64,000 nt of DNA from the NCBI GenBank assembly GCA_903825645.1, contig CAIKBL010000004.1, forward strand, positions 1 through 64,000. Direction: 5' to 3'. This document shows positions 1-64,000 of the stretch, piece after piece. The notes under the pieces were generated by a model. The model did not search any database. It saw nothing but the letters and a program-made list of their open reading frames with translations, and had not been told where the DNA came from. This DNA is from an uncultured Pseudomonadota bacterium (lineage in GTDB: Bacteria; Pseudomonadota; Gammaproteobacteria; Ga0077536). Made by a program: the position numbers and the translations under genes. Numbering within the stretch: position 1 is the first letter of the stretch; each line of letters opens with the position of its first letter.

Positions 1-1294
1 CGCGGCAATTTGACTGGCGCCCTCAAATGCTGCGGGACCCACCGTGTCGGCCGTCCCATCGATCGTCTGGAATAAGGCCGCAAGCCTTGTCGCGTTGTCA
101 GCCGTTTTTGATGCAATATCGCGCACGTCAAAAAGTTCGCCACCGATGCACAGTTCGGCCTCGATCGCATCCTGAAATTGAACCCAAGCCGCTTTGGCCG
201 CCGGGCTCAGCATCATCATTTCAGGACGAAGTCCGCCCTCGTCATCGAGGCGGGCGGGTTGGCCCAATATCGCGGTGACGCGCCGATGAAACGCTTCCAG
301 GCAAAGCCAATGCGCAGGGGCCTCTACAAATGGTCGCCGTCCTTAGGTGCTTTCGGGCCACGAGACCAGAAACCGCACCAAAAACCCGCAGCCACGTGCC
401 AGGAGGCCATTTTTTGCGAAAAACGCTCGCAACGTCTCGGGCTGAACCATCAGGCCCATCGTCAAGCGCGCATTGCGGACGGTGAAGCTCTCCGAAGTTC
501 GCCGTCCGACCGAAAGATCGCCGCCGTCCCACAAAACGTTCAACATGCCAAGTTTTTCATGACCGCGTCTGAACCCATCGCGTGTGCGCCGAGTACTGAA
601 CCCGCCTCGCTCGAGATCACGCCCGCGGAAGGCCAACCCGTGGCCAGACGCCACGCAAGACTTTCGGAAGTTTCGTCCCCGAGCATCAGCCGCGGCACCC
701 TCGGGCGGTCGGTTTTTCGCGCTGCAATTCGACCAATTCCGCTTTCAGGTGATCGGACGTTTTGCCGGTTCTTTTCGCATCTTTGATCGCCGCCAGGAGA
801 CCTTCTCGCTCGGCGTTCCACGCAGAAAGCGCCGCCTCAAATGCGGCGACCGCGGGTTTCGTCGCTTCGGCTTGGGTTTTTTCGTGCAGCCGAATGGCCG
901 CTGAAAAATAGCCATCGCAGGATGACTTCCTTTCGCCAGAAGTCGCGATGCTCAACAGGTACAAGCTCGTGGGTCCTGAGAGCGTCCGAGCCCGCTCGAT
1001 GTTGACGAAGCCTTGGCAAGCTAGCGACATCGCGCCCAGTGCCGACGCCGCCACCAGGGCGACCGGGGCCTGAACGAAAGCTGCCACCTCCGCGACGGCT
1101 TTTCGGATGACAAGCGGCAACGCACCGCTTGGGTAAGGCTCAGCCGCCACATTCGCTGCCAACGGTTGCGGCTCGGGCCAGCCCGCAGCAGCGGGCTCTG
1201 TAGCGCGCCGCGAGTGTGGTTGTTGCGGTAGACCGGCCTTCAAACTGGCAAGCGCCGCACGGAAATGTTGCTCGTCAGTCATCGCGTTAGCCAT
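1..1294 (-). pseudogene. DUF3987-type primase/helicase-like protein of a mobile element, broken and running off the left edge
   Basis: Reading leftwards on the minus strand, the N-terminus (MANAMTDEQHFRAAL, start 1294 or 1282) and the conserved block with PYPSGALP and SIATSGERKSSCDGY sit in one frame down to about 710. The family then continues in a second frame (PRLMLGDETSESLAW, about 540-700) and a third frame (LNVLWDGGDLS and LMVQPETLRAFFAKNG, about 345-550). An in-frame TAA at 343-345 follows WPEST, after which the same frame resumes with APAHWLCLEAFHRR and continues past position 1. This gives two frameshifts and one nonsense codon. DUF3987 proteins are usually encoded by integrative elements and are thought to act in element replication. 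The element is probably a dead remnant. Family assignment is from motif memory; inactivation is seen directly, although raw sequence error could contribute. Confidence 0.75.
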
Positions 1295-1481
1295 TTCGGG
1301 ATTTCGCGATGTTGGCTTCGAGAAAAGCGTCGACCGTCGAGCGACTTGCGTTTGGGTCATCCAAATTTCTTGAGATGTTCTCATGAAGCGTGTCCCTAAT
1401 GCGCCGGCTCGCGTGAAAATTCGCCGCCTTGAAACGCATGGTCGCTTTATAAGATTCGCCAGGGATCCGGGCACTCCTCAC
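1287..1481 (-). CDS. Small hypothetical protein upstream of the DUF3987 remnant
   Basis: A 64-residue frame (or 50 residues from the internal ATG at 1439, starting MRFKAANFHAS) ends inside the start region of the DUF3987 pseudogene, overlapping its ATG at 1294. The product is polar and probably helical (RRIRDTLHENISRNL), with no motif I recognise. Tight overlap with the following gene in another frame is typical of translationally coupled genes in integrative elements. It could equally be a chance frame. Function unknown. Confidence 0.35.
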   Translation of the reverse strand: MRSARIPGESYKATMRFKAANFHASRRIRDTLHENISRNLDDPNASRSTVDAFLEANIAKSRNG

Positions 1482-1502
1482 TTATTCTGGAATTCGGTCG
1501 GC

Positions 1503-1523
1503 TAGGTACACTATAGGTACACT
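1503..1523. repeat. Tandem 10-bp direct repeat TAGGTACACT
   Basis: TAGGTACACT occurs at 1503-1512 and again at 1514-1523, with one intervening base, so the period is 11 bp, one helical turn. It lies just upstream (minus-strand sense) of the small gene at 1287-1481, where an operator or iteron of the decayed element could sit. No protein partner can be inferred. Confidence 0.5.
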
Positions 1524-1631
1524 GAAAACCGGAACTCCCTGCAACCCGATGCTGCGTCATGAAACACTGCCACTCAATCGCTCGGCATCCATGGCCGTCG
1601 CTATCTGTTTGTTTTATTGGGGTTTAGGCAT

Positions 1632-1657
1632 AAAAAAACCCGCTGGAATGCGGGTTT
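1632..1657 (-). terminator. Rho-independent terminator of the tRNA operon
   Basis: On the minus strand an 8-bp stem AAACCCGC/GCGGGTTT (1657-1650 with 1643-1636) and a 6-nt loop are followed by a run of T (complement of A1632-1638). It lies directly downstream of tRNA-Lys, so it ends the four-tRNA transcript. Confidence 0.85.
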
Positions 1658-1661
1658 AGTG

Positions 1662-1737
<76 letters not shown>

Positions 1738-1763
1738 AGAAACTGCCTTATCAAATCTAAAGA

Positions 1764-1840
1764 TGGGGCGAGCGATGGGGATTGAACCCACGACCCCAGG
1801 TGCCACAAACCTGTGCTCTACCAACTGAGCTACGCCCGCC
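1764..1840 (-). tRNA. tRNA-His (GUG)
   Basis: Minus-strand tRNA with anticodon loop TTGTGGC between CAGGT and ACCTG, giving GTG. It has the diagnostic extra 5' G (position -1, at 1840) opposite C73, and an encoded CCA at 1764-1766. The acceptor stem GCGGGCG/CGCTCGC pairs with one G-U. Third gene in the operon. Confidence 0.95.
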
Positions 1841-1934
1841 ATCGATATCTGAAAAACCTTCTCTAACTAACATCTCATCCCGTCCGTGCCCGGCGCCAAG
1901 GTGGCTGCCTACCGCCTTGTCGTAAGGCGTCGAA

Positions 1935-2011
1935 TGGCGCGCCTGGCAGGATTCGAACCTGCTACCCTCGGCTTAGAAGGCCGATGCTCTATCCAAATGA
2001 GCTACAGGCGC
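1935..2011 (-). tRNA. tRNA-Arg (UCU)
   Basis: Minus-strand tRNA with acceptor GCGCCTG/CAGGCGC, discriminator G and encoded CCA (1935-1937). The anticodon loop CTTCTAA, closed by TCGGC/GCCGA, gives anticodon TCT, reading AGA and AGG. Second gene of the operon. Confidence 0.95.
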
Positions 2012-2053
2012 AGGCAAACCGAAGAGCCGATCGTCGTCCTTCCTCGCCGCGGA

Positions 2054-2130
<77 letters not shown>

Positions 2131-2183
2131 AGACGACTTGCACGCCGATCTTTCCAAGGACCTTGTCCGGCGAAAGGCTGGCC

Positions 2184-2212
2184 ATGATACGCAGCCCACC
2201 AAACAGGGTCAA
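2184..2212 (-). promoter_or_regulatory. Sigma70 promoter of the tRNA operon
   Basis: On the minus strand, TTGACC (2212-2207) is separated by exactly 17 bp from TATCAT (2189-2184). A GC-rich stretch (GGCCAGCC) immediately after the -10 box resembles the discriminator of stringently controlled stable-RNA promoters. The predicted start is near 2177. Boxes and spacing are seen; stringent control is inferred. Confidence 0.8.
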
Positions 2213-2314
2213 TTGGAGCTGACTCTCTAGCCTCGAGATAATCACCTGAAGCCTTGCGCGGATCGGGCACATCCCGCACCATCGCGACCTTCTTCACCCC
2301 AGCCGGAGCACCGT

Positions 2315-2821
2315 ATGTCATTGCCACAAGTTCGTCTTGCAACCTCGATGGGCGATATAACCCTTGAACTTTTCGCCGACCGAGCGCCCAAGACCGTCGC
2401 CAATTTCCTGCAATACGTGGCCGATGCTTTCTATAACGACACGATTTTTCACCGGATAATCGAGGGATTCATGATTCAGGGCGGCGGCATGGATGCCGAG
2501 ATGCGTCAGAAACAGACCCGTGATCCCGTTGAAAACGAGGCCGATAACGGCGTCGCCAATCAAGTCGGTACCGTGGCAATGGCCCGTACGAACGACCCAC
2601 ACTCCGCGACTGCCCAGTTTTTTATCAACGTGACCGATAATACTTTCCTAAACCACCGCGCAAAGTCACCGGACGGCTGGGGTTATTGTGTGTTCGGACG
2701 CGTCACCGAAGGTATGGACGTGGTTAATGCCATCAAAGCAGTTCCCACGACACGCCGCTCGGGGATGCAGGATGTACCGCAGGAAGCGGTGACGATTCTG
2801 AGCATCGCGCAACTTCCCTGA
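2315..2821 (+). CDS. ppiB: Peptidyl-prolyl cis-trans isomerase B (cyclophilin)
   Basis: 168 residues, the usual length of bacterial cytoplasmic cyclophilin. It catalyses cis-trans isomerisation of X-Pro bonds during folding. The cyclophilin signature is clear: [14 protein letters not shown] at about residues 45-58 with the catalytic Arg, then [18 protein letters not shown] and the WGYCVFGRV block. There is no signal peptide, so the protein is cytoplasmic. The ATG follows GGAG at 2305-2308. It is immediately followed by lpxH, as in many gammaproteobacteria, with only 8 bases between the genes, so the two are probably cotranscribed. Confidence 0.95.
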
Positions 2822-2829
2822 TCCGACCA

Positions 2830-3573
2830 GTGCGCAACGTCCTTTTCGCGTCGGATCTCCATCTCAGTCCGGCGCGACCCGACAAAATCGAGCTTTTCTT
2901 CACACTCCTCGGGCGGTGCCGTCGCCACGTAGAAGCCGTGTATCTGCTTGGCGATTTGGTTGAATTCTGGCTTGGCGATGACGACGAAGACCCCGTACAT
3001 CGCAGACTCACGTCCGCGCTTCAAAACTTGGTAACGTCGGGCGTCACGGTGTCCGTCACTACCGGAAATCGGGATTTCCTGATGGGTCCACAGTTCCGCA
3101 AGGACACCGGTGTGCAACTCCTCGAGGATTACGCGGTCATCAACTTACACGGCACCCCAACATTGCTGACCCATGGTGATCTACTCTGCCTCAAAGACGT
3201 GCAGTATCAGCAGTTCCGACAAACCGTGCGCGAACCCGCGCGGCAGCAGCAGTTTCTCGCCCTATCAATCGCCGAACGCCGAAAAATTGCCACGTCGACG
3301 CGCACGGACACACAGAAATCGATGCTGGACAAAGACGACTTCATCATGGATGTCGACGAGCCCGAGGTTCTGCGCGTGATGGCCGCCCATCGGGTGGCAC
3401 GACTCATTCACGGTCACACGCACCGCGCGGCGGTGCATCACGTCACCGTGTCAGACCAGTCCGGCGAGCGCGTGGTACTGGGCGATTGGTATACGGATGA
3501 TCAGGTCTACTGGGCAACACCTACGGGCAATCGCCTCATACCGGCCGCGATCCTTGCCAATGAGCTTGCGTGA
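2830..3573 (+). CDS. lpxH: UDP-2,3-diacylglucosamine diphosphatase
   Basis: 247 residues. It hydrolyses UDP-2,3-diacylglucosamine to lipid X and UMP, the fourth step of lipid A synthesis, on the inner face of the cytoplasmic membrane. The calcineurin-like metallophosphoesterase motifs appear in order: SDLHLS near residue 8, GDLVEFWLGDDD near 40, TGNRDFLMG near 78, THGD near 115 and HGHTHR near 195. The start is GTG at 2830; the protein begins MRNVLFASDLHL, so no upstream extension is needed. Its presence implies a lipopolysaccharide outer membrane. Likely in one operon with ppiB. Confidence 0.93.
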   Translation: MRNVLFASDLHLSPARPDKIELFFTLLGRCRRHVEAVYLLGDLVEFWLGDDDEDPVHRRLTSALQNLVTSGVTVSVTTGNRDFLMGPQFRKDTGVQLLEDYAVINLHGTPTLLTHGDLLCLKDVQYQQFRQTVREPARQQQFLALSIAERRKIATSTRTDTQKSMLDKDDFIMDVDEPEVLRVMAAHRVARLIHGHTHRAAVHHVTVSDQSGERVVLGDWYTDDQVYWATPTGNRLIPAAILANELA

Positions 3574-3592
3574 AATCGGTGGATAGTCGGCC

Positions 3593-4147
3593 TTAACGTG
3601 CGCCACACAGACGGGCTCGAAACATCACCCAATCGAAACAAGGTCCAGGATCCGTTTTACGGCCAAGGGCAACATCCGAATGCCCCACGATGCGGGACAA
3701 GGTAATCCGGGGATATCGCGCGCGCAGCGACTCGGAGAGCGTGACGAGGGCGTCATATTGCGCCGACGTAAAGGGACAGGTATCCGCTCCTTCGAGTTCG
3801 ATGCCGAGCGCTCGGTCGTTACACGCGGGACGTCCCCCGAAAGTGGACACACCCGCGTGCCACGCTCGTGCGGTGAGCGGCACAAACTGTACCACCCGTC
3901 CCCCGCGCTCAATGAAGAAGTGCGCAGAAACCCGCAGCCCTGCCAGCCCGCACAAGGCAGGATGGTCAGCCACCCTCAACTGATTTCTGAACAGCGCGTC
4001 AATGAAGGGCCCACCGAATTCCTGTGGCGGCAGGCTGATCGCGTGGATGATCAGCATGTCTAGCTGCGCCCCCGCCGGCCACGCGTCGCAATTGGGGGAA
4101 GGTCGGTGAAGGGCTGCTTGCCACCAACCCGCGGTAAAGTCATTCAT
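3593..4147 (-). CDS. ampD: 1,6-anhydro-N-acetylmuramyl-L-alanine amidase
   Basis: 184 residues, matching AmpD. It cleaves the amide between 1,6-anhydro-MurNAc and the stem peptide in the cytoplasm during peptidoglycan recycling, and so controls the inducer of AmpR where that exists. Amidase_2 motifs: the Zn-binding His in LIIHAIS (about residue 35), RVSAHFFIERGG, and GHSDVALGRKTDPGPCFDW carrying the second His and the Asp ligand. There is no signal peptide, which separates it from periplasmic AmiD-type enzymes. Convergent with lpxH and divergent from nadC. On the minus strand upstream, TTGGTT-N17-AATAAT is a possible promoter. Confidence 0.93.
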   Translation of the reverse strand: MNDFTAGWWQAALHRPSPNCDAWPAGAQLDMLIIHAISLPPQEFGGPFIDALFRNQLRVADHPALCGLAGLRVSAHFFIERGGRVVQFVPLTARAWHAGVSTFGGRPACNDRALGIELEGADTCPFTSAQYDALVTLSESLRARYPRITLSRIVGHSDVALGRKTDPGPCFDWVMFRARLCGAR

Positions 4148-4246
4148 CTAATCGAGAGCCGTAGGGTATATTCAACATCAGCGTAATTATTGGGTGCGCT
4201 GCGCTAAAAACCAATCGCAGGCACCTCAAATCAGGGGAATTCAGCC

Positions 4247-5125
4247 ATGTCCCAAGTCCGTTTCGATCGCGGTGCCACCGTCATCGACTATTTCAAGGAT
4301 CTCGACGTGACCATCCGGCACGCGCTCGAGGAAGATATCGGAGAAAGTGACCTCACCGCATCGATCGTCCCGGCCGAACTTCAGGCGTCCGCGCGCGTGA
4401 TCGTGCGCGAATCAGCGGTACTGTGTGGCATGCGCTGGTTTAATGCAGTGTACGCTGCTCTTGATCCTGAAGTAATCGTTCATTGGTATTTCCGGGATGG
4501 CGACCGCGTGACCGCAGGTGATGTGGTCTGTGAAATCACCGGCGCGGCGCGTTCGATCCTGACTGGCGAACGTACGGCCCTGAATTTCCTTCAGAGTCTT
4601 TCCGGCACCGCCACCATCGCCGCCCATTATGTAGCCCAGCTCGCGGGGACCCAAACCCGTCTACTCGACACGCGAAAGACCTTGCCGGGTCTGCGTCGCG
4701 CGCAGAAATACGCAGTGAAATGTGGGGGTGGCCACAATCACCGCGCGGGTTTGTACGACGGCGTACTCGTCAAGGAGAACCATCTTGCCGCGGCCGGCGG
4801 CATCACCGCAGCAGTCAGCAGTCTGAGGCGCGCGGGAATCACGGTACCCGTCGAGGTCGAAGTGGAATGTTGTACGCAAATCGAGGAGGCCATTACCGCT
4901 GGAGCCGACATGCTGTTGCTCGATAACTTCACCTTCCCCCAGATGCGTGAGGCCGTGCAAATCACCGCAGGTCGAATTCCCCTCGAGGCGTCCGGTGGTT
5001 TTCATGACGGAGATCTGCAGGCAATTGGCGCGACCGGCGTGGATTATGTATCTGTTGGCAGCCTGACCAAACATTTGCGGGCGATTGATTTCTCCATGCG
5101 CATCACGCAAGCCCAGGGTCCTTGA
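4247..5125 (+). CDS. nadC: Nicotinate-nucleotide pyrophosphorylase (quinolinate phosphoribosyltransferase)
   Basis: 292 residues. It converts quinolinate and PRPP to nicotinate mononucleotide, CO2 and PPi, the third step of de novo NAD synthesis. Family hallmarks: ALEEDIGESDLT near the N-terminus, LNFLQSLSGTAT, the DTRKTLPGLRRAQKYAVKCGGG block with its Arg/Lys phosphate-binding residues, HNHRAGLYDGVLVKENH, VEVE and the C-terminal EASGG and VGSLTKH. ATG at 4247. The upstream 99 bp are shared with divergent ampD. Confidence 0.95.
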   Translation: MSQVRFDRGATVIDYFKDLDVTIRHALEEDIGESDLTASIVPAELQASARVIVRESAVLCGMRWFNAVYAALDPEVIVHWYFRDGDRVTAGDVVCEITGAARSILTGERTALNFLQSLSGTATIAAHYVAQLAGTQTRLLDTRKTLPGLRRAQKYAVKCGGGHNHRAGLYDGVLVKENHLAAAGGITAAVSSLRRAGITVPVEVEVECCTQIEEAITAGADMLLLDNFTFPQMREAVQITAGRIPLEASGGFHDGDLQAIGATGVDYVSVGSLTKHLRAIDFSMRITQAQGP

Positions 5126-5274
5126 TTTCATCCGCGGTGCCGTGATGATTCGCGGCCCGCGAGCGCCTAGTTACATACGACATCGATTCTCCACCGCTGA
5201 AGGAATCATCTTTTGATCTATACGTTTATCTCACAGACGACGCTCGACTGGCCGACGAACGAGACCTCCGCGGC

Positions 5275-6030
5275 GTGAGTGCGATCTCTATCAATGAACG
5301 TTCTCCGTTCGAAACGCTGCTGCGGGCAAGTACAGGCGAATTGCTGAAGCAGATCTATGTCGCCGCCGTCAGACGAGAGTCAGACACCGCCACCACGCGA
5401 CGTTCACGGGTCATCGCGCATAATCTCGGACTTACCCATTGCCAACTACTGTGTGCAGCTGGTTTCAACGCGCACATGCACGAATTGCCGGACGTCGCGG
5501 CACTGCTCGGATTCCCGGATTATGAGACGCTGATCAAACTACGTAATGAGCATTTCGTTACCGATCTTTATCAACGCTTAGGGATCAAAGATTTACTCGC
5601 GCTCTACGACGAGATAGCGCCTACATGCCCGCAACGCCAGATCCTGCAATACTTGCTCCCAAATCGGCTGAGCCGAATCGAGGAGCACATTGAGGCCACA
5701 GTCAATGCGCGCGTCATTGAGCGCTACAAGAAAGAAGTACGGGCAATCTACCGAGAAGGGATCGCTGGAAGGGAATTCGTCGAAACGCGACTCGGCCATC
5801 TCACCAGCGGTTTTCGGGCACTGGTTGGCGAAGTGATCTTGATCGCGCAGAGCCAAGTGCTGCCTATCGCCGAGCTGTTCGGACGCTTGGATGTCCTACC
5901 AGAAGAAAAGCGCAGGCTCATCACCAAGGGCTTCGTGTCGCGCCAACTTCTCGAAACTCGCCTCACCGACCCGACGCTGCCAATTGCGGAGCGTCGGGTG
6001 CTGGAAGAGCAGTTACCGCTAATGCCCTAA
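5275..6030 (+). CDS. Hypothetical protein, no family recognised
   Basis: 251 residues from a GTG start at 5275. The product is soluble and probably largely helical, charged and leucine-rich, with no signal peptide, transmembrane segment or motif I recognise. Stretches such as LGLTHCQLLCAAGFNAHMHE and ELFGRLDVLPEEKRRLITKGF do not point to a family. No ATG is available: the frame stays open upstream to 5149 without ATG or GTG, so the true N-terminus is uncertain (a CTG at 5197 is possible). Codon use looks like its neighbours, which supports a real gene. It ends 19 bp from the convergent ppsA stop. Function unknown. Confidence 0.6.
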   Translation: MSAISINERSPFETLLRASTGELLKQIYVAAVRRESDTATTRRSRVIAHNLGLTHCQLLCAAGFNAHMHELPDVAALLGFPDYETLIKLRNEHFVTDLYQRLGIKDLLALYDEIAPTCPQRQILQYLLPNRLSRIEEHIEATVNARVIERYKKEVRAIYREGIAGREFVETRLGHLTSGFRALVGEVILIAQSQVLPIAELFGRLDVLPEEKRRLITKGFVSRQLLETRLTDPTLPIAERRVLEEQLPLMP

Positions 6031-6048
6031 CGTGACACGGGGCATGTG

Positions 6049-8418
6049 TCAGCCCTGTCGCGCCGCCAAGTTGATCCAGGTTTCAACGACGGTATCAGGG
6101 TTCAGCGAAATACTCTCGATACCCTGGTCGAGAAGCCAAGCGGCCAAATCTTCATGATCTGAAGGACCCTGCCCGCAGATTCCAATATATTTGCCGGCAG
6201 CCCGGCAGGCGGAAATCGCGCGCGCCATCAGGTATTTCACCGCATCGTTGCGCTCATCGAAGAGATGTGCGACCAGACCGGAATCCCGATCCAGTCCGAG
6301 CGTCAGTTGCGTAAGATCATTTGAGCCGATCGAAAAGCCATCAAAATATTGGAGAAAATCTTCAGCAAGCAAGGCGTTCGAGGGCAGCTCGCACATCATG
6401 ATGACGCGCAAACCATTCTCGCCCCGCTTGAGGCCATAATGTTCGAGGAGCGCCACGACCTGAGCCGCCTCATCAGGTGTGCGCACGAACGGCACCATGA
6501 CTTCGACATTGGTTAAGCCCATCGAGTCACGCACGCGACGGAGTGCTTCACACTCCATCTCAAAGCAGGGCCTGAACGACTGGTCGATATAACGGGAAGC
6601 GCCCCGAAACCCCAACATGGGATTTTCCTCATGCGGCTCGTAACGCTGTCCGCCCAGTAAGTTGGCATATTCATTCGATTTGAAATCTGACATACGGACG
6701 ATGACCGGGTGGGGAGCGAAGGCAGCCCCGATAGTCGCGATACCTTCGGTTAGGCGCGTCACGAAGAAATCTCTGGGTGAGGCATACGCCGCAATTTGCG
6801 GGTCGATTGCCGATTTTAGATCGGCCGGCAATTGGTCGTAGTCCAACAGTGCTTTGGGGTGGATCCCGATCATGCGGTTAATAATGAATTCCAAGCGCGC
6901 TAGCCCTACGCCGCGGTGCGGCAGGCTCGCGAAGGCGAAAGCCCTGTCGGGATTGCCCACGTTCATCATGATCTTGACGGACAAATTCGGCATCGCATCG
7001 AGTTCAATTTCGTGCCGCACGAAGGGAAGTTCGCCTTCATAGACCAAACCAGTATCGCCCTCTGCACAAGAGACCGTGACCGGCTGACCATCCACGATGC
7101 GACTGGTGGCATCTCCACAACCCACCACTGCCGGAACGCCCAGTTCGCGCGCAATAATGGCTGCATGACAGGTCCGTCCACCGCGGTTGGTCACAATCGC
7201 CGCAGCGCGTTTCATGACCGGCTCCCAATCCGGATCGGTCATGTCCGTCACCAGCACATCGCCGTCGGCGAGATCGGCCATCGTCGAAAGCTCGGTGATC
7301 ACGCGGGCAACTCCGGCACCGATGCGCTGCCCGATGCTGCGTCCCTCGACCAACACCTTGCCACGCTCACTGAGCTCGAAGCGCTCAATGATCTGGCTGG
7401 ATCGACTCTGGACGGTCTCGGGTCTGGCCTGCACGACGTATAGCTTTCCATCGAGACCATCGCGCGCCCATTCGATGTCCATCGGGCGCCCGTAATGCGC
7501 CTCAATGGCAAGCGCGATGCGAGCAAGCTCTTCGACCTCGACGTCCGAAATTGAAAATCGGCGGCGCTCGGCTTCGGGTACTTCATAAGTCACGACGGAT
7601 GGCCCGTCTCCGCCGGCCGCCGCATAGGTCATGCGCACATGCTTACTGCCAAGATTCCGGCGCAGGATAGCCGGGCGGCCGGCCGCAAGTCCCGGTTTAT
7701 AGACGTAAAATTCGTCCGGGTTAACGGCGCCTTGCACCACGAGCTCGCCCAGTCCGTAACTCGCGGTGATGAACACAACATCCCGGAAACCCGATTCCGT
7801 ATCCAGCGTGAACATGACACCGCTGGCGCCGACGTCGCTACGGACCATGCGTTGGATACCCGCCGAAAGCGCCACTTTGTGATGTTCGAAGCCGTGGTGC
7901 ACCCGGTAGGAAATCGCTCTATCGTTGAACAACGAGGCGAATACATCCTTGATGCGACGCTTCACCTCGAGGATGCCGGTAACATTCAGGAAGGTCTCCT
8001 GCTGTCCCGCGAAAGAGGCTGTTGGCAAATCTTCTGCCGTCGCGGAGGAGCGGACGGCCACCGAAAATTCGTCACCGGCGGTCCCCTTCATCGCCGCATA
8101 AGCCGTTTCGATGGATTGCTCAAAATCGATCGGCAGGGGCGTATCCAAGACCCATTGCCTAATCTCTCGGCCGGCCTTCGTCAGCGCTCCAACGTCATTG
8201 GTGTCTAAGTCGGCTAGGCGCGCCGTGATCCGGGCCGCCAGTCCCCCCTGGGCAAGGAATTCATCGAACGCTTCAGCGGTCGTGGCAAATCCGCCGGGAA
8301 CACGCACTCCGGCTGCACTTAAGTGGCAGATCATTTCCCCCAACGAGGCGTTCTTGCCCCCCACCCGGTCTATCTGGTCCATTCCGGTCTGGTCTAGGCT
8401 TACGATGTGATCGATCAT
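6049..8418 (-). CDS. ppsA: Phosphoenolpyruvate synthase
   Basis: 789 residues (E. coli enzyme about 792). It makes PEP from pyruvate and ATP, giving AMP and Pi, for gluconeogenesis. Domain order is standard: N-terminal ATP-binding domain ([10 protein letters not shown] near residue 20, [22 protein letters not shown] near 120), the swivelling phosphohistidine domain ([20 protein letters not shown], catalytic His about residue 420) and the C-terminal PEP/pyruvate TIM barrel ending with CGQGPSD and [10 protein letters not shown]. Divergently arranged with its regulator ppsR across 168 bp, the usual arrangement. Control is expected by reversible phosphorylation by PpsR. Confidence 0.97.
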
Positions 8419-8586
8419 GGGAGTTCCTGCTGCAATATGAATCAGGGTTCGAAGGGAACGGAGTTTAACCGACTCGCCCTTTTCTGCTAAGGAGCAGGGG
8501 CCTTAAGCACCGAGGTTTTGCCCGAACACCTCTGGTACAGTTCGGCGCTGGATTTGTAGTAGACCCTACAGGGCTCGAGTGATCGC

Positions 8587-9393
8587 ATGAAACGCCGTGT
8601 CTTTTTTGTCTCTGATCGTACGGGCATCACCGTCGAGACGCTTGGGCAGAGTTTGTTGACGCAGTTCCCGGAGACCGACTTCGTCAGCCGCACCTTGCCG
8701 TTTCTGACCAATCAACTTGCCGCCCAGAGCGCAGCTGACATCATTCGGCTCGCGCGCGAGGAGGATGGCATCCCCCCACTCGTCTTCAGTACGCTGACTG
8801 ATCCCGTGACGCAGCACATCATCGCAGAAAGCAACGAACACGTTTTCGATCTGTTCGGTACCTTCATCGAACCGCTAGAGGAAGCGCTCGGACAAGAGTC
8901 ATCCCACACTGCCGGCCGCATGCATGGGATCGGGGATGCAATGGCTTACGAGAAGCGCCTGAGCGCGCTTAATTTCAGCTTGAACCACGACGACGGTCTG
9001 AGCACCCGAACACTTCACGATGCCGATGTCGTGCTCATCGGCGTCTCCCGTTGCGGCAAAACGCCCACCTGCCTGTATCTCGCTATGCATTATTCGCTGA
9101 AAGCGGGTAACTATCCGCTGACCGACGACGATTTTGGTCAAAACCGGCTCCCCGATGTCCTCAAAGGGTCTCGTCACAAGCTCTATGGACTGACCATTGT
9201 CCCGGAACAACTCAGTCGGATCCGCCATGAACGCCGGCCGCAAGGAAATTATTCGACCATTGCGCAGTGCCGTAGCGAGATTGCGAAAGCCGAGGCGATG
9301 TTTCGCACCGAGAATATCGAATACTTAGATACCACCACCGTGTCGATCGAAGAGATCGCGGCCACCATCGTGCGCGACAAGCGATTTCGCTGA
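8587..9393 (+). CDS. ppsR: Phosphoenolpyruvate synthase regulatory protein (bifunctional kinase/pyrophosphorylase)
   Basis: 268 residues, DUF299/PSRP family. It uses ADP to phosphorylate and inactivate PEP synthase at a threonine beside the catalytic His, and Pi to reactivate it. Visible motifs: N-terminal RRVFFVSDRTGITVETLGQS, the P-loop-like GVSRCGKTPTCLYLA at about residues 150-165, and the downstream LYGLTI and NYSTIAQCRSEI blocks. The ATG at 8587 is preceded by a GC-rich leader containing a small GTAG-ACC-CTAC hairpin. The divergent ppsA partner strongly supports the specificity, as opposed to the PPDK-specific paralogue. Confidence 0.95.
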   Translation: MKRRVFFVSDRTGITVETLGQSLLTQFPETDFVSRTLPFLTNQLAAQSAADIIRLAREEDGIPPLVFSTLTDPVTQHIIAESNEHVFDLFGTFIEPLEEALGQESSHTAGRMHGIGDAMAYEKRLSALNFSLNHDDGLSTRTLHDADVVLIGVSRCGKTPTCLYLAMHYSLKAGNYPLTDDDFGQNRLPDVLKGSRHKLYGLTIVPEQLSRIRHERRPQGNYSTIAQCRSEIAKAEAMFRTENIEYLDTTTVSIEEIAATIVRDKRFR

Positions 9394-9401
9394 ACGCCCC
9401 C

Positions 9402-10271
9402 TTAATAGCCGACGCTAAACCGAAGATCCGTCGTGTCCCAGAATTTAGCCCGGTATTCGCCATGTCGTGCAATCACCGGATCACTGAAACCACCGGTCAC
9501 CAGTAAAGTGCCTGCTGGCAAATCCCAACCCTGCTGCAGCAGTTTATTAACCAGCCACATGAGGGCAATGCGCTGATCCCCCATCACGTTCACTGCGCGA
9601 CCGCGATCCACTACTTTGTTATCACAGAAAAGCTCTACCAGCAGGGCGTTGATACTCGTCGGATCAAGCGTCGGCAACGGCGGGCCGACAAGCACGTGGG
9701 CGAAGGCAACGTTACCTGCGACGAGATCTGTCGCGCTGATCCCCGTGGCCCGCTCGAAATGGACGTCAGCGAAATTGACCACGGGTACCACGGCGCCGAT
9801 AAAAGCGCCGAGCTGAGTACGTTCGGTGAGCGGCCGAGTAATTCTATTTTTAAGGATGAATCCAATGCCGGGGGCAATTGTGAGGTGCGAAAAATCGCGC
9901 AGCCGCAACGCGGGGTCCCCCTGTAACAGACCAGCCTTGAGGATGCCGCCGGTCACCGGCTCCCGGGCGTTGAATTCAACTTGCCCCATGGGCCGCGTGA
10001 GCGTGGCAATAAAACCTGCGAGGCTGTCCTGGCCGGCGAGTCGCTGGACCACGCGTTTCTGGATTTCGTAAGCATCGTTTAAATTCAGTCCGGCTACGTA
10101 GTTCGAAAAAATCGGCAGCGGTTGCCTCGATTTAATCTGGATTGCGACCACGGCGGCCCAATCATCCAATGTCGACCACGCGGGCACCGCGCCGCTGATC
10201 AGACTCAGATAGACAAAAGCGATAGCACGCAGTTTGGGGCCAGAACGAGTGATTGCCGATCTCCGGAACAA
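9402..10271 (-). CDS. 2-keto-4-pentenoate hydratase-like protein (FAH superfamily), apparently exported
   Basis: About 289 residues from a TTG at 10271; an ATG further upstream (10406) would add an arginine-rich stretch that looks non-coding and overlaps the divergent gene. The body resembles MhpD/2-oxopent-4-enoate hydratases: LNLNDAYEIQKRVVQ, then acidic and Gly-rich blocks (PGIGFILKNRI, LGAFIGAVVPVVNF) and a C-terminal LPAGTLLVTGGF resembling the family's G-D-V-V-x-T-G ending. Unlike those cytosolic enzymes it has an N-terminal hydrophobic segment (AIAFVYLSLISGAVPAWS) that looks like a Sec signal peptide. The usual acid metal ligands are not obvious. It could be a periplasmic non-catalytic relative. 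Moderate certainty on family, low on function. Confidence 0.65.
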   Translation of the reverse strand: MFRRSAITRSGPKLRAIAFVYLSLISGAVPAWSTLDDWAAVVAIQIKSRQPLPIFSNYVAGLNLNDAYEIQKRVVQRLAGQDSLAGFIATLTRPMGQVEFNAREPVTGGILKAGLLQGDPALRLRDFSHLTIAPGIGFILKNRITRPLTERTQLGAFIGAVVPVVNFADVHFERATGISATDLVAGNVAFAHVLVGPPLPTLDPTSINALLVELFCDNKVVDRGRAVNVMGDQRIALMWLVNKLLQQGWDLPAGTLLVTGGFSDPVIARHGEYRAKFWDTTDLRFSVGY

Positions 10272-10425
10272 AAAAATTCGCCCGTCGGGGCGACCCCGAC
10301 GCACACTTGACGATGATGCGTCGCCCCCGTGTAATGGCGCGAAGCGCGGGGATTCTAACCGACTCGAGGTCTCTTCCGGCAAGCACCAGCCGCTCGTGCC
10401 GCTCATCCGTGCCGTCTACCCCAAA

Positions 10426-11064
10426 ATGTCATCGAGAATAGAGTTGAACTTCTCCCTGCGCCCCGTGAGAAAACGATGGGCCCTCCTAATGGCGGGTATT
10501 TTGCTGTTGGGCGGGCAGGCACTACGGGCCGAAACGCGCCTGCCCCCCGAGGAATACGCCCTATTCTCGGCGCTGCTGAGACATGGCGTAGGCACCGACG
10601 CGCGGCAAGTGGTCATCGCGGACACCACGACGGGAGATCCCGCGCATGTCGGCGGGCATGGCGAACCCGTGGCCGATCGCGCGAAAATCCTCGAAACCAC
10701 GCCTGAACTTCTAGGCGAATGGATTCGTTTGAACAGCCGAACCGCCCCGCTTTCCGCCACCTCATTCCACCTACCGATACCGATCGTCACCCTCAGCAAG
10801 GTAGACCGCGAGCAATTATTTTCCGGAGATAATCCAGTTACGGGCTGGCAACGTTTTTACAACCGCTACCCGGACAGTGTCGGTCTAATCCGGCTCTCGC
10901 GAGCCGCGTTAGACGCGCGGGGTACACATGCGATTGTGTATCTTGAGTTCCAATGTGGCGCCGAATGCGGCTCTGGTCGACTGGTGCAGCTCTCACAGTA
11001 CCCCGGCGGCGGCTGGCAGATTGATGCCGGGAGCATAATCTGGGTGGCGGCCCCCAAACGATGA
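10426..11064 (+). CDS. Hypothetical exported protein
   Basis: 212 residues from the ATG at 10426. A basic N-terminus (RPVRKRW) precedes a hydrophobic core (ALLMAGILLLGG) and an A-L-R-A cleavage-like site, so it is probably periplasmic. The mature part has ALFSALLRHGVGT and VIVYLEF-like stretches and a Cys pair (QCGAECGSG) near the C-terminus that could form a disulphide. I do not recognise a family. The stop overlaps the next ATG (11061) by 4 bp, indicating translational coupling with the LOG-family gene. The frame is open further upstream, but that part overlaps the divergent gene and lacks a signal-like start. Confidence 0.65.
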   Translation: MSSRIELNFSLRPVRKRWALLMAGILLLGGQALRAETRLPPEEYALFSALLRHGVGTDARQVVIADTTTGDPAHVGGHGEPVADRAKILETTPELLGEWIRLNSRTAPLSATSFHLPIPIVTLSKVDREQLFSGDNPVTGWQRFYNRYPDSVGLIRLSRAALDARGTHAIVYLEFQCGAECGSGRLVQLSQYPGGGWQIDAGSIIWVAAPKR

Positions 11065-11606
11065 AAAAACTTTGCGTATTTTGCGGATCCCGACGCGGCA
11101 ACCGTCAGAGCTATACGACCGCGGCAAGCGAACTGGGGACCGTGCTCGCGCGCCGCGGTTGGGGTATGGTCTACGGCGGTGGGCAGGTTGGGCTGATGGG
11201 CGTGGTTGCGGATGCGTCAATCGCCGCCGGCGGCATTGTGACCGGTGTCATTCCGGCCTTTCTCAATCGGCCCGAAGTCGTTCATCCGGATATCAGGATT
11301 AGTCCTGAGATCGAGAATTTGTTCGAGCGTAAAGCCATGATGATGGAAATCGCGGACGCGTTCGTTGCCCTGCCCGGGGGTATCGGCACATATGACGAAC
11401 TCATCGAAGTCATTGCCTGGCGCCAGTTGCAACAGTTGAGGAAACCCATCGCAGTGCTTGACGTGGACGGCTTTTTTCAACCATGGCTGGACAGCCTCCG
11501 CCATGCGGCCCAGGAAGGCTTCCTGGACGAATCCGAAATCACCCGAATCATTTGTGCCAAGGATGTGGGCGATCTGTTCACCCGCCTCGATGCGGAGCTC
11601 GCATGA
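11061..11606 (+). CDS. LOG-family protein (TIGR00730; nucleoside 5'-monophosphate phosphoribohydrolase type)
   Basis: 181 residues, Rossmann-like. It begins KKLCVFCGSRRGN, has VYGGGQVGLMGVVAD near residue 40, and carries the family signature ALPGGIGTYDELIEVIAWRQL near residues 105-125, with the PGG-x-GT-x-x-E motif that binds the nucleotide phosphate and supplies the catalytic Glu. Characterised relatives remove the ribose phosphate from nucleoside or cytokinin riboside monophosphates; the bacterial substrate is often unknown. It overlaps the preceding and following genes by 4 bp each, so this is a three-gene coupled operon with the downstream HAD phosphatase, suggesting nucleotide salvage or housecleaning (inference). 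Confidence 0.88.
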   Translation: MKKLCVFCGSRRGNRQSYTTAASELGTVLARRGWGMVYGGGQVGLMGVVADASIAAGGIVTGVIPAFLNRPEVVHPDIRISPEIENLFERKAMMMEIADAFVALPGGIGTYDELIEVIAWRQLQQLRKPIAVLDVDGFFQPWLDSLRHAAQEGFLDESEITRIICAKDVGDLFTRLDAELA

Positions 11607-12277
11607 CACTTCGTTCTTTCCAGGGGGTTATCTTTGACATGGATGGCGTCCTCATCGACTCTGAGCCGGTCATCCGGGCAGCCGCGCAGCTGGCCGCAGA
11701 AGATCTCGACCACGTCGTCTCGGATACGTTCTACCTGAGCGTGATTGGGCTGCCCAGGTTACAAGTCGAGCGGGCTTTCATGCGGGAATTCGGTGCCGAC
11801 TTCCCACTCATGACCTTTCGAGAGCATTTCGAAAAACGCTATCGTGAGCAGCTCAGTACCCGCGGAATCGCCCCGAAGCCCGGGGTGCCTGCGCTTCTCG
11901 ATGCGCTCATCACCCTAGGCATACCAATTGCCGTGGCGACCGCCACACGCGCCGTCAATGCCCAGGAAGCCCTCGATTTGGCCGGACTGCTGCCAAAGTT
12001 GCCCATTCGCGTCACCGGAGATCAGGTCCAGCAAGGTAAACCAGACCCCGAAATCTTCTTGGCTGCCGCTACGCGGCTCGGTCTGCCGGCGAGGCACTGC
12101 ATTGCGGTCGAGGACTCAGACGTCGGCGCGCGAGCTGCCGTGGCAGCCGGCATGTACACCTTGATGGTGCCCGACCTCAAGGCCCCCAGCACAGCGTTAA
12201 TAAGGCTGGTCAGCGAAGTGCTGGATTCGATGCCAAGCGCCGCCGCTAGAATCCTTGGCCTACTGGCGGCTTCCTGA
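11603..12277 (+). CDS. HAD-superfamily phosphatase, beta-phosphoglucomutase/Gph-like
   Basis: 224 residues from the ATG at 11603, which overlaps the preceding TGA (ATGA). HAD motif I IFDMDGVLIDSEP at about residues 9-21, motif II VATAT near 113, motif III Lys in QQGKPDPEIF near 145, motif IV AVEDSDVGARAA near 168, and a small C1 cap. The DGVLIDSEP variant is typical of subfamily IA phosphatases and beta-phosphoglucomutase-like enzymes acting on sugar phosphates or nucleotides. The longer frame that begins at 11483 is just run-on inside the LOG gene. Substrate unknown. Confidence 0.85.
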   Translation: MTLRSFQGVIFDMDGVLIDSEPVIRAAAQLAAEDLDHVVSDTFYLSVIGLPRLQVERAFMREFGADFPLMTFREHFEKRYREQLSTRGIAPKPGVPALLDALITLGIPIAVATATRAVNAQEALDLAGLLPKLPIRVTGDQVQQGKPDPEIFLAAATRLGLPARHCIAVEDSDVGARAAVAAGMYTLMVPDLKAPSTALIRLVSEVLDSMPSAAARILGLLAAS

Positions 12278-12352
12278 ACATCAGCGCGCATCGGAGAGCA
12301 ACCGCGTGAAACACCCGGCGAGACATCTGTTTCCGCTCCGACGAGGTGGCCC

Positions 12353-12460
12353 ATGGTAAATCGCTGTTATTTGTCTTGGACGGCCGGTGTGGGTCTTGCG
12401 CGTGAAACGCAAGATCTCGTGAAAAGACTACGTCTGCCGCCCAAGGAGTCCAGACAATGA
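12353..12460 (+). CDS. Possible small leader ORF (35 residues) coupled to the next gene
   Basis: The frame begins ATG at 12353 after a GAGG at 12343-12346, runs 35 codons (MVNRCYLSWTAG...) and stops with TGA at 12458-12460, which overlaps the ATG of the HAD gene at 12457 as ATGA. Shine-Dalgarno spacing and the exact overlap suggest a translated, coupled small ORF rather than plain intergenic DNA. There is no similarity I recognise and no membrane segment. It may be an accident of a 180-bp gap. Confidence 0.3.
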   Translation: MVNRCYLSWTAGVGLARETQDLVKRLRLPPKESRQ

Positions 12461-13380
12461 AACGACCCGCACTATCGGCACCGGCCAGTCAATCGGCGTC
12501 GGTCACGTTTAATCGCAACATTCTGGCGATTATTTATGATTTCGATGGCACCCTGACCCCTCAACCGATGCAGGAATACACCGTCCTGCCGGAACTCGGG
12601 ATTTCGCCGACCAAGTTTTGGAATGAAGTCAATCGTGAAGTCCGCGTGACCGGCGGAGACGCGATCCTGACCTACATGCGCCTGCTGGTTGAAAAAATAG
12701 AAGCCAACAAGGCTCATCTCAGCCGCGAAGCGCTACGTAAACTCGCGAGCAGTATCCAGTACTACCCCGGTGTCGCCGGCTGGTTTGAACGCATCAACGC
12801 CTATGTCCGTCGGCGCTCCCTCGGCGTCGTCGAGACCCGGCATTACATTATTTCCGCGGGTTTGAGCGAGATCCTCGAGGGGATTTCGATCAAACACCAT
12901 TTCGAACGCATCTACGCCTCGCAGTACCATTTCAATCATCACGAAGTGGCCTGCTTCCCCACGATTGTCATCAACGACACCAGCAAGACGCAGTACCTTT
13001 TTCGGATCAACAAGGGGCGTGAACAGGCCGGTGAATCGATCAACGAATATATGCCGGAGGGCGAGCGTCCGATCCCCTTCAGCCACATGCTGTATATTGG
13101 CGACGGTTTGACCGACGTCCCGTGCATGACTGTCACCAAAAAGTACGGTGGATTTGCGGTCGCCGTGCATAATCCTGCGCACGCCGCGTCGATCGAAACG
13201 TGTCGCGAACTGGTACGCGCGGACCGTATCGACTACTTCGCTGCAGCGGATTACCGGCCGGGCCGGGGATTGGAGAAACGGGTCAGCACCTTGCTCGACC
13301 TCATCATCGCGCGAATCCAGTTTGCCCGTGAACGCCACGCCTTTCTCCAAGACATGAACAAAATAGAAAAATCACGATGA
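12457..13380 (+). CDS. HAD-superfamily hydrolase, phosphoserine phosphatase-like
   Basis: 307 residues. HAD motif I IIYDFDGTLTPQPM at about residues 25-38, a large helical insertion, motif II as HYIISAGLSEIL near 130, and motif IV LYIGDGLTDVPCM near 210. This matches soluble haloacid dehalogenase-like phosphatases of the SerB/PHOSPHO type, longer than SerB itself. The substrate cannot be told. The ATG follows AAGGAG at 12442-12447 and overlaps a possible small ORF; its own stop overlaps the ATG of the downstream lipoprotein gene, so the two are coupled. Confidence 0.82.
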   Translation: MKRPALSAPASQSASVTFNRNILAIIYDFDGTLTPQPMQEYTVLPELGISPTKFWNEVNREVRVTGGDAILTYMRLLVEKIEANKAHLSREALRKLASSIQYYPGVAGWFERINAYVRRRSLGVVETRHYIISAGLSEILEGISIKHHFERIYASQYHFNHHEVACFPTIVINDTSKTQYLFRINKGREQAGESINEYMPEGERPIPFSHMLYIGDGLTDVPCMTVTKKYGGFAVAVHNPAHAASIETCRELVRADRIDYFAAADYRPGRGLEKRVSTLLDLIIARIQFARERHAFLQDMNKIEKSR

Positions 13381-13928
13381 ATCGAATGCGCGCGCTTTTC
13401 CTGCTGCTCACCGCGTCCGTGGTCCTGAGCGGCTGCAATCCTAGCGATCTGAAACCGGACTTTCTCACACGCAGCGCCCCCCCAACACCCACTCCGGCGC
13501 CGGAAATCGTCAACGTCGATCCGTCCCTGACGCCGCGAGAATTACTCACCGCACGCCTTATCAACCCGCGCGATGCCAAGTCCACGACCCCCGGCATGAC
13601 GGTCGGCAAACTGATCGAATTCGCCGACCGCTACTTGGCCTGCGATTGTTCGAACAATCGTTTCTCCAAGGTATGGCATAAGCGCGGCAGCGGCTATGAG
13701 TTGACTACCAACGCGGCGCAAGTGCGGCCATTGCAGTTTGTTTGCACGAGCGCAACGGACGCTGTCGAATGCTATTTGGCGGAAATTGACCGTGGCGCCC
13801 AAATTTCAACCCTGTCTGAACGGTTCATGTCCGGCACAAGTTTCATCAGCTTCATCTATGCGCAAGGCCTCAGCTGCCCCCGCGCCGAGCCGTGCCCAAC
13901 CCAAGCCGCCGAAGCCGCGGTTAAATGA
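13377..13928 (+). CDS. Predicted lipoprotein of unknown function
   Basis: 183 residues. The type II signal peptide is clear: MNRMRALFLLLTASVVLSGCN with lipobox LSGC, so Cys20 would be lipidated. Residue 21 is Asn rather than Asp, which favours outer-membrane sorting. A proline-rich linker (APPTPTPAPE) follows. The mature domain has six further cysteines including CDCS and a C-terminal CPRAEPCPTQ, so disulphides are likely in the periplasm. No family recognised. ATGA overlap with the upstream HAD phosphatase gene. Confidence 0.75.
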   Translation: MNRMRALFLLLTASVVLSGCNPSDLKPDFLTRSAPPTPTPAPEIVNVDPSLTPRELLTARLINPRDAKSTTPGMTVGKLIEFADRYLACDCSNNRFSKVWHKRGSGYELTTNAAQVRPLQFVCTSATDAVECYLAEIDRGAQISTLSERFMSGTSFISFIYAQGLSCPRAEPCPTQAAEAAVK

Positions 13929-14262
13929 CCGCCGCGTGCCTTAGGCGCGATCCTGCTGGCCTAGTATCTGCGATTAGGTTTCGGGCCGGACCCAAGCCGA
14001 TTCATGGGCAAGACAGCGTCGACTGTCAATAATTTTTACAATTCAATCTCTTTCAATAGGGGTATTTTCTTATCAACTTTACAAAACCTCACATTCCCCA
14101 ACTTCCGAATCAATGTGAAAAATATTTAAAAACATAATGTTAAATTTTTTTTTCATCTTTGGCACCATTTTTGCTTTATCTACAACTAAAAATATCCCCT
14201 CGGTTGGAGGGCCACTGACATTGAAACGTCCCCAAGGGACGAAAGCGTGGAGCACTAGGAAA
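13929..14262. other. AT-rich intergenic region upstream of the PEP-CTERM gene
   Basis: This 334-bp gap has no convincing gene. From about 14025 to 14185 it is strikingly A+T-rich compared with the rest of the window. It contains a sigma54 promoter (14160-14174) and, in the predicted 5' leader, a small hairpin CGTCCC-CAA-GGGACG at 14227-14241. The A+T-rich stretch ahead of the promoter is where an enhancer-binding protein would be expected to bind, but I could not identify a clear repeated operator. Confidence 0.6.
14160..14174 (+). promoter_or_regulatory. Sigma54 (RpoN) promoter of the PEP-CTERM gene
   Basis: TGGCAC at 14160-14165, five bases, then TTGC at 14171-14174. The invariant GG (14161-14162) and GC (14173-14174) are exactly 10 bp apart, the fixed -24/-12 geometry. 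The predicted start is about 14186, giving a leader near 76 nt. PEP-CTERM genes in exosortase-bearing bacteria are commonly controlled by the PrsK/PrsR two-component system acting through RpoN. The match is seen; the regulator is inferred, as it is not in this window. Confidence 0.82.
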
Positions 14263-14904
14263 ATGCATAAAGTGAATCGAACAAAACTCGTCGCCGCAAT
14301 GGCGCTTGTAGCCGCCGCACTACCGAGTTGGGCCAACCCAATACCGTACCCGACGACTGGAACCGTCGCGAGCGCCAGCCGCTTCGTTGCCGGTGGCGCA
14401 TTAGTCAGTCTCTATTTTGCGGGCGCAAACGCCGGGGATGGCGATCAGATGCAACTAATCGATCTCACGACCGGCAATAAAACCGGGTGGGTTTTCTCAA
14501 ATCACGCCACGACAATTGGCGCGGAAGTCTCGCTCGCCACAAACGCCGGGGATCTGCTCGAATTTCAGCTTAAAAATGTCACCACCGGTGATATTTTTTC
14601 ATCTTTAGCAACGGACAGCGCGGACGGCATCAACCATGTCTATGCCACCGCATTTGACCCGTCAGGCCAAGCAGGTGATCTCAGCGCGCTCCCCGCGGGG
14701 AAATACCTCGGTTTTGAAGATCTCGTCTACAACCCGAATCAAAAGGCAGGCACGCGGGGCAATTCCGATCTGGATTACAACGATCTCGCTGTCATCGTGG
14801 TGGGCGATGACATACATCCAGCACCAGAGCCGTCGTCACTGGCACTACTCGGCGGGGCCTTGCTGGCCATTGGCCGGATAAGAAAAGGGCGCGAGACTCC
14901 GTGA
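14263..14904 (+). CDS. PEP-CTERM sorting-domain protein with a DUF4114-like domain
   Basis: 213 residues from the ATG at 14263 (MHKVNRTKLVAAMALVAAAL, Sec signal peptide cleaved near SWA-N). The mature part ends in a DUF4114-like block, LGFEDL followed by SDLDYNDLAVIVV, found in many surface proteins. The C-terminus is a classic PEP-CTERM anchor: APEPSSLALLGG, a hydrophobic stretch, then basic IRKGRE. An exosortase elsewhere should cleave at PEP; no exosortase or EPS gene lies nearby. Upstream ATGs in the same frame precede the promoter. The spacing from AGGA (14257-14260) to the ATG is short, so initiation may be weak. Confidence 0.85.
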   Translation: MHKVNRTKLVAAMALVAAALPSWANPIPYPTTGTVASASRFVAGGALVSLYFAGANAGDGDQMQLIDLTTGNKTGWVFSNHATTIGAEVSLATNAGDLLEFQLKNVTTGDIFSSLATDSADGINHVYATAFDPSGQAGDLSALPAGKYLGFEDLVYNPNQKAGTRGNSDLDYNDLAVIVVGDDIHPAPEPSSLALLGGALLAIGRIRKGRETP

Positions 14905-15295
14905 ACATAGTGCGGAGCGCCATGCACTAGGCACGGCGTCCGTAACCCGGAAAGTTACCGGACGATTTGAACAGCGCGGCCACCGTGATGAGGCCGGCGC
15001 TTAGGGATCCTCAAGCCCCGCGCACGCGGGGCGGCTACTACACGCTTCGATTATTGGCGGATGACGCGCTAGCGATGCCTGCTTAGCGCTGCCGCGCTCG
15101 GCGCGAACCGATTAGTCAGCGAGACGCCGCATACGCGAGTATTTGCTTGCCATCCTCTCGCGTAGACAACTGCGACGATCTTACCGCGGCCGCGGCGTCA
15201 TCCACACGAAGCAACCTAAGATAGGGAGCTTCGGCTTATTTACGATAAACTGCTCGAGCGCACTCCGGCGCGGCCATCAAGGAAAACACGCGGCT
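14905..15295. other. Intergenic region between the PEP-CTERM gene and aceE
   Basis: 391 bp with no convincing gene. It holds a hairpin GCCCCGC-GCAC-GCGGGGC (15015-15032) without a T-run, and a 12-bp palindrome CCGCGGCCGCGG near 15184. The aceE frame stays open back to 15143, but that extension is poor in coding character and lacks a ribosome site. I could not call the promoter of the ace operon with confidence. No PdhR-like operator was recognised. Confidence 0.5.
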
Positions 15296-17949
<2,654 letters not shown>

Positions 17950-17953
<4 letters not shown>

Positions 17954-19614
17954 GCATGTCCCACAACATTGAGGTAGCAGTGCCGGATATTGGCGACTTC
18001 GAGGAAGTCGACGTCATTGAGGTGCTCGTCAAGCCGGGCGATATCCTGAGGCCGGAAGACCCGTTAGTGACCCTTGAGAGCGAAAAGGCCACGATGGATA
18101 TCCCGGCACCACAGGCCGGTCGCGTGGTCGCCATCGAAGTCAAAGTGGGCGATAAGGTCTCGCAGGGACGTCTCATCCTCACGCTGGCTCCGCTCGAGAC
18201 CGAGACCGAGACCCAGGCTCAGCTCCCGGTACCCGCTTTCGCGGGAACCGGCAACGGCCCGTCGCCGTCAAAGACACATGAAGAGCAAATCCTCGTCCCC
18301 GATATCGGGGATTTCGAACAAGTCGACGTCATCGACATTCTGGTCAAGGTCGGCGATGTCGTAACCGCCGAGACGCCACTCGTCACTCTCGAGAGTGAAA
18401 AAGCCACAATGGACATTCCAGCGCCCAAAGCGGGGCGCGTCGTCGCGATCTTGGTCAAGGTGGGTGACAAGGTTTCCGAGGGCGGCTCAATCCTCGCCCT
18501 AGAGATCGCCGAAGAGGCGGCAACCCACGTCGCGGTCGCCCCGGCCGCTACCGCGCCGCCAGTACCGATCTCCTCCACAGCACCCATCGCGACACCCGTA
18601 CCGCACACGGTGACGGCTCCGCAGTACACGTTCAATTCTCCCGACCCGGGGCCAAGGACCTTCACGCCCCCGGGAGCCAGCCATGATCTACTGCATGGCG
18701 GCGTACGCGTCTACGCCAGTCCGGCCATGCGTAAATTCGCCCGCGAACTCGGTGTTGAACTATCACAGGTCAAGGGTACAGGTCGGAAAAGCCGCATTAT
18801 CAGAGAGGATATCGCCAACTTTGTGAAGCAGACGATCCAACAGGCGCCCGCAACCCGATCGACCGCTACCGGTGGGTTTACGGTACCCACCTCACCCGTC
18901 ATCGATTTCACAAAATTCGGACCCATCGAGAGCCGGCCGCTGAGCAAAATAAAGCGGCTGACGGGACAAAACCTGCACCGCGCATGGGTCTCGATCCCGC
19001 ACGTCACTCAGTTCGATATCGCCGACATTACGGATCTCGAGGCATTTCGCAAATCAAAACTGACCGAATCCGGGACCCAAGGCACGAAGCTCACACTGGT
19101 CGCGTTCATGCTCAAAGCTGTGACGACCGTGCTGAAACGACTGCCGGATTTCAATGCGTCACTCAGCCCGGATGGTGAGTCGCTCATTTACAAAAAATAT
19201 TTTCACCTCGGTGTCGCCGTCAATACTGATCGCGGGCTATTGGTCCCTGTGGTCAGGGATGTCGAGGCGAAGGGTATCTATGCCTTGGCTAAGGAGCTGG
19301 GCGAACTGAGCACGAAGGCGCGGGAAGGCAAACTTCTACCGGCAGAGATGCAAGGAGCATGTTTCACCCTGACGAGTCTTGGCGGGATCAGTGGCACGGG
19401 CTTCACGCCGATCATCAATCCACCGGAAGTCGCGATTTTGGGTATTTCACCCGCGAGGATGCAACCCGTCTATCAGGAAGGCAGCTTCGTGCCGCGGCTG
19501 ATGCTCCCGCTCTCTCTCTCCTACGATCATAGGGTCATTGATGGCGTCGCCGCAGCGGAGTTCACCCGTTTTCTGGGTGCGGTACTGCGGGATATCCGAC
19601 AGATCCTCCTGTAG
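17950..19614 (+). CDS. aceF: Pyruvate dehydrogenase E2, dihydrolipoamide acetyltransferase, two lipoyl domains
   Basis: 554 residues. Two tandem lipoyl domains, each with the lipoylated Lys in ESEKATMDIPAP, at about residues 8-80 and 115-190; they are near-copies including the PDIGDFE start. An Ala/Pro/Thr-rich linker leads to the E3/E1-binding domain (YASPAMRKFARELGVEL, about 255-290) and the catalytic acetyltransferase domain ending with SYDHRVIDGVAAAEF, which carries the catalytic His and Asp. E. coli AceF has three lipoyl domains; two are common in other proteobacteria. The ATG at 17950 overlaps the aceE stop. Confidence 0.96.
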
Positions 19615-19646
19615 TCGACCGTGCAGCCCCCAAAAACGGGATAATC

Positions 19647-20111
19647 ATGGATCTGCCACCACTCAAGGCTCGTTTCGCACTTTGCGTTATCGAGAACGCG
19701 CAGCAAGAATTATTATTTCTGCGTCGCGCACCCGATCGTGCACTCGGCCCCAATCTCTGGGGCTTCCCCGCCGGCCATATTGAGCCCGGAGAAAGTGCGC
19801 GCGACGGCGCCTACCGCGAAATGACCGAGGAAATAGGCTCAGCCGTACGCGTCAGCGAACTTCGCGCACTCGGTCCGTTTCGTGATTCTTTCTACGGTGG
19901 GGTATATGAGATCAATCTCTACCATATGCGCTGGTTAAGTGGCGCTATCCTGCTCAACCAAGAGCACACGGATTGGTGTTGGGCGAGCGTAGAAACCTAT
20001 CGCCGGCTCGCGCTGATGGATGGTATCGAGGAGGATATTGCACTGCTGGATATCTGGCCTCGATCAGCGCTCAACCCTGAACGTCTGCCACTACATCTGC
20101 GCGTGCCGTGA
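19647..20111 (+). CDS. Nudix hydrolase
   Basis: 154 residues. Nudix box: GHIEPGESARDGAYREMTEEIG at about residues 45-66, with all the required G, E, R-E and E-E residues. The start ATG at 19647 lies 32 bp after aceF. It hydrolyses a nucleoside diphosphate linked to another group; the substrate is not evident. The N-terminal LKARFALCVIENAQQELLFL strand and W-G-F-P-A-G-H entry are ordinary. It overlaps the following esterase gene by 4 bp, so it belongs to the ace transcript or a short operon behind it. Confidence 0.85.
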   Translation: MDLPPLKARFALCVIENAQQELLFLRRAPDRALGPNLWGFPAGHIEPGESARDGAYREMTEEIGSAVRVSELRALGPFRDSFYGGVYEINLYHMRWLSGAILLNQEHTDWCWASVETYRRLALMDGIEEDIALLDIWPRSALNPERLPLHLRVP

Positions 20112-20766
20112 ACAGTGTCGATCTCCATTTTGATGAATTTGGCAGTGGTCCCTCCGTGGTCATCCTTCATGGCCTGTTCGGCAGTGCTCGAAACTGGCAT
20201 GCGGTCGCCCACAAGCTCGCGCGCAACCGTCGCGTCATCGTCGTCGATCGGCGCAACCATGGTCGTTCGCCGCACCGCGCGCCGCACGATTATCCCGCGC
20301 TTGCGCAAGATATCGCGCAATTGCGTGCCAAGCTTGATCTGAAGGCAGTCACCCTCATCGGACACAGCATGGGTGGGAAAGCCGCCATGCTGCAGGCCCT
20401 GACTCGACCCGAGCGCCTGGCCAGACTCGTCGTCGTCGATATAGCACCCGTGACCTATGCGGATCAGTACAGCCCCTTTATCGAGACGATGCGCGCCCTG
20501 CCACTCGAGAAGATTTCGCGACGGCAGGACGCGGCCATGCCGGCGCACGTGGACGCGCTCCCCGTGCCGGCCGGGGCCTGTTTTAGCTTGCCTGTGGACT
20601 TCATCCGGGGGGCAATTCTGATCGGGTAAAGCTGGAAGATCTCCCGTTTTGTCGAGTCTACTTTCCAGCGTTGCAGGTGCACACGATCGAAGGGGCCGGA
20701 CATTGGCCGCAGACGGCGGTGCCCCTGCCCTTTCCTGTCTGTCTTGAGCGCGTGGTGGATCACTGA
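20108..20766 (+). pseudogene. Alpha/beta hydrolase (YbfF-type esterase), internally deleted and frameshifted
   Basis: The N-terminal two thirds is a normal esterase: LHGLFGSARNWHAVA (oxyanion region), RRNHGRSPH, and the nucleophile elbow LIGHSMGGKAAM near residue 83. After about residue 145 (EKISRRQDA) the reading becomes unlike the family and stops at 20627-20629. A family-like C-terminus with the catalytic His then appears in another frame (TIEGAGHWPQ, about 20670-20710), ending with TGA at 20764-20766. The cap-domain segment between is mostly missing. I infer a deletion plus frameshift that leaves a protein lacking its catalytic His. Confidence 0.75.
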
Positions 20767-20920
20767 TGCGCATTGAGCCAACCCGATCTCCGCCGGCGGA
20801 CCGTCTGTAGATCGTTTCCCGGCGCCCTGTACCTGATGTCACCGCGCGATCTGTTACCCTGACCGGCACAAACGCCGGGTACAGGCTGGTTGACGATCGC
20901 CGCAGGAATAAGCCGTCCCG

Positions 20921-21061
20921 ACAACCCTCTACGACCAACTGCTGAAAGACCTGCTTTGGGTCGAAGACCCGGTGACAAAAGAAAAGATCGAGGTCATCCC
21001 CGGCACACTGTGCGGACGCGATGTCGCGCTCGGCAATCACGTCCCAGTCAGCCCGCCCGGG
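20921..21061 (+). pseudogene. Fic-family protein fragment
   Basis: About 47 codons read TTLYDQLLKDLLWVEDP then KIEVIPGTL and RDVALGNHVPVSPP, which corresponds to the region just before the Fic core (the conserved R-x-V-x-x-G-x-H-x-P-x-x-P strand that precedes the AMP-transferase motif). The H-P-F-x-x-G-N-G-R active-site motif is absent and the frame runs straight into IS21 sequence. It is therefore a truncated remnant, probably cut by the IS21 insertion. Confidence 0.6.
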
Positions 21062-21063
21062 AG

Positions 21064-21645
21064 GAATGAGATGAAAAAGCACTTAAAAGAGGCGTTGACC
21101 AAGCGGTATGCCGATCTGTGCAGCCACTACGGACTGCGTGCAACATGCTGCAACCCGAGGCAATCCAACGAGAACCGTTCCATCGAATCACGCAACAACT
21201 CCTTGCTGGAGCATGAAATCAACAAGCGCGAGGCCCGCCGCATTGAGCGCCATCGCAATGAATCGGGCTTAAGTTGGACAAGCGACTCTCCAGCTTTGAC
21301 TTCGCAGCTGTACCCAGTGTGTCCAAAGCGCAGGTCATGGCACTGACTGAGGGCACCGAGTGGCTTGACCGTGGCGCCAACGTATTGCGGTTTTGGACCA
21401 CCGGGCGTGGGCAAAAGCCATTTGGTCAGCGCCCTGAGATATGCCTTGATTGATGCCGGTCGGCGCGTTCTATTTACCCGGTGTTCTGATTTGGTGCAAC
21501 GCTTGCAGGCGGCGCGGCGGGATTTGCGCCTGCCGCAAGAGCTCACCAAGCTGGACCGGTTTGACTTGTTGATTCTGGATGACCTCAGTTACGTGCGGCG
21601 TGACCAAGCTGAAACCTCCGTCTTGTTTGAAGCGCAAAGTGAGCC
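21064..21645 (+). mobile_element. Decayed IS21-family element (istA 3' fragment plus broken istB)
   Basis: 21064-21195 reads as the C-terminal part of an IS21 transposase: LTKRYADLCSHYGLRA then NENRSIESR, where intact IstA has N-P-x-x-A-H-E-N-G-S-I-E-S. From about 21196 the IstB helper ATPase follows: LEHEINKREARRIERHRNE in the first frame, FDFAAVPSVSKAQVMALTEG in a second, then FGPPGVGKSHLVSA (Walker A) and LILDDLSYV (Walker B) in a third, up to LFE near 21640, where it stops. So istB has at least two frameshifts and lacks its C-terminus. No terminal inverted repeats were identified. Confidence 0.8.
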
Positions 21646-21646
21646 C

Positions 21647-22234
21647 TTATAGGTTCAGCGCCCGAATGACGTTCCGAAGGTCGAGCACCAGCTTCTGTTC
21701 GAACCAAAGGTTTTTAACTAGCCATGGCTGATTACGCGGCGACGGATGCGCTAGAGGAAGATAGCCCAGCGGCAAATATTCTTTCCATGCCTTCACGGTG
21801 TCGCCAAGCGTCGCCTTACGGCGATCGTTCAGATAATAAGCCTGCGCATGGTGGCCTATGAGCAAGGTCAGCGCGATGTCAGGTAAATGGGCATTGATCT
21901 GGTCATGCCAGCGGGGCGCGCATTCCGGACGGGGTGGGTTATCGCCGGACGCGGCTTTGCCCGGATAGCAAAAGCCCATAGGGATAATGGCAACCTTGCG
22001 CGAGTCATAAAATTGCCCCGGCGTCAGTCCCAGCCAGATGCGCAACCGGTCGCCGGACGGATCGTTCCAGGGAATGCCGGTTTCATGCACCTTGCGACCG
22101 GGCGCCTGACCGACAATGCGCAGCCGCGCTGATCCATGCGCCTGGACGACCGGGCGGGGGCCGCATGGCAGGGCGTCCGCACAATGGTTGCACGCGCGGA
22201 TATTCCTAAGCACTTGCGGCAGCGTTTTGCGCAT
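21647..22234 (-). CDS. Uracil-DNA glycosylase family protein
   Basis: 195 residues from the ATG at 22234; the longer frame to 22315 overlaps the DUF488 gene. Motif A is GQAPGRKVHETGIPWNDPSGDRLR near residue 40, VAIIPMGFCYPGK near 85, LLIGHHAQAYYL near 125 and a C-terminal HPSPRN (motif B) near 165. An N-terminal C-x2-C (ACNHCADALPCG) recalls the Fe-S ligands of family-4/5 enzymes. The expected role is removal of uracil, or another deaminated base, from DNA. Last gene of the regulator-nnrS-DUF488-UDG run, with 25 bp to DUF488. Its stop lies against the IS21 remnant. Confidence 0.85.
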   Translation of the reverse strand: MRKTLPQVLRNIRACNHCADALPCGPRPVVQAHGSARLRIVGQAPGRKVHETGIPWNDPSGDRLRIWLGLTPGQFYDSRKVAIIPMGFCYPGKAASGDNPPRPECAPRWHDQINAHLPDIALTLLIGHHAQAYYLNDRRKATLGDTVKAWKEYLPLGYLPLAHPSPRNQPWLVKNLWFEQKLVLDLRNVIRALNL

Positions 22235-22259
22235 TGTCTCCGAATTCAAACAGCTTGAC

Positions 22260-22835
22260 TTACAACAGAAAGGTAGATCGTTCCGGCGGATAGGAAATGT
22301 CCGTTCCCTCCACATGCGCGAACGGCGTCAACTTATGCCGGCGGTAGCTGCTCTCCGATAAAATCTCGACCGCCGGGATGCCGCGGACACTGAGCGCATC
22401 GGCCACCAGAGAACGATGGCAGCGCCACGGCACCGCTTCCGCACACATGATGGCAGTCTGTTTCTGGCGGCTCAAGTGAATAAGCGTTGCAAGCCCTTCC
22501 GCGAACGCCTCGGTCTGCATGTAATCGGCGTAGCCCCGAAAACTCTTGTTGCGCCAGCCGGTGTTGGATGAGTCCTTGCGCGCATGGCGCAAGCCGCCGA
22601 GCGCGGGCAGGGAAACATATTCGATATGCTCCGGCTTCAGCACACCGCCCAGCGCATCGCCGTTGAATTGCGGGTTATGACGCGAACGCGGCACCGTGCG
22701 GATGTCCGCGACGCATGCAATGCCATAGGTGTGCAACAAAGAGACGAATTGTTCTAGAAGCAAGGTCGAATGGCCGACCTTGAATACAGCGCCTTCGGGC
22801 CATTGCGCTTCCTGCGGCGGAGGTTGCTTGCTCAT
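22260..22835 (-). CDS. DUF488 family protein
   Basis: 191 residues from the ATG at 22835, which overlaps the nnrS stop (ATGA). DUF488 hallmarks are visible: FKVGHSTLLLEQFVSLL near residue 20, ADIRTVPRSRHNPQFN near 40, YVSLPALGGLR, and the C-terminal MCAEAVPWRCHRSLVADAL, with the C-x-E...C-H-R cluster likely to be the functional site. The biochemical role of DUF488 is not established. It is placed between an NO-response membrane protein and a uracil-DNA glycosylase. A longer frame upstream of 22835 is run-on inside nnrS. Confidence 0.85.
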   Translation of the reverse strand: MSKQPPPQEAQWPEGAVFKVGHSTLLLEQFVSLLHTYGIACVADIRTVPRSRHNPQFNGDALGGVLKPEHIEYVSLPALGGLRHARKDSSNTGWRNKSFRGYADYMQTEAFAEGLATLIHLSRQKQTAIMCAEAVPWRCHRSLVADALSVRGIPAVEILSESSYRRHKLTPFAHVEGTDISYPPERSTFLL

Positions 22836-24070
22836 GGCGCTTCGCCTGTACGGTTGGGCCGCCGCGTCAGCAGCATCGGGCCGTAGACCAGCTCGAACAG
22901 GCCAAACGCCGCAATCCAGCATGCGCCTGCGACGAGGAGCAGGATCGTCATGAATTCTGCGTGCCAGGAGGCGCAGACGCGAGCGACGGCGGCAGCGTTG
23001 ATGAGAACAAAGACCGCGACCGTGGCCCGATTGGCCGTCAGCTCACGCCCGGTATGCCCGAGCGTCACGCGCGGCATGACCGCGAGGACCATGACGGCGG
23101 TCGCGCCGGCTGTCAGCGCGTGAATGGCCGAAGCGGCGGGAACGCCGATGTTAAAGATTGACAGTCCGAGCAAGGCCGTGCCGACAGCCACCCAGCCATA
23201 GCCGATGTGCAGGATAAAGAGCAGTGGCTCCGGCCAGCTCGCTATGCCTGCCCAGCGACCAAGCCGCACAACATTGAGCAAGGCGGCAGCGAGCAGGAGT
23301 GCGCCAGTCAATCGATGGTCGGGGAGAAACGCCCACAGGATGAGCGCGGCGGCAAGCAAAGCGACGGCAGCGGTATCCAGCATGTCCTGAGGTGAGGGAA
23401 GACGAGGGCTCTTGCGCTTGAACAGCCAGCTGCGCGTGAAACTGGGAATGATGCGTCCACCAATGATCGAGATCAGCACGAAGGGCGCGCCGACGGCGAG
23501 GCGCCAGCCGAGGCCTGTGAGCACGGACACACCGAGAGATTCGAGGTGCATCAGCAGATCGGCGATAGTGAAAAGCACGAGAGGCGCTGTCATGGGCAAG
23601 TTGCGCCAGTTGCGCCCGGCGATGATTTCGCGGGCGGCGACGGCGAGCAGCGCGGTGGGAAACGCCAGATCGGCAAGGACTGCCAGCCACGCGGGAAGGT
23701 CCGCCGAGATCAGGCAGGCAAGACGCCCGAGCAGCCAGAGGCCAGCCAGTACAGCGAGCCGATAGCCCCGCACCGGCAGCCGGCCGGTCCAGTTCGGAAT
23801 CGCGGTCAGCAGGAAGCCTGCCACCGCCGCCATCACAAAGCCGAACAGCATCTCATGAACATGCCACGCCAGCGGATCGAACCGGGTTGGCAATTGCACA
23901 AAGCCGAAGAACATCGCGAGCCACAGCGCCAACGCGATAACCGCCCAGCTCCCGGCGGCGAGAAACATCGGGCGGAACGCGTAGTCGATCACGGCCGGTA
24001 GCCGTGCCCGGCGGAGGCGTTTTTCCTCGGCGGTCAGATTGACGGCATCGGGGTCGCGCACCTGGCTCAT
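22832..24070 (-). CDS. nnrS: NnrS family protein (NO-response, haem/copper membrane protein)
   Basis: 412 residues, with about twelve hydrophobic segments. Family features: FRPMFLAAGSWAVIAL near residue 35, WHVHEMLFGFVMAAVAGFLLTAIPNWTG near 70 with conserved His, RIIPSFTRSWL near 205, and HALTAGATAVMVLAVMPRVTLGHTGR near 320. NnrS is induced by nitric oxide in several proteobacteria and protects metabolism under nitrosative stress; its chemistry is not settled. It overlaps the stop of the upstream Rrf2 regulator gene by 4 bp, which fits NO-dependent control. Confidence 0.9.
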   Translation of the reverse strand: MSQVRDPDAVNLTAEEKRLRRARLPAVIDYAFRPMFLAAGSWAVIALALWLAMFFGFVQLPTRFDPLAWHVHEMLFGFVMAAVAGFLLTAIPNWTGRLPVRGYRLAVLAGLWLLGRLACLISADLPAWLAVLADLAFPTALLAVAAREIIAGRNWRNLPMTAPLVLFTIADLLMHLESLGVSVLTGLGWRLAVGAPFVLISIIGGRIIPSFTRSWLFKRKSPRLPSPQDMLDTAAVALLAAALILWAFLPDHRLTGALLLAAALLNVVRLGRWAGIASWPEPLLFILHIGYGWVAVGTALLGLSIFNIGVPAASAIHALTAGATAVMVLAVMPRVTLGHTGRELTANRATVAVFVLINAAAVARVCASWHAEFMTILLLVAGACWIAAFGLFELVYGPMLLTRRPNRTGEAP

Positions 24071-24513
24071 GCCGTCCTCGTTTCCTCGACGGGGAACAGG
24101 GCGAAGAGTTTGCGCCGCGCCTTGGTAAGGTCGGCAAGCGTATAGCGATCCAGCACGGCGAGGAACGCGTCGAGCGCTTCATCGAGAGCGCCCTTGAGAA
24201 CACAGGCCGGCTGGATGACGCAGGCGCCAGACGCGTTGAAGCACGGAACGATATCTAAATCCGGTTCCATCCGGCGGACGACCGCGCCGATATTGATCTC
24301 GGCAGCCGGTCGGGCGAGGCGGAGTCCGCCATTCCTGCCCCGTACCGTCTCGACATAACCGGCGAGGCCAATCTGATGGGCCACCTTCATCGGGTGATTC
24401 TCGGATATCCCATAACCATTCGCGATAGCGGCAATCGTCGTGAGCCCCTTGGGTTGGACGGCAAGACGGATGAGAACGCGCAAGGTGTAGTCGGTGTAGG
24501 TTTTAAGGCGCAT
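24067..24513 (-). CDS. Rrf2-family transcriptional regulator, NsrR-like NO sensor
   Basis: 148 residues from the ATG at 24513 (MRLKTYTDYTLRVLIRLAV), the exact N-terminus expected of Rrf2 proteins. A winged helix covers residues 1-75 (VRGRNGGLRLARP wing). The three Fe-S cysteines lie in CFNASGACVIQPAC with spacing i, i+7, i+13, as in NsrR. NsrR loses DNA binding when NO damages its cluster. The ATGA overlap with nnrS makes it the first gene of its target operon, so autoregulation is likely. I could not find a convincing NsrR palindrome in the 100 bp upstream. The frame extension to 24552 is not needed. Confidence 0.88.
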   Translation of the reverse strand: MRLKTYTDYTLRVLIRLAVQPKGLTTIAAIANGYGISENHPMKVAHQIGLAGYVETVRGRNGGLRLARPAAEINIGAVVRRMEPDLDIVPCFNASGACVIQPACVLKGALDEALDAFLAVLDRYTLADLTKARRKLFALFPVEETRTA

Positions 24514-24613
24514 TGTGATCTTTCCCAGCGGCAGACCCAAGGGCACTCGCAACTAGACCTTGGCTGTTGTTTCAAGCGGAAGGAGATCTGATCTGTCCCA
24601 AGGGTTTGTCGCC

Positions 24614-25088
24614 ATGAGCAGACGAGGTGCCAGCCGCATCCGCGACGACCATTCACGACCGCGCCCTCGATCCTGCCTGAGTATCATCATCGTGCAACCC
24701 GGCAGTCCGCGCCTACGTGACGGAGGGCCCCGAATCGGTACAATTCGGTTTCCACCGTGCGGGGTACCCTCGGCGGCGCGTGCCAGCGAGAACTGGTTTG
24801 ATGTGTGGTATCCCAATCTGGCGCCGCAAGCCGCGACCCTGAAGCGCTTCAGGGCGATGGATCTGCACGCGGTTTGGCCGCGCTTCGCGCGAGAATCCCG
24901 CCGAGAAAAGACGACGCCGGAAAACCGTACCACTATGACCCTACTGGTCGCCCCCATTCTATCACACGGACTTTTGCGTGGGCTGTTATTGCGCGGACGA
25001 AACCCATTACCACCGCTCCGTCCTCGCCGAGCCACTGCGCAACGCGGGCGCGCAATTTCGTGAACCCCGACACGCGCAGCCTGCCTAG
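24614..25088 (+). pseudogene. DUF488 family gene, frameshifted
   Basis: A different DUF488 subfamily from the one at 22260-22835. The first frame carries IIIVQPGSP, GPRIGTIRFPPCGVP and NWFDVWYPNLAPQAAT up to about 24966. The C-terminal half, DFCVGCYCADETHYHRSVLAE, then appears in another frame from 24969 to the TAG at 25086-25088. A single base change in length near 24967 explains it. The start is uncertain: ATG 24614, or a degraded start near 24677 (CTG AGT ATC). The gene may be truly inactivated, or this may be one sequencing error. Otherwise the sequence is well conserved, so decay is recent. Confidence 0.7.
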
Positions 25089-25154
25089 ACGCCGCGGAGG
25101 GGGGCGGGCACAATGCGCGCTCTTCGCAAATCATCCCTAAACAAGGCGTCAGCC

Positions 25155-26375
25155 ATGTCCAAAAATTCTGTCAAAAAAGTCGTGCTGGCCTACTCCGGTG
25201 GGCTTGATACCTCCGTTATTCTGAAATGGCTGCAGGAAACCTATGCCTGCGAAATCGTGACCTTCACCGCTGATATCGGTCAGGGCGAAGAGCTCGAACC
25301 CGCGCGTCGCAAAGCCGAACTTCTCGGGGTGAAGGAAATCTTCATCGACGATTTGCGGGAAGAGTTCGTGCGTGACTTCGTGTTCCCGATGTTCCGGGCG
25401 AACACCCTCTATGAAGGGGAATATCTGCTCGGAACCTCGATCGCACGCCCACTCATCGCCAAACGGCTCGTCGAGATCGCGCGAATGACCGGCGCGGATG
25501 CGATTTCGCATGGGGCCACGGGCAAGGGTAATGATCAAGTCCGCTTCGAACTGGGCGCATATGCCCTGCAGCCGGATATTCGGGTCATTGCCCCCTGGCG
25601 TGAATGGAGCCTGACCTCCCGGGAGACATTGCTCGCCTACGCGCGCCAACATGCCATTCCGATCGAGTACCAGTCCGGGACCAAATCGCCCTATTCGATG
25701 GACGCGAATCTCCTGCATATCTCCTACGAGGGCGGCGTACTGGAAGATCCCTGGACCCCTGCAGAAGATGCCATGTGGCGCTGGTCGGTGTCACCGGAGA
25801 GCGCTCCGGATGTCGCGCAGATGATTGATCTGGATTTCGAGGGCGGAGATCTCGTCGCTCTCGACGGGCAAAAAATGACGCCCGCAACTCTGCTCACCGA
25901 ACTCAACAGGATTGGTGGTGCGCACGGCATCGGTCGACTCGACCTCGTCGAAAATCGTTATGTCGGTATGAAGTCGCGGGGTTGTTATGAAACTCCCGGC
26001 GGCACCATTCTGCTCAAGGCCCATAGGGCGATCGAGTCGATTACGCTCGACCGCGAAGTGGCGCATCTCAAGGATGAGCTAATGCCGCGGTATGCCTCGC
26101 TGGTCTACAACGGGTATTGGTGGAGCCCAGAGCGCGTGATGCTACAGAAAATGATCGACGAATCGCAGCTGCGCGTGAATGGCGGCGTACGCCTCAAGCT
26201 GTATAAGGGCAATGTCATTGTCGTCGGGCGTCGCTCTGAACGGGATAGCCTGTTCAGTACCCAGCTGGCCACCTTCGAGGATGATGCTGGTAGCTACAAT
26301 CAGGCCGACGCCGGTGGCTTCATTCGACTGAATGCCCTACGGATGCGGGTGGCGGCTCGCCGCGATCCGGGTTAG
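25155..26375 (+). CDS. argG: Argininosuccinate synthase
   Basis: 406 residues from the ATG at 25155; the frame extension to 25113 is dropped because [14 protein letters not shown] sits at the normal distance. It condenses citrulline and aspartate using ATP (AMP plus PPi) in arginine synthesis. Motifs: the PP-loop [20 protein letters not shown] near residue 115, and [14 protein letters not shown]-type block near 270. Length fits the common ~400-residue type rather than the longer E. coli type. Its stop shares bases with the convergent hvfC stop. Confidence 0.97.
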
Positions 26376-27172
26376 CCCAGACGGGTTTCCCTAGCAGCCG
26401 ATGGCGGCTCATCCCTTGCGTTTAGCCGGGCCCCGAGCAGCACGGCGTGCGAAGACAACATCGCCAATATCCGTTGGCCCTGCGCGCACAGGGTTGACGG
26501 TGAGGGATGCGCCATTTCGATAGCTAACTGAAGGAGCAGCCTTTCGCCCGATTGGCCTGCCGTGTTTTTCTGAATCAATTCCAGAAGGCGTGCGGTAACG
26601 GGTGTGAGCATCAGGCGCGACACCCGGTCATCCAACGCGCGATAGATCACAAAAGCGGTAGGCGCAGGCGCCACTGTCGGGTTGAAAGCATCCAACTCGT
26701 GCACGGGGTACGCGTAGCGCACGAGACGCGCCAGCGGATTCGCAATCGGCCGATGCCGAAACGGATCGGCCTGTGCGTCCACAACCTCATCGCTTACCTC
26801 TGCGGGATGAAACGCCACCTCGACCTCGAGCCATTCATAATGCGCCAACTCACGCGCAAAACCGGGCAGTTCGAGCGCAGGATGGTGACTCAGGAAGTTC
26901 AGAAATTCGAGCGGGAGACGAGGAAAAACAGGCGTCTGAGCCCGATAATCGCTTAAGAAACGGCGTATGCAAAATATCCATCGGGATGGCGGTAGCACCG
27001 CATGCAGGAGGGGAAACGCACCACGCAGCAAGGCGTCTAAATTGCGATCAACAAGCCCCGCATAGATGTCCATTTGTCGCGGCGTTACCCCGCCGGGGGT
27101 GGCAGACATCCCTGGCGTGCGCAGGCCGGCCGTAAAAGCACGCTGCACCGCCTGGAAATCGCCGATGGCCAT
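26372..27172 (-). CDS. hvfC: DUF2063/HvfC-type RiPP maturation partner
   Basis: 266 residues from the ATG at 27172 ([17 protein letters not shown]); an upstream frame extends inside hvfB and is not used. The N-terminal DUF2063 domain shows [25 protein letters not shown] followed by F-L-x-x-Y-R and [18 protein letters not shown] near residue 120, typical of HvfC/BufC proteins, which act with a DUF692 enzyme and are thought to recruit the precursor peptide. The DNA-binding label often given to this family is a misnomer in this context. The start overlaps the hvfB stop as TGATG. Confidence 0.85.
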
Positions 27173-28023
27173 CAGCCCCGCGCCAAACCGCTCGCCTGCT
27201 GCAGACGCCCAATGCGCGACATCTCGCTCACCAGTGCTGCCAGCGACGGCAGATTCGCGTCGCGCTCGAGGACGGTGGGGAGCGCACCGTGGACACGATA
27301 AGCCGCGACCAGTAAATCCCACACCGGCTCGCTGACCGCCTCGCCGTGTGTATCGAGCAGTAAATCCGGGGCGGTGCGGAGATGTCCGGCAATATGGGCT
27401 CCGATGATCCGCTTGGTCGGCAACGCGCGCAGGAAGTCGTGCGGCGGATCCTGCCCATGATTGATGCTGTTGACATAAAGGTTGTTAAGGTCGAGCAGTA
27501 AATCGCAATCCGCCTCTTCGAGCACCCGCAACAGAAATTCCAGCTCCGTCATTTCTGCCCCCGGGGCGGCATAGTAAGCGACGTTCTCAACGGCGATGCG
27601 ACACTCCAGCACCTCCTGCACGCGCCGGACGCGCGCCGCCACGTAGTGCACGGCTTCATCTGTGAACGGAATGGGCAATAATTCATAGAGGTGGCCATCA
27701 TCGGCGCAGTAGCTGAGGTGTTCGCTGTAGCCTTGGGCGTGGTGCAGGGCGAGGAAGGCTTTAATTTCGTGCAGAAAGTCGATATCGAGCGGCGCCCAAC
27801 CACCGAGGTTAAGCGACAGGCCATGACAAGTCAGCGGATAACGCTCGCTGCACGCGCGAAGACGTCGCGCCAGTGGCCCCCCGAGTCCTAGCCAGTTCTC
27901 CGGGGCGGTCTCCAGGAAATCAATCTCGGGCGGACGGGTGTCGCAGAGCGCGCTAAGCAGCACCCGACGTAGACCAAGACCTTGACCATGAATGCCATCG
28001 GTGGGTGCCACAGATCCGGTCAC
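27172..28023 (-). CDS. hvfB: DUF692 multinuclear non-haem iron oxidative enzyme (HvfB/BufB/MbnB type)
   Basis: 283 residues, a TIM-barrel MNIO enzyme. Visible conserved blocks carry likely metal ligands: FLETAPENWLG near residue 37, CHGLSLNLGG near 65, SEHLSYC near 100, VENVAYY near 145, LDLNNLYVNSINHG near 180, GAHIAGH near 210 and LDTHGEAV near 225. Family members oxidise cysteine in a small precursor: MbnB makes oxazolone-thioamide in methanobactin, and BufB/HvfB-type enzymes modify EGKCG cysteines. It is flanked by the precursor gene (9-bp gap) and overlaps the hvfC start, so the three genes form a complete core operon. Confidence 0.9.
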   Translation of the reverse strand: MTGSVAPTDGIHGQGLGLRRVLLSALCDTRPPEIDFLETAPENWLGLGGPLARRLRACSERYPLTCHGLSLNLGGWAPLDIDFLHEIKAFLALHHAQGYSEHLSYCADDGHLYELLPIPFTDEAVHYVAARVRRVQEVLECRIAVENVAYYAAPGAEMTELEFLLRVLEEADCDLLLDLNNLYVNSINHGQDPPHDFLRALPTKRIIGAHIAGHLRTAPDLLLDTHGEAVSEPVWDLLVAAYRVHGALPTVLERDANLPSLAALVSEMSRIGRLQQASGLARG

Positions 28024-28031
28024 GCGAGCGC

Positions 28032-28280
28032 TTAGTTACCGCACTTACCCTCAGCGCCTTTTTCACCCCCACACTTGCCCTCAGCGCCTTTGGACTCGCC
28101 ACTGGCGGTATCGGCGGCGAGCGGTACACGCGGCTCGGAGAGACCCTGCCGAGGGGCAGATACTGGCCTGATCCCGAAGGGATCAGCCCCGGCGTCCGCC
28201 GTTGATGCCAAGGTCAGCGACATGACCAGGGTAGTACCCAGTGCCGCCGCGATCGATTTTAGTTCCGCATATTTCGCCAT
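28032..28280 (-). CDS. hvfA: Secreted RiPP precursor with two EGKCG motifs (HvfA/bufferin-like)
   Basis: 82 residues from the ATG at 28280, preceded by a strong AAGGAGG site. A Sec-type signal peptide occupies residues 1 to about 29 (hydrophobic TTLVMSLTLASTADA). The mature peptide is short, Gly/Lys/Glu-rich, with two exact copies of KGAEGKCG at residues 64-71 and 74-81; the only cysteines are Cys70 and Cys80, both in EGKCG. This is the signature of HvfA/BufA-type substrates of DUF692 enzymes, proposed to chelate copper or other metals in the periplasm. The number of motifs is small compared with many homologues. The longer frame to 28337 is run-on. Confidence 0.88.
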   Translation of the reverse strand: MAKYAELKSIAAALGTTLVMSLTLASTADAGADPFGIRPVSAPRQGLSEPRVPLAADTASGESKGAEGKCGGEKGAEGKCGN

Positions 28281-28376
28281 GATCACTCCCTCCTTAGACG
28301 ACGTAACCCGCGGCCTCTGCGAACCGCGTGGCGGCACGAAGCAGCAGCGCCATGAGCATATACCCTCTGCGGTCCA

Positions 28377-28405
28377 AAGCGGAGTCTGCGGGCAAGTCTC
28401 CGCTT
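28377..28405 (-). terminator. Possible hairpin between lysS and hvfA
   Basis: An 8-bp perfect stem AAGCGGAG/CTCCGCTT with a 13-nt loop lies directly downstream of the lysS stop on the minus strand. Only a short T-run (CTTTGG) follows, so it may be a weak terminator, or an element that reduces read-through into hvfA. Confidence 0.4.
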
Positions 28406-28412
28406 CTAGTGC

Positions 28413-29915
28413 TTAATCCGCGCGCGGGCGCAGATGAGGGAAAAGCAGCACGTCGCGAATCGACGGACTATCCGTCAGCAACATCACCAACCGATCAATG
28501 CCTATCCCTTCCCCTGCGGTCGGCGGCAGTCCGTATTCCAGCGCCGTTATGTAATCGGCGTCATAGTGCATAGCCTCCGCATCGCCACTGGCCTTGGCGG
28601 CGACCTGTGCCGAGAAACGCGCCGCCTGATCTTCCGGATCGTTGAGCTCCGAAAATCCGTTAGCTATTTCGCGTCCGGCGATCATTAATTCGAAACGATC
28701 TGTCACAAAGGGATCGTGGTCTGAGCGACGTGCCAGTGGGGAGACTTCGGCGGGATATTCTGTAATAAAAGTTGGCGCCATGAGACGGGGCTCTACCGTC
28801 TTTTCGAAGATTTCGGTCTGGATCTTCCCAAGCCCAGGCTCCCCCTCCAGCGCAATTCCGAGGCGCGTGGCAAGTGCACGTGCCGCCCCCAAGTCTTCAA
28901 GCTCTTCTGGCGCAATGCCCACGTTGAGGGCGAGGATCGACTCCTTGAGCGTCATGCGGACAAATGGACTACCGAAGTCGATTTGATGCCCTTGGTATTC
29001 AAACTGCGTTCGCCCGAGAATCGTCTCGGCCAATTCACGCAGGAGTTGCTCGGTCAGCGCAATCAGGTCTCGATAATCGGCATAAGCCGCGTAGAACTCC
29101 AGCATCGTGAATTCCGGATTGTGACGCGGTGACAATCCTTCATTACGGAAATTTCGATTGATTTCGAATACGCGTTCAAATCCCCCGACGACCAAACGTT
29201 TAAGATAAAGCTCGGGCGCAATCCGCAGATACAAATCCATGCCGAGCGCGTTGTGATGCGTGATGAAAGGACGGGCTGCAGCCCCCCCCGGGATCGTCTG
29301 CATCATCGGAGTTTCAACTTCGAGGTAGCCGCGGGCTGAAAGGAAACGCCGAATCATCTCGATGGTCTGTGAACGGATTGCAAATACGCGCCTAGTCTCG
29401 TCATTCGTCATCAGATCGAGATAGCGTTGACGGTAACGCATTTCCTGATCTGCCAGCCCATGGAATTTATCGGGCAACGGCCGCAATGATTTGGTCAGCA
29501 ACCGCACGCGGTCGACTTGAATCGACAACTCTCCCGCGTTGGTCCGAAAGACGGTGCCCTCCACCCCGACAATGTCCCCGAGATCCCACGACTTAAAGTC
29601 GTTGTACGTATCTTCGCCCACGAGGTCGCGTTTGACATACAGCTGGATTTGGCCGGACATGTCCCGCAGGTTAGCAAAGGCCGCCTTGCCCATGATCCGG
29701 CGAGTCATCATGCGGCCTGCAAGCGCAACGCGTCGCGCGTCAACGACGAGTACTTCGGCCGTGACGCCCGCGTAGGCCTGGTGTAATTCGTGGGCTAAGG
29801 TATCTCGACGAAAATCGTTGGGGTACGCCTGCCCACGTGCCCGCAGCGCGCCAAGTTTCGCGCGCCTCTGTTCAAGGATCTGCGCTTCGGTGCTGGTGTC
29901 TGGCGTATCGCTCAT
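28413..29915 (-). CDS. lysS: Lysyl-tRNA synthetase, class II
   Basis: 500 residues. Charges tRNA-Lys. The N-terminal OB-fold anticodon-binding domain includes [23 protein letters not shown] near residue 65. Class II motif 1 lies in the [15 protein letters not shown] block near 190, motif 2 in [20 protein letters not shown] near 262, and motif 3 in the [24 protein letters not shown] block near 475. It follows prfB at a 64-bp distance in the recJ-prfB-lysS order known from enterobacteria. Confidence 0.97.
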
Positions 29916-29979
29916 ATTTTCTCGTCCGCGGCACGGTCGACGCCGTGTTTATAGTGGTAATTCACCGAACGGGCACGTA

Positions 29980-31075
29980 TTACAGCCCCTGCTTTAGACT
30001 GGCTTCGAGGAACTGATCCAGCGCGCCGTCTAGCACAGCTTGCGTGTTGCCGGTTTCAATGTTCGTCCGGAGATCTTTGATGCGCGATTGGTCCAGGACG
30101 TAAGAACGGATCTGGTGGCCCCAGCCGATATCCGATTTCGCATCCTCCTGCGCCTGCTTCTCCACGTTTCGCTTCAACATTTCCTGCTCGTAGAGCTTAG
30201 CGCGGAGCATCTTGTAGGCCTGCGCCCGATTCTTATGTTGTGAACGTTCGTTCTGGCATTGCACCACCGTATTGGTAGGCAGATGGGTAATACGGATGGC
30301 CGAATCAGTCTTGTTGACGTGCTGACCACCGGCGCCGCTCGCACGGTAGGTGTCGATCCGGAGATCCGCCGGATTAATCTCGATTTCAACGTCATCATCG
30401 ATCTCCGGCGACACAAACACGGCCGCAAAAGAGGTGTGGCGCCGATTACCTGAATCGAAGGGCGACTTGCGAACAAGTCGATGCACCCCAGTCTCGGTCC
30501 GCAGCCAGCCGAAGACATAATCACCGGTGACATGAATCGTCGCACTCTTGATCCCCGCCACTTCCCCGGCAGAGCACTCAATAAGTTCGCACTTGAAGCC
30601 CCGTGCTTCGCCCCAACGCAGGTACATTCGTAGCAACATCTCAGCCCAGTCCTGGGCCTCAGTGCCACCCGAGCCCGCCTGGACATCAACGAACGCGCTG
30701 GCGCTATCCATTTCGCCGCCAAACATCCGGCGAAATTCGAGCTCAGCGAGGCCACGCTCGGCTTGGTCTAGATCTGCGAGCACCGCTTCACCAGCGGCAT
30801 CGTCATCCTCTGCCGCCGCCAATTCGAGCAACTCGCGCCCATCGCTCACCTTCGCGCCGATGATGCGCAGATTGCTGACGACACGATCGAGTGCCACGCG
30901 CTCTTTGCCGAGGGCCTGCGCACGCGCGGGATCGTCCCAGATGTTGGGCGCTTCGAGTTCGCGCTGGACTTCGATTAGGCGTTCGGCACGGGTGTCGTAG
31001 TCAAAGATACCCCCTAAGCGCTTCGAGCCGGCGCTGGAGTTCTTTGATGCGTTGGAGAGGACCAGTAAGTTCCAT
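29980..31075 (-). CDS. prfB: Peptide chain release factor 2, made by +1 programmed frameshifting
   Basis: Frame one starts ATG at 31075 ([24 protein letters not shown]) and meets TGA at 31003-31001. The main frame continues from the shifted codon to 29980, giving 364 residues (E. coli 365). The GGQ peptidyl-hydrolysis motif is in [16 protein letters not shown] near residue 250, and the UGA-reading tripeptide SPF is in [13 protein letters not shown] near 205. RF2 recognises UGA and UAA; scarcity of RF2 favours the frameshift and so raises RF2 synthesis. Taking only the 305-residue frame (start 30897) would miss the first domain. Confidence 0.96.
31001..31015 (-). promoter_or_regulatory. prfB +1 programmed ribosomal frameshift site
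   Basis: On the minus strand the sequence is AGG GGG TAT CTT TGA C, the same as the classical prfB site: an internal Shine-Dalgarno-like AGGGGG three bases before the slippery CTT and the in-frame TGA (31003-31001). Ribosomes stalled at UGA slip from CUU to UUU. This gives direct autoregulation by RF2 level. Confidence 0.96.
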
Positions 31076-31128
31076 AAGGGGCCGCGGAGTCAAAAGGGGC
31101 CTGATTGTAGCGGTTCGGCTCCCTATCG

Positions 31129-32874
31129 TCAGCCGTTGGGCAAGCCCTCGGCGTGTTCAATGACGAGTTGCAGCGTCTCGTTTCCTTGATATTCGTTGAC
31201 CGACAGGCGATACGCCGCCCGGATCCGACGCGCCTCGGCCCAAGGTGCGTCAGCCGCCCCAAAGGCGATAGCGGCGAAACTGCGACCCGCGAGTCCAAGT
31301 TGCAGCTTGAGATGATCGACTCCCACCAATCGCCGCTGACTCACCTCGAACTCGCCGTCGAATAGTGGTTCCGGAAACGCTTGCCCCCAGGGCGCGGCCG
31401 TATTCAACAGCCGCGCTAACTCGAGCGTCATTTCCCGCTCGCCAAGGGGGCCGTCGGTATACACCAGTGGGGTGAGCGCAAGTGGATCAACTTGCTCGGC
31501 GATGACCGCATCGAAAGCCGCGGTAAACGCCGTCAATGCCGCTCGGGACAGCGATAGCCCGGCCGCCATCGCGTGTCCCCCGAAGCGGCTCAGCAAGTCG
31601 GGATACCGTGCGGCCACGGTATCCAGCACATCCCGGATATGAACGCCCGGGATCGAACGCGCAGATCCTTTCAACTCATCCGGGCTAGCGAGTGCAAAAG
31701 CGACTACCGGGCGGTGATACAGATCTTTCACCCGCCCGGCCACGACGCCGACGATACCCTGATGCCACGCGGGGTCAAACACACAGATGCCATGCGGAAC
31801 TTCACCGGTCTCAGGCAACTCGGCGAGAACCTGTTCGATGGCCTGCGTTTTCATGTCGCGTTCAAGGCTGCGCCGCTCGCGATTAAGCCCATCGAGCTCT
31901 CCGGCGATCGCCGAGCAACGAGCCGGATCATCGCTCGACAGGCATTCGATACCGAGCGACATGTCCGCTAGCCGACCCGCCGCATTCAAGCGCGGGCCAA
32001 CCGCAAAACCGAGATCGCTCGCGACGACTTTCGACGGTTCACGTCCCGCCACCCGCAGGAGTGCCGAAATTCCCGGCTGGGCACGGCCGGCTCGAATGCG
32101 CGCGATGCCCTGGGCGACCAGGCGGCGATTATTCGCGTCGAGCGGGACGACGTCCGCCACCGTGCCCAACGCAACGAGATCGAGCAGCTCGCCGAAATTT
32201 GGCTCGGGAATTTTTTGCTCAATAAACCAGCCCTGCGACCGCAGTGCCGCACGCAACGCCAACATCACGTAAAAAATGACGCCAACACCGGCCAACGCTT
32301 TACTCGGAAAATCATCGCCGGGCACATTGGGATTGACGATGGCATCCGCCTGCGGCATGTGCAGCCCGGGCAGATGGTGGTCTGTGATCAAGACCTTCAT
32401 ACCGGCCGCCCGCGCCGCGGCTACGCCCTCGAGACTCGAAATCCCGTTGTCGACAGTCACGAGTAGCGCCGCTTCCTTGGCCCGCACCAGCGCAACAATA
32501 GGGGGCGTCAGCCCGTAGCCGAACTCGAAGCGGTTCGGCACGACATAATCCACGTATTGCGCGCCACAAGCACGCAAGGCCCGCATACCCAGCGCACAAC
32601 TGGTTGCCCCGTCCGCATCAAAATCTGCGACAAACACAATACGCTGCGCCTCACACACGGCGCTTACGAGCAACGCGACCGCCGCCGCCATCCCGCTCAG
32701 CGCTTCCGTGCGCAATAACGCCTGCAACGAAAAATCGATCGCCTCCGGCTCGCAGGCCCCTCGTCCGGTAAAAATTCGCCGCAACACCGGATGTAAGCCG
32801 AGCGGCAGGTTCGACGCTGCGGGTAGCGCTCGACGGACAATGCGTGAGGTCGGTTCCCCGGTCTCCGCGCTCAT
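31129..32874 (-). CDS. recJ: Single-stranded-DNA-specific 5'-3' exonuclease
   Basis: 581 residues (E. coli 577). Acts in RecF-pathway recombination, mismatch and base-excision repair. DHH-family motifs: VFVADFDADGATSCALG near residue 80, VTVDNGISSLEG near 140, ITDHHLPG near 165 (DHH), LVALGTVADVVPL near 235, NAAGRL near 295, and the DHHA1 block RFGGHAMAAGLSL near 455. The C-terminal OB-like domain is present. First gene of recJ-prfB-lysS; the rpfE-like gene lies 87 bp upstream on the same strand. Confidence 0.96.
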   Translation of the reverse strand: MSAETGEPTSRIVRRALPAASNLPLGLHPVLRRIFTGRGACEPEAIDFSLQALLRTEALSGMAAAVALLVSAVCEAQRIVFVADFDADGATSCALGMRALRACGAQYVDYVVPNRFEFGYGLTPPIVALVRAKEAALLVTVDNGISSLEGVAAARAAGMKVLITDHHLPGLHMPQADAIVNPNVPGDDFPSKALAGVGVIFYVMLALRAALRSQGWFIEQKIPEPNFGELLDLVALGTVADVVPLDANNRRLVAQGIARIRAGRAQPGISALLRVAGREPSKVVASDLGFAVGPRLNAAGRLADMSLGIECLSSDDPARCSAIAGELDGLNRERRSLERDMKTQAIEQVLAELPETGEVPHGICVFDPAWHQGIVGVVAGRVKDLYHRPVVAFALASPDELKGSARSIPGVHIRDVLDTVAARYPDLLSRFGGHAMAAGLSLSRAALTAFTAAFDAVIAEQVDPLALTPLVYTDGPLGEREMTLELARLLNTAAPWGQAFPEPLFDGEFEVSQRRLVGVDHLKLQLGLAGRSFAAIAFGAADAPWAEARRIRAAYRLSVNEYQGNETLQLVIEHAEGLPNG

Positions 32875-32961
32875 GCGGGGAACCCATCAGGACTGACGTG
32901 GGCTGCCACCCCGCTCGGCGATACCGACGGGCGCTGAAAGTCGTGTTCTTGGCACATTTGT

Positions 32962-33939
32962 CTATTCAACCCGAAAAGCCTGAGGGGAGGTCCAACGCCG
33001 GAGACTCTGCCACCAAGACAGGGTACCCCGATGTGACCCCGTCATGAACGCCAGACCGGTGATCTGGCGTCGCCGCAGCGCGCGCACCAGGACAGGCAAC
33101 CAATCCATCTCGAGCGCCTCCAGCGAAATAAGGTTGCCCGCCACCGCGGCTCCGAAGGCGCTCCCGGCAACCAGGACAACATCTCGACCCGTCGCGAGCG
33201 CGGCCGCCGGCGCGGCCGTCGCGGACCAGACCGCATCACGGGCGTCAGACAAGCCCGCCAATAGCGCATCATTGCCGACCATCTGCACAGGCCGCGGTCG
33301 CGTAGCCTGCGTCGATTCCGCGGCACCAAACCACCACACCCCGTTTACTGGCAACACCCCGCGCGCCATGCGCGCCGTGTTGGTCGGGTGTGCATGCAAG
33401 ACCATTTGGAGATCATTCAACCAGCAACGCCAGGCGCGCTGTTCGGCGGCTACGGGCATGAACGGTGTCAGAGAGCGGCCGTGTAGCCATTGCACAGAAG
33501 GCGCGCGCCCAAGCACCTCGGCTGGGCGGCGGACATACCAACGGGTGATCTCAACCCCGCGCTGCATAGCAAGCTCGGGAAATTCACGATTCACCCCCGC
33601 TAGCAGTGAATCCGCTTCGTCCGTCGTCAGATCGAGATGTAGGGGTCCGTAGACCAAGACCTTGTTCGGATCGGCATGAAGATGAACAGGATCGCTACGT
33701 AATAAATCCGCCGCGGCGCCGCGCTCCCCGAGATCATGGCGAGCCGTCGCGTGGGCCAACGAAAAATCAGCGCCGGCGCCGCATTGTTGCGCGAGCATGG
33801 ATTCGAGCGGACCTTGGTGCGCGGTGCGCTGGGCGCCGCCGAGACACCAGGCGAGCAGCGGAAATTCCCGATGCCTGTCCGCCAGCGAAAGCTCAGCGCT
33901 TAACGTCAGGCTCGGTAAGTAAACAGTGACACCCGGCAT
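32962..33939 (-). CDS. RpfE-type conserved protein of unknown function
   Basis: 325 residues, no signal peptide or membrane segment. The central block is typical of a conserved proteobacterial family found beside recJ and called RpfE-type in Xanthomonas rpf clusters: WLNDLQMVLHAHPTN (residues about 175-190) followed by LPVNGVWWFGAAES. The C-terminal part has WQSLRRW. Some databases call relatives phosphoglycerate mutase-like, but I see none of those catalytic motifs. Function unknown. It sits between recJ and thrC, same strand, 19 bp from thrC, so it may belong to the alaC-hom-thrC transcript. Confidence 0.7.
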   Translation of the reverse strand: MPGVTVYLPSLTLSAELSLADRHREFPLLAWCLGGAQRTAHQGPLESMLAQQCGAGADFSLAHATARHDLGERGAAADLLRSDPVHLHADPNKVLVYGPLHLDLTTDEADSLLAGVNREFPELAMQRGVEITRWYVRRPAEVLGRAPSVQWLHGRSLTPFMPVAAEQRAWRCWLNDLQMVLHAHPTNTARMARGVLPVNGVWWFGAAESTQATRPRPVQMVGNDALLAGLSDARDAVWSATAAPAAALATGRDVVLVAGSAFGAAVAGNLISLEALEMDWLPVLVRALRRRQITGLAFMTGSHRGTLSWWQSLRRWTSPQAFRVE

Positions 33940-33958
33940 GGCGCGGCGTCGTTCCGGT

Positions 33959-35104
33959 CTAGAGGTTGTCGAGGATCGCGCGCTTCACCGCATCGCTGTT
34001 GGCCGGCACTTCTAGTACGCTGCCCGGGCTCTGCTTGATCGCCGTATCCGGATCTTTAAGCCCGTGACCGGTCAGGGTGCACGTGATAAGGCTACCATCG
34101 GGGATTTTGCCACGATCAATGTCCCGCAATAGACCCGCAACGGCGATTGCCGACGCCGGCTCGCAAAAGACACCTTCCGTCTCCGCCAGCAGGCGCTGCG
34201 CAGTCAGGATTTCGTCATCGCTCAGGCTATCGAACCAGCCGTCCGATTCGCGTACCGCCGCCCAAGCGAGATCCCAGGATTGCGGATTCCCGATTCGGAT
34301 GGCCGTTGCGATCGTCTCAGGGAACTCGATCGGATGACCGGCGATAAAAGGCGCCGCACCAGCCGCCTGATACCCCACCATAACCGGCCGCGTCGGCACG
34401 ACAGCAGGAAACGGGTAGGCGCACGTATCCGTACAGAACCCACACGCGGCGGTTTTGGGTCGAATACCGGCGTATTCGCTGAAACCAACCCAGTAAGCAC
34501 TGATGTTACCCGCGTTGCCGACGGGGATGCAGTGATAGTCCGGGGCACGGTCGAGCGCATCGACAATTTCGAATGCGGCCGTTTTCTGGCCCTGCAGCCG
34601 ATAGGGGTTGATGGAGTTCACAATCGCGACCGGCGCCGCATCGGCCATGTCCTTGACGATACGCATCCCGTCATCGAAGTTACCTTTGATCTGGATGACG
34701 ACAGAGCCCTCGATCATCGCCTGCGCGAGTTTCCCTAGTGCAATTTTGCCCTCCGGAATGAGCACAAAACAGCGAATGCCGGCGCGCGCAGCATAAGCGG
34801 CCGCTGAGGCCGACGTATTGCCGGTGGAAGCGCAGATGATGGCGCGCGAACCTCCGCCGACCGCTTGGGTGACCGCCATCGTCATGCCGCGATCCTTGAA
34901 CGATCCCGTTGGATTCAATCCTTCAAATTTTGCAAAAATCTTCACGTCTCGGCCCGTTGCACGCGCCACATTGTCGAGCGGAATGAGCGGAGTATTGCCC
35001 TCGCTGAGTGTGATGATCCGCGTGTCGGGGACAACCGGCAGGCGCGCCCGGTAGCGCTCGATGAGACCGCTGTAAAGATTGGGGTAACTCGCCGTCGAAT
35101 TCAT
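33959..35104 (-). CDS. thrC: Threonine synthase
   Basis: 381 residues, the shorter type common outside enterobacteria. Converts O-phosphohomoserine to threonine with PLP. The PLP lysine is in GLNPTGSFKDRGMTMAV near residue 62; other blocks are SEGNTPLIPLDN, ICASTGNTSASAAAYAARAG near 92 and IPVGNAGNISAYW near 195. C-terminal SLITCTLTGHGLKDPD is also typical. The ATG at 35104 overlaps the hom stop, so synthesis is coupled to homoserine dehydrogenase. Confidence 0.96.
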   Translation of the reverse strand: MNSTASYPNLYSGLIERYRARLPVVPDTRIITLSEGNTPLIPLDNVARATGRDVKIFAKFEGLNPTGSFKDRGMTMAVTQAVGGGSRAIICASTGNTSASAAAYAARAGIRCFVLIPEGKIALGKLAQAMIEGSVVIQIKGNFDDGMRIVKDMADAAPVAIVNSINPYRLQGQKTAAFEIVDALDRAPDYHCIPVGNAGNISAYWVGFSEYAGIRPKTAACGFCTDTCAYPFPAVVPTRPVMVGYQAAGAAPFIAGHPIEFPETIATAIRIGNPQSWDLAWAAVRESDGWFDSLSDDEILTAQRLLAETEGVFCEPASAIAVAGLLRDIDRGKIPDGSLITCTLTGHGLKDPDTAIKQSPGSVLEVPANSDAVKRAILDNL

Positions 35105-36432
35105 GCAAAAGGCTCCATACGGATGCGTACAATGGGCGCCTTGATCGCCGGCAAGTTCTGGATGCGGGCGATCGCTTCATTCATGGCGCGTTCCCTGACA
35201 CGGTGGGTGAGGATGACGACCGGCACGACCGCCGGATCATCAGGATGTTCGAGCTGTATAATCGCCTCGATGCTGATCCCGAAGTCGGCCAGAATGCGGG
35301 TGACATCCGCGAGAACACCGGGCTCATCGGCGGCTTGCAACCGCAGATAACAGGCGGTCTCAACCGCCTCAATGGGGAGCACCGGCAACGCCGCTAGCGT
35401 ACCTGGCTGAAACGCCAGGTGAGGCACCCGGTTTTCGCGATCGGTGGTGAGCGCGCGCACCACATCGACCAGATCCGCCACGACCGATGAGGCGGTGGGC
35501 TCGGCGCCGGCGCCAGCACCAGACAGAAGAACGGGTCCCGCAGCATCTCCCCGTACCAGCACGGCGTTCATGACACCATTGACGCGTGCGATCGGTTGTT
35601 GTGCCGGAATGAGCGTGGGATGGGCGCGCAATTCGAGTCCATCGGCCGCCTGTCGGGCAATGCCCAAATGCTTGATGCGATAACCGAGTCGCTCAGCGTA
35701 GGTCACATCCTCGCCCGAGACATGACGGATCCCCTCGACATACACATTGTCGAACTGCAGCGGGATCCCGAAGGCCAATGAGGCCAGGATAGTGAGTTTA
35801 TGCGCCGCGTCGATTCCATCGATATCGAAAGACGGATCCGCTTCGGCATAACCGAGACGCTGGGCCTCGGCGAGAACCTCGGCAAAATCGCTACCGGCTT
35901 CGCTCATCGCGGACAGGATGAAATTGCACGTCCCGTTGATGATGCCGGCGAGCCACTGTACCGCATTGCCCGCGAGCGCCTCTCGCATCACCTTGATAAC
36001 CGGAATGCCGCCCGCCACGGCCGCCTCGAAGGCCACCATGACACCTTTGGCCTGAGCGGCAGCGAAAATTTCATTGCCATGCAGGGCGATTAGGGCCTTG
36101 TTGGCAGTCACCACGTGCTTCCCGTTGCTGATAGCACGCAGGATCAGCGTTCGCGCGGGTTCAATCCCCCCGATCAGCTCAGCAATAATGTCCACATCAG
36201 GCGCATCCACGACCGCGAAGGGATCTGCCACCAGCATCACACCGCTCGTATCACATTCGCGTGGCTTCGACACGTCGCGCGCGGTGGCTATCGTGACTTG
36301 CAGGCGACGGCCTGCGCGCGAGGCGATAAGGTGGGCATTGCGGCGCAGGACAGTGAGGGTACCGCCGCCGACGGTGCCCAGCCCGAGCAAACCGATATTG
36401 ACGGGGGCGAGTTCGCTACTCATTGCGCTCAA
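35101..36432 (-). CDS. hom: Homoserine dehydrogenase
   Basis: 443 residues, monofunctional form with a C-terminal ACT domain. Reduces aspartate semialdehyde to homoserine. NAD(P)-binding [16 protein letters not shown] near residue 14, catalytic-domain [13 protein letters not shown] near 165 and [22 protein letters not shown] near 195 with the catalytic Asp/Lys. The ACT domain ([23 protein letters not shown] near 370) implies threonine feedback inhibition. It overlaps alaC upstream and thrC downstream by 4 bp each. Confidence 0.96.
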
Positions 36433-37652
36433 TCCGGTGAAACAGGTTGACGTGCGACGGCCGCAGCACTGCGCTCTGGCTCGCGCAACATCTCTTTGAT
36501 GCCACGCAACGCTTGTCGCGTCCGATGCGGATTTTCGATCAGGGCAAAACGGACAAAACGGTCACCATATTCTCCGAAGCCAATGCCCGGGGACACCGCC
36601 ACCTTCGCTTCCAGCAGCAAGCGCTTTGAGAATTCGAGCGAACCGAGCGCCCTGAAGGGTTCCGGTATCTCCGCCCAGACGAACATGGTGCCACGCGGAC
36701 GTTCAACTGCCCATCCCGCCTGATTAAGACCATCGCACAAGACATCCCGCCGCTGCTGATACATCTCGCGAATTTCGGCAACGCACTCCTGCGGTCCTTC
36801 CAGCGCCGTGATCGCGGCGATCTGCACAGGGGTGAACATGCCATAGTCAAGGTAGGACTTCATTCGCCCCAATGCATAGACCAAATCAGGGTTCCCGACC
36901 ATGAAGCCGATACGCCAACCCGGCATGTTGTAACTCTTCGACAGCGTGAAAAATTCAACGGCGATATCTTTAGCCCCCGGGACCTGCATGATCGACGGTG
37001 CTTTGTAACCATCAAAAACAAGATCGGCATAGGCGAGATCGTGTACCACGTAGATATTGTGTTCGCGTGCGATTTCAATCACATGCCTGAAGAAGTCGAG
37101 GTCCACGCACTGCGTTGTCGGGTTGCTCGGGAAATTCAGCAACAGCATTTTAGGTCGTGGCCAGCTGTTTCGAATCGCCTGCTCCAGCTCCGCAAAAAAG
37201 TCGATGCCAGGCCCGATCGGCAGATGACGAATATCGGCGCCGGCAATCACGAATCCGTAGGGGTGAATCGGATAGGAAGGATTCGGCACGAGCACGACAT
37301 CACCATGATCGACCGTGGCCAAGGCGAGATGTGCGAGCCCCTCCTTAGATCCGATGGTGACGATCGCTTCGCTGTCCGGATCAAGCGAGACATCGTAGCG
37401 GTTACGATACCAGTTGCAGATCGCGCTACGCAGCCGCGGAATTCCTTTCGAGACAGAGTAGCGATGTGTATCCCCACGCTGCGCTGATTCGACGAGTTTG
37501 TCGACGATATGTTGCGGCGTCGGCTGATCGGGATTACCCATGCCGAAGTCAATGATATCTTCGCCGCGCCGACGCGCAGCCATCTTTAGCTCTCCCACCT
37601 GATTAAAAACATATGGCGGAAGGCGCTGGATACGGGGGAATTCTTTGGCCAA
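36429..37652 (-). CDS. alaC: Alanine/glutamate-type aminotransferase (AlaC-like)
   Basis: About 407 residues from a TTG at 37652; the longer frame to 37727 begins exactly on a TTGACA promoter box and is unlikely to be translated. Fold-type I aminotransferase: [12 protein letters not shown] near residue 35, [12 protein letters not shown] near 120, NFPSNPTTQ near 165, the PLP lysine in [15 protein letters not shown] near 240, and [10 protein letters not shown] with the carboxylate-binding Arg near the C-terminus. AlaC makes alanine from pyruvate and glutamate. Operon alaC-hom-thrC. No clear ribosome site precedes the TTG. Confidence 0.88.
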
Positions 37653-37698
37653 GGCGATTACACTATGGTTGCGTGGTGGACATGTGTCGGGTGGCCGC

Positions 37699-37727
37699 AC
37701 GCTACCGGCCCGGCGTGCGCGTGTCAA
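37699..37727 (-). promoter_or_regulatory. Putative sigma70 promoter of alaC-hom-thrC
   Basis: Minus-strand TTGACA (37727-37722) is followed after 17 bp by TAGCGT (37704-37699). The -35 box is perfect and the -10 box weak. The predicted start near 37692 gives a 40-nt leader before the TTG start of alaC and argues against the longer N-terminus. Confidence 0.55.
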
Positions 37728-37860
37728 ACGGCGAGAGCCTGCGACGACGGTCTAGCTGCGCACCGGAGGTCTGGCGCGAAGCACCCGTGTCGCACTGGCG
37801 CAACCCCAAACGACGAGTCACCTGGCCCTTCACGACCAGGTTAGGGAAAACGAACAACGC

Positions 37861-39306
37861 ATGACACCCTCTCCTCTCCAGACAGTTCAGGCACAACTGC
37901 TCGAACCTGCGGGTCTCGACGTGAGTGCGCTCGAACAGGTGCTGAGTACGCTTGCCTCGACACAGATCGATCTCGCAGATCTTTATTTTGAATATAGTCG
38001 TGGAGAATCCTGGAGCCTCGAAGACAGCATCGTGAAGGAAGGGTCGCATGCGCTTGAACAAGGCGTCGGCGTGCGCGCGGTTGCCGGGGAGAAGACTGGG
38101 TTCGCCTACTCGGACGATCTCGGTCTCAGTGCCCTGTTGGCGGCGGCCACCGCGGCTCGAGCCATCACCCGGCACGGACAGTCCCGGGACATACGCATCG
38201 TATCAGCCACCTCCGCGCCCCTGCGTTATCCGGCGATCGATCCTATTTCGAGCCTACGGGCAGAGGCCAAAATCAAGCTGTTACGGGATCTAGATGCCCG
38301 TATACGCGCGGCCGACCCGCGGGTGCGACAGGTCATGGCAAGCCTTGTGGGCCGTTATACCCAGGTGATCGTGGCGGCGAGCGACGGTACCTTGGCGGCA
38401 GATATCCGCCCGCTGGTGCGGCTCAATGTCTCGGTCATCGTTGAAGACAAGGGGCGACGCGAAACCGCCAGCCACGGTGGCGGCGCCCGCAGTAGCTATG
38501 AATATTTCACGACTGAGGGGCGGGCCGAGGCGATTGCAGACGAGGCCCTGCGCCAAGCGCTGGTAAGTCTGGACGCACGCGCAGCGCCCGCCGGCGAGAT
38601 GACCGTGGTACTCGGGCCGGGTTGGCCTGGGATCCTCCTCCATGAGGCCATTGGTCATGGACTAGAGGGTGATTTTAACCGCAAAGGCACATCAGCCTTC
38701 GCCGGGCGCATTGGCGAACGTGTCGGCGCCCCGGGCTGCACAGTGATTGATGATGCCACCCCCGCCGACCGACGCGGCTCACTCGCGATCGATGACGAGG
38801 GCACCCCGGGCCAGCGAACGGTCCTCATCGAGGACGGCATCCTGTGTGGCTACCTACAAGACAAACAGAACGCACGCCTCATGCACACCCAGTCAACCGG
38901 CAATGGGCGCCGTCAATCTTACAGCCATCGTCCAATGCCCCGCATGACCAATACCTACATGCTGGCCGGCCAGCACGACCCCGCCGAAATCGTCCGTTCC
39001 GTGCGCCGTGGTTTGTATGCGATAAGCTTCGGAGGGGGACAGGTCGACATCACGAATGGTAAGTTCGTGTTCAGCGCGAGTGAGGCCTATCTCATCGAAA
39101 ACGGCCGGATTACCGCCCCCGTCAAAGGCGCGACGCTTGTCGGCAACGGGCCGGATGTCCTCACGCGGGTCAGCATGGTCGGACACGATCTGGCGCTCGA
39201 CAATGGCGTGGGCACCTGCGGAAAAAACGGTCAATCAGTACCTGTCGGGGTCGGGCAACCCACGCTGCGCATTGATGGTCTGACTGTGGGTGGTACCCAG
39301 ACGTAG
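37861..39306 (+). CDS. tldD: Metalloprotease TldD
   Basis: 481 residues (E. coli 481). Zn-dependent peptidase subunit that works with TldE/PmbA to process microcin B17 leader and the CcdA antitoxin. The metal site is [24 protein letters not shown] near residue 260, with HEAIGH followed by the distal Cys ligand region in [12 protein letters not shown] near the C-terminus. No tldE is in the window. Divergent from alaC; the 134-bp gap upstream is within run-on frames of neither gene. Confidence 0.95.
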
Positions 39307-39318
39307 CGGTTTACCTCC

Positions 39319-40764
39319 TCAAAAGCGTGGCAACTCGGGGTGCGGCAAATTGCCGTGGTGTACACGCATCGCCCCGAATTCGGCGCAACGATGCAACGTG
39401 GGTACGGCGCGTCCCGGATTCAGCAGGCCCGCCACATCAAAGGCCGCCTTGACCTGATGGAATTGGTTGAGTTCGCGGGTGTCAAACTGGATGCACATCT
39501 GGTTCAGTTTCTCCACACCGACCCCATGCTCACCGGTAATGGTCCCCCCCACTTCGATGCAGAGTTCCAAGATCTGACCACCAATGTGTTCGGCCATGGC
39601 CAATTGCCCATCATCATTGGCATCGAAGGCGATCAGCGGGTGCAGATTGCCGTCACCCGCGTGGAAGACGTTGGCGATCGGCAGGCCGCACTCAGCAGAC
39701 AACTCGGCAATACGCCGCAGGACTTGCCCTAGCGCCCGGCGAGGAATGGTGCCATCCATGCAGTAATAATCAGGTGCCACGCGGCCAATCGCCGGAAACG
39801 CCGCCTTACGCCCGGCCCAAAAGCGGAGTCGTTCGGCCTCATTTCGCGAACACCGCACTTCAGTGGCGCCATCTCGCAAAAGCTGAGCCGTCGCCGCGGC
39901 GATGTCCGCCTCCACTTCCGCTTCGCTGCCATCCAGTTCGCACAGAAGAATCGCGGCGGCGTCGGTCGGATAGCCCGCGTGGCAAAAGTCCTCCGCGACA
40001 CGGATGGCCAAGGCGTCCATCATTTCGAGCCCCGCCGGCGTGATACCAGACTCGATAACTCCCGAAACGGCGCGTCCCGCCGCGTCGACGTCGTCGAATG
40101 CCGCGAGCAATACCCGCGCAACAGGAGGGCGGGGCAGCAATTTCACGGTAATTTCCATCAAGATGCCGAGCAGTCCCTCGGATCCATGCATCAGCGCCAG
40201 CAAATCGAGCCCCGGTGCCTCAAGCGTGTGGCCGCCAAGTTCGATCCAGGTCCCGTCGCTCAGAAAACACTTGAGTCCGAGCACATTGTGGACCGTCAAG
40301 CCATACTTCAAGCAGTGCACGCCCCCGGAGTTCTCGGCCACATTGCCGCCGATAGTGCAGGCAATCTGTGAAGAAGGATCGGGCGCGTAATACAGTCCAT
40401 GCGACGCCACGGCTTCGGAAATGGCGAGATTACGAACCCCGGGCTCTACGACGGCATAGCGACTGTCGGGATCGATTTCGAGAATCCGGTTGAATCGCGC
40501 AAGGCTTAACAGACAGCCGTCGACGAGCGGCAGTGCGCCGCCGGACAGTCCCGTCCCGGCGCCGCGCGGGACCACGGGCACGCCGTATTGGGCACAAATC
40601 GCCAGAATGCGGCGCACTTCTTCTCGCGTCCGGGGCACACAAACTACCCGTGGTAGGGCGCGATAACTGGCAAGGCCGTCACATTCGTACGGACGCTTGG
40701 CTTCCGCCGCGATAAGCAGCGCATCGTCCGGCAAAAAGGCGGCGAGCGCAGCTTCGAAGGACAT
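39319..40764 (-). CDS. glcD: FAD-linked oxidase, GlcD-type glycolate/D-lactate dehydrogenase subunit
   Basis: 481 residues. FAD-binding PCMH domain: RVVCVPRTREEVRRILAICAQYGVPVVPRGAGTGLSGGALP (residues about 38-80), PDPSSQIACTIGGNVAENSGGVHCLKYGLT near 130, and the C-terminal FAD-oxidase domain with VFHAGDGNLHPLIAFD near 365 and ITGEHGVGVEKL near 420. It fits GlcD, the flavin subunit oxidising glycolate to glyoxylate. glcE and glcF are absent, so the partner subunits lie elsewhere, or this is a stand-alone 2-hydroxyacid dehydrogenase. 7 bp from the GlgC-like gene on the same strand. Confidence 0.88.
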   Translation of the reverse strand: MSFEAALAAFLPDDALLIAAEAKRPYECDGLASYRALPRVVCVPRTREEVRRILAICAQYGVPVVPRGAGTGLSGGALPLVDGCLLSLARFNRILEIDPDSRYAVVEPGVRNLAISEAVASHGLYYAPDPSSQIACTIGGNVAENSGGVHCLKYGLTVHNVLGLKCFLSDGTWIELGGHTLEAPGLDLLALMHGSEGLLGILMEITVKLLPRPPVARVLLAAFDDVDAAGRAVSGVIESGITPAGLEMMDALAIRVAEDFCHAGYPTDAAAILLCELDGSEAEVEADIAAATAQLLRDGATEVRCSRNEAERLRFWAGRKAAFPAIGRVAPDYYCMDGTIPRRALGQVLRRIAELSAECGLPIANVFHAGDGNLHPLIAFDANDDGQLAMAEHIGGQILELCIEVGGTITGEHGVGVEKLNQMCIQFDTRELNQFHQVKAAFDVAGLLNPGRAVPTLHRCAEFGAMRVHHGNLPHPELPRF

Positions 40765-40771
40765 GTGCCCT

Positions 40772-42001
40772 TCAGCTCTCGAAGCGGTAATCGGAGGGGA
40801 TAACCACCACGCCGCCGGGCGTCACCAAGAAGCGCTCGGCATCGCGCTCCAAATCGACCCCAATTTTCTCATAGGCCGGAATCCGCACATTGCGATCGCA
40901 GATCGCACGACGCACCCGCGCACCCTCTCCAACGGTGACTCCGAGACATAAAATAGAATCCTCGACCGTCGCACCGTCGTCGATAAAGACGCGGTTGCCC
41001 AAGACGCTACGGCTCACGCCCCCCCCGGCGATGACCGTGCCTCCGGAAACGATCGAATTCACGCAGATCCCCTCTGTGCAGGAACGGCCAGGTACCGTGC
41101 GGGCCGGTGGCCGCTGCTGCTGGTAAGTCCGCACTGGCCAGTCCGCTTGGTAAATATCGAGAGGGGGTTCGAGTTTCAATAAATCCATGTTGGCGTCGTA
41201 ATAGTCATCCAACGACTCGAACGCCCGCCAATAACGGTCTTGTGTTACCCGACCATATTCGCCACCAAAGCGGTAGCTACAAATGCGGGTCCGACCGAGC
41301 ATTTCCCGACAAATCATCTCGATGATGTTTTGTTTCCGGGCCCCGTTCTCTCCTAGGCGTTGCAGACAAGCAATCAAACTCGAGCGCCGAAAGGCATAAA
41401 CCCCCATCGGCGCGTAGATTTCTTCGCCGGGCGGGAGCGGGCTGGGTGTCGGCAGGAGGGTGATATGTTCGATTTCACCGTCAGGGACACTGAAGTGCGC
41501 CGGAAAAGAGCTGCCGAGTGCCGTCTGCTGGTCAATCGCGGCTATCGTAACATCCGCTCCCCGGGCCCGGTGTACTTCGACCATGGCGCCGTAATCCATG
41601 CGGTAGATTTGTTCCCCGGACACAATGAGCACCGTCTCTTCGTCCGCGCCATCCAGTAGGTAGAGGCTTTTAAACAGCGCATCAGACTGCCCACTGTAGA
41701 TCGCTAGCTCTTCAGTAATGGGCGGCGACACCGCCGTGACAAATTCCCCGAGATCCGTATTGAAGATAGACCAGCCGTCACGCAGATGATTCTGCAACGA
41801 CAGGGAATTGAACTGGGTGAACACATTTATCCGTCGCAAACCGGAGTGCATGCAATTGGTTAGCACAAAATCGATCACGCGATAGTTTCCCGCATAGGAC
41901 AACGCCGCCGTCGTACGGCGCGAAGTCAGGGGCATCAACGGTCTGCCGTCGCCGATGGCGAGGACATACACGAGGGTTTCGTAGCGTTTAGAAATAGGCA
42001 T
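40772..42001 (-). CDS. GlgC-like nucleotidyltransferase homologue with a lost active site
   Basis: 409 residues from the ATG at 42001. Overall it aligns along ADP-glucose pyrophosphorylase: RVIDFVLTNCMHSGLRRINVFTQFNS, HLRDGW, GQSDALF, then a C-terminal beta-helix with SVLGNRVFIDDG. But the signature sites differ: the nucleotide loop G-G-R-G-x-R-L-x-x-L-T-x-x-R-A-K-P-A is replaced by AIGDGRPLMPLTSRRTTAA; GDHIYK becomes GEQIYRMDY (E. coli Asp142 to Glu); F-V-E-K-P becomes ITLLPTP (Lys195 lost); and W-R-D-V-G-T becomes YWRAFESL (Asp276 region). This looks like a non-catalytic or regulatory paralogue. A -10-like TATAAT (complement of 42020-42025) lies just upstream and supports the downstream start. 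Confidence 0.85.
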   Translation of the reverse strand: MPISKRYETLVYVLAIGDGRPLMPLTSRRTTAALSYAGNYRVIDFVLTNCMHSGLRRINVFTQFNSLSLQNHLRDGWSIFNTDLGEFVTAVSPPITEELAIYSGQSDALFKSLYLLDGADEETVLIVSGEQIYRMDYGAMVEVHRARGADVTIAAIDQQTALGSSFPAHFSVPDGEIEHITLLPTPSPLPPGEEIYAPMGVYAFRRSSLIACLQRLGENGARKQNIIEMICREMLGRTRICSYRFGGEYGRVTQDRYWRAFESLDDYYDANMDLLKLEPPLDIYQADWPVRTYQQQRPPARTVPGRSCTEGICVNSIVSGGTVIAGGGVSRSVLGNRVFIDDGATVEDSILCLGVTVGEGARVRRAICDRNVRIPAYEKIGVDLERDAERFLVTPGGVVVIPSDYRFES

Positions 42002-42124
42002 GGCGTTATAGAGAGGGGGATTATACGCGCCCATCGGCGACAGGAAAGCGGTAATCGTGACTACCCGCTCGCCAAGTCGATTTGTGGGTGCGCCGCTAGC
42101 CCGTGTCGGCGCGTGGCCGAAAAT

Positions 42125-42154
42125 CGAGAATCTCGCTATAGTCGCTTTATAATT
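42125..42154 (+). promoter_or_regulatory. Putative sigma70 promoter of rng
   Basis: A perfect TATAAT (42149-42154) lies 18 bp after TCGAGA (42125-42130, 4 of 6 matches to the -35 consensus). The predicted start near 42161 gives a ~65-nt leader to the rng ATG. The -35 box lies inside a CGAGA-A-TCTCG palindrome (42126-42136), which could be an operator. Confidence 0.6.
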
Positions 42155-42225
42155 AATGAGTTATCTTGCACGGCGTAGCTTTATGACGCCATCCCTCCCG
42201 TTAAATTCCAGAGACCTTCGCCCCC

Positions 42226-43749
42226 ATGTCCGAAGAAATTCTTGTCAACGTGACCCCTCAAGAGACACGCGTGGCGTTTGTCGAAAACGGTGTCCTCCAA
42301 GAAGTGCTAATTGAACGCGCCCGGCGGCGCGGGTTCGTCGGGAATATTTACCTCGGGCGGGTCAATCGGGTGTTGCCCGGCATGGGCGCTGCTTTCGTCG
42401 ACATCGGGCTCGCCCGGGCGGCGTTTCTGCATGTCTCCGACATCGTGTCAGCGGCAACTCGTGAAGCGATTTCGGGCGAGAATGTGCCGATTGAACAGGC
42501 CGTGCACGAGGGCCAGCAGATCGTGGTGCAGGTCGCCAAGGAGCCCCTTGGGACCAAAGGCGCGCGCCTAACCACGTATCTCAGCATTCCTTCGCGCTAT
42601 TTGGTGTTTATGCCGGATACCAACTCGGTAGGCGTGTCGCAGCGAATAGAGAGCGAAGAAGAGCGCACACGGCTGCGTGACATCGTGCTGACTCTCGAAC
42701 CGGGCCTGAAACCCCTCAGCGTCCCGGTGGGTGAAGCGCTCACAGCAGCAGCCGCCATCCGGGAAGCCGCCACCGGCGGCTTTATCGTACGGACCGCCGC
42801 CGAAGGCGCCGCCGCCGCCGATCTGCTGGCTGACATGCAGTTCCTGCGTCGCCTGTGGACATCTATTCAGGAGCGCACGGCAATCGCTAAACCAACGGCT
42901 GCCGTCTACGAAGATCTCCCCGTGGTGCTGCGGGTAATTCGAGATCTGTCCGCCAGTCAGGCAGAGAAAATCCGCATAGATTCACGCGAAACCTTCATCA
43001 AGGTCCGTGCTTTTGCTGAGGAATTCACGCCAGATCTGCTCACGCGGATCGAACATTATCCGGGGGAAAGACCGATCTTGGATCTGTATTCCACCGAAGA
43101 TGAGATCCAGCGCGCACTGCAACGGAAGGTGGATTTGAAATCAGGTGGACATCTGGTTATCGATCAAACCGAGGCGATGACCACCATCGATGTCAACACC
43201 GGAGGCTTTGTCGGTCACCGAAATCTCGAAGAGACCATTTTCAAAACCAATCTGGAAGCCGCCCAGGCCATCGCACGCCAGCTCCGGCTGCGGAATCTCG
43301 GTGGCATTATCATCGTGGACTTCATCGATATGCTCGAGGAAGAGCATCGCCGACAAGTTCTGCGTGCGCTAGAGAAGAGTTTGGAACGCGATCATTCGAA
43401 AATCACCATCAGCGATGTCACATCACTCGGCCTCGTCCAGGTTACCCGGAAACGCACCCGCGAGAGTCTCGAACACGTCCTGTGCGAAGCCTGTCCCACC
43501 TGCAGCGGGCGTGGTTCAATCAAATCTGCCGAATCAATTTGTTACGAGATCTTTCGCGAAATTCTGCGCGAACAGCGGCAATACGACGTACAAAAACTAT
43601 TGGTGGTCGCCGCCCAAGCCGTCGTTGATTTATTGTTAGACGAAGAATCGACCAGCGTCGCCGAGCTGGAGGAGTTCATTGGGATCCCGATCCGGTTTCA
43701 GGTGGAAACGACCTATACGCAAGAACAGTACGACGTCGTGCTGCTCTGA
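42226..43749 (+). CDS. rng: Ribonuclease G
   Basis: 507 residues, near the 489 of E. coli RNase G, much shorter than RNase E. Endoribonuclease that matures the 16S rRNA 5' end. N-terminal S1 domain (FVGNIYLGRVNRVLPGMGAAFVDIG, residues about 37-62), RNase E/G catalytic core with TIDVNTGGFVGHRNLEETI near 320 and the metal-binding region VDFIDMLEEEHRR, then the Zn-link C-x2-C in CEACPTCSGRG near 425. It starts an operon with yhdP, an order well conserved in gammaproteobacteria. Confidence 0.95.
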   Translation: MSEEILVNVTPQETRVAFVENGVLQEVLIERARRRGFVGNIYLGRVNRVLPGMGAAFVDIGLARAAFLHVSDIVSAATREAISGENVPIEQAVHEGQQIVVQVAKEPLGTKGARLTTYLSIPSRYLVFMPDTNSVGVSQRIESEEERTRLRDIVLTLEPGLKPLSVPVGEALTAAAAIREAATGGFIVRTAAEGAAAADLLADMQFLRRLWTSIQERTAIAKPTAAVYEDLPVVLRVIRDLSASQAEKIRIDSRETFIKVRAFAEEFTPDLLTRIEHYPGERPILDLYSTEDEIQRALQRKVDLKSGGHLVIDQTEAMTTIDVNTGGFVGHRNLEETIFKTNLEAAQAIARQLRLRNLGGIIIVDFIDMLEEEHRRQVLRALEKSLERDHSKITISDVTSLGLVQVTRKRTRESLEHVLCEACPTCSGRGSIKSAESICYEIFREILREQRQYDVQKLLVVAAQAVVDLLLDEESTSVAELEEFIGIPIRFQVETTYTQEQYDVVLL

Positions 43750-43751
43750 CC

Positions 43752-46700
43752 GTGGGCCCGTCGGTCTTCAAACAGATCCAGCGCGTCGCGTGGCATGTCG
43801 TGGCGGCGAGCATCATCCTAACGGCGATCCTGAACAGCGGGCTGCGCCTACTCATACCTCGCCTCGCCGCAGATCCCGCGCGTGCAGCGGCCTGGCTTAG
43901 CGAAATCGCGGGGCTACCGGTGTCGATTTCCGGCATCAATACCGGCTGGTATCGCGGGCTGCCGAGGGTCATCTTCCGGGATATCGGCGTCCATGCCGAA
44001 TTGGGTGGTCCTGAAATCATGCACATCGGTGAGGTCGATGGAAGATTCGATGTGCTAACAAGTCTCTTAACCGGACAATTCCGGATGAAGGAACTGGCGC
44101 TCCATGGCCTCTCAGTGGGCATAACGCGCCGATTGGATGGCACCTTCGTCGTCGAGCACCTCCCGATGGACGATCCGCGACTCCTGCGCTGGGCATTAGC
44201 TCAACCGAGCCTTCGCGTCACCGAAGTGGAACTTCAATTACGCGATGAGCAGGCGCGTTTCAACCCGACCCGGCTTGCGCACGTGGATGTGACAATCCAT
44301 CCTGTCGGCGACACCCTCCTGATGGAGGGTCACGCGGGCATGGTCGCCGCGATCGGGGCCGGGCTCGACTTTCGAGTGCGAATGCCGCGCCGGGCAACGC
44401 CTATGCAGCCACTGGACATTGATCTTGTCGGACAGGGCGTCGATCTCCGTGCCTTGCTGGTCGAAATCCACGCCGCTCCCCCTGCTCTCGAAGGCCTGCG
44501 TGCAGATCTCCGACTTAGCGTGACCGATGCGATGTCAGCGCAGGCCCGAATAGCTTTCGAGGCAAGCCGGATCGACGTCCATACCTCGGGAGAAATGTCG
44601 ACAGATCAACGCCCGACAGCACTCGCGCTGCGCGGCATCGCGCGTGGCAACGCCGGGTTGTTTGACGTCCAGTTGGTCAATTTCGCAGCGGGCGCGGGCC
44701 GTGACGAAACTATTGACTGGCGGGGTCGGGTGGCCGCCGACGCCACGCCGCGAACGATCATCAGCGCCGATCGCGTCCCGCTCGCCCTGCTGCCCCTGTT
44801 AAAACCCTGGTTAGCCACCCCCGCAACGATCAACCCGTTCCCGCTCGCCGACTTGGGCGCAAGCGGAACGCTAACTCATTTCGTGTTAGGCCTAAAGGGC
44901 AGTGATCTGTCGGCCGGGTTCTTTGCGGCAGGCGATCTGCATGGGATCAGCTTGACCAAAACCGCGCCGGACATGCGTCTAGAGGGGTTATCTGCCCGCT
45001 TCGCCCTCAGTCACCACGGCGGCGCGCTTCGCTTCGAACAGGCCGATTTCGCGTTCGCTTACCCAGCACGCCTACAGGAGACACTGAGGCTTGCTGGCGT
45101 TGATGGGGGGGTCCGCTGGGATCAGAACCCTTCCGGAGAAAGGAAAGTGTGGACAGACCTAGCCGGGTTTATGAACACGCTGCCGATGGAAATGGTCGGC
45201 TCACTGCGTCGGTCGACCGGCGCACCGGCAACGGTGGATCTCGACGTACATCTCGGCACAGGAGATCTCAGCCGCCTCCACACACTGGTTCCGCTCGGTA
45301 TTATGCGTGCCCGCGGTGATGAATGGCTTCGAACCGCGTTTCCGCAGGGGATCCTCATGGGTGGCGATCTGTCCCTTCACGGCCCGCTCGCCGAATTTCC
45401 CTTCGCCCATAACGAAGGCCGTTTCAAGGCTGAATTCGCTGTCGAAGATGTTCTACTTGTTTATGCGGCCGGCTGGCCGCATGCCCGCGACGTAAGCGGC
45501 GTCGTGAAGTTCGACAAACAGCATCTGTCGGCCTCGCTGACACAGGGCAAGCTGCTCGATTCGTCCCTCAAAACGGGCGTTATGGCGATTTCGGACTACC
45601 TCGCACCGGACCGGACGCTCTCCACAAAGCTACTTTTCCGCACCACCCAGCCAGACGTGATGCGCGCGCTGCAGGAAAGTCCGTTGATCAAAAAACCACT
45701 CGCTCAACTTGGAGATCTGACGATCACCGGGCCGATTGACCTGACCCTTGACCTCGGTTTCGGGTTGTTTCCCGGCGGCACCAGAACCGTGCAGGGCTCG
45801 ATAGCGTTCACGGACAACCTAGCGCACTCCACCCGACGAGCCATGACCCTGGAACATCTCAACGGCCAGTTCCAGTTTACACAGACCGACTGGCACATGA
45901 CCGATATGATGGCGTTGTTGGGTACGCAACACGTCGCGGTAAACGCCCGTGGCCATCTGGGCGAAATGGCGGCTCCCCCAACAGTGGAACTGACCGGCAC
46001 CAGCGATGCCGCTCAAATCCTCGGACAGCTGCGGCAATATGCGCCAAGCGCCTACCGCTGGCTGGCCAACAACGGACGATTAGCGATACTGGAGGGCGCT
46101 ATCGACTGGCGAGTACGAATCGAGACCGCCGCGGATAGTTCACACGCTGACCGCATCCTGACCTTTGAATCCAATCTCGCCGGCCTACGGATCGGACTTC
46201 CTGCGCCGCTCGGCAAAACAGCGTCAGATCTAAAACGCTTGCAATTTGCGGTGCCGCTTGCGGAAGCCGGACCCCGGATCCTACAGCTCCGCTATGGTGA
46301 GCAACTGGCACTGGCCATCCAGAGCGACGCGGTCGCCGGGGAAGGCGCCGGTCTTCAACGACTAGAAGCTATCTTTGGTGGAGGACAGGAAACGCCGACA
46401 CTCTCGCACCCCGGGATCTATCTGCACGGTCATTTTGGACGACTACCCCTCGGAGACTGGGCCACTTTCCTGCAGGAGAACAGCGCCGCGGGGTCGCAGC
46501 TACCGGTCTCCTTTGCGTTCGATATCGATGCGTTGCAGGTGCTCGGCCAGGAATTCGCGCAGACCACTGTCCAGGGGCAGCGCGATGTGCTCGCTTGGCG
46601 GATCCGGCTCGACAACCCCCAGGTGGCCGGACAAATCACGGTACCTCGCCTCGCAGACAGCGCGCCAATTACGCTTGATCTCGATCGATTATGGCTTAAT

Positions 46701-47558
46701 TCCGTGAGTGCCAGCGAGCGCGAAAGACTGCCCAATCCCCGCACAATTCCCGCACTCGCCATCGCTTGTGCTTCGTTCCGTTACAACACGCTCGAACTGG
46801 GCCAGGCGTCTCTCGCGACACGCCACGACGCGGAGGGCCTACGCCTTAATTCCCTCATTTTTCAGGGGCCAGACTTCCAAATACGAGCAGACGGCAACTG
46901 GTTTCTCCGTAGCAATGTGCACACCTCCCAGTTCAATATCCACCTAGCCGGCGCCTCGCTCGGCAAGGTTCTGACCCATTTCGGTTATAACGCGAGCGGC
47001 ATCAGCGGGGGACAGACGGCGATCGACATTGAGGCTACTTGGCCGGGCACGCCGGGGGAATTTACCCTCGATCGACTGAATGGGCGGTTCGGATTGCATG
47101 TGCAGCGCGGCCGACTACTCGATCTAGAACCAGGGAGCGGACGTCTGTTCGGCTTGTTGAGCTTGCAAATGTTGCCGCGTCGGCTTTCTCTCGATTTCGG
47201 CGATCTGTTTCATAAGGGCTACAGCTTCGATCACATTGAGGGCCAGTTCGCGCTCGAAAACGGTAATGCCTACACCAACAGCCTGCTCATGGAAGGGCCC
47301 GCCTCGCGTGTCGAAGTCACCGGACGCACCGGGCTGGCGAGTCATGATTATGATCAACGCGCCACCGTGACCCCGTCGCTGTCGAGCAGCATACCGATCG
47401 CGAGTGCCCTGTTCGGCCCAGCCGGTATCGGCGTCGGCGCGGCGATCTACCTCGGTGGGAAGGTCTTTAAAGGGATCCCCAGAGAGGTCGATCGAATGTT
47501 GCAGAAACACTATGCGATCACCGGCCCTTGGACGCAGCCCAAGATAGAGGCCCTTTGA
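43752..47558 (+). CDS. yhdP: YhdP family AsmA-like protein
   Basis: 1268 residues, GTG start 2 bp after rng. One N-terminal membrane segment (VVAASIILTAILNSGLRLLIP) anchors it in the inner membrane; the rest is a long periplasmic repeat-rich beta structure of the DUF3971/AsmA_2 type. YhdP and its AsmA-like relatives form bridges that carry phospholipids to the outer membrane. C-terminal hallmarks are FGLHVQRGRLLDLEPGSGRLFGLLSLQMLPRR near 1120-1150 and the LFGPAGIGVGAAIYLGGKVF end. Length matches E. coli YhdP (about 1266). Confidence 0.93.
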   Translation: MGPSVFKQIQRVAWHVVAASIILTAILNSGLRLLIPRLAADPARAAAWLSEIAGLPVSISGINTGWYRGLPRVIFRDIGVHAELGGPEIMHIGEVDGRFDVLTSLLTGQFRMKELALHGLSVGITRRLDGTFVVEHLPMDDPRLLRWALAQPSLRVTEVELQLRDEQARFNPTRLAHVDVTIHPVGDTLLMEGHAGMVAAIGAGLDFRVRMPRRATPMQPLDIDLVGQGVDLRALLVEIHAAPPALEGLRADLRLSVTDAMSAQARIAFEASRIDVHTSGEMSTDQRPTALALRGIARGNAGLFDVQLVNFAAGAGRDETIDWRGRVAADATPRTIISADRVPLALLPLLKPWLATPATINPFPLADLGASGTLTHFVLGLKGSDLSAGFFAAGDLHGISLTKTAPDMRLEGLSARFALSHHGGALRFEQADFAFAYPARLQETLRLAGVDGGVRWDQNPSGERKVWTDLAGFMNTLPMEMVGSLRRSTGAPATVDLDVHLGTGDLSRLHTLVPLGIMRARGDEWLRTAFPQGILMGGDLSLHGPLAEFPFAHNEGRFKAEFAVEDVLLVYAAGWPHARDVSGVVKFDKQHLSASLTQGKLLDSSLKTGVMAISDYLAPDRTLSTKLLFRTTQPDVMRALQESPLIKKPLAQLGDLTITGPIDLTLDLGFGLFPGGTRTVQGSIAFTDNLAHSTRRAMTLEHLNGQFQFTQTDWHMTDMMALLGTQHVAVNARGHLGEMAAPPTVELTGTSDAAQILGQLRQYAPSAYRWLANNGRLAILEGAIDWRVRIETAADSSHADRILTFESNLAGLRIGLPAPLGKTASDLKRLQFAVPLAEAGPRILQLRYGEQLALAIQSDAVAGEGAGLQRLEAIFGGGQETPTLSHPGIYLHGHFGRLPLGDWATFLQENSAAGSQLPVSFAFDIDALQVLGQEFAQTTVQGQRDVLAWRIRLDNPQVAGQITVPRLADSAPITLDLDRLWLNSVSASERERLPNPRTIPALAIACASFRYNTLELGQASLATRHDAEGLRLNSLIFQGPDFQIRADGNWFLRSNVHTSQFNIHLAGASLGKVLTHFGYNASGISGGQTAIDIEATWPGTPGEFTLDRLNGRFGLHVQRGRLLDLEPGSGRLFGLLSLQMLPRRLSLDFGDLFHKGYSFDHIEGQFALENGNAYTNSLLMEGPASRVEVTGRTGLASHDYDQRATVTPSLSSSIPIASALFGPAGIGVGAAIYLGGKVFKGIPREVDRMLQKHYAITGPWTQPKIEAL

Positions 47559-47576
47559 ATGCAAGGAGCAAGTTTA

Positions 47577-48047
47577 ATGCAGAACGAAACCAGCGAACTC
47601 TGGAGACCCAATACGGTCGTGGCGTGCATACTGGAGCGCGACGGGCGATTTTTGCTCGTGGAAGAAATGGCACAGGGGCGCGCCGTGTACAACCAGCCAG
47701 CAGGGCACCTCGATCCGGGTGAAACCTTGCTCCAGGCGGCTCGTCGCGAGACGCTGGAAGAAAGTGCTTGGCATGTCGAACCCGAGGGATTGGTCGGCAT
47801 CTACCTGATTGAACCGGTGGATGCCGGCGTAACCTTCGTGCGATTCTGCTTTCACGGAAGGTTGATCCGACACGATCCGACTTTATCACTCGACAAGGAA
47901 ATTATTCGCACCGTCTGGCTGTCTCGGGATGAACTCGCCGCCGAGCCGAATAAACACCGTAGTCCGCTGGTGCTGCGGTGTATCGATGATTACCTCGCGG
48001 GCCAGCGTTATCCCCTGACGATCATCAATGACTTCCGGTTTGGCTGA
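47577..48047 (+). CDS. nudJ: Nudix hydrolase, NudJ-type phosphatase
   Basis: 156 residues from the ATG at 47577, placed 8 nt after AAGGAG (47563-47568); the ATG at 47559 precedes that site and is not used. Nudix box GHLDPGETLLQAARRETLEESAW near residues 43-65. YNQPAGHLDPGE and the W-x-x-x-x-L-x-x-E pattern match NudJ/YmfB, which hydrolyses thiamine pyrophosphate intermediates and nucleoside triphosphates. The end overlaps mnmA by 20 bp; nudJ-mnmA linkage is common in gammaproteobacteria. Confidence 0.88.
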   Translation: MQNETSELWRPNTVVACILERDGRFLLVEEMAQGRAVYNQPAGHLDPGETLLQAARRETLEESAWHVEPEGLVGIYLIEPVDAGVTFVRFCFHGRLIRHDPTLSLDKEIIRTVWLSRDELAAEPNKHRSPLVLRCIDDYLAGQRYPLTIINDFRFG

Positions 48048-49143
48048 ATACGCCCCACCAGGCACACCGGTGGTCGTCGCGCTCTCGGGCGGCGTCGATT
48101 CCTCTGTGACCGCAGCGCGTCTGCAGGAAGCGGGCTGCAGCGTCTCCGCCATTTTCATGAAGAACTGGAACGAGCCGAACCCGGACGGACACTGCCGCTG
48201 GGAAGCAGATGTGGCCGATGCATTGGAGGTCTGCGATCGACTCAACATCCCGCTCAACACGGTCGACCTGTCACAGGCGTACTGGGATGGCGTATTCGCA
48301 GATTTTCTGCGCGAATACGCGCGTGGCCGCACCCCCAACCCGGATGTGCTCTGCAACAGGGAAGTTAAATTCAAGGCGTTTCTGGCCCATGCCCGTGCCT
48401 TAGGCGGCGCATTTGTGGCGACGGGACATTACGCGCGCATCACCCGGGAGGCAGACCGTTATGCGTTACTGAAGGGCGTAGACGCCGGCAAGGATCAGAG
48501 CTACTTCCTTTACACGCTCGGGCAAGCAGAGCTGGCAGCGAGCCTTTTCCCCATCGGCGACCTGCCAAAATCGGAAGTTCGTCAGCGCGCACGCGCGCTC
48601 GGTCTGGTAACCCATGACAAGAAGGACAGTACAGGGATCTGCTTCATCGGCGAGCAGCGCTTCCGAACCTTTCTCGCCCACTATCTACCCGCCCAACCAG
48701 GGATTATTCGCGCGCTTGATGGCCGGGTACTGGGGGAACATCAGGGGGTCGTCTATTACACGCTGGGACAACGGGAAGGTCTGAAGATTGGCGGGGTGAG
48801 GGGCGCGCAGGAGGGCCCTTGGTATGTCGCCGAGAAAAATGTCACTGCGAATGAATTGCACGTCGTGCAGGGTCATGAGCACCCCGCCCTGCTGAGCCGC
48901 ACACTGGAAGCCGATTCCCTCAGTTGGATTGCAGGCGAAGCGCCACCCGCGCCGTTTGCGTGTCGCGCCAAGACGCGTTATCGACAACCGGATCAGGATT
49001 GTATCGTCACGGCGCTCACCGGCGGCCGTTGCAGGGTCACCTTTGCGCACCCGCAGCGCGCTGTAACCCCCGGACAATCCGTGGTTTTTTACCTCGGAGA
49101 TCGTTGTCTCGGCGGCGGCATCATCGACTGTACGGGCCGTTAA
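48028..49143 (+). CDS. mnmA: tRNA-specific 2-thiouridylase
   Basis: 371 residues. Adds sulphur to U34 of Lys, Glu and Gln tRNAs using ATP and persulphide. PP-loop ALSGGVDSSVTAARL near residue 18, catalytic cysteines in NPDVLCNREVKFKAF near 108 and DSTGICFIGEQRF near 200. C-terminal beta-barrel with the RAKTRYRQPDQDC block. The start at 48028 lies inside nudJ with a 20-bp overlap, giving coupled translation; an in-frame GTG/ATG further on would remove the N-terminal strand. The tRNA-Lys in this window reads CUU and is not a target. Confidence 0.95.
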   Translation: MTSGLAEYAPPGTPVVVALSGGVDSSVTAARLQEAGCSVSAIFMKNWNEPNPDGHCRWEADVADALEVCDRLNIPLNTVDLSQAYWDGVFADFLREYARGRTPNPDVLCNREVKFKAFLAHARALGGAFVATGHYARITREADRYALLKGVDAGKDQSYFLYTLGQAELAASLFPIGDLPKSEVRQRARALGLVTHDKKDSTGICFIGEQRFRTFLAHYLPAQPGIIRALDGRVLGEHQGVVYYTLGQREGLKIGGVRGAQEGPWYVAEKNVTANELHVVQGHEHPALLSRTLEADSLSWIAGEAPPAPFACRAKTRYRQPDQDCIVTALTGGRCRVTFAHPQRAVTPGQSVVFYLGDRCLGGGIIDCTGR

Positions 49144-49275
49144 GCCCGAAACGCCCTGAACACTCGCGAACGCCCCAGCCTCTCGGCCCACGCCAATGCG
49201 CAATCCACTACAACAAGCGCTCGACTTTGCCGATAATACCCGCCTTACCACTTCTCCCCAGACCACGGAGTCCCG

Positions 49276-51933
49276 ATGACCAACAGCTTCAATGCGCGCG
49301 CCACGCTCAATGTGGACAACAAGGATTACCAGTACTTCAGCCTGAAGGCGCTTGAGGGTCAGTTCAAACTGGCGCGCCTGCCCTACGCCTACAAGATTCT
49401 GCTCGAGAATTTGTTACGGCACGAAGACGGCAAAAACACAACGCGCGCTGACATCGAAGCCCTCGCCGGCGCTGATCTAAAAAAGCTGCCCGCCAAGGAT
49501 ATCAATTTCACACCGGCACGCGTGATCCTTCAGGACTTCACGGGGGTGCCGTGCGTAGTAGACCTGGCAGCGATGCGCGATGCTATCAAAAAGCTTGGCG
49601 GTGATGCGGCCAAGGTAAATCCGCTGTGTCCCGTAGAGCTCGTCATTGACCACTCCGTGATGATTGACCACTACGGCACGAAGGCCGCGCTCGACCTGAA
49701 CGCCCAGATCGAATTTCAGCGCAACGAAGAGCGCTACACCTTCCTACGCTGGGGACAAGAAGCGCTGAAAAACTTCAAAGCTGTGCCACCTGATACCGGC
49801 ATCGTCCATCAGGTCAATATCGAATACTTAGCGCGGGTCGTCTTCGAAAATAATGGCCTCTTGTATCCTGACAGCTGCTTCGGTACGGATAGCCATACAA
49901 CCATGGTCAATGGGATTGGTGTGCTGGGCTGGGGTGTCGGTGGTATCGAAGCGGAAGCCGCCATGCTGGGACAGCCATCTTCAATGATGATCCCGGAGGT
50001 CATCGGCGTCCGTGTCACCGGCAAACTCGCCGAGGGCGCCACGGCGACCGACTTGGTGTTGACCGTGACAGAAATGCTGCGGACACGCGGCGTGGTTGAG
50101 AAATTTGTCGAATTCTTCGGCCCGGGTCTCGCGAACCTTTCCGCGTCTGATCGGAACACGATTGCTAACATGGGGCCTGAATACGGCGCGACCTGCGGCA
50201 TCTTCCCCATCGACGAAGAGACTTTGAACTACCTTCGTCTCACGGGACGTAGCGAAGCGCAGATCGCCATCGTCAAGGCCTACGCCCAAGCCCAAGATAT
50301 GTGGTGGACACTCGACATGCCGGAGGCGGAATACACCGATGTACTCGCCCTCGACCTTGGCGCCATCAAGCCTTCGCTGGCCGGCCCCAAGCGCCCACAG
50401 GACCGCGTGTTGCTGACCGATGTCAAAGCCAATTTCCGCAAGGCTTTTGAAGCAGAGCAGAAAATGCGTCCCTCAGCGGGCGCGACCGCCGTGACGGATC
50501 GCGGTCATACTTTCGAACTCAAGGACGGTGCAGTCGTCATCGCCGCCATCACCTCCTGCACGAATACGTCGAACCCGAGCGTGCTTATCGCAGCCGGTCT
50601 GCTCGCCCGCAAGGCGCGCGTGCTGGGTTTGAAGACCCAACCCTGGGTCAAAACCTCACTTGCCCCGGGTTCAAAGGCCGTAACTGAATACCTCGCCAAG
50701 GCCGGACTGATCGAAGATCTGGAAAGCATGGGATTCCACGTCGTGGCTTATGGTTGCACAACCTGCATCGGTAATTCGGGCCCCTTGAATGAACCGATTG
50801 GTAAGGCCATTCAAGACAGCAAGCTCAGTGTCTCGGCTGTACTATCCGGCAACCGAAATTTCGAGGGTCGGGTTCATCAGGATGTTCGCATGAACTATTT
50901 GGCGTCACCGCCGTTGGTGGTGGCCTATGCGATCGCGGGCAGTACCGATCTCGATCTGGCGAACGATCCCCTCGGCAAGGGTAACCACGGACAGGATGTC
51001 TACCTCCGCGATATCTGGCCGAGCAATGCCGAGATCCAACAGGTCGTCACACAGGCGGTGACGGCGGAGCTGTTCAAAAAGAGCTATAGCGACGTCTTGA
51101 AGGGCGATGCACGTTGGCAGAGTATCAAAGTCACCAAATCAGAAACTTACAACTGGGATAGCAACAGCACCTATATCCAGAACCCACCGTATTTCGAAGG
51201 GATGACCATGGTCCCGCCCGGGATCCAGCCCATCAAAGGCGCACGCGTCCTCGCGGTGCTGGGCGATTCCATCACCACTGACCATATCAGTCCGGCGGGC
51301 GACATCAAGGTGGACGGACCTGCCGGCAAATACCTCGCCGACAGAGGGGTCGCCAAAAGTGATTTCAACAGTTTCGGCTCGCGGCGCGGCAATCATGAAA
51401 TCATGATGCGTGGCACCTTCGCTAACACGCGGATCAAGAATGTCATGACACCGGGTGTGGAAGGTGGCGTTTCCCGTTACATGAACGGCAGTGCCGGTCC
51501 AGTCGAGGCGATCTACGATGTCGCGATGAAGTACGCGGCGCAGCGCACACCACTGGTAGTGCTCGCCGGGAAGGAATACGGGACGGGTTCGAGTCGTGAC
51601 TGGGCAGCGAAGGGAACCATCCTGCTGGGCGTCAAGGCGGTGATCTCGGAAAGTTTTGAGCGAATTCACCGTGCCAACTTAGTCGGCATGGGCGTCCTAC
51701 CGCTCAACTTCGTCGACGGCGAAAGCGCCGCGTCTTTGGGTCTTGATGGTACCGAGGTTATCGACTTTGATGGGCTGCGCGAAGGCGCCACGGAGCTGGC
51801 GGTCACGGCCAAGAAAACGAATGGCGCGATCATCAACTTCAAAACGAAAGTGCGCATCAATACCCCGGTTGAATGGGACTATTACGCGCACGGCGGCGTA
51901 CTGCAGTATATGCTGCGCCAGATGGCGAGCTGA
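49276..51933 (+). CDS. acnA: Aconitate hydratase A
   Basis: 885 residues (E. coli AcnA 891). Isomerises citrate and isocitrate in the TCA cycle; iron-regulatory-protein-like domain order 1-2-3-linker-4. Fe-S cysteine blocks: [17 protein letters not shown] near residue 427 and [13 protein letters not shown] near 493. Substrate-site [18 protein letters not shown] near 700 and [16 protein letters not shown] near 760. The preceding 132 bp after mnmA should carry its promoter (weak GATAAT near 49227), and a strong terminator follows. Confidence 0.97.
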
Positions 51934-51956
51934 GCACGCACCCGCTGCCGCAAACG

Positions 51957-51986
51957 AAAAAAGCCCGACGTGCGTCGGGCTTTTTT
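51957..51986. terminator. Bidirectional rho-independent terminator after acnA
   Basis: AAAAAAGCCCGACG (51957-51970), loop TG, CGTCGGGCTTTTTT (51973-51986): a perfect GC-rich stem flanked by A- and T-runs, so it can end transcription from either side. Confidence 0.93.
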
Positions 51987-52038
51987 CTTCTGGATACCCT
52001 TTGCATCGAAATGCCCGCGCCGCGCCGGAAACCACGCC

Positions 52039-52290
52039 ATGGACTCTGATCTATTCGACAGCCTGAAGGCACTTGGCATCCCGCTGCCTTCACCGGCCTA
52101 TCTGGTGGCTTCCGTCATTTTCAGTTTCATAGGGTACATCGTCTACAAACGCGGCAAAAAAGACACGCTGCCGCGTCTGAAATGGACCGGTGTCGTGCTC
52201 ATGGTCTATCCGGGTCTGATCGATGATTTAGGCCTCATGGTCACCTGCGGGGTCGCTCTGAGCGCACTCGCCTACCACTTCAGAAAGTAA
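52039..52290 (+). CDS. Small conserved membrane protein
   Basis: 83 residues from the ATG at 52039; the frame extension to 51970 starts inside the acnA terminator and is rejected. It begins MDSDLFDSLKALGIPLPSP, followed by two hydrophobic segments (AYLVASVIFSFIGYIVY; then WTGVVLMVYPGLI and LGLMVTCGVALSALAY) around a basic loop KRGKKDTLPRLK. Similar two-to-three-segment small proteins occur in many gammaproteobacteria, but the function is unknown. Confidence 0.72.
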   Translation: MDSDLFDSLKALGIPLPSPAYLVASVIFSFIGYIVYKRGKKDTLPRLKWTGVVLMVYPGLIDDLGLMVTCGVALSALAYHFRK

Positions 52291-52342
52291 TGCGCGGTAC
52301 CCGCCGGATGAGCATCGCCGCATTCAAACCTGGGAACTCGTC

Positions 52343-53608
52343 TTGACGGCGTCTGCGCCACCGCGCGTGGATCCGACCATTCCCGCACGACCGGCCGCCA
52401 TGCGCTTCATCATGCTGGCCGTCCTCATCGACATGGTGTCTATCGGCATCATCGTGCCCGTGCTGCCCTCACTCCTCGGCAGTTTCACGATCGACCGCAC
52501 CGCACAGGCCTGGTGGTACGGGGTCATGGCCTTCGCCTTCAGCCTCGCTAATTTCATCGGCGCCCCGGTGCTCGGCGCCCTATCCGATCGCTTTGGCCGT
52601 CGCCGCATCATGCTCCTGGGCTTCTGCGGACTAGGATTCAATTTTTTCGCCATGGCGCTGGCCCCTAGCCTTTGGTTCCTCATCGGCGTCCGGATGGTGG
52701 GTGGGGCCCTTCAGGCTAATGTGGCCATTGCTAACGCCTATGTTGCCGACATCTCGACACCGGCCGACCGGGCACGGCGCTTCGGTCAGCTCGGCGCGAT
52801 GTTTGGGATCGGATTCATGTTGGGTCCGGTACTCGGTGGAGTACTCGGCGACATCAATCTCCGCCTACCCTTTTTCGTGGCGGGCGGATTCGCCTTATTG
52901 AACCTGCTTTACGGGATCCTGGTACTCCCAGAGTCACTGCCACTAGAACACCGCCGGACTGTCTCCCTACGGGGTGCGCACCCTCTCGCGGCGCTCCGTC
53001 GCCTCTCGGCGTTGACCGGAATTGGTCAGCTGCTGTGGGTGATCGGACTCAGCAACCTCGCGACCTTTGCTATGTATACGAATTGGGTTATGTACACCGG
53101 CTTCCGTTTTGGTTGGGGCCCACAGGAGAATGGCTGGTCACTATGTGCGATCGGGGCTATGTCGACCCTCGTTCAAGGTTTTCTGCTAACACCGCTGCTG
53201 CGGCGCTTTGGCGCCCGTTCGCTTGCATTAGCGGGGCTCGCCTCCGGTGCCCTCGGTTATCTCGGCTGGGGACTCGCGACCAACGGCTGGATGATTTTTC
53301 TCATTATCAGCTGCAACCTGTTGAGCTGGACGGTGACGGCCTCAATCCAAAGCATCGTGTCGAACGCAGCAGACGCACGTGCACAGGGCGGCACCATGGG
53401 CGCGCTATCCTCGCTCACAAGCCTGATGGCTGTCCTGGGGCCCGTCTGTGGCGCACCGCTCATGGCGATGGTTTCGCATTTTCCTGCGCATGACTGGCGC
53501 ATCGGCACCCCCATGTTCTTCTGTGCACTGCTGCAATTTGGCGCATTACTGATCGCGATTCGTCATTTCACCCGCACCGACGATAGACAAACCCTACCCG
53601 ACCCGTGA
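52343..53608 (+). CDS. MFS transporter, TCR/Tet-like multidrug efflux type
   Basis: 421 residues from a TTG at 52343. Twelve hydrophobic segments. Motif A between TM2 and TM3, GALSDRFGRRRIMLLG (residues about 79-94), and the TM5 motif C-like GFMLGPVLGGVLGD near 157 mark a proton antiporter of the drug-efflux group. The TTG start is 52 bp after the small membrane protein; an internal ATG at residue 20 (MRFIMLAVLIDM) would also keep all TM segments. Substrate unknown. Confidence 0.85.
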   Translation: MTASAPPRVDPTIPARPAAMRFIMLAVLIDMVSIGIIVPVLPSLLGSFTIDRTAQAWWYGVMAFAFSLANFIGAPVLGALSDRFGRRRIMLLGFCGLGFNFFAMALAPSLWFLIGVRMVGGALQANVAIANAYVADISTPADRARRFGQLGAMFGIGFMLGPVLGGVLGDINLRLPFFVAGGFALLNLLYGILVLPESLPLEHRRTVSLRGAHPLAALRRLSALTGIGQLLWVIGLSNLATFAMYTNWVMYTGFRFGWGPQENGWSLCAIGAMSTLVQGFLLTPLLRRFGARSLALAGLASGALGYLGWGLATNGWMIFLIISCNLLSWTVTASIQSIVSNAADARAQGGTMGALSSLTSLMAVLGPVCGAPLMAMVSHFPAHDWRIGTPMFFCALLQFGALLIAIRHFTRTDDRQTLPDP

Positions 53609-53635
53609 AGGTCCGGCCCGGCGTTACGGACCTTC
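53607..53635. terminator. Hairpin downstream of the MFS gene
   Basis: Perfect 9-bp stem GAAGGTCCG/CGGACCTTC (53607-53615 with 53627-53635) with an 11-nt loop, starting at the MFS stop. No T-run follows (CTGATCCTT), so it may be a rho-assisted or RNA-stabilising hairpin. The remaining gap to 53767 shows nothing else I can name. Confidence 0.5.
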
Positions 53636-53766
53636 CTGATCCTTCGCGCGTGCGCTCGACGGCGGTGGCTCTATACCTATGCTGCACTGCGAATGGTTGC
53701 ACAGCATGGGCGTCACCTTTAAGGTAACCGTGCGCCCATCACCCGCTTAAAATTGGGAACCTTGCC

Positions 53767-54978
53767 ATGGATAAAGCCGATTTCTACGCACGGGCCCGAC
53801 ATGATCTAACCGGTCCACTCGCCGGCATCGTCGTAGTCGAAGCCACCACCACTTGGGCAGGTCCCATGGCGGGCTGCATCCTCGCCGACTTTGGCGCGAC
53901 CGTCATCAAAGTAGAACATCCAGAAGGTGAAATCATGCGGCGGGTGCCACCGTTTATTCCGGGTACCCGCCTGTCCGTAATGCACGAAGTGGTGAACCGC
54001 AACAAACAAAATCTGTCTCTCAGCCTGAAGGAACCGGAGGGGCGCGACGTCTTCTTGAAACTGTGCAAAAACGCCGACGTGGTGATCGAAAATTTCAAGC
54101 CAGGCACACTCGCTGGCTGGGGTGTCGGATACGAAGATCTCCGGGCGATCAAATCCGATATCGTGTACGTCTCAATTAGTGGTTTCGGTCAATTCGGTCC
54201 CTACAGTGATCGGCCGGGGTACGATCCCATTGCACAGAATTTTACGGGATGGTCATCGCTGAATGGGGAGCCTGGTGGCGGACCGACCAAGGCGCCCACT
54301 TTTCTAGGCGATGATCTCGCCGGTCTCCATGCAGCGCTTGGCGCGATGGGCGCACTGCGGCATCGAGATCAAACGGGTGAAGGCCAGCATGTCGACATCG
54401 CGCTTGTCGACGGTCTGATTTTTCAAAGTAACGGCCAACTCACTATCGGTGCGCTGGGCCTCGCAAGCGAGCGTTGGGGAAATCAGTTCGCCATCGCCGC
54501 ACCGGTTAACGCTTATGTATGTACCGATGGCCGGGTATACACCGGCGTTTTGCTCGATTCGCACTGGCGTAGCTTTTGCGAACACATCGGCCGTCACGAG
54601 ATTGCGGGACTGACGGGCGTTGAGCGCATCCAACGACGCGAAGAGCTGGATCAACTGTTGGCCGCGTGGTGTGTAGTCCGTTCGACAAGCGCGGTGGTCG
54701 ATACCCTGAATGCCCTAGGGCTTGCGGTCACGCGCGTAAACTCGTTCGCGGAAGCCGCGCAGGACGTACATATAAAAACCCGTGATATGCTCCAGCCAAC
54801 CACCTTGAGTGACGGCGTCGAGGCCCCCTTGACCGGGCCAGCAGCCAAATTTTCCCGGACCCCGATCCGGGTGCGTACACCGGCACCGCCGCTCGGTGAA
54901 CATACCGAACCGCTTCTCGGCGGGCTCGGCTATTCTCAGGCCGAGATCGCCGAATTGCGTAGACGACGAATTATTTAA
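53767..54978 (+). CDS. CaiB/BaiF (class III) CoA-transferase
   Basis: 403 residues. Family III acyl-CoA transferases move CoA between carboxylates through an aspartyl-CoA thioester. Landmarks: LAGIVVVEATTTWAGPMAGCILADFGATVIKVEHPEGE at the N-terminus (residues about 17-54), RNKQNLSLSLKEPEGRD near 78, and TFLGDDLAGLHAALGAMGAL near 180 containing the catalytic Asp. Substrate cannot be deduced; neighbours (hydrolase, acetoacetate decarboxylase-like protein, acyl-CoA ligase) suggest organic-acid catabolism. Confidence 0.92.
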   Translation: MDKADFYARARHDLTGPLAGIVVVEATTTWAGPMAGCILADFGATVIKVEHPEGEIMRRVPPFIPGTRLSVMHEVVNRNKQNLSLSLKEPEGRDVFLKLCKNADVVIENFKPGTLAGWGVGYEDLRAIKSDIVYVSISGFGQFGPYSDRPGYDPIAQNFTGWSSLNGEPGGGPTKAPTFLGDDLAGLHAALGAMGALRHRDQTGEGQHVDIALVDGLIFQSNGQLTIGALGLASERWGNQFAIAAPVNAYVCTDGRVYTGVLLDSHWRSFCEHIGRHEIAGLTGVERIQRREELDQLLAAWCVVRSTSAVVDTLNALGLAVTRVNSFAEAAQDVHIKTRDMLQPTTLSDGVEAPLTGPAAKFSRTPIRVRTPAPPLGEHTEPLLGGLGYSQAEIAELRRRRII

Positions 54979-54998
54979 CCTAAACTTGGAGTACTCAC

Positions 54999-55433
54999 AT
55001 GAATACCGCCCCTCTCTATCATGGCAGCTGCTTTTGTGGCGCCGTCAAACTAACCGCCTCGGGCGCCCCTGCCGGCATGGGTTATTGCCACTGCGAGTCC
55101 TGCCGTCACTGGTCGGCCGGCCCCATCAATGCGTTCAGCCTGTGGCCGCCGGCACAGATCAATGTCACCCAAGGCGCCGAGCACATCGACACCTACCACA
55201 AGACCGAAAACAGCTACCGCAAGTGGTGCAAGCAATGTGGAGGACACTTGATGAGCGAACATCCCGGCATGGGTCTGGTGGATGTGTACGCTGCCATTCT
55301 GCCTGAACTACCCTTCGCGCCCGGGCTGCACGTCTTCTATGCCGAGGGGAAAGTCAAAGTCAAAGATGGCCTACCGAAATTCAAGGACATGCCAGCCGAT
55401 TTTGGCGGCTCGGGCGAAACCGTCCCCGAATAA
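54999..55433 (+). CDS. GFA family (glutathione-dependent formaldehyde-activating-like) protein
   Basis: 144 residues. Zinc-binding CENP-V/GFA fold (DUF636): SCFCGAVKLTASG near residue 10, MGYCHCESCRHWSAGP near 30, and WCKQCGGHLM near 78 supply the C-x-C, C-x2-C and C-x2-C cysteines. Family members bind glutathione or act as S-(hydroxymethyl)glutathione synthase, but most are uncharacterised. 20 bp behind the CoA-transferase gene, probably cotranscribed; a strong stem-loop follows. Confidence 0.88.
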   Translation: MNTAPLYHGSCFCGAVKLTASGAPAGMGYCHCESCRHWSAGPINAFSLWPPAQINVTQGAEHIDTYHKTENSYRKWCKQCGGHLMSEHPGMGLVDVYAAILPELPFAPGLHVFYAEGKVKVKDGLPKFKDMPADFGGSGETVPE

Positions 55434-55442
55434 GCCCGCCCC

Positions 55443-55477
55443 CCGGGAGCACCGCGTTTCACGCGGATCGCTCCCGG
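55443..55477. terminator. Compound stem-loop after the GFA gene
   Basis: Outer stem CCGGGAGC/GCTCCCGG (55443-55450 with 55470-55477) encloses a second perfect stem CCGCGT-TTC-ACGCGG (55452-55466). There is no T-run immediately downstream. It ends the CoA-transferase/GFA unit or stabilises its 3' end. Confidence 0.6.
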
Positions 55478-55561
55478 AGCCCGCCGTCGCGGCTTTTCGG
55501 TCGATTTAAAAATTCATGACCTTAATTAATCCGCCGAATCCTCCAGGCGAAGGAAAGTCTT

Positions 55562-56473
55562 ATGCCTATCGAAGTATTTTTTAAAAGCTGCGGTCTGAAT
55601 TGTGCCGCAGATCTCTATCTGCCCGCTGATTATAAGCCAGGTGAAAAACGACCGGGGCTTGTGCTCGGTCACGGCTTTACCTTGGTGAAGGGTACCCTCG
55701 AACCGCATGCACGGTATTTCCAGGCAGCTGGCTTTATCGTTCTCGCCATCGACTACCGGACCTTCGGCGCATCCGAGGGTGAGCCACGCGCGCAATTGCT
55801 TCCGCTCAATGAGGTAGAAGACTTCCGTAATGCCCTCAGCTATCTACAGGCGCGCCCCGAAGTGGATCCTGCGCGGGTCGGGATTTGGGGAGCGAGTTTC
55901 GCCGGCGCGCTGGTCAGTTATGTCGGCGCCGTAGACCAACGGGTAAAGGCCACCTGCGCGATGGTACCGGTCACCGATGGGTTTCTGTGGATGAAACTGA
56001 TGCGGGATCGCGGGACTTGGGAAAAACTCGTGCAAGTGATGGCCGCCGATCGTGAACGACGCTATCGCGGCGAGCCGGGCGGACGCCTGCCGGTCAACGG
56101 CCGCATCGAAGATATCTGTGCACTGCCCACAGTGGATGACGACATCCGCGGCTTCTTCAACGCGCTCAAGGAGAATTTTCCCACCTGGTGTGACACGATC
56201 ACTATCGAGTCAATCGAGCGAATCATCGAATTCAGTCCGCTGAATATGGTCGAACGGATATCGCCGCGACCGTATCTCATCATCAGCACCAGCGGGTACG
56301 ATGTCGTTCATCCTGCTGATTCGATCGCCGAACTCTTCCACCGCGCCCGCGAACCGAAACGTCTGGTATTCCTGCCCTACGATCAGACGCAGCTCTATGT
56401 GGAGCCTGGGCTATCACGTGCGAATCAGACCGCGACCGAATTTTTCATCGAACATCTCGGCGCACCACGCTGA
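55562..56473 (+). CDS. Alpha/beta hydrolase, dienelactone-hydrolase-like, catalytic His apparently missing
   Basis: 303 residues. Hydrolase fold: GLVLGHGFTLVKGT (oxyanion loop) near residue 37, DYRTFGASEGEPR near 65, the nucleophile elbow VGIWGASFAGALVSY near 104 (Ser in G-A-S-F-A), and the acid TSGYDVVHP near 250. In relatives a G-H-F-D-x-Y segment supplies the catalytic His before the last helix; here that segment reads LPYDQTQLYVEP, with no His. The only later His is in the terminal IEHL. It may be inactive or use an altered mechanism. No signal peptide. Confidence 0.82.
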   Translation: MPIEVFFKSCGLNCAADLYLPADYKPGEKRPGLVLGHGFTLVKGTLEPHARYFQAAGFIVLAIDYRTFGASEGEPRAQLLPLNEVEDFRNALSYLQARPEVDPARVGIWGASFAGALVSYVGAVDQRVKATCAMVPVTDGFLWMKLMRDRGTWEKLVQVMAADRERRYRGEPGGRLPVNGRIEDICALPTVDDDIRGFFNALKENFPTWCDTITIESIERIIEFSPLNMVERISPRPYLIISTSGYDVVHPADSIAELFHRAREPKRLVFLPYDQTQLYVEPGLSRANQTATEFFIEHLGAPR

Positions 56474-56580
56474 TCTGACTGGGCGCGCCTCGTGCAGGAG
56501 GCGCGCCCTCACATGCTTCCTTTTCGCTGTATGCGTCGGCCGGATTGTCGGGACGACAATGGCATCCGAGACCCAAAAAA

Positions 56581-57546
56581 ATGAAGACTACCGTCCTGCC
56601 CCTTCGTGCTGTCGTACTGTTGCTGATCCTCACCCTCGTGTGGGGCACTAGCTGGCCACTTTTCCCCTTCGCAATGCGCCAAATTTCGGTCTGGACCTTC
56701 CGTGCAGTGACGCTCAGCGCGGGCGGACTTCTCGTGCTTGCGCTCGCGCGCCTCGGTGGTCACCCCCTCACCATCCCTCGGCAAGATCGCCGATCACTGA
56801 TCTTTTCGGCCATCATCTACCTCAGCGTATGGAACATTTGCAGCGGCTATTCGGCGATCACGATTCCGTCCGGCCAGACTGCCGTGCTAGGTTTTACGAT
56901 GCCACTCTGGTCTGCGCTTATTTCGTGGGCAATCCTCGGCGAAACCTTACCGCGGAGGCTCATCCTCGCCCTCGTCTTCGGTGGAAGCGCCGTGATGTGC
57001 TTGATGGTCTCCGGACTCGCCGCTTACGCCCATGCCCCAGCGGGCTTTGCCGCGGGTCTCTTAGGGGGCGTCGGCTGGGCTATAGGCACCCTGATCTTCA
57101 AGCGGCGCCGTATTAATGCGCATGCGTTGGTCGTCACCGGTTGGCAGCTCCTCATCGCCTCAGTACCGATCAGCGCGGCCGCGCTTGTGCTCGGCAACCA
57201 CGTCTGGTTTGTGCCGACCTGGCAATCGCTTGCGGTGGTAAGCTACCTCACTCTGTTCCCCATCTGTATCGGCAACATCTGCTGGTTTTCGCTGATAGAA
57301 ATCGTGCCCGCCAACGTCGCCGGACTATCCTCGGTCCTTATCCCGGTGGTCGCGATGCTGTCGGGTGCCTACGTGCACGGGGAGCCGCTGGGCCCCCTTC
57401 AGGGCCTCGCCATGCTCGCCTGTATGATGGCGCTGTGGCTGGCGCTGCCCGCACCCGCTCGCGAGATGTCCACCGAGGCCGGTGAAGCGCCCGTTTCACC
57501 AGCCCTAATCCCCAACCCTTCCCTGACACAACCGGCGGATGGCTGA
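56581..57546 (+). CDS. EamA/DMT-family transporter
   Basis: 321 residues from the ATG at 56581; the frame extension to 56545 adds only polar residues. Ten hydrophobic segments in two EamA repeats: LTLVWGTSWPLFPFAMRQIS at the start, then SAITIPSGQTAVLGFTMPLWSALISWAILGE near residue 95 and the second-repeat IVPANVAGLSSVLIPVVAMLSGAYVHGEPL near 245. Inner-membrane metabolite exporter of unknown substrate. Its polar C-terminus overlaps the convergent Nudix gene by 42 bp. Confidence 0.87.
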   Translation: MKTTVLPLRAVVLLLILTLVWGTSWPLFPFAMRQISVWTFRAVTLSAGGLLVLALARLGGHPLTIPRQDRRSLIFSAIIYLSVWNICSGYSAITIPSGQTAVLGFTMPLWSALISWAILGETLPRRLILALVFGGSAVMCLMVSGLAAYAHAPAGFAAGLLGGVGWAIGTLIFKRRRINAHALVVTGWQLLIASVPISAAALVLGNHVWFVPTWQSLAVVSYLTLFPICIGNICWFSLIEIVPANVAGLSSVLIPVVAMLSGAYVHGEPLGPLQGLAMLACMMALWLALPAPAREMSTEAGEAPVSPALIPNPSLTQPADG

Positions 57547-58035
57547 GCGCACCGAGGCGAACGCCACTGCTGTGGGATCAATCGCGACAGGCGCCCACCA
57601 CTGCACGTCCAAAATCTCATCGTTAAGGGTAAATACGGGACGCCGTGTCAGGGTGAATTCAAACATCGCATCCAGCGTCCAGTAATCGACCTCGCGATAG
57701 CGATAGACATTCGGTACGGAATAAAGATAACGGGGCGCGGCTAATTCAAGGCCGATTTCTTCCCGCACCTCGCGCAAGACGGCCGTCTCCAAATCTTCTG
57801 CCGGATCTACGAAGCCGCCGGGGAAATCGAGTAATCCCCGCCCGGGATCCCGGGCACGCACCACCAGCGCGATGTCGTCCCCGCAACGAAGGATGGCACA
57901 AACGGCTGCGGCAAGATTGTGATAATACTGAAAATCGCAACGCGCGCAGGTGTGCTTGCGCCCGTCGACAGAATCAAAGCCTTCTTTTCCGCAGCGTGGA
58001 CAATAACGCGCCCACGACGCCGTCCAGGAATGCAC
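57505..58035 (-). CDS. Nudix hydrolase with N-terminal zinc ribbon
   Basis: 176 residues from the GTG at 58035, which lies about 8 nt after a GAGG site; the longer frame to 58185 has no better start. An N-terminal zinc ribbon (RYCPRCGKEGF and HTCARC, two C-x2-C pairs, residues about 10-35) precedes the Nudix domain with GGFVDPAEDLETAVLREVREEIG near 80-103. This layout resembles NudC/NADH pyrophosphatase and related NUDIX proteins that act on dinucleotide cofactors, but the NudC-specific S-Q-P-W-P-F-P-x-S motif is not visible. Substrate unknown. Confidence 0.83.
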   Translation of the reverse strand: MHSWTASWARYCPRCGKEGFDSVDGRKHTCARCDFQYYHNLAAAVCAILRCGDDIALVVRARDPGRGLLDFPGGFVDPAEDLETAVLREVREEIGLELAAPRYLYSVPNVYRYREVDYWTLDAMFEFTLTRRPVFTLNDEILDVQWWAPVAIDPTAVAFASVRSAIRRLCQGRVGD

Positions 58036-58197
58036 TATCAACACCTCAACTTCATAACTGTCACAGTCGCCGGCAGGCGCCACGCCTTTTGCGTGCGATG
58101 CGCCGCCGCAGAAGTCATCGGCGCAGGCTTTGTCGCTTGACCGGAGATCCCGAGCACCCCGAGGGGTACTCGGTGCAAAACTCATAGGGGCGTGAGT

Positions 58198-58247
58198 TCA
58201 GGGGGAAGACCCCTGACAGTCCCGATCCGGTGCAGGCCCGGATCGGG
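58198..58247. repeat. Two adjacent inverted repeats downstream of the HiPIP gene
   Basis: First stem TCAGGGG/CCCCTGA (58198-58204 with 58210-58216, 5-nt loop). Second stem CCCGATCCGG/CCGGATCGGG (58221-58230 with 58238-58247), a perfect 10-bp stem with a 7-nt loop TGCAGGC. They lie 3' of the HiPIP gene on the minus strand, so they may terminate or protect that transcript. No T-run; they could also be REP-like elements. Confidence 0.6.
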
Positions 58248-58276
58248 AGATAGCCAGCAGCCGAGATCGTCCGCCG

Positions 58277-58612
58277 TTAGGCCTTGGGTGCGAAGGCTGA
58301 GCACCACCCCTTGGCGGAGACGGCCTGCCCGACAAAAATACCGCAACCGCCCCAGGCCGCATCGGGCGTGCCCTGGTAGAGCGCACAAAGACCGCATGCC
58401 TGACCCGCTTGGTAGCGCGCGTATTTAGTCTTATCGACGGTGGTGGCATCCGCACGATAACCCAGTCCAGTCGCCTGGGCGCCGGCCTCATCCACATGCG
58501 GGAGATCGGTATCCGCCGCGAAGGCCACGCGGTTGGCCATGAGTTGGGCAACGGACACTGTCGCCACGACACCGAGACCCTGTTTGAAAAATGCTCTTCT
58601 GTTCTTGTCCAT
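58277..58612 (-). CDS. High-potential iron-sulfur protein with Tat signal
   Basis: 111 residues. A Tat signal (NRRAFFKQGLGVVATVSVAQL, twin Arg at residues 5-6) directs folded export to the periplasm. The mature domain has the four [4Fe-4S] cysteines in CGLCALYQG, WGGCGIF and GWCSAF, the HiPIP pattern C-x2-C-x(n)-C-x(n)-C. HiPIPs shuttle electrons between bc1 complexes and terminal oxidases or photosynthetic centres in sulphur- and iron-oxidising or phototrophic proteobacteria. Single gene, flanked by stem-loops. Confidence 0.92.
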   Translation of the reverse strand: MDKNRRAFFKQGLGVVATVSVAQLMANRVAFAADTDLPHVDEAGAQATGLGYRADATTVDKTKYARYQAGQACGLCALYQGTPDAAWGGCGIFVGQAVSAKGWCSAFAPKA

Positions 58613-58669
58613 GCTCGCTCCAATCGTTGTGTCAATTTTTAGCTAAAGAATTCTGTGCGCACGATCCAC

Positions 58670-59443
58670 TCAGCGCTCGGTCAGATAATCGTGAATCACT
58701 TCACCGTCTTCTAAGGTGAAATCCGCCGTGTACAAATAACCGCCCAAAACCTGTCGGATGGGAATATCACAAAACCGATCCACCGGTGACGGCAAAAATT
58801 CCAAGGTCGCAGCCCCCTTATATGTGTCCTTTATGTTGAGGTTCTTCAACGTGGTTGATGTCAGTTGCATGACCTCCGGTGGTGCCCCATTCTTGACCGA
58901 TGGCACCATCTTGAGCTGTACATATTCAGCGCTGCCCGTCAGTTCCCCCGCCGGACAAAGCGGCCCGATGGCCATGGCCGCGCGCACGAGCGGGAGCCCG
59001 CCTCGCTCGACCGTGCCGAGCATGACCCCGTCCCGATCAGACAGCGTAACGCACCCGTATTTTTTGGGGAAACCCCAGATTTCGCGTCCGCCGCAAATCG
59101 CGATATCGTTATCGAGCACCAGGTACATCGAATAATTCACCGGGCGCCCGTTGAAGGTCGCCAGAGCTGCCAACAGGATTTCGTGATAAGTGCCGAACCC
59201 GGCGGTAAAAAAACGGCTCACCTGCGCAAACATCGTGGCCTTGGGATCGATAACTAACGGCGCGGGAACATATTTCGCAAGCACCTCAGGATCGCTCTCA
59301 AAAACGATCATCATGGAATGGGCGCCGCGATATTCGAAGGGCGGCGGCGTATACAGCGGTGACAGCAGGGGCATGGCGTAGCCCAGCGGGGCCTTGACAG
59401 ACCGAACGGCAAATTTCTTCGCTTTCTCTTTGCTGGAGGCCAT
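58670..59443 (-). CDS. Acetoacetate decarboxylase family protein
   Basis: 257 residues. ADC-family core: Schiff-base lysine region GGREIWGFPKKYG near residue 120, MIVFESDPEVLAKYVPAPL near 45 and NYSMYLVLDND near 100. Authentic ADC decarboxylates acetoacetate to acetone; many ADC-like proteins act instead as aldolases, dehydratases or hydrolases on keto acids. The conserved lysine pair is present, so Schiff-base chemistry is plausible. It lies 35 bp downstream of the two LLM-class genes on the same strand, and probably in one transcript. Confidence 0.88.
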   Translation of the reverse strand: MASSKEKAKKFAVRSVKAPLGYAMPLLSPLYTPPPFEYRGAHSMMIVFESDPEVLAKYVPAPLVIDPKATMFAQVSRFFTAGFGTYHEILLAALATFNGRPVNYSMYLVLDNDIAICGGREIWGFPKKYGCVTLSDRDGVMLGTVERGGLPLVRAAMAIGPLCPAGELTGSAEYVQLKMVPSVKNGAPPEVMQLTSTTLKNLNIKDTYKGAATLEFLPSPVDRFCDIPIRQVLGGYLYTADFTLEDGEVIHDYLTER

Positions 59444-59478
59444 CGGAACTCTCTCCTGAACCTGCGGTAGCCGCGATC

Positions 59479-60537
59479 CTACTCTGCCTGCAGCGCACGT
59501 ACCATCCGCGACAAAGTCGCACAGGCCGCCTCGTCGGGAGTCGGGATACTGAACTCGACGTTAGTCACCAAGCCGCGATACCGATGCAGCAGCTTCGGCA
59601 CGATTTCATCGTAAGTCCCCACCGTTGCATACAGGTTCAGGACTTCATCCGAAATGCGCTCAGGCATCTCCTCCCAACGCTGAGCGCGAGACAGCGCGGA
59701 TAATTCCCGTGCGACGTCACCCAACCCATGGGCCTCAAAGCAGGCCCGGTAAGCCGGTGTCGACGCGTAGAAGGACACTCGGGCACGGACGTCGCGGATT
59801 CTAGCCACCAGTCGATCGGCATCCGGTGCCGTTGCGATCAGCGGTTTAATCGCGACCTGGAAATTGTCGAGTGTGCGACCTGCGCGCGCCGCGCCTTTAC
59901 GCACTGCGGGCAACATAACTTCGCGGATGTAATGCGGCGTGCACACCGGATGAGGACGCACGCCGTCCGCCACTTCGCCGGCTACCTGACACAGATAAGG
60001 ATTGACCGCCGCCAGATGAATGGGAATGTCAGGGTGTTCGATCGCGTCAGGGGTAAACAGCGGGACCAACAGATTAAGCCTGTAATGGTCGCCCGCGAAA
60101 TCGAGCGGCGTTCCGTGCTGCCAGGCGGTCCATATGGCGCGAAGCGCCTGCACGTACTCGCGCATCCAGGGACCCGGTGCTGACCATTTAACCCCGAAGC
60201 GTCGCTCGATGTGTCCCTTCACCTGCGTACCGAGACCCAACGTGAAACGGCCACGCGCAAGCTTGGCCAGTGTCCAGGCAGTCATCGCGGTGACCATCGG
60301 ACTACGGGGGAAGGCGATCGCCACGGCAGTACCGACTTTGATACGCCGGGTCGCTTGGGCCGCGAGCGCCATAACGACAAACGGATCTTGTTTGGTGTCC
60401 TCCACCATCAGGCCGTCATATCCCAGGGATTCGACTAGGGCGGCATCTTCGCCGACCCGACGGATATCGAGTGCGACCTCCGGCGCGCGCAAGCCTGGAT
60501 CGACCTTGCCGAGTGGCAGAAGCGTCTCTACTTTCAT
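59479..60537 (-). CDS. LLM-class flavin/F420-dependent oxidoreductase (paralogue 1)
   Basis: 352 residues, luciferase-like TIM barrel. Characteristic blocks: GYDGLMVEDTKQDPFVVMALAAQATRRIKVGTAVAIAFPRSP (residues about 38-80), ARGRFTLGLGTQVKGHIERRFGVKWSAPG near 95-122 and DIPIHLAAVNPYLCQVAGEVADGVRPHP near 172. These match the MSMEG_2256-type subfamily often labelled F420-dependent. The ATG at 60537 overlaps the stop of the adjacent paralogue as ATGA. Cofactor and substrate are not established. Confidence 0.88.
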   Translation of the reverse strand: MKVETLLPLGKVDPGLRAPEVALDIRRVGEDAALVESLGYDGLMVEDTKQDPFVVMALAAQATRRIKVGTAVAIAFPRSPMVTAMTAWTLAKLARGRFTLGLGTQVKGHIERRFGVKWSAPGPWMREYVQALRAIWTAWQHGTPLDFAGDHYRLNLLVPLFTPDAIEHPDIPIHLAAVNPYLCQVAGEVADGVRPHPVCTPHYIREVMLPAVRKGAARAGRTLDNFQVAIKPLIATAPDADRLVARIRDVRARVSFYASTPAYRACFEAHGLGDVARELSALSRAQRWEEMPERISDEVLNLYATVGTYDEIVPKLLHRYRGLVTNVEFSIPTPDEAACATLSRMVRALQAE

Positions 60538-61592
60538 TGTCGCAATTCCTCGATTATGCCGCCCAATATAGTAGCCTCTGTGTCATTGCGTACTGGAATG
60601 CTGAATTCCATCGCCGTGGCGAGGCCGGCATAGCGCGCGCGCAGCCGGTCGGCAATCACTTCGTGGGTGCCGACCACTGCATATTGATGGAGGACTTCGT
60701 CGGAGATCAGCGCCGTCATCTCCGTCCATCGTTGCGCACGCGAATACGCATTCAGCATCTGGGCAAGATCGCCAAGACCATGCGCGATGAACGTTGCCGC
60801 GTATGCTGGCGTAGATCCGTAGAAAGCAATTCGACCGCGGATTTCCTGTATTTTTGACGCCAGCGTCTCCTCATCTGGCGCCGTCGCCACCAGCGGCTTC
60901 ACCGCTATCTCAAAGTCATCCGGCAAGGTACGGCCCACCTGTGCGCTGCCCCGTCGCACGGCCGGCAAGATTACCTCGGCGATGTAGTGCGGACTGCAGA
61001 TGGGATGGACGCGCAACCCGTCCGCCAGCTCGCCAGCGACTTGACACATGTACGGATTGACCGCCGCGAGGTGAACACGAATGGGTCCGCAGTCAAGCGG
61101 AGCAGGCGTGAATACTGGCACGTTCAGGTTGATTTTATAGTGGCCGCTTTCGTGATTGACTGATGTCCCGTTCTGCCAGCCCGCCCAAAGATCTCGAACT
61201 GCAGCAAGATAGTCCCGCATCCAAGGCCCCGGAGCGGACCATTTAACCCCGAATCGCCGCTCGATGTGTCCCTTTACCTGGCTACCGAGCCCGAGCACGA
61301 AGCGACCACCGGACAGGCGGGCCAAGCTCCACGCGGTGGTTGCGGTGACGGCGGGACTCCGGGGGAAGGCTATCGCGACCGAGGTAGTTACTCGCAACTG
61401 GCGCGTGGCCTGTAGGGCGAGTGTAGCGATAACATAGGGATCATCCTTGTTATCTTGTACGGCCACTCCGTCGAACCCGAGTGCTTCCGCATAGCATGCA
61501 TCGGCGGCCACTTCCGTGATCGCGACCGTGCCATCAGCCACCTTGAGTCCCGAATCCGCCCGACCGAGCGGCAGCATCGTTTCAATCAGCAT
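60534..61592 (-). CDS. LLM-class flavin/F420-dependent oxidoreductase (paralogue 2)
   Basis: 352 residues from the ATG at 61592 (MLIETMLPLGRADSGLK); the frame extension to 61679 is dropped. It has exactly the same length as its downstream neighbour and shares long blocks with it: FPRSP, LGLGSQVKGHIERRFGVKWSAPGPW and HLAAVNPYMCQVAGELADGLR, so this is a tandem duplication that has since diverged at many positions. It is first in the run LLM2-LLM1-ADC on the minus strand, divergent from an MFS transporter gene, with 182 bp between for promoters. Confidence 0.88.
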   Translation of the reverse strand: MLIETMLPLGRADSGLKVADGTVAITEVAADACYAEALGFDGVAVQDNKDDPYVIATLALQATRQLRVTTSVAIAFPRSPAVTATTAWSLARLSGGRFVLGLGSQVKGHIERRFGVKWSAPGPWMRDYLAAVRDLWAGWQNGTSVNHESGHYKINLNVPVFTPAPLDCGPIRVHLAAVNPYMCQVAGELADGLRVHPICSPHYIAEVILPAVRRGSAQVGRTLPDDFEIAVKPLVATAPDEETLASKIQEIRGRIAFYGSTPAYAATFIAHGLGDLAQMLNAYSRAQRWTEMTALISDEVLHQYAVVGTHEVIADRLRARYAGLATAMEFSIPVRNDTEATILGGIIEELRQ

Positions 61593-61774
61593 CGCGTGAC
61601 TTTCTATCCCGGATTCAAAGGGTTTAAGCGTAGGGGATGCCTGCGGACAAGCCAAGTCGAACCTGTCGTGTGCGCGCAATCGGGTTGAGTTGTGCTACCG
61701 CTTACTGCCATGATTGAGCTTAATACCCTTTACTTCACTCGCGCGGCATCTCCGCGATAACCCAAGGAGTGTCC

Positions 61775-63064
61775 GTGCACACGACTGCTTCGCCTCTCAA
61801 CGAAACCGGCGGCCGTATTCCTGAGCGTTACAAACTCGTCGGCCTATGCGTGCTTGCGGTCTGTGTCTGCTACATCGATCGCGTCAACATGTCCGTGGCC
61901 GTGATCGCCATGCAGGAGCAGTACAAATGGAGCGAGACGGTCAAAGGCCTGGTGCTGTCGGCATTTTTCATCGGTTACATGGCTTTCATGCCGCCGAGCG
62001 GATGGCTCGCCAACCGTCTCGGTGGCCGACGCGTGCTCGGCTTTGCGGTCCTATGGTGGTCGGTGTGGACGTTGCTGACGCCCATCGGTGCAGCGCTGTC
62101 GCTGCCGATGCTCGCGGTGGCCCGTATTTCCATGGGCTGCGGCGAGGCGGCGACTTTCCCAGCCGTTTATAACCTCTACGGACGCTGGGTCCTGCCGGGC
62201 GAACGGTCACGTGCGGTTTCATTTTTGCTCGCGGGGATCCCACTTGGTACCCTCTTCGCCTTGATGACCACGGGATGGATCGTGACGAACTATGGCTGGC
62301 CCATTGTTTTCTACGCCTGCGGCCTGATTGGGCTCGTCTGGTGTCTCGTCTGGTTCCCATCGAGTTATGATCAACCCGCCGATCATCCGCGCATGTCCGC
62401 TGCCGAGCGCGCCTTATTGCTTGCGCATGCGCCCGAAACCGCGGGCACGCAACCCGTGCCGTGGGGTCGGCTGTTGCGCGCGCCGGCGGTGTGGGCACTC
62501 ATCATCAACCATCTGTGCACCAACTGGGTGTTCTACGTACTGCTCGCCTGGCTACCCAGTTATTTCCGGACTGCGTTGGGTCTGAGCATCGAAAAATCAG
62601 GCTTCTACGCGGCAGGACCATGGCTCGCCATGTTCGTGGTGGGTACCGCCAGCGGTTACCTCGCCGACGCACTCGTGCGACGCGGCATGTCGCTTACGAC
62701 CGTGCGCAAAATCATGCAAATCACCGGTCTTCTCGGCGCGGCGTTTTTCATGCTCGCCGCGCGCGACGTCACCTCACCCGGGACCGCCTTTGGCCTGATG
62801 TGCGGCGCGCTCGGCACACTAGCCCTGAGCTGGTCCGGGTTCCTACCCAACCATCTAGACATCGCCCCACGTTACGCCGACGTACTGATGGGGATAACAA
62901 ATACCGCGGGTACGGTACCCGGAGTCGTCGGCATCGCCATCACGGGGTGGCTGGTGAACGTTACCGGGACCTACACGACCGCGTTCGCGCTCGCCGCGGG
63001 GATCAACCTGTTCGGCGCCGTCGTGTGGCTCTTGTTTAGTACCGCCGAGAAAGTGGTTGATTGA
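61775..63064 (+). CDS. MFS transporter, ACS (anion:cation symporter) family
   Basis: 429 residues from a GTG at 61775, five bases after AAGGAG (61764-61769); the GTG at 61769 lies inside that site. Twelve TM segments. CYIDRVNMSVAVIAMQEQYKWSETVKGLVLSAFFIGYM (residues about 32-70) with D-R-x-N-M and GWLANRLGGRRVLG are hallmarks of ACS members such as ExuT, GudP and sialin-type carriers. Likely imports an organic anion for the adjacent catabolic genes (inference). Confidence 0.88.
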   Translation: MHTTASPLNETGGRIPERYKLVGLCVLAVCVCYIDRVNMSVAVIAMQEQYKWSETVKGLVLSAFFIGYMAFMPPSGWLANRLGGRRVLGFAVLWWSVWTLLTPIGAALSLPMLAVARISMGCGEAATFPAVYNLYGRWVLPGERSRAVSFLLAGIPLGTLFALMTTGWIVTNYGWPIVFYACGLIGLVWCLVWFPSSYDQPADHPRMSAAERALLLAHAPETAGTQPVPWGRLLRAPAVWALIINHLCTNWVFYVLLAWLPSYFRTALGLSIEKSGFYAAGPWLAMFVVGTASGYLADALVRRGMSLTTVRKIMQITGLLGAAFFMLAARDVTSPGTAFGLMCGALGTLALSWSGFLPNHLDIAPRYADVLMGITNTAGTVPGVVGIAITGWLVNVTGTYTTAFALAAGINLFGAVVWLLFSTAEKVVD

Positions 63065-63090
63065 AACCTTGGTAGCCCGGCCAGACAGCG

Positions 63091-64000
63091 TCAGCCGGTG
63101 CCGGCCGCGAGGGCTTGCCGCCGCAATTCGGTTTTCAGTACTTTATTGGTGCCGGATAAGGGCAACGGGGTCTGCCTGATCTCGACACTTCGCGGGCACT
63201 TATAACGGGCAATTAGCAGGCGACAATGGTCGATAATCTCCGCCTCGGTGAGCGTAACACCCGCCAGCGGCACCACGACTGCATGTACCACCTCGACCAG
63301 ATCGGGATGTGGCAAGCCAATCACGGCACATTCGCTGACTTTCGGGTGTTCGTGAATCGCATTCTCCACCTCGCCGGAGTAAACATTCTCAGCGCCCGTA
63401 ATAATCATGTCCTTGATTCGGTCCACCAAGAAAATGAAGCCGTCACCATCCATGTAGGCCGCGTCCCCCGTGTGCATCCATCCCCCGCGCAAGGTCTGTG
63501 CGGTGAGCGCTGGTTGACCCCAATACCCCTGCATGACCATGGGCCCTCGCACTTGGATTTCCCCAACTTCTCCTCGCGGCAATTCCTGATCAGCCGAATC
63601 CGCTATCCGGATCTCCGCCGTCAGGATGGCTTGCCCGATCGATTTCCGCTTGCTAGCAAGCGGGCCCTCCAGCACATGATATTTTGCAGGTAGGCTGGTC
63701 GCCGCCGGAGATAACTCCGTCATCCCGTAAGAATGCGCGAAACGAACGCCCGGCATCTGCAATAACGCGCGACGAAGTAATGCTTCTGGCATGATCGAGG
63801 CGCCATATACGCAGTGCGTCAAACTACTGAGATCACAATCATCGAACGCCGGGTTGTTCAACAATCGATTCAACATGGTGGGGACTAGGATGATATGGGT
63901 TACACGATGGCGGGTGATCGCCGCAAGGACGGCTGCGGGTTCAAATCGAGGTAAGATAACGTTGGTCGCCAATACGCTGACCGCGGCCAGGAGACGCGCG
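63091..64000 (-). CDS. Acyl-CoA synthetase/AMP-dependent ligase, C-terminal part (continues past the right edge)
   Basis: About 303 codons are visible; the 5' part lies beyond 64000. Adenylate-forming motifs: FAHSYGMTELSPA (A5), GWMHTGDAAYMDGDGFIFLVDRIKDMIITGAENVYSGEVENAI (A7-A8), and the catalytic-lysine A10 motif PLPLSGTNKVLKTELR near the end. These activate a carboxylate to acyl-AMP and then acyl-CoA. The C-terminal domain is complete, ending TGC-rich at 63091. The ATG at 63970 is internal to the protein, not a start. Convergent with the ACS transporter. Confidence 0.93.
   Translation of the reverse strand, partial: ARLLAAVSVLATNVILPRFEPAAVLAAITRHRVTHIILVPTMLNRLLNNPAFDDCDLSSLTHCVYGASIMPEALLRRALLQMPGVRFAHSYGMTELSPAATSLPAKYHVLEGPLASKRKSIGQAILTAEIRIADSADQELPRGEVGEIQVRGPMVMQGYWGQPALTAQTLRGGWMHTGDAAYMDGDGFIFLVDRIKDMIITGAENVYSGEVENAIHEHPKVSECAVIGLPHPDLVEVVHAVVVPLAGVTLTEAEIIDHCRLLIARYKCPRSVEIRQTPLPLSGTNKVLKTELRRQALAAGTG

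What the first reader, a model, noticed from the sequence alone, without database searches (positions are those of the whole stretch)
14160..14904. Sigma54-driven PEP-CTERM surface protein in an A+T-rich pocket
TGGCAC-N5-TTGC with exact GG/GC spacing lies about 100 bp upstream of a PEP-CTERM, DUF4114-like protein. The surrounding 200 bp are much more A+T-rich than the window. This links the gene to the proposed PrsK/PrsR-RpoN control of exosortase substrates, and predicts exosortase, EPS and prsK/prsR genes elsewhere in the genome.
Basis: partly seen in the sequence, partly recalled or inferred. Interest (0 to 1): 0.55.

Follow-up and report, generated by a model that had tools for sequence, protein, structure and literature searches.

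The report
Enhancer-controlled promoter of a surface protein
The A+T-rich stretch looks like the on-switch of a gene for a small protein tagged for sorting to the cell surface, and it carries the same double regulator site and special promoter that precede similar genes in this genome, so it is a new example of a known control system with a few new details.

Summary
The finding is real and its interpretation holds. An exact sigma54 box (TGGCAC-N5-TTGC) lies at 14160-14174, about 100 bp before a 213-aa PEP-CTERM gene (14263-14904). The box alone is not beyond chance: 12 exact copies in the genome against 8 for the control pattern. The composite is. A model built from seven other elements of this genome, without the window, finds the window (E 2.6e-6 genome-wide). 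The A+T-rich pocket is this element.

The genomic predictions are met: exosortase A in a polysaccharide cluster, PrsK, PrsR, one rpoN; also PrsT and ihfA. This is the promoter class predicted in 2006 (PMC1569441), with RpoN dependence shown in Aquincola and regulator binding to PEP-CTERM targets in Desulfovibrio: a new member of a known kind.

Modest additions: a near-fixed double-box layout in this genome, and the same element before prsT, a MauG-like gene and an HprK-related-kinase cassette, where the boxes are conserved in three species. Binding and transcription are untested here.

The parts
14024..14040 (+). distal motif-1 copy (proposed PrsR site), TGTCAATAATTTTTACA
   Evidence: 17.4 bits with a matrix from distant genomes; position. 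Caveat: its left half overlaps a weak terminator-like hairpin at 14012-14027
14067..14083 (+). proximal motif-1 copy, TTCTTATCAACTTTACA, 43 bp from the distal one; left half degenerate
   Evidence: covered by the R1 match
14130..14142 (+). doubtful IHF-like site, two mismatches to the recalled consensus, 30 bp before the sigma54 box
   Evidence: place equivalent to the 0-1-mismatch sites of nine other elements; alignment A2; mismatches in the window counted by hand
14160..14174 (+). sigma54 -24/-12 box TGGCACCATTTTTGC
14186..14186 (+). predicted transcription start
   Evidence: spacing from the -12 GC; inference, not mapped
14263..14904 (+). gene of a 213-aa PEP-CTERM, DUF4114-like exported protein (GTG 14272 possible start)
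14818..14886 (+). PEP-CTERM sorting signal
   Evidence: 25.5 bits; 21.4 bits

Best explanation
The stretch 14024-14174 is an enhancer-dependent sigma54 promoter of the PEP-CTERM regulon. The sensor kinase PrsK phosphorylates PrsR. PrsR dimers bind the two boxes, 43 bp (about four helical turns) apart and so probably on one face of the DNA. The flexible A+T-rich DNA, perhaps with IHF, loops, and PrsR opens the RpoN polymerase waiting at 14160-14174. The transcript from about 14186 encodes an exported protein whose PEP-CTERM tail is recognised by exosortase A, which sorts it to the envelope or polysaccharide matrix; its DUF4114-like, aspartate-rich part may bind calcium and polysaccharide. Shown here: the sequence elements, their match to other elements of the genome, and the presence of the named genes. 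Inferred: binding, looping, transcription, sorting and function.
For: Two motif-1 copies and a sigma54 box at distances shared with other elements: 43 bp in 6 of 9 pattern matches of the genome, 76 bp in the window and five others. Model R1, built without the window, finds it at E 2.6e-6 genome-wide. Matrix score 34.8 against at most 12.8 in 53 controls. Distances fit the published class: motif 1 to motif 2 averages 62.8 (range 32-92), motif 2 to start averages 71 (SD 38.5) (PMC1569441). PrsK, PrsR, rpoN, exosortase A, PrsT and IhfA are present. Prior experiments: pepA of Aquincola needs RpoN1 and has a mapped -24/-12 start (PMC9850573, passages); regulator DVUA0057 of D. vulgaris enriched five predicted PEP-CTERM targets (PMC3333781, passages).
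Against: The sigma54 box alone is at chance level. The R1 match covers only model positions 35-160, so not the distal box, and the proximal box has a degenerate left half. The distal box overlaps a 5-pair terminator-like hairpin; 4 such sites were found against 1.8 expected. The IHF-like site has two mismatches. One sigma70-like site of 9/12 lies on + at 14005-14033; 2 found on both strands against 0.9 expected. No conserved orthologue was found to footprint this promoter. In PMC9850573 a prsK-prsR plasmid did not restore the mutant, and PMC3333781 states that no binding motif was validated for the group of regulators that includes DVUA0057.
Confidence: 0.82

Rival explanations
1. The sigma54 box is a chance match in A+T-rich DNA; the gene is read from a sigma70 promoter or from upstream.
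For: The exact box is about as frequent as its control pattern genome-wide; a 9/12 sigma70-like site lies at 14005-14033.
Against: The joint element exceeds all 53 controls and all 800 shuffles and is found by a model made from other elements. Sigma70-like sites are near chance number.
Confidence: 0.08
2. A real sigma54 promoter, but driven by another NtrC-like activator than PrsR.
For: The genome has at least six further NtrC-like regulators with full or long matches, 315-359 bits to the PrsR model; no binding was tested.
Against: Only one regulator passes the PrsR cut-off, and the boxes match the motif-1 class tied to PrsR by phylogenetic profile (PMC1569441).
Confidence: 0.07
3. The A+T-rich pocket marks foreign DNA that brought the gene, not a promoter.
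For: It is the lowest-GC stretch of the window; no close homologue of the protein was found.
Against: GC is back at 0.51-0.60 within the gene; the ten other elements measured are also A+T-rich, GC 0.33-0.47. The gene could still have come with its promoter.
Confidence: 0.03

Closest known systems
PEP-CTERM upstream motifs 1 and 2 with PrsK/PrsR/PrsT (Haft et al. 2006, PMC1569441)
   Same: TTTACA-ending motif 1, sometimes repeated, then a sigma54 box, then a PEP-CTERM gene; [quoted passage not shown]
   Different: Here the repeat has a near-fixed 42-44 bp spacing and the proximal copy lacks the TGTC half; the same element also precedes prsT, a MauG-like gene and an HprK-related-kinase cassette
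RpoN1-dependent pepA promoter of Aquincola tertiaricarbonis (PMC9850573)
   Same: -24/-12 box (TGGCAC and CTGCTT) before a PEP-CTERM gene, predicted enhancer upstream
   Different: There the start was mapped and RpoN dependence shown; here only sequence evidence
DVUA0057 regulator of Desulfovibrio vulgaris (PMC3333781)
   Same: Regulator predicted to control PEP-CTERM genes, with targets bound in vitro
   Different: Different organism; the paper says no binding motif was validated for that group of regulators
DUF4114 (PF13448), for example in Myxococcus PilY1.1 (PMC9109919)
   Same: Weak profile match and an Asp/Asn-rich segment that could bind calcium (inference)
   Different: Score below the Pfam cut-off; here followed by a PEP-CTERM tail

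Membership tests
PrsR/sigma54 promoter class of PEP-CTERM genes | motif 1, a 17-nt site ending in TTTACA, 32-92 nt before motif 2 | tested here: met
   copies at 14024-14040 and 14067-14083; the nearer ends 76 bp before the box
PrsR/sigma54 promoter class of PEP-CTERM genes | motif 2 with -24 GG / -12 GC, then the start codon at 71 nt on average (SD 38.5) | tested here: met
   14160-14174; 88 nt to ATG 14263
PrsR/sigma54 promoter class of PEP-CTERM genes | PrsK, PrsR, PrsT and RpoN in the same genome | tested here: met
PrsR/sigma54 promoter class of PEP-CTERM genes | PrsR binding and RpoN-dependent start | not testable with these tools
   needs experiment
PEP-CTERM / exosortase A substrates | C-terminal PEP-CTERM signal over its cut-off | tested here: met
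   PF07589 21.4 bits against 20.7; TIGR02595 16.7 against 16; narrow margins
PEP-CTERM / exosortase A substrates | N-terminal signal peptide | tested here: inconclusive
   seen by eye in P0001; no signal-peptide program was run
PEP-CTERM / exosortase A substrates | cognate exosortase in the genome | tested here: met
   XrtA 314.6 bits; XrtD also present
DUF4114 (PF13448) | score over the curated cut-off | tested here: not met
   19.8 bits against 27, E 0.0016

The most novel reading that the evidence does not exclude
PrsR promoters in this lineage have a near-fixed architecture: two PrsR dimer sites four helical turns apart, an IHF bend and a sigma54 box at a set distance. The regulon reaches beyond exosortase substrates: it includes prsT itself, a MauG-like di-haem protein and the undescribed HPr-rel-A cassette (Tat-signal secreted protein, PqqD-like chaperone, HprK-like kinase), which would make that cassette a partner of the PEP-CTERM/matrix system.
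Probability: 0.45. Interest if true: 0.45.

Novelty: new member of a known kind. Interest (0 to 1): 0.3.

Why it matters
It supports a 2006 computational prediction in a further genome and gives a sharper promoter definition (double site, near-fixed spacing) that can be used to list PrsR regulons. The same element before the HPr-rel-A cassette, whose two names no paper of the held open-access library contains, gives that cassette a regulatory context and a testable place in matrix formation.

Tried and rejected
Relatives of the protein: the related-loci scan of genome contigs with P0001 found none. A class search of 369 genomes, only four of them from the window's family (G000, G002, G015, G017, as listed), found two weak matches besides the window. 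The one in G254 is a PEP-CTERM protein between a TPR-protein gene and a gene that by eye resembles a polysaccharide export protein. The one in G155 covers residues 151-210 and lies in a protein that by eye is VWA-like. So absence from close relatives is not established; of the genus only one other genome was in that search.

Structure prediction of P0001 alone gave pLDDT 31, so no fold search was made.

A first matrix scan demanded positive scores and 50-100 bp and missed the window. I then widened it to 50-130 bp with softer pseudocounts, after seeing the failure. In one search the window's best pair is the distal box at 119 bp. In C12a, C34, C15b and C69 the best motif 1 is not the TTTACA copy. 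Five scored regions (C10, C69, prsT, C15b, C13) were chosen because they carry the element. The sigma54 weights and the IHF consensus are recalled.

A universal 43 bp was rejected. In genome contigs (69 stretches; 70 matches) 11 have TGTC-type halves in both copies: 9 at 41-44 bp, 2 at 51-52; three are from one metagenome bin and two from another, and a crude pattern shows a PEP-CTERM-like tail downstream in 4 of the 11. A class-wide search matched 3 of 369 genomes, at 28, 31 and 53 bp. Of these 14, 12 lie within 1.5 bp of a multiple of 10.5, p 1.6e-4 if independent, which they are not; the test is post hoc.

R1 beyond the own genome: in the 35 other genomes of the order only two weak hits, G030 (E 0.0026) and G001 (E 0.0075).

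Full report
Observation. The sigma54 box TGGCACCATTTTTGC is exact at 14160-14174 and is the only exact copy in the window. In the 4.13-Mb genome there are 12 exact copies against 8 for the reversed control, so the box by itself proves little. The gene starts at ATG 14263 (or GTG 14272) and ends at 14904. Its 213-aa product ends in a PEP-CTERM signal (21.4 bits, cut-off 20.7) and matches DUF4114 weakly, below cut-off. The pocket is the lowest-GC 180 bp of the window, 0.278 against 0.592.

The missed part. Upstream lie two copies of the TTTACA motif that Haft et al. 2006 named motif 1 and proposed as the activator site (PMC1569441, section 7 read): 14024-14040 and 14067-14083, 43 bp apart. The pattern TTTACA-N22..52-TTTACA occurs 9 times in the genome against 3 for the control. 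By the printed coordinates 6 of the 9 have exactly 43 bp (the window among them), one 42, one 44 and one 47; the 47 one (C1) looks like chance. In one search the window and five other elements have exactly 76 bp from the proximal TTTACA to the TGG of the sigma54 box; three others have 73, 77 and 85, and two single-box genes have 71 and 128.

Independent tests. Model R1 was built from seven elements without the window. It finds one place in the window, 14052-14177, 29.5 bits, covering model positions 35-160, so without the distal box. In the whole genome 12 places reach E 0.01: the seven training elements, which match by construction, and five new ones, namely C15 35068, C7 (cut at the contig end), C69, the window (E 2.6e-6) and C80 (E 0.001, no clear gene behind it). 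The second test used a motif-1 matrix from 22 instances in distant genomes and a sigma54 matrix with recalled weights. The window scores 34.8; the best of 53 control regions upstream of other ORFs of the window 12.8; the best of 400 plain shuffles of its own upstream region 18.7 and of 400 block shuffles 22.3. Thirteen of 23 scored regions exceed the 53 controls; five of them also exceed the block shuffles of the A+T-rich window region. Of the 17 PEP-CTERM hits (16 over the cut-off), 7 pass the controls (C15, C55b, C12a, C87, C40, C34 and the window), C21 lies behind a gene that passes, and 9 fail. Three failures (C38, C41, C55a) had under 260 bp of upstream sequence, and some start codons are uncertain. 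A further PEP-CTERM gene, C10 (23.4 bits), was not listed and carries the element.

Machinery. There are two exosortases: XrtA, 314.6 bits, beside XrtA-system glycosyltransferase, ATPase and chain-length genes, and XrtD, the VPLPA-CTERM type. PrsK and PrsR are adjacent on C26, next to an XrtA-system sugar transferase. There is one rpoN. IhfA is on the same contig (165 bits, cut-off 120); IhfB was not sought. A borderline PEP-CTERM gene on C51 ends in VPVPA, which by eye suits XrtD, and shows no element.

What else carries the element. It precedes the PEP-CTERM genes C12a, C87, C55b, C10 and C34, and C21, where a small secreted protein comes first. It also precedes prsT (TIGR02917, 469 bits; the box is 534 bp before the ATG used, so that link is looser), a MauG-like di-haem peroxidase (C15) and a small secreted protein (C69). 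On C13 it precedes a Tat-signal protein (by eye), then PqqD_rel_X and HprK_rel_A (306 bits, cut-off 200). That element is not significant with R1 (E 0.42), but scores 34.9 with the matrices. The double-box-plus-sigma54 pattern was found in 4 of 36 genomes of the order with no control match. In G005 (same genus) and G017 (another genus) it precedes the same cassette, with 44/86 and 45/85 bp against 44/85 here. The kinase stretches there are partial, 148 and 171 bits, and the PqqD-like ones pass their cut-off. Across the three species 41 of 57 box columns are identical, against 30 of 105 between boxes and 36 of 108 upstream. The match in G001 (43 and 75 bp) precedes a PEP-CTERM gene that is split over two frames in that assembly.

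IHF. Nine other elements share a site like TATCAGTNGGTTR 29-31 bp before the sigma54 box with 0-1 mismatch to the recalled IHF consensus. In the window the equivalent place, 14130-14142, has two mismatches and is doubtful; it was not among the three best IHF-like places printed for the window. These elements are alike over their length, so conservation may partly be shared descent.

Results against. The distal box overlaps a weak terminator-like hairpin, 14012-14027, that may belong to the gene ending at 13928, and a 9/12 sigma70-like site lies at 14005-14033. The proximal box lacks the TGTC half. No orthologue was found for footprinting this gene. In distant genomes 43 bp is not universal.

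Literature. Aquincola pepA needs RpoN1 and has a mapped -24/-12 start; a prsK-prsR plasmid did not restore that mutant (PMC9850573, passages). In D. vulgaris the regulator DVUA0057 enriched five predicted PEP-CTERM targets in DAP-chip, without a validated motif (PMC3333781, passages). DUF4114 in Myxococcus PilY1.1 is proposed to bind calcium and polysaccharide (PMC9109919, passages). PEP-CTERM with 'integration host factor' gave three papers, seen as listings, none on this topic by title; with 'TTTACA' only the 2006 paper. 'HPr-rel-A' and 'HprK-related kinase' gave none. Searches were the other searches. The library is open-access only.

Verdict. The site is a new member of a known promoter class. 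The modest new points are the near-fixed double-box layout in this genome and the wider regulon.

Noticed in passing
L050:258-416, L058:2662-2814, L060:3263-3415, L063 from 2543 (own genome): Four ORFs of about 50 aa that are little more than a signal peptide plus a PEP-CTERM tail.
   Followed up: no
L096:1015-4209 (G000 C13), L102, L103: HPr-rel-A cassette (divergent nucleotidyltransferase-like gene by eye, Tat-signal protein, PqqD_rel_X, HprK_rel_A) behind a conserved double-box sigma54 element in three species.
   Followed up: partly
L091:1783-3231 (G000 C15): A MauG-like di-haem cytochrome c peroxidase gene (PF03150, 126 bits) directly behind a strong copy of the element.
   Followed up: no
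L092:2623-3120, L051 from 1155, L050 near 2000 (own genome): Similar small secreted proteins (MQKIKTLLALGALLGSAAAYA type) lie behind PEP-CTERM genes or directly behind the element; the C69 one matches no Pfam or NCBIfam family.
   Followed up: no
G000 C7 end, C12 start, C69 end, C55 start and end: Several element copies sit at or near contig ends, perhaps because these repeats break the assembly.
   Followed up: no
L149, L150, L160, L164: Four uncultured Akkermansia bins share a different array of TTTACA and TGTT/TTGT-like repeats with 43 bp between TTTACA copies and 85-87 bp to a TGGCACG-N4-TTGC box.
   Followed up: no

What the first reader, a model, noticed from the sequence alone, without database searches (positions are those of the whole stretch)
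21647..24513. NO-sensor/NnrS operon carrying a uracil-DNA glycosylase
An NsrR-like regulator with three Fe-S cysteines, NnrS, a DUF488 protein and a UDG-family enzyme are in one tightly overlapping minus-strand run (ATGA junctions at 24067-24070 and 22832-22835; 25 bp before UDG). Nitric oxide, through N2O3, deaminates cytosine to uracil, so an NO-inducible uracil glycosylase would be a logical repair arm of nitrosative-stress defence. DUF488, whose role is unknown, sits between the two. I do not know of this combination being described as a unit.
Basis: partly seen in the sequence, partly recalled or inferred. Interest (0 to 1): 0.7.

Follow-up and report, generated by a model that had tools for sequence, protein, structure and literature searches.

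The report
Acquired nnrS operon carrying DUF488–UDG-like pair
A known kind of nitric-oxide-response gene pair (regulator plus NnrS) has been joined, on an inserted piece of DNA, to a separate travelling pair of genes (DUF488 and an iron-sulphur relative of uracil-DNA glycosylase), so the four-gene operon is real but rare, and its last gene probably does not recognise uracil in the usual way.

Summary
The four genes, their order and the ATGA/ATGA/25-bp junctions are exactly as described. The NO-repair story is mostly not supported. (1) The four-gene order is not conserved. Of 80 nearest UDG loci only one, a 90%-identical MAG copy whose contig starts inside nnrS, keeps nnrS-DUF488-UDG. None of 58 NnrS neighbourhoods in other genomes encodes this UDG. 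(2) The operon is an insertion: five congeneric genomes have the flanking genes without it, and hydrolase and IstB (IS21) fragments lie at its left edge. (3) No NsrR-type operator lies upstream. (4) The 'UDG' belongs to an uncharacterised subfamily (nearest structure 3IKB). It keeps the family-4 Fe-S cysteines and the motif-2 His, but the uracil-contacting Asn is Pro in all 40 relatives aligned, the thymine-excluding Glu is Val, and the water-positioning Asn is lost. The genome also carries an ordinary family-4 UDG. What does recur is DUF488 beside or near this UDG: in Sphingomonas, on Rhodococcus plasmids and here, within one horizontally moving UDG clade (7 of 10 members). My reading: a mobile DUF488–UDG-like DNA-processing cassette that joined an Rrf2–nnrS unit. 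NO control in this lineage is possible but unshown; uracil as substrate is doubtful.

The parts
24067..24513 (-). Rrf2-family regulator, NsrR/RirA-like, three Fe-S cysteines
   Evidence: PF02082 116.5 bits; NsrR model 141 bits, below cutoff 182
22832..24070 (-). NnrS membrane protein; ATGA overlap with Rrf2 gene
   Evidence: PF05940 363.5 bits; nearest named relatives found are alphaproteobacterial (57% on a Methylocella plasmid)
22260..22835 (-). DUF488 protein with invariant MCAEAVPWRCHR motif; ATGA overlap with nnrS
   Evidence: PF04343 117 bits; invariant motif in 8 aligned sequences; PADLOC candidate-defence models PDC-M45B/M19A; weak PTP/tetrapyrrole-methylase fold neighbours
21647..22234 (-). 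UDG-superfamily protein of the uncharacterised 3IKB subfamily; C15/C18/C89/C105 Fe-S set, H163 kept, P85 in place of the uracil-binding Asn
   Evidence: PF03167 86 bits; 3ikb E 1.2e-52; conservation; model pLDDT 96.5, top fold hits 3ikb then family-4 UDGs
21365..21652 (+). IstB (IS21 transposase helper) fragment at the 3' end of the operon, overlapping the UDG stop codon by 6 bp
   Evidence: PF01695 67 bits over profile 98-177 only; 80-87% DNA identity to IS21 elements on Polaromonas/Comamonadaceae plasmids
20108..20629 (+). alpha/beta hydrolase truncated at its 3' end (173 aa; tblastn matches span 205-209 aa in four congeneric genomes); left edge of the inserted segment
20518..24683 (.). approximate inserted segment: homology to congeneric genomes ends at about 20517 and resumes at about 24683
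   Evidence: blastn against L195-L199; none of the four genes detected in these loci

Best explanation
This is a composite, horizontally acquired operon. An Rrf2-nnrS unit of known type (NO/iron-sulphur-sensing regulator plus NnrS) has been joined by tight, probably translationally coupled junctions to a separately mobile two-gene cassette, DUF488 plus a 3IKB-type UDG-superfamily protein. The UDG-like protein most likely binds a [4Fe-4S] cluster and flips or excises a base from DNA, with H163 stabilising the leaving group as in family 4, but its remodelled pocket (Q43-A44, V49-H50, W56, P85) points to a substrate other than ordinary uracil. DUF488, a predicted Cys-centred Rossmann-like phosphatase/rhodanese-type enzyme, is its partner and may process the resulting abasic or damaged DNA end. 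In this lineage the cassette may be induced with nnrS when the Rrf2 repressor's cluster is damaged. Shown: gene content, junctions, insertion, recurrence of the DUF488-UDG pair, residue substitutions, purifying selection. Inferred: cluster binding, glycosylase activity on a non-uracil lesion, DUF488 partnership and chemistry, shared induction.
For: Insertion: five congeneric genomes keep E2-NUDIX-(hydrolase)-argG without the four genes, and the UDG is absent from all five; homology breaks at about 20517 and 24683. Modularity: in the UDG tree (112 rows) all 7 DUF488-linked members fall in one 10-member clade (support 100/98) spanning Actinomycetota plasmids, Sphingomonas and this genome; 2 label changes against 6.9 in shuffles, 0 of 500 as low. 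DUF488-UDG adjacent in L004, L007 and L200, and about 1.2 kb apart on three Rhodococcus plasmids, with carbonic anhydrase annotated between in two of them. NnrS occurs elsewhere without them. Fe-S cysteines invariant or 39/40 with the same C-x15-C spacing as Tth UDGa; H163 40/40 but P85 40/40, V49 39/40, position 94 variable. Own family-4 UDG on contig 49. dN/dS 0.10-0.19.
Against: The tight nnrS-DUF488 junction is kept in L002 under purifying selection, so the fusion with nnrS may be functional rather than incidental. In most genomes the UDG family occurs without a nearby DUF488, so partnership may be limited to one clade or be a hitch-hiking effect. Three close DUF488 relatives (G422, G636, G568) lie without the UDG beside them, and two of these genomes lack a UDG of this family. 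Sequence cannot show loss of uracil activity: Tth UDGa N89A keeps part of its activity. DUF488 fold matches are at the background level for Z.
Confidence: 0.5

Rival explanations
1. One reading: an NsrR-controlled NO-stress operon whose UDG removes uracil made by NO-driven cytosine deamination, with DUF488 as an accessory.
For: Operon architecture; nsrR-nnrS linkage is known; Ung protects Salmonella from NO mutagenesis (PMC2680585); the NnrS/DUF488/UDG trio persists under purifying selection in L002.
Against: Order found nowhere else in 80 UDG loci and 58 NnrS loci; no NsrR operator (best site 5 mismatches of 14); uracil-contact Asn is Pro in 40/40; the genome already has a family-4 UDG.
Confidence: 0.15
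2. Fortuitous juxtaposition: two unrelated mobile gene pairs landed together on an IS-associated island, share a transcript by accident, and have no common function.
For: IS21 fragment at the edge; restricted to this genome and one MAG; DUF488/UDG also sit on plasmids.
Against: The nnrS-DUF488 junction is retained in L002 with dN/dS 0.1-0.2, so the arrangement has lasted while synonymous sites diverged by about 0.35-0.55.
Confidence: 0.25
3. DUF488-UDG is a small anti-phage or anti-plasmid module that recognises modified or damaged DNA, carried on mobile islands.
For: DUF488 matches PADLOC candidate-defence models PDC-M45B (8e-32) and PDC-M19A (3.7e-16); plasmid carriage; a UDG relative sits near a CBASS cyclase on a Polaromonas plasmid.
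Against: PDC models are candidates only; the UDG itself matches no PADLOC model; in Flavobacteria the family sits among conserved chromosomal genes.
Confidence: 0.1

Closest known systems
NsrR-NnrS NO-response operon (Rodionov et al. 2005, PMC1274295)
   Same: Rrf2/NsrR-like regulator with three cysteines followed by nnrS
   Different: Regulator scores below the NsrR cutoff, no NsrR operator detected, and two DNA-processing-type genes are appended
Family-4 uracil-DNA glycosylase (UDGa) and UdgX
   Same: Fold, four Fe-S cysteines with family-4-like spacing, motif-2 histidine
   Different: GQAPG for GEGPG in Tth, V49-H50 for E47-D48, P85 for N80, N89 lost; below the curated cutoffs of the family-4 and UdgX models
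3IKB protein of Streptococcus mutans (PDB, uncharacterised)
   Same: Closest solved relative: E 1.2e-52, 46% identity in the structural alignment; shares IPM at the N80 site and HPSPRN
   Different: Lacks the cysteines that the window protein has at C89 and C105 (alignment); no reported activity found
DUF488 / rhodanese-phosphatase superfamily (Burroughs and Aravind 2023, recalled, not read)
   Same: Conserved Cys motif; model neighbours include PTPs and tetrapyrrole methylases
   Different: No substrate known for this clade; Pfam DUF488-N3a subclade score just below its cutoff

Membership tests
NsrR-NnrS NO-response operon | Rrf2 protein with three cluster cysteines beside nnrS | tested here: met
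   same pairing in L127, L128, L135, L139
NsrR-NnrS NO-response operon | Curated NsrR equivalog score reached | tested here: not met
   141 bits against cutoff 182
NsrR-NnrS NO-response operon | NsrR operator gATGyAT-N5-ATrCATc upstream | tested here: not met
   no site with 3 or fewer mismatches near the promoter; best has 5
NsrR-NnrS NO-response operon | Induction by NO | not testable with these tools
   needs expression data
Family-4 uracil-DNA glycosylase | UDG-superfamily fold | tested here: met
   PF03167 over cutoff; fold hits 3ikb, 1ui1, 1ui0
Family-4 uracil-DNA glycosylase | Four Fe-S cysteines | tested here: met
   C15, C18, C105 40/40, C89 39/40; cluster binding itself not tested
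Family-4 uracil-DNA glycosylase | Uracil-binding Asn (Tth N80), E47 and N89 | tested here: not met
   P85 40/40, V49 39/40, position 94 variable
Family-4 uracil-DNA glycosylase | Curated family-4 score | tested here: not met
   20.5 of 250 bits and 19.4 of 125.3 bits
UdgX | KRRIH R-loop with cross-linking His | tested here: not met
   no KRRIH in the sequence; UdgX model 14.2 of 189.95 bits; H50 is invariant but lies in motif 1
DUF488 | Pfam DUF488 domain over its cutoff | tested here: met
   117 bits against 22.2

The most novel reading that the evidence does not exclude
DUF488 and the 3IKB-type UDG-like protein form a two-enzyme, horizontally mobile system that excises a base lesion other than uracil and processes the resulting DNA end, and in this lineage it has been put under an NO/Fe-S-sensing repressor, giving a dedicated nitrosative DNA-lesion repair unit for a deamination or adduct product not handled by ordinary UDG.
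Probability: 0.2. Interest if true: 0.65.

Novelty: new variant of a known kind. Interest (0 to 1): 0.33.

Why it matters
The four-gene unit itself is a rare lineage-specific assembly. The wider point is that a UDG-superfamily group with at least 574 loci found (a lower bound), routinely annotated as uracil-DNA glycosylase family protein, lacks the residue that reads uracil in family 4, keeps an Fe-S cysteine set, and in one mobile clade travels with DUF488. That makes both families' unknown activities directly testable together.

Tried and rejected
NsrR, FNR, DNR, NnrR and iron-rhodo-type operators upstream of the Rrf2 gene: no convincing site. Sigma-70 promoters and terminators: at chance level. 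UDG relatives in viral contigs: none. A solved structure matching DUF488 by sequence: none. DUF488 fold search: no Foldseek hit under 1e-3 and VIA Z about 8, background level, though the listed rows are mostly PTP phosphatases and tetrapyrrole-methylase-type enzymes. nirK in the genome: not detected. Papers naming NO with UDG and NsrR, DUF488 with glycosylase, or 3IKB with glycosylase: none held.

Full report
Observation. The window carries, on the minus strand, an Rrf2-family regulator (24513-24067), NnrS (24070-22832), a DUF488 protein (22835-22260) and a UDG-superfamily protein (22234-21647), with ATGA overlaps at the first two junctions and a 25-bp gap before the last gene. The regulator has the three cluster cysteines (C-x6-C-x5-C) but scores 141 bits against the curated NsrR model, under its cutoff of 182, so 'NsrR-like' is the right strength of claim.

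Is the order conserved? No. The scan of named genomes found 574 UDG relatives (a lower bound) and kept the best 80 loci with up to 10 kb of flank; only L002, a 90%-identical copy in a metagenome-assembled genome, also carries nnrS and DUF488, and its contig starts inside nnrS. In 274 genomes of the same class the UDG occurs in 41 and a good NnrS in 33; of the 29 UDG loci fetched from other genomes none has NnrS, Rrf2 or DUF488 within about 1.5 kb. Across 58 NnrS neighbourhoods from other genomes in the class and phylum samples, profile searches find no UDG of this family and no DUF488; the only NnrS-DUF488 proximity seen is a Methylocystis plasmid with the genes about 4.5 kb apart. An Rrf2 gene next to NnrS was seen in four class loci (L127, L128, L135, L139), in agreement with the published nsrR-nnrS association (PMC1274295).

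It is an inserted segment. The UDG is absent from all five congeneric genomes held. In those genomes the neighbours E2, NUDIX hydrolase, usually the alpha/beta hydrolase, and argG are in the same order with none of the four genes detected in the stretches read. Alignment to them stops at about window 20517, inside the hydrolase gene, which is truncated here, and resumes at about 24683. An IstB fragment of an IS21-type element lies at 21365-21652, its end overlapping the UDG stop codon by six bases; it is 80-87% identical to plasmid IS21 elements. In L002 the same genes are followed by different DNA, including an Hva1-TUDOR (DUF2945) gene. The best NnrS and DUF488 relatives found are outside the class; those with names are alphaproteobacterial, or for DUF488 also a methanotroph and Rhodococcus plasmids. 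I read this as horizontal acquisition.

The recurrent unit is DUF488 with UDG. DUF488 lies next to the UDG in Sphingomonas L004 and L007 and in G523 (L200; G505 shows the same arrangement and probably is the L004 genome), and about 1.2 kb upstream of it on three Rhodococcus plasmids, two of which have a carbonic anhydrase annotated between. A 112-row tree puts all seven DUF488-linked UDGs in one ten-member clade (support 100/98) that spans Actinomycetota and Pseudomonadota; two label changes are needed against a shuffled mean of 6.9. Three of five close DUF488 relatives in the phylum sample lack the UDG alongside, so the linkage is frequent but not obligatory. A DUF2945 gene is also found near UDG or DUF488 in L002, L004, L005, L204 and L209. 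Outside this clade the family shows lineage-specific neighbours, for instance what look like a 16S methylase and thymidine kinase in Flavobacteria (identified by eye from the sequences).

Is it a uracil glycosylase? Doubtful. The protein is over the Pfam UDG cutoff but far under the family-4 and UdgX curated models, and its nearest solved relative is the uncharacterised 3IKB. The predicted model is confident (pLDDT 96.5) and matches 3IKB and then family-4 UDGs. It keeps a family-4-type cysteine set (C15, C18, C89, C105, with C-x15-C as in the Tth sequence printed) and the motif-2 histidine H163, the residue shown to matter most for catalysis in Tth UDGa (PMC5387724). But Tth N80, which makes the two hydrogen bonds to uracil, aligns with a proline present in 40 of 40 relatives; E47, which excludes thymine, is V49 (39 of 40); N89, which positions water, falls on a variable position; E41-G42 is Q43-A44. 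Substitutions at N80 cost over 40-fold in Tth UDGa by the paper's text. These mappings rest on a pairwise sequence alignment and were not checked on superposed coordinates. The same genome has a canonical family-4 UDG elsewhere (GEAPG motif), so a second ordinary uracil glycosylase is not obviously needed.

DUF488. The motif MCAEAVPWRCHR is invariant in the eight sequences aligned. The model (pLDDT 82) has weak fold neighbours that are mostly protein tyrosine phosphatases and tetrapyrrole-methylase-type proteins; this agrees with a classification I recall (Burroughs and Aravind 2023, not held) that places DUF488 in the rhodanese-phosphatase superfamily with predicted nucleic-acid end-processing members. 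Z values are at the background level, so this is a lead only. PADLOC lists related proteins among candidate defence genes.

Regulation. No NsrR palindrome with three or fewer mismatches lies near the promoter, and the best has five mismatches of fourteen fixed positions. No promoter-like or terminator-like site stands out from chance. NO or Fe-S control of the operon therefore rests only on the kind of regulator present.

Selection. Against L002, dN/dS is 0.17 for UDG, 0.19 for DUF488 and 0.10 for the shared part of NnrS, with dS 0.35-0.55, and the ATGA at the start of DUF488 is retained. The genes are functional and the linkage has persisted, which argues against a purely accidental, very recent joining.

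Verdict. Observation confirmed; interpretation partly supported. The most likely account is a composite acquired operon in which a mobile DUF488-UDG-like cassette was joined to an Rrf2-nnrS unit. The NO link is possible for this lineage, not general; the uracil link is doubtful. The more interesting open question is the substrate of the 3IKB-type Fe-S UDG subfamily and whether DUF488 is its partner.

Noticed in passing
window 26372-28337, minus strand: A MbnB/TglH/ChrH-type RiPP enzyme (27172-28023) with a DUF2063/NGO1945 partner (26372-27322) and, just upstream, a 101-aa ORF (28032-28337) ending in EGKCGGEKGAEGKCGN: looks like a bufferin-type RiPP operon.
   Followed up: partly
L002 1478-1696; L004; L005; L204; L209: A DUF2945 (Hva1 TUDOR) gene recurs near DUF488 and/or this UDG in several lineages, suggesting a mix-and-match island gene set.
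   Followed up: partly
L217 1741-4585: A UDG relative on a Polaromonas conjugative plasmid lies about 1.4 kb downstream of a CBASS cyclase.
   Followed up: no
window 20912-21346, plus strand: A reading frame left of the IstB fragment, inside the inserted segment, looks like a piece of a Fic-type protein by eye but has no Pfam match; probably debris.
   Followed up: partly
PDB 9qhs_A: A phage phiLo family-A DNA polymerase, solved with a modified template, contains a region with a UDG-like fold (Foldseek E 1.7e-5), hinting at UDG folds that serve as modified-base readers.
   Followed up: no
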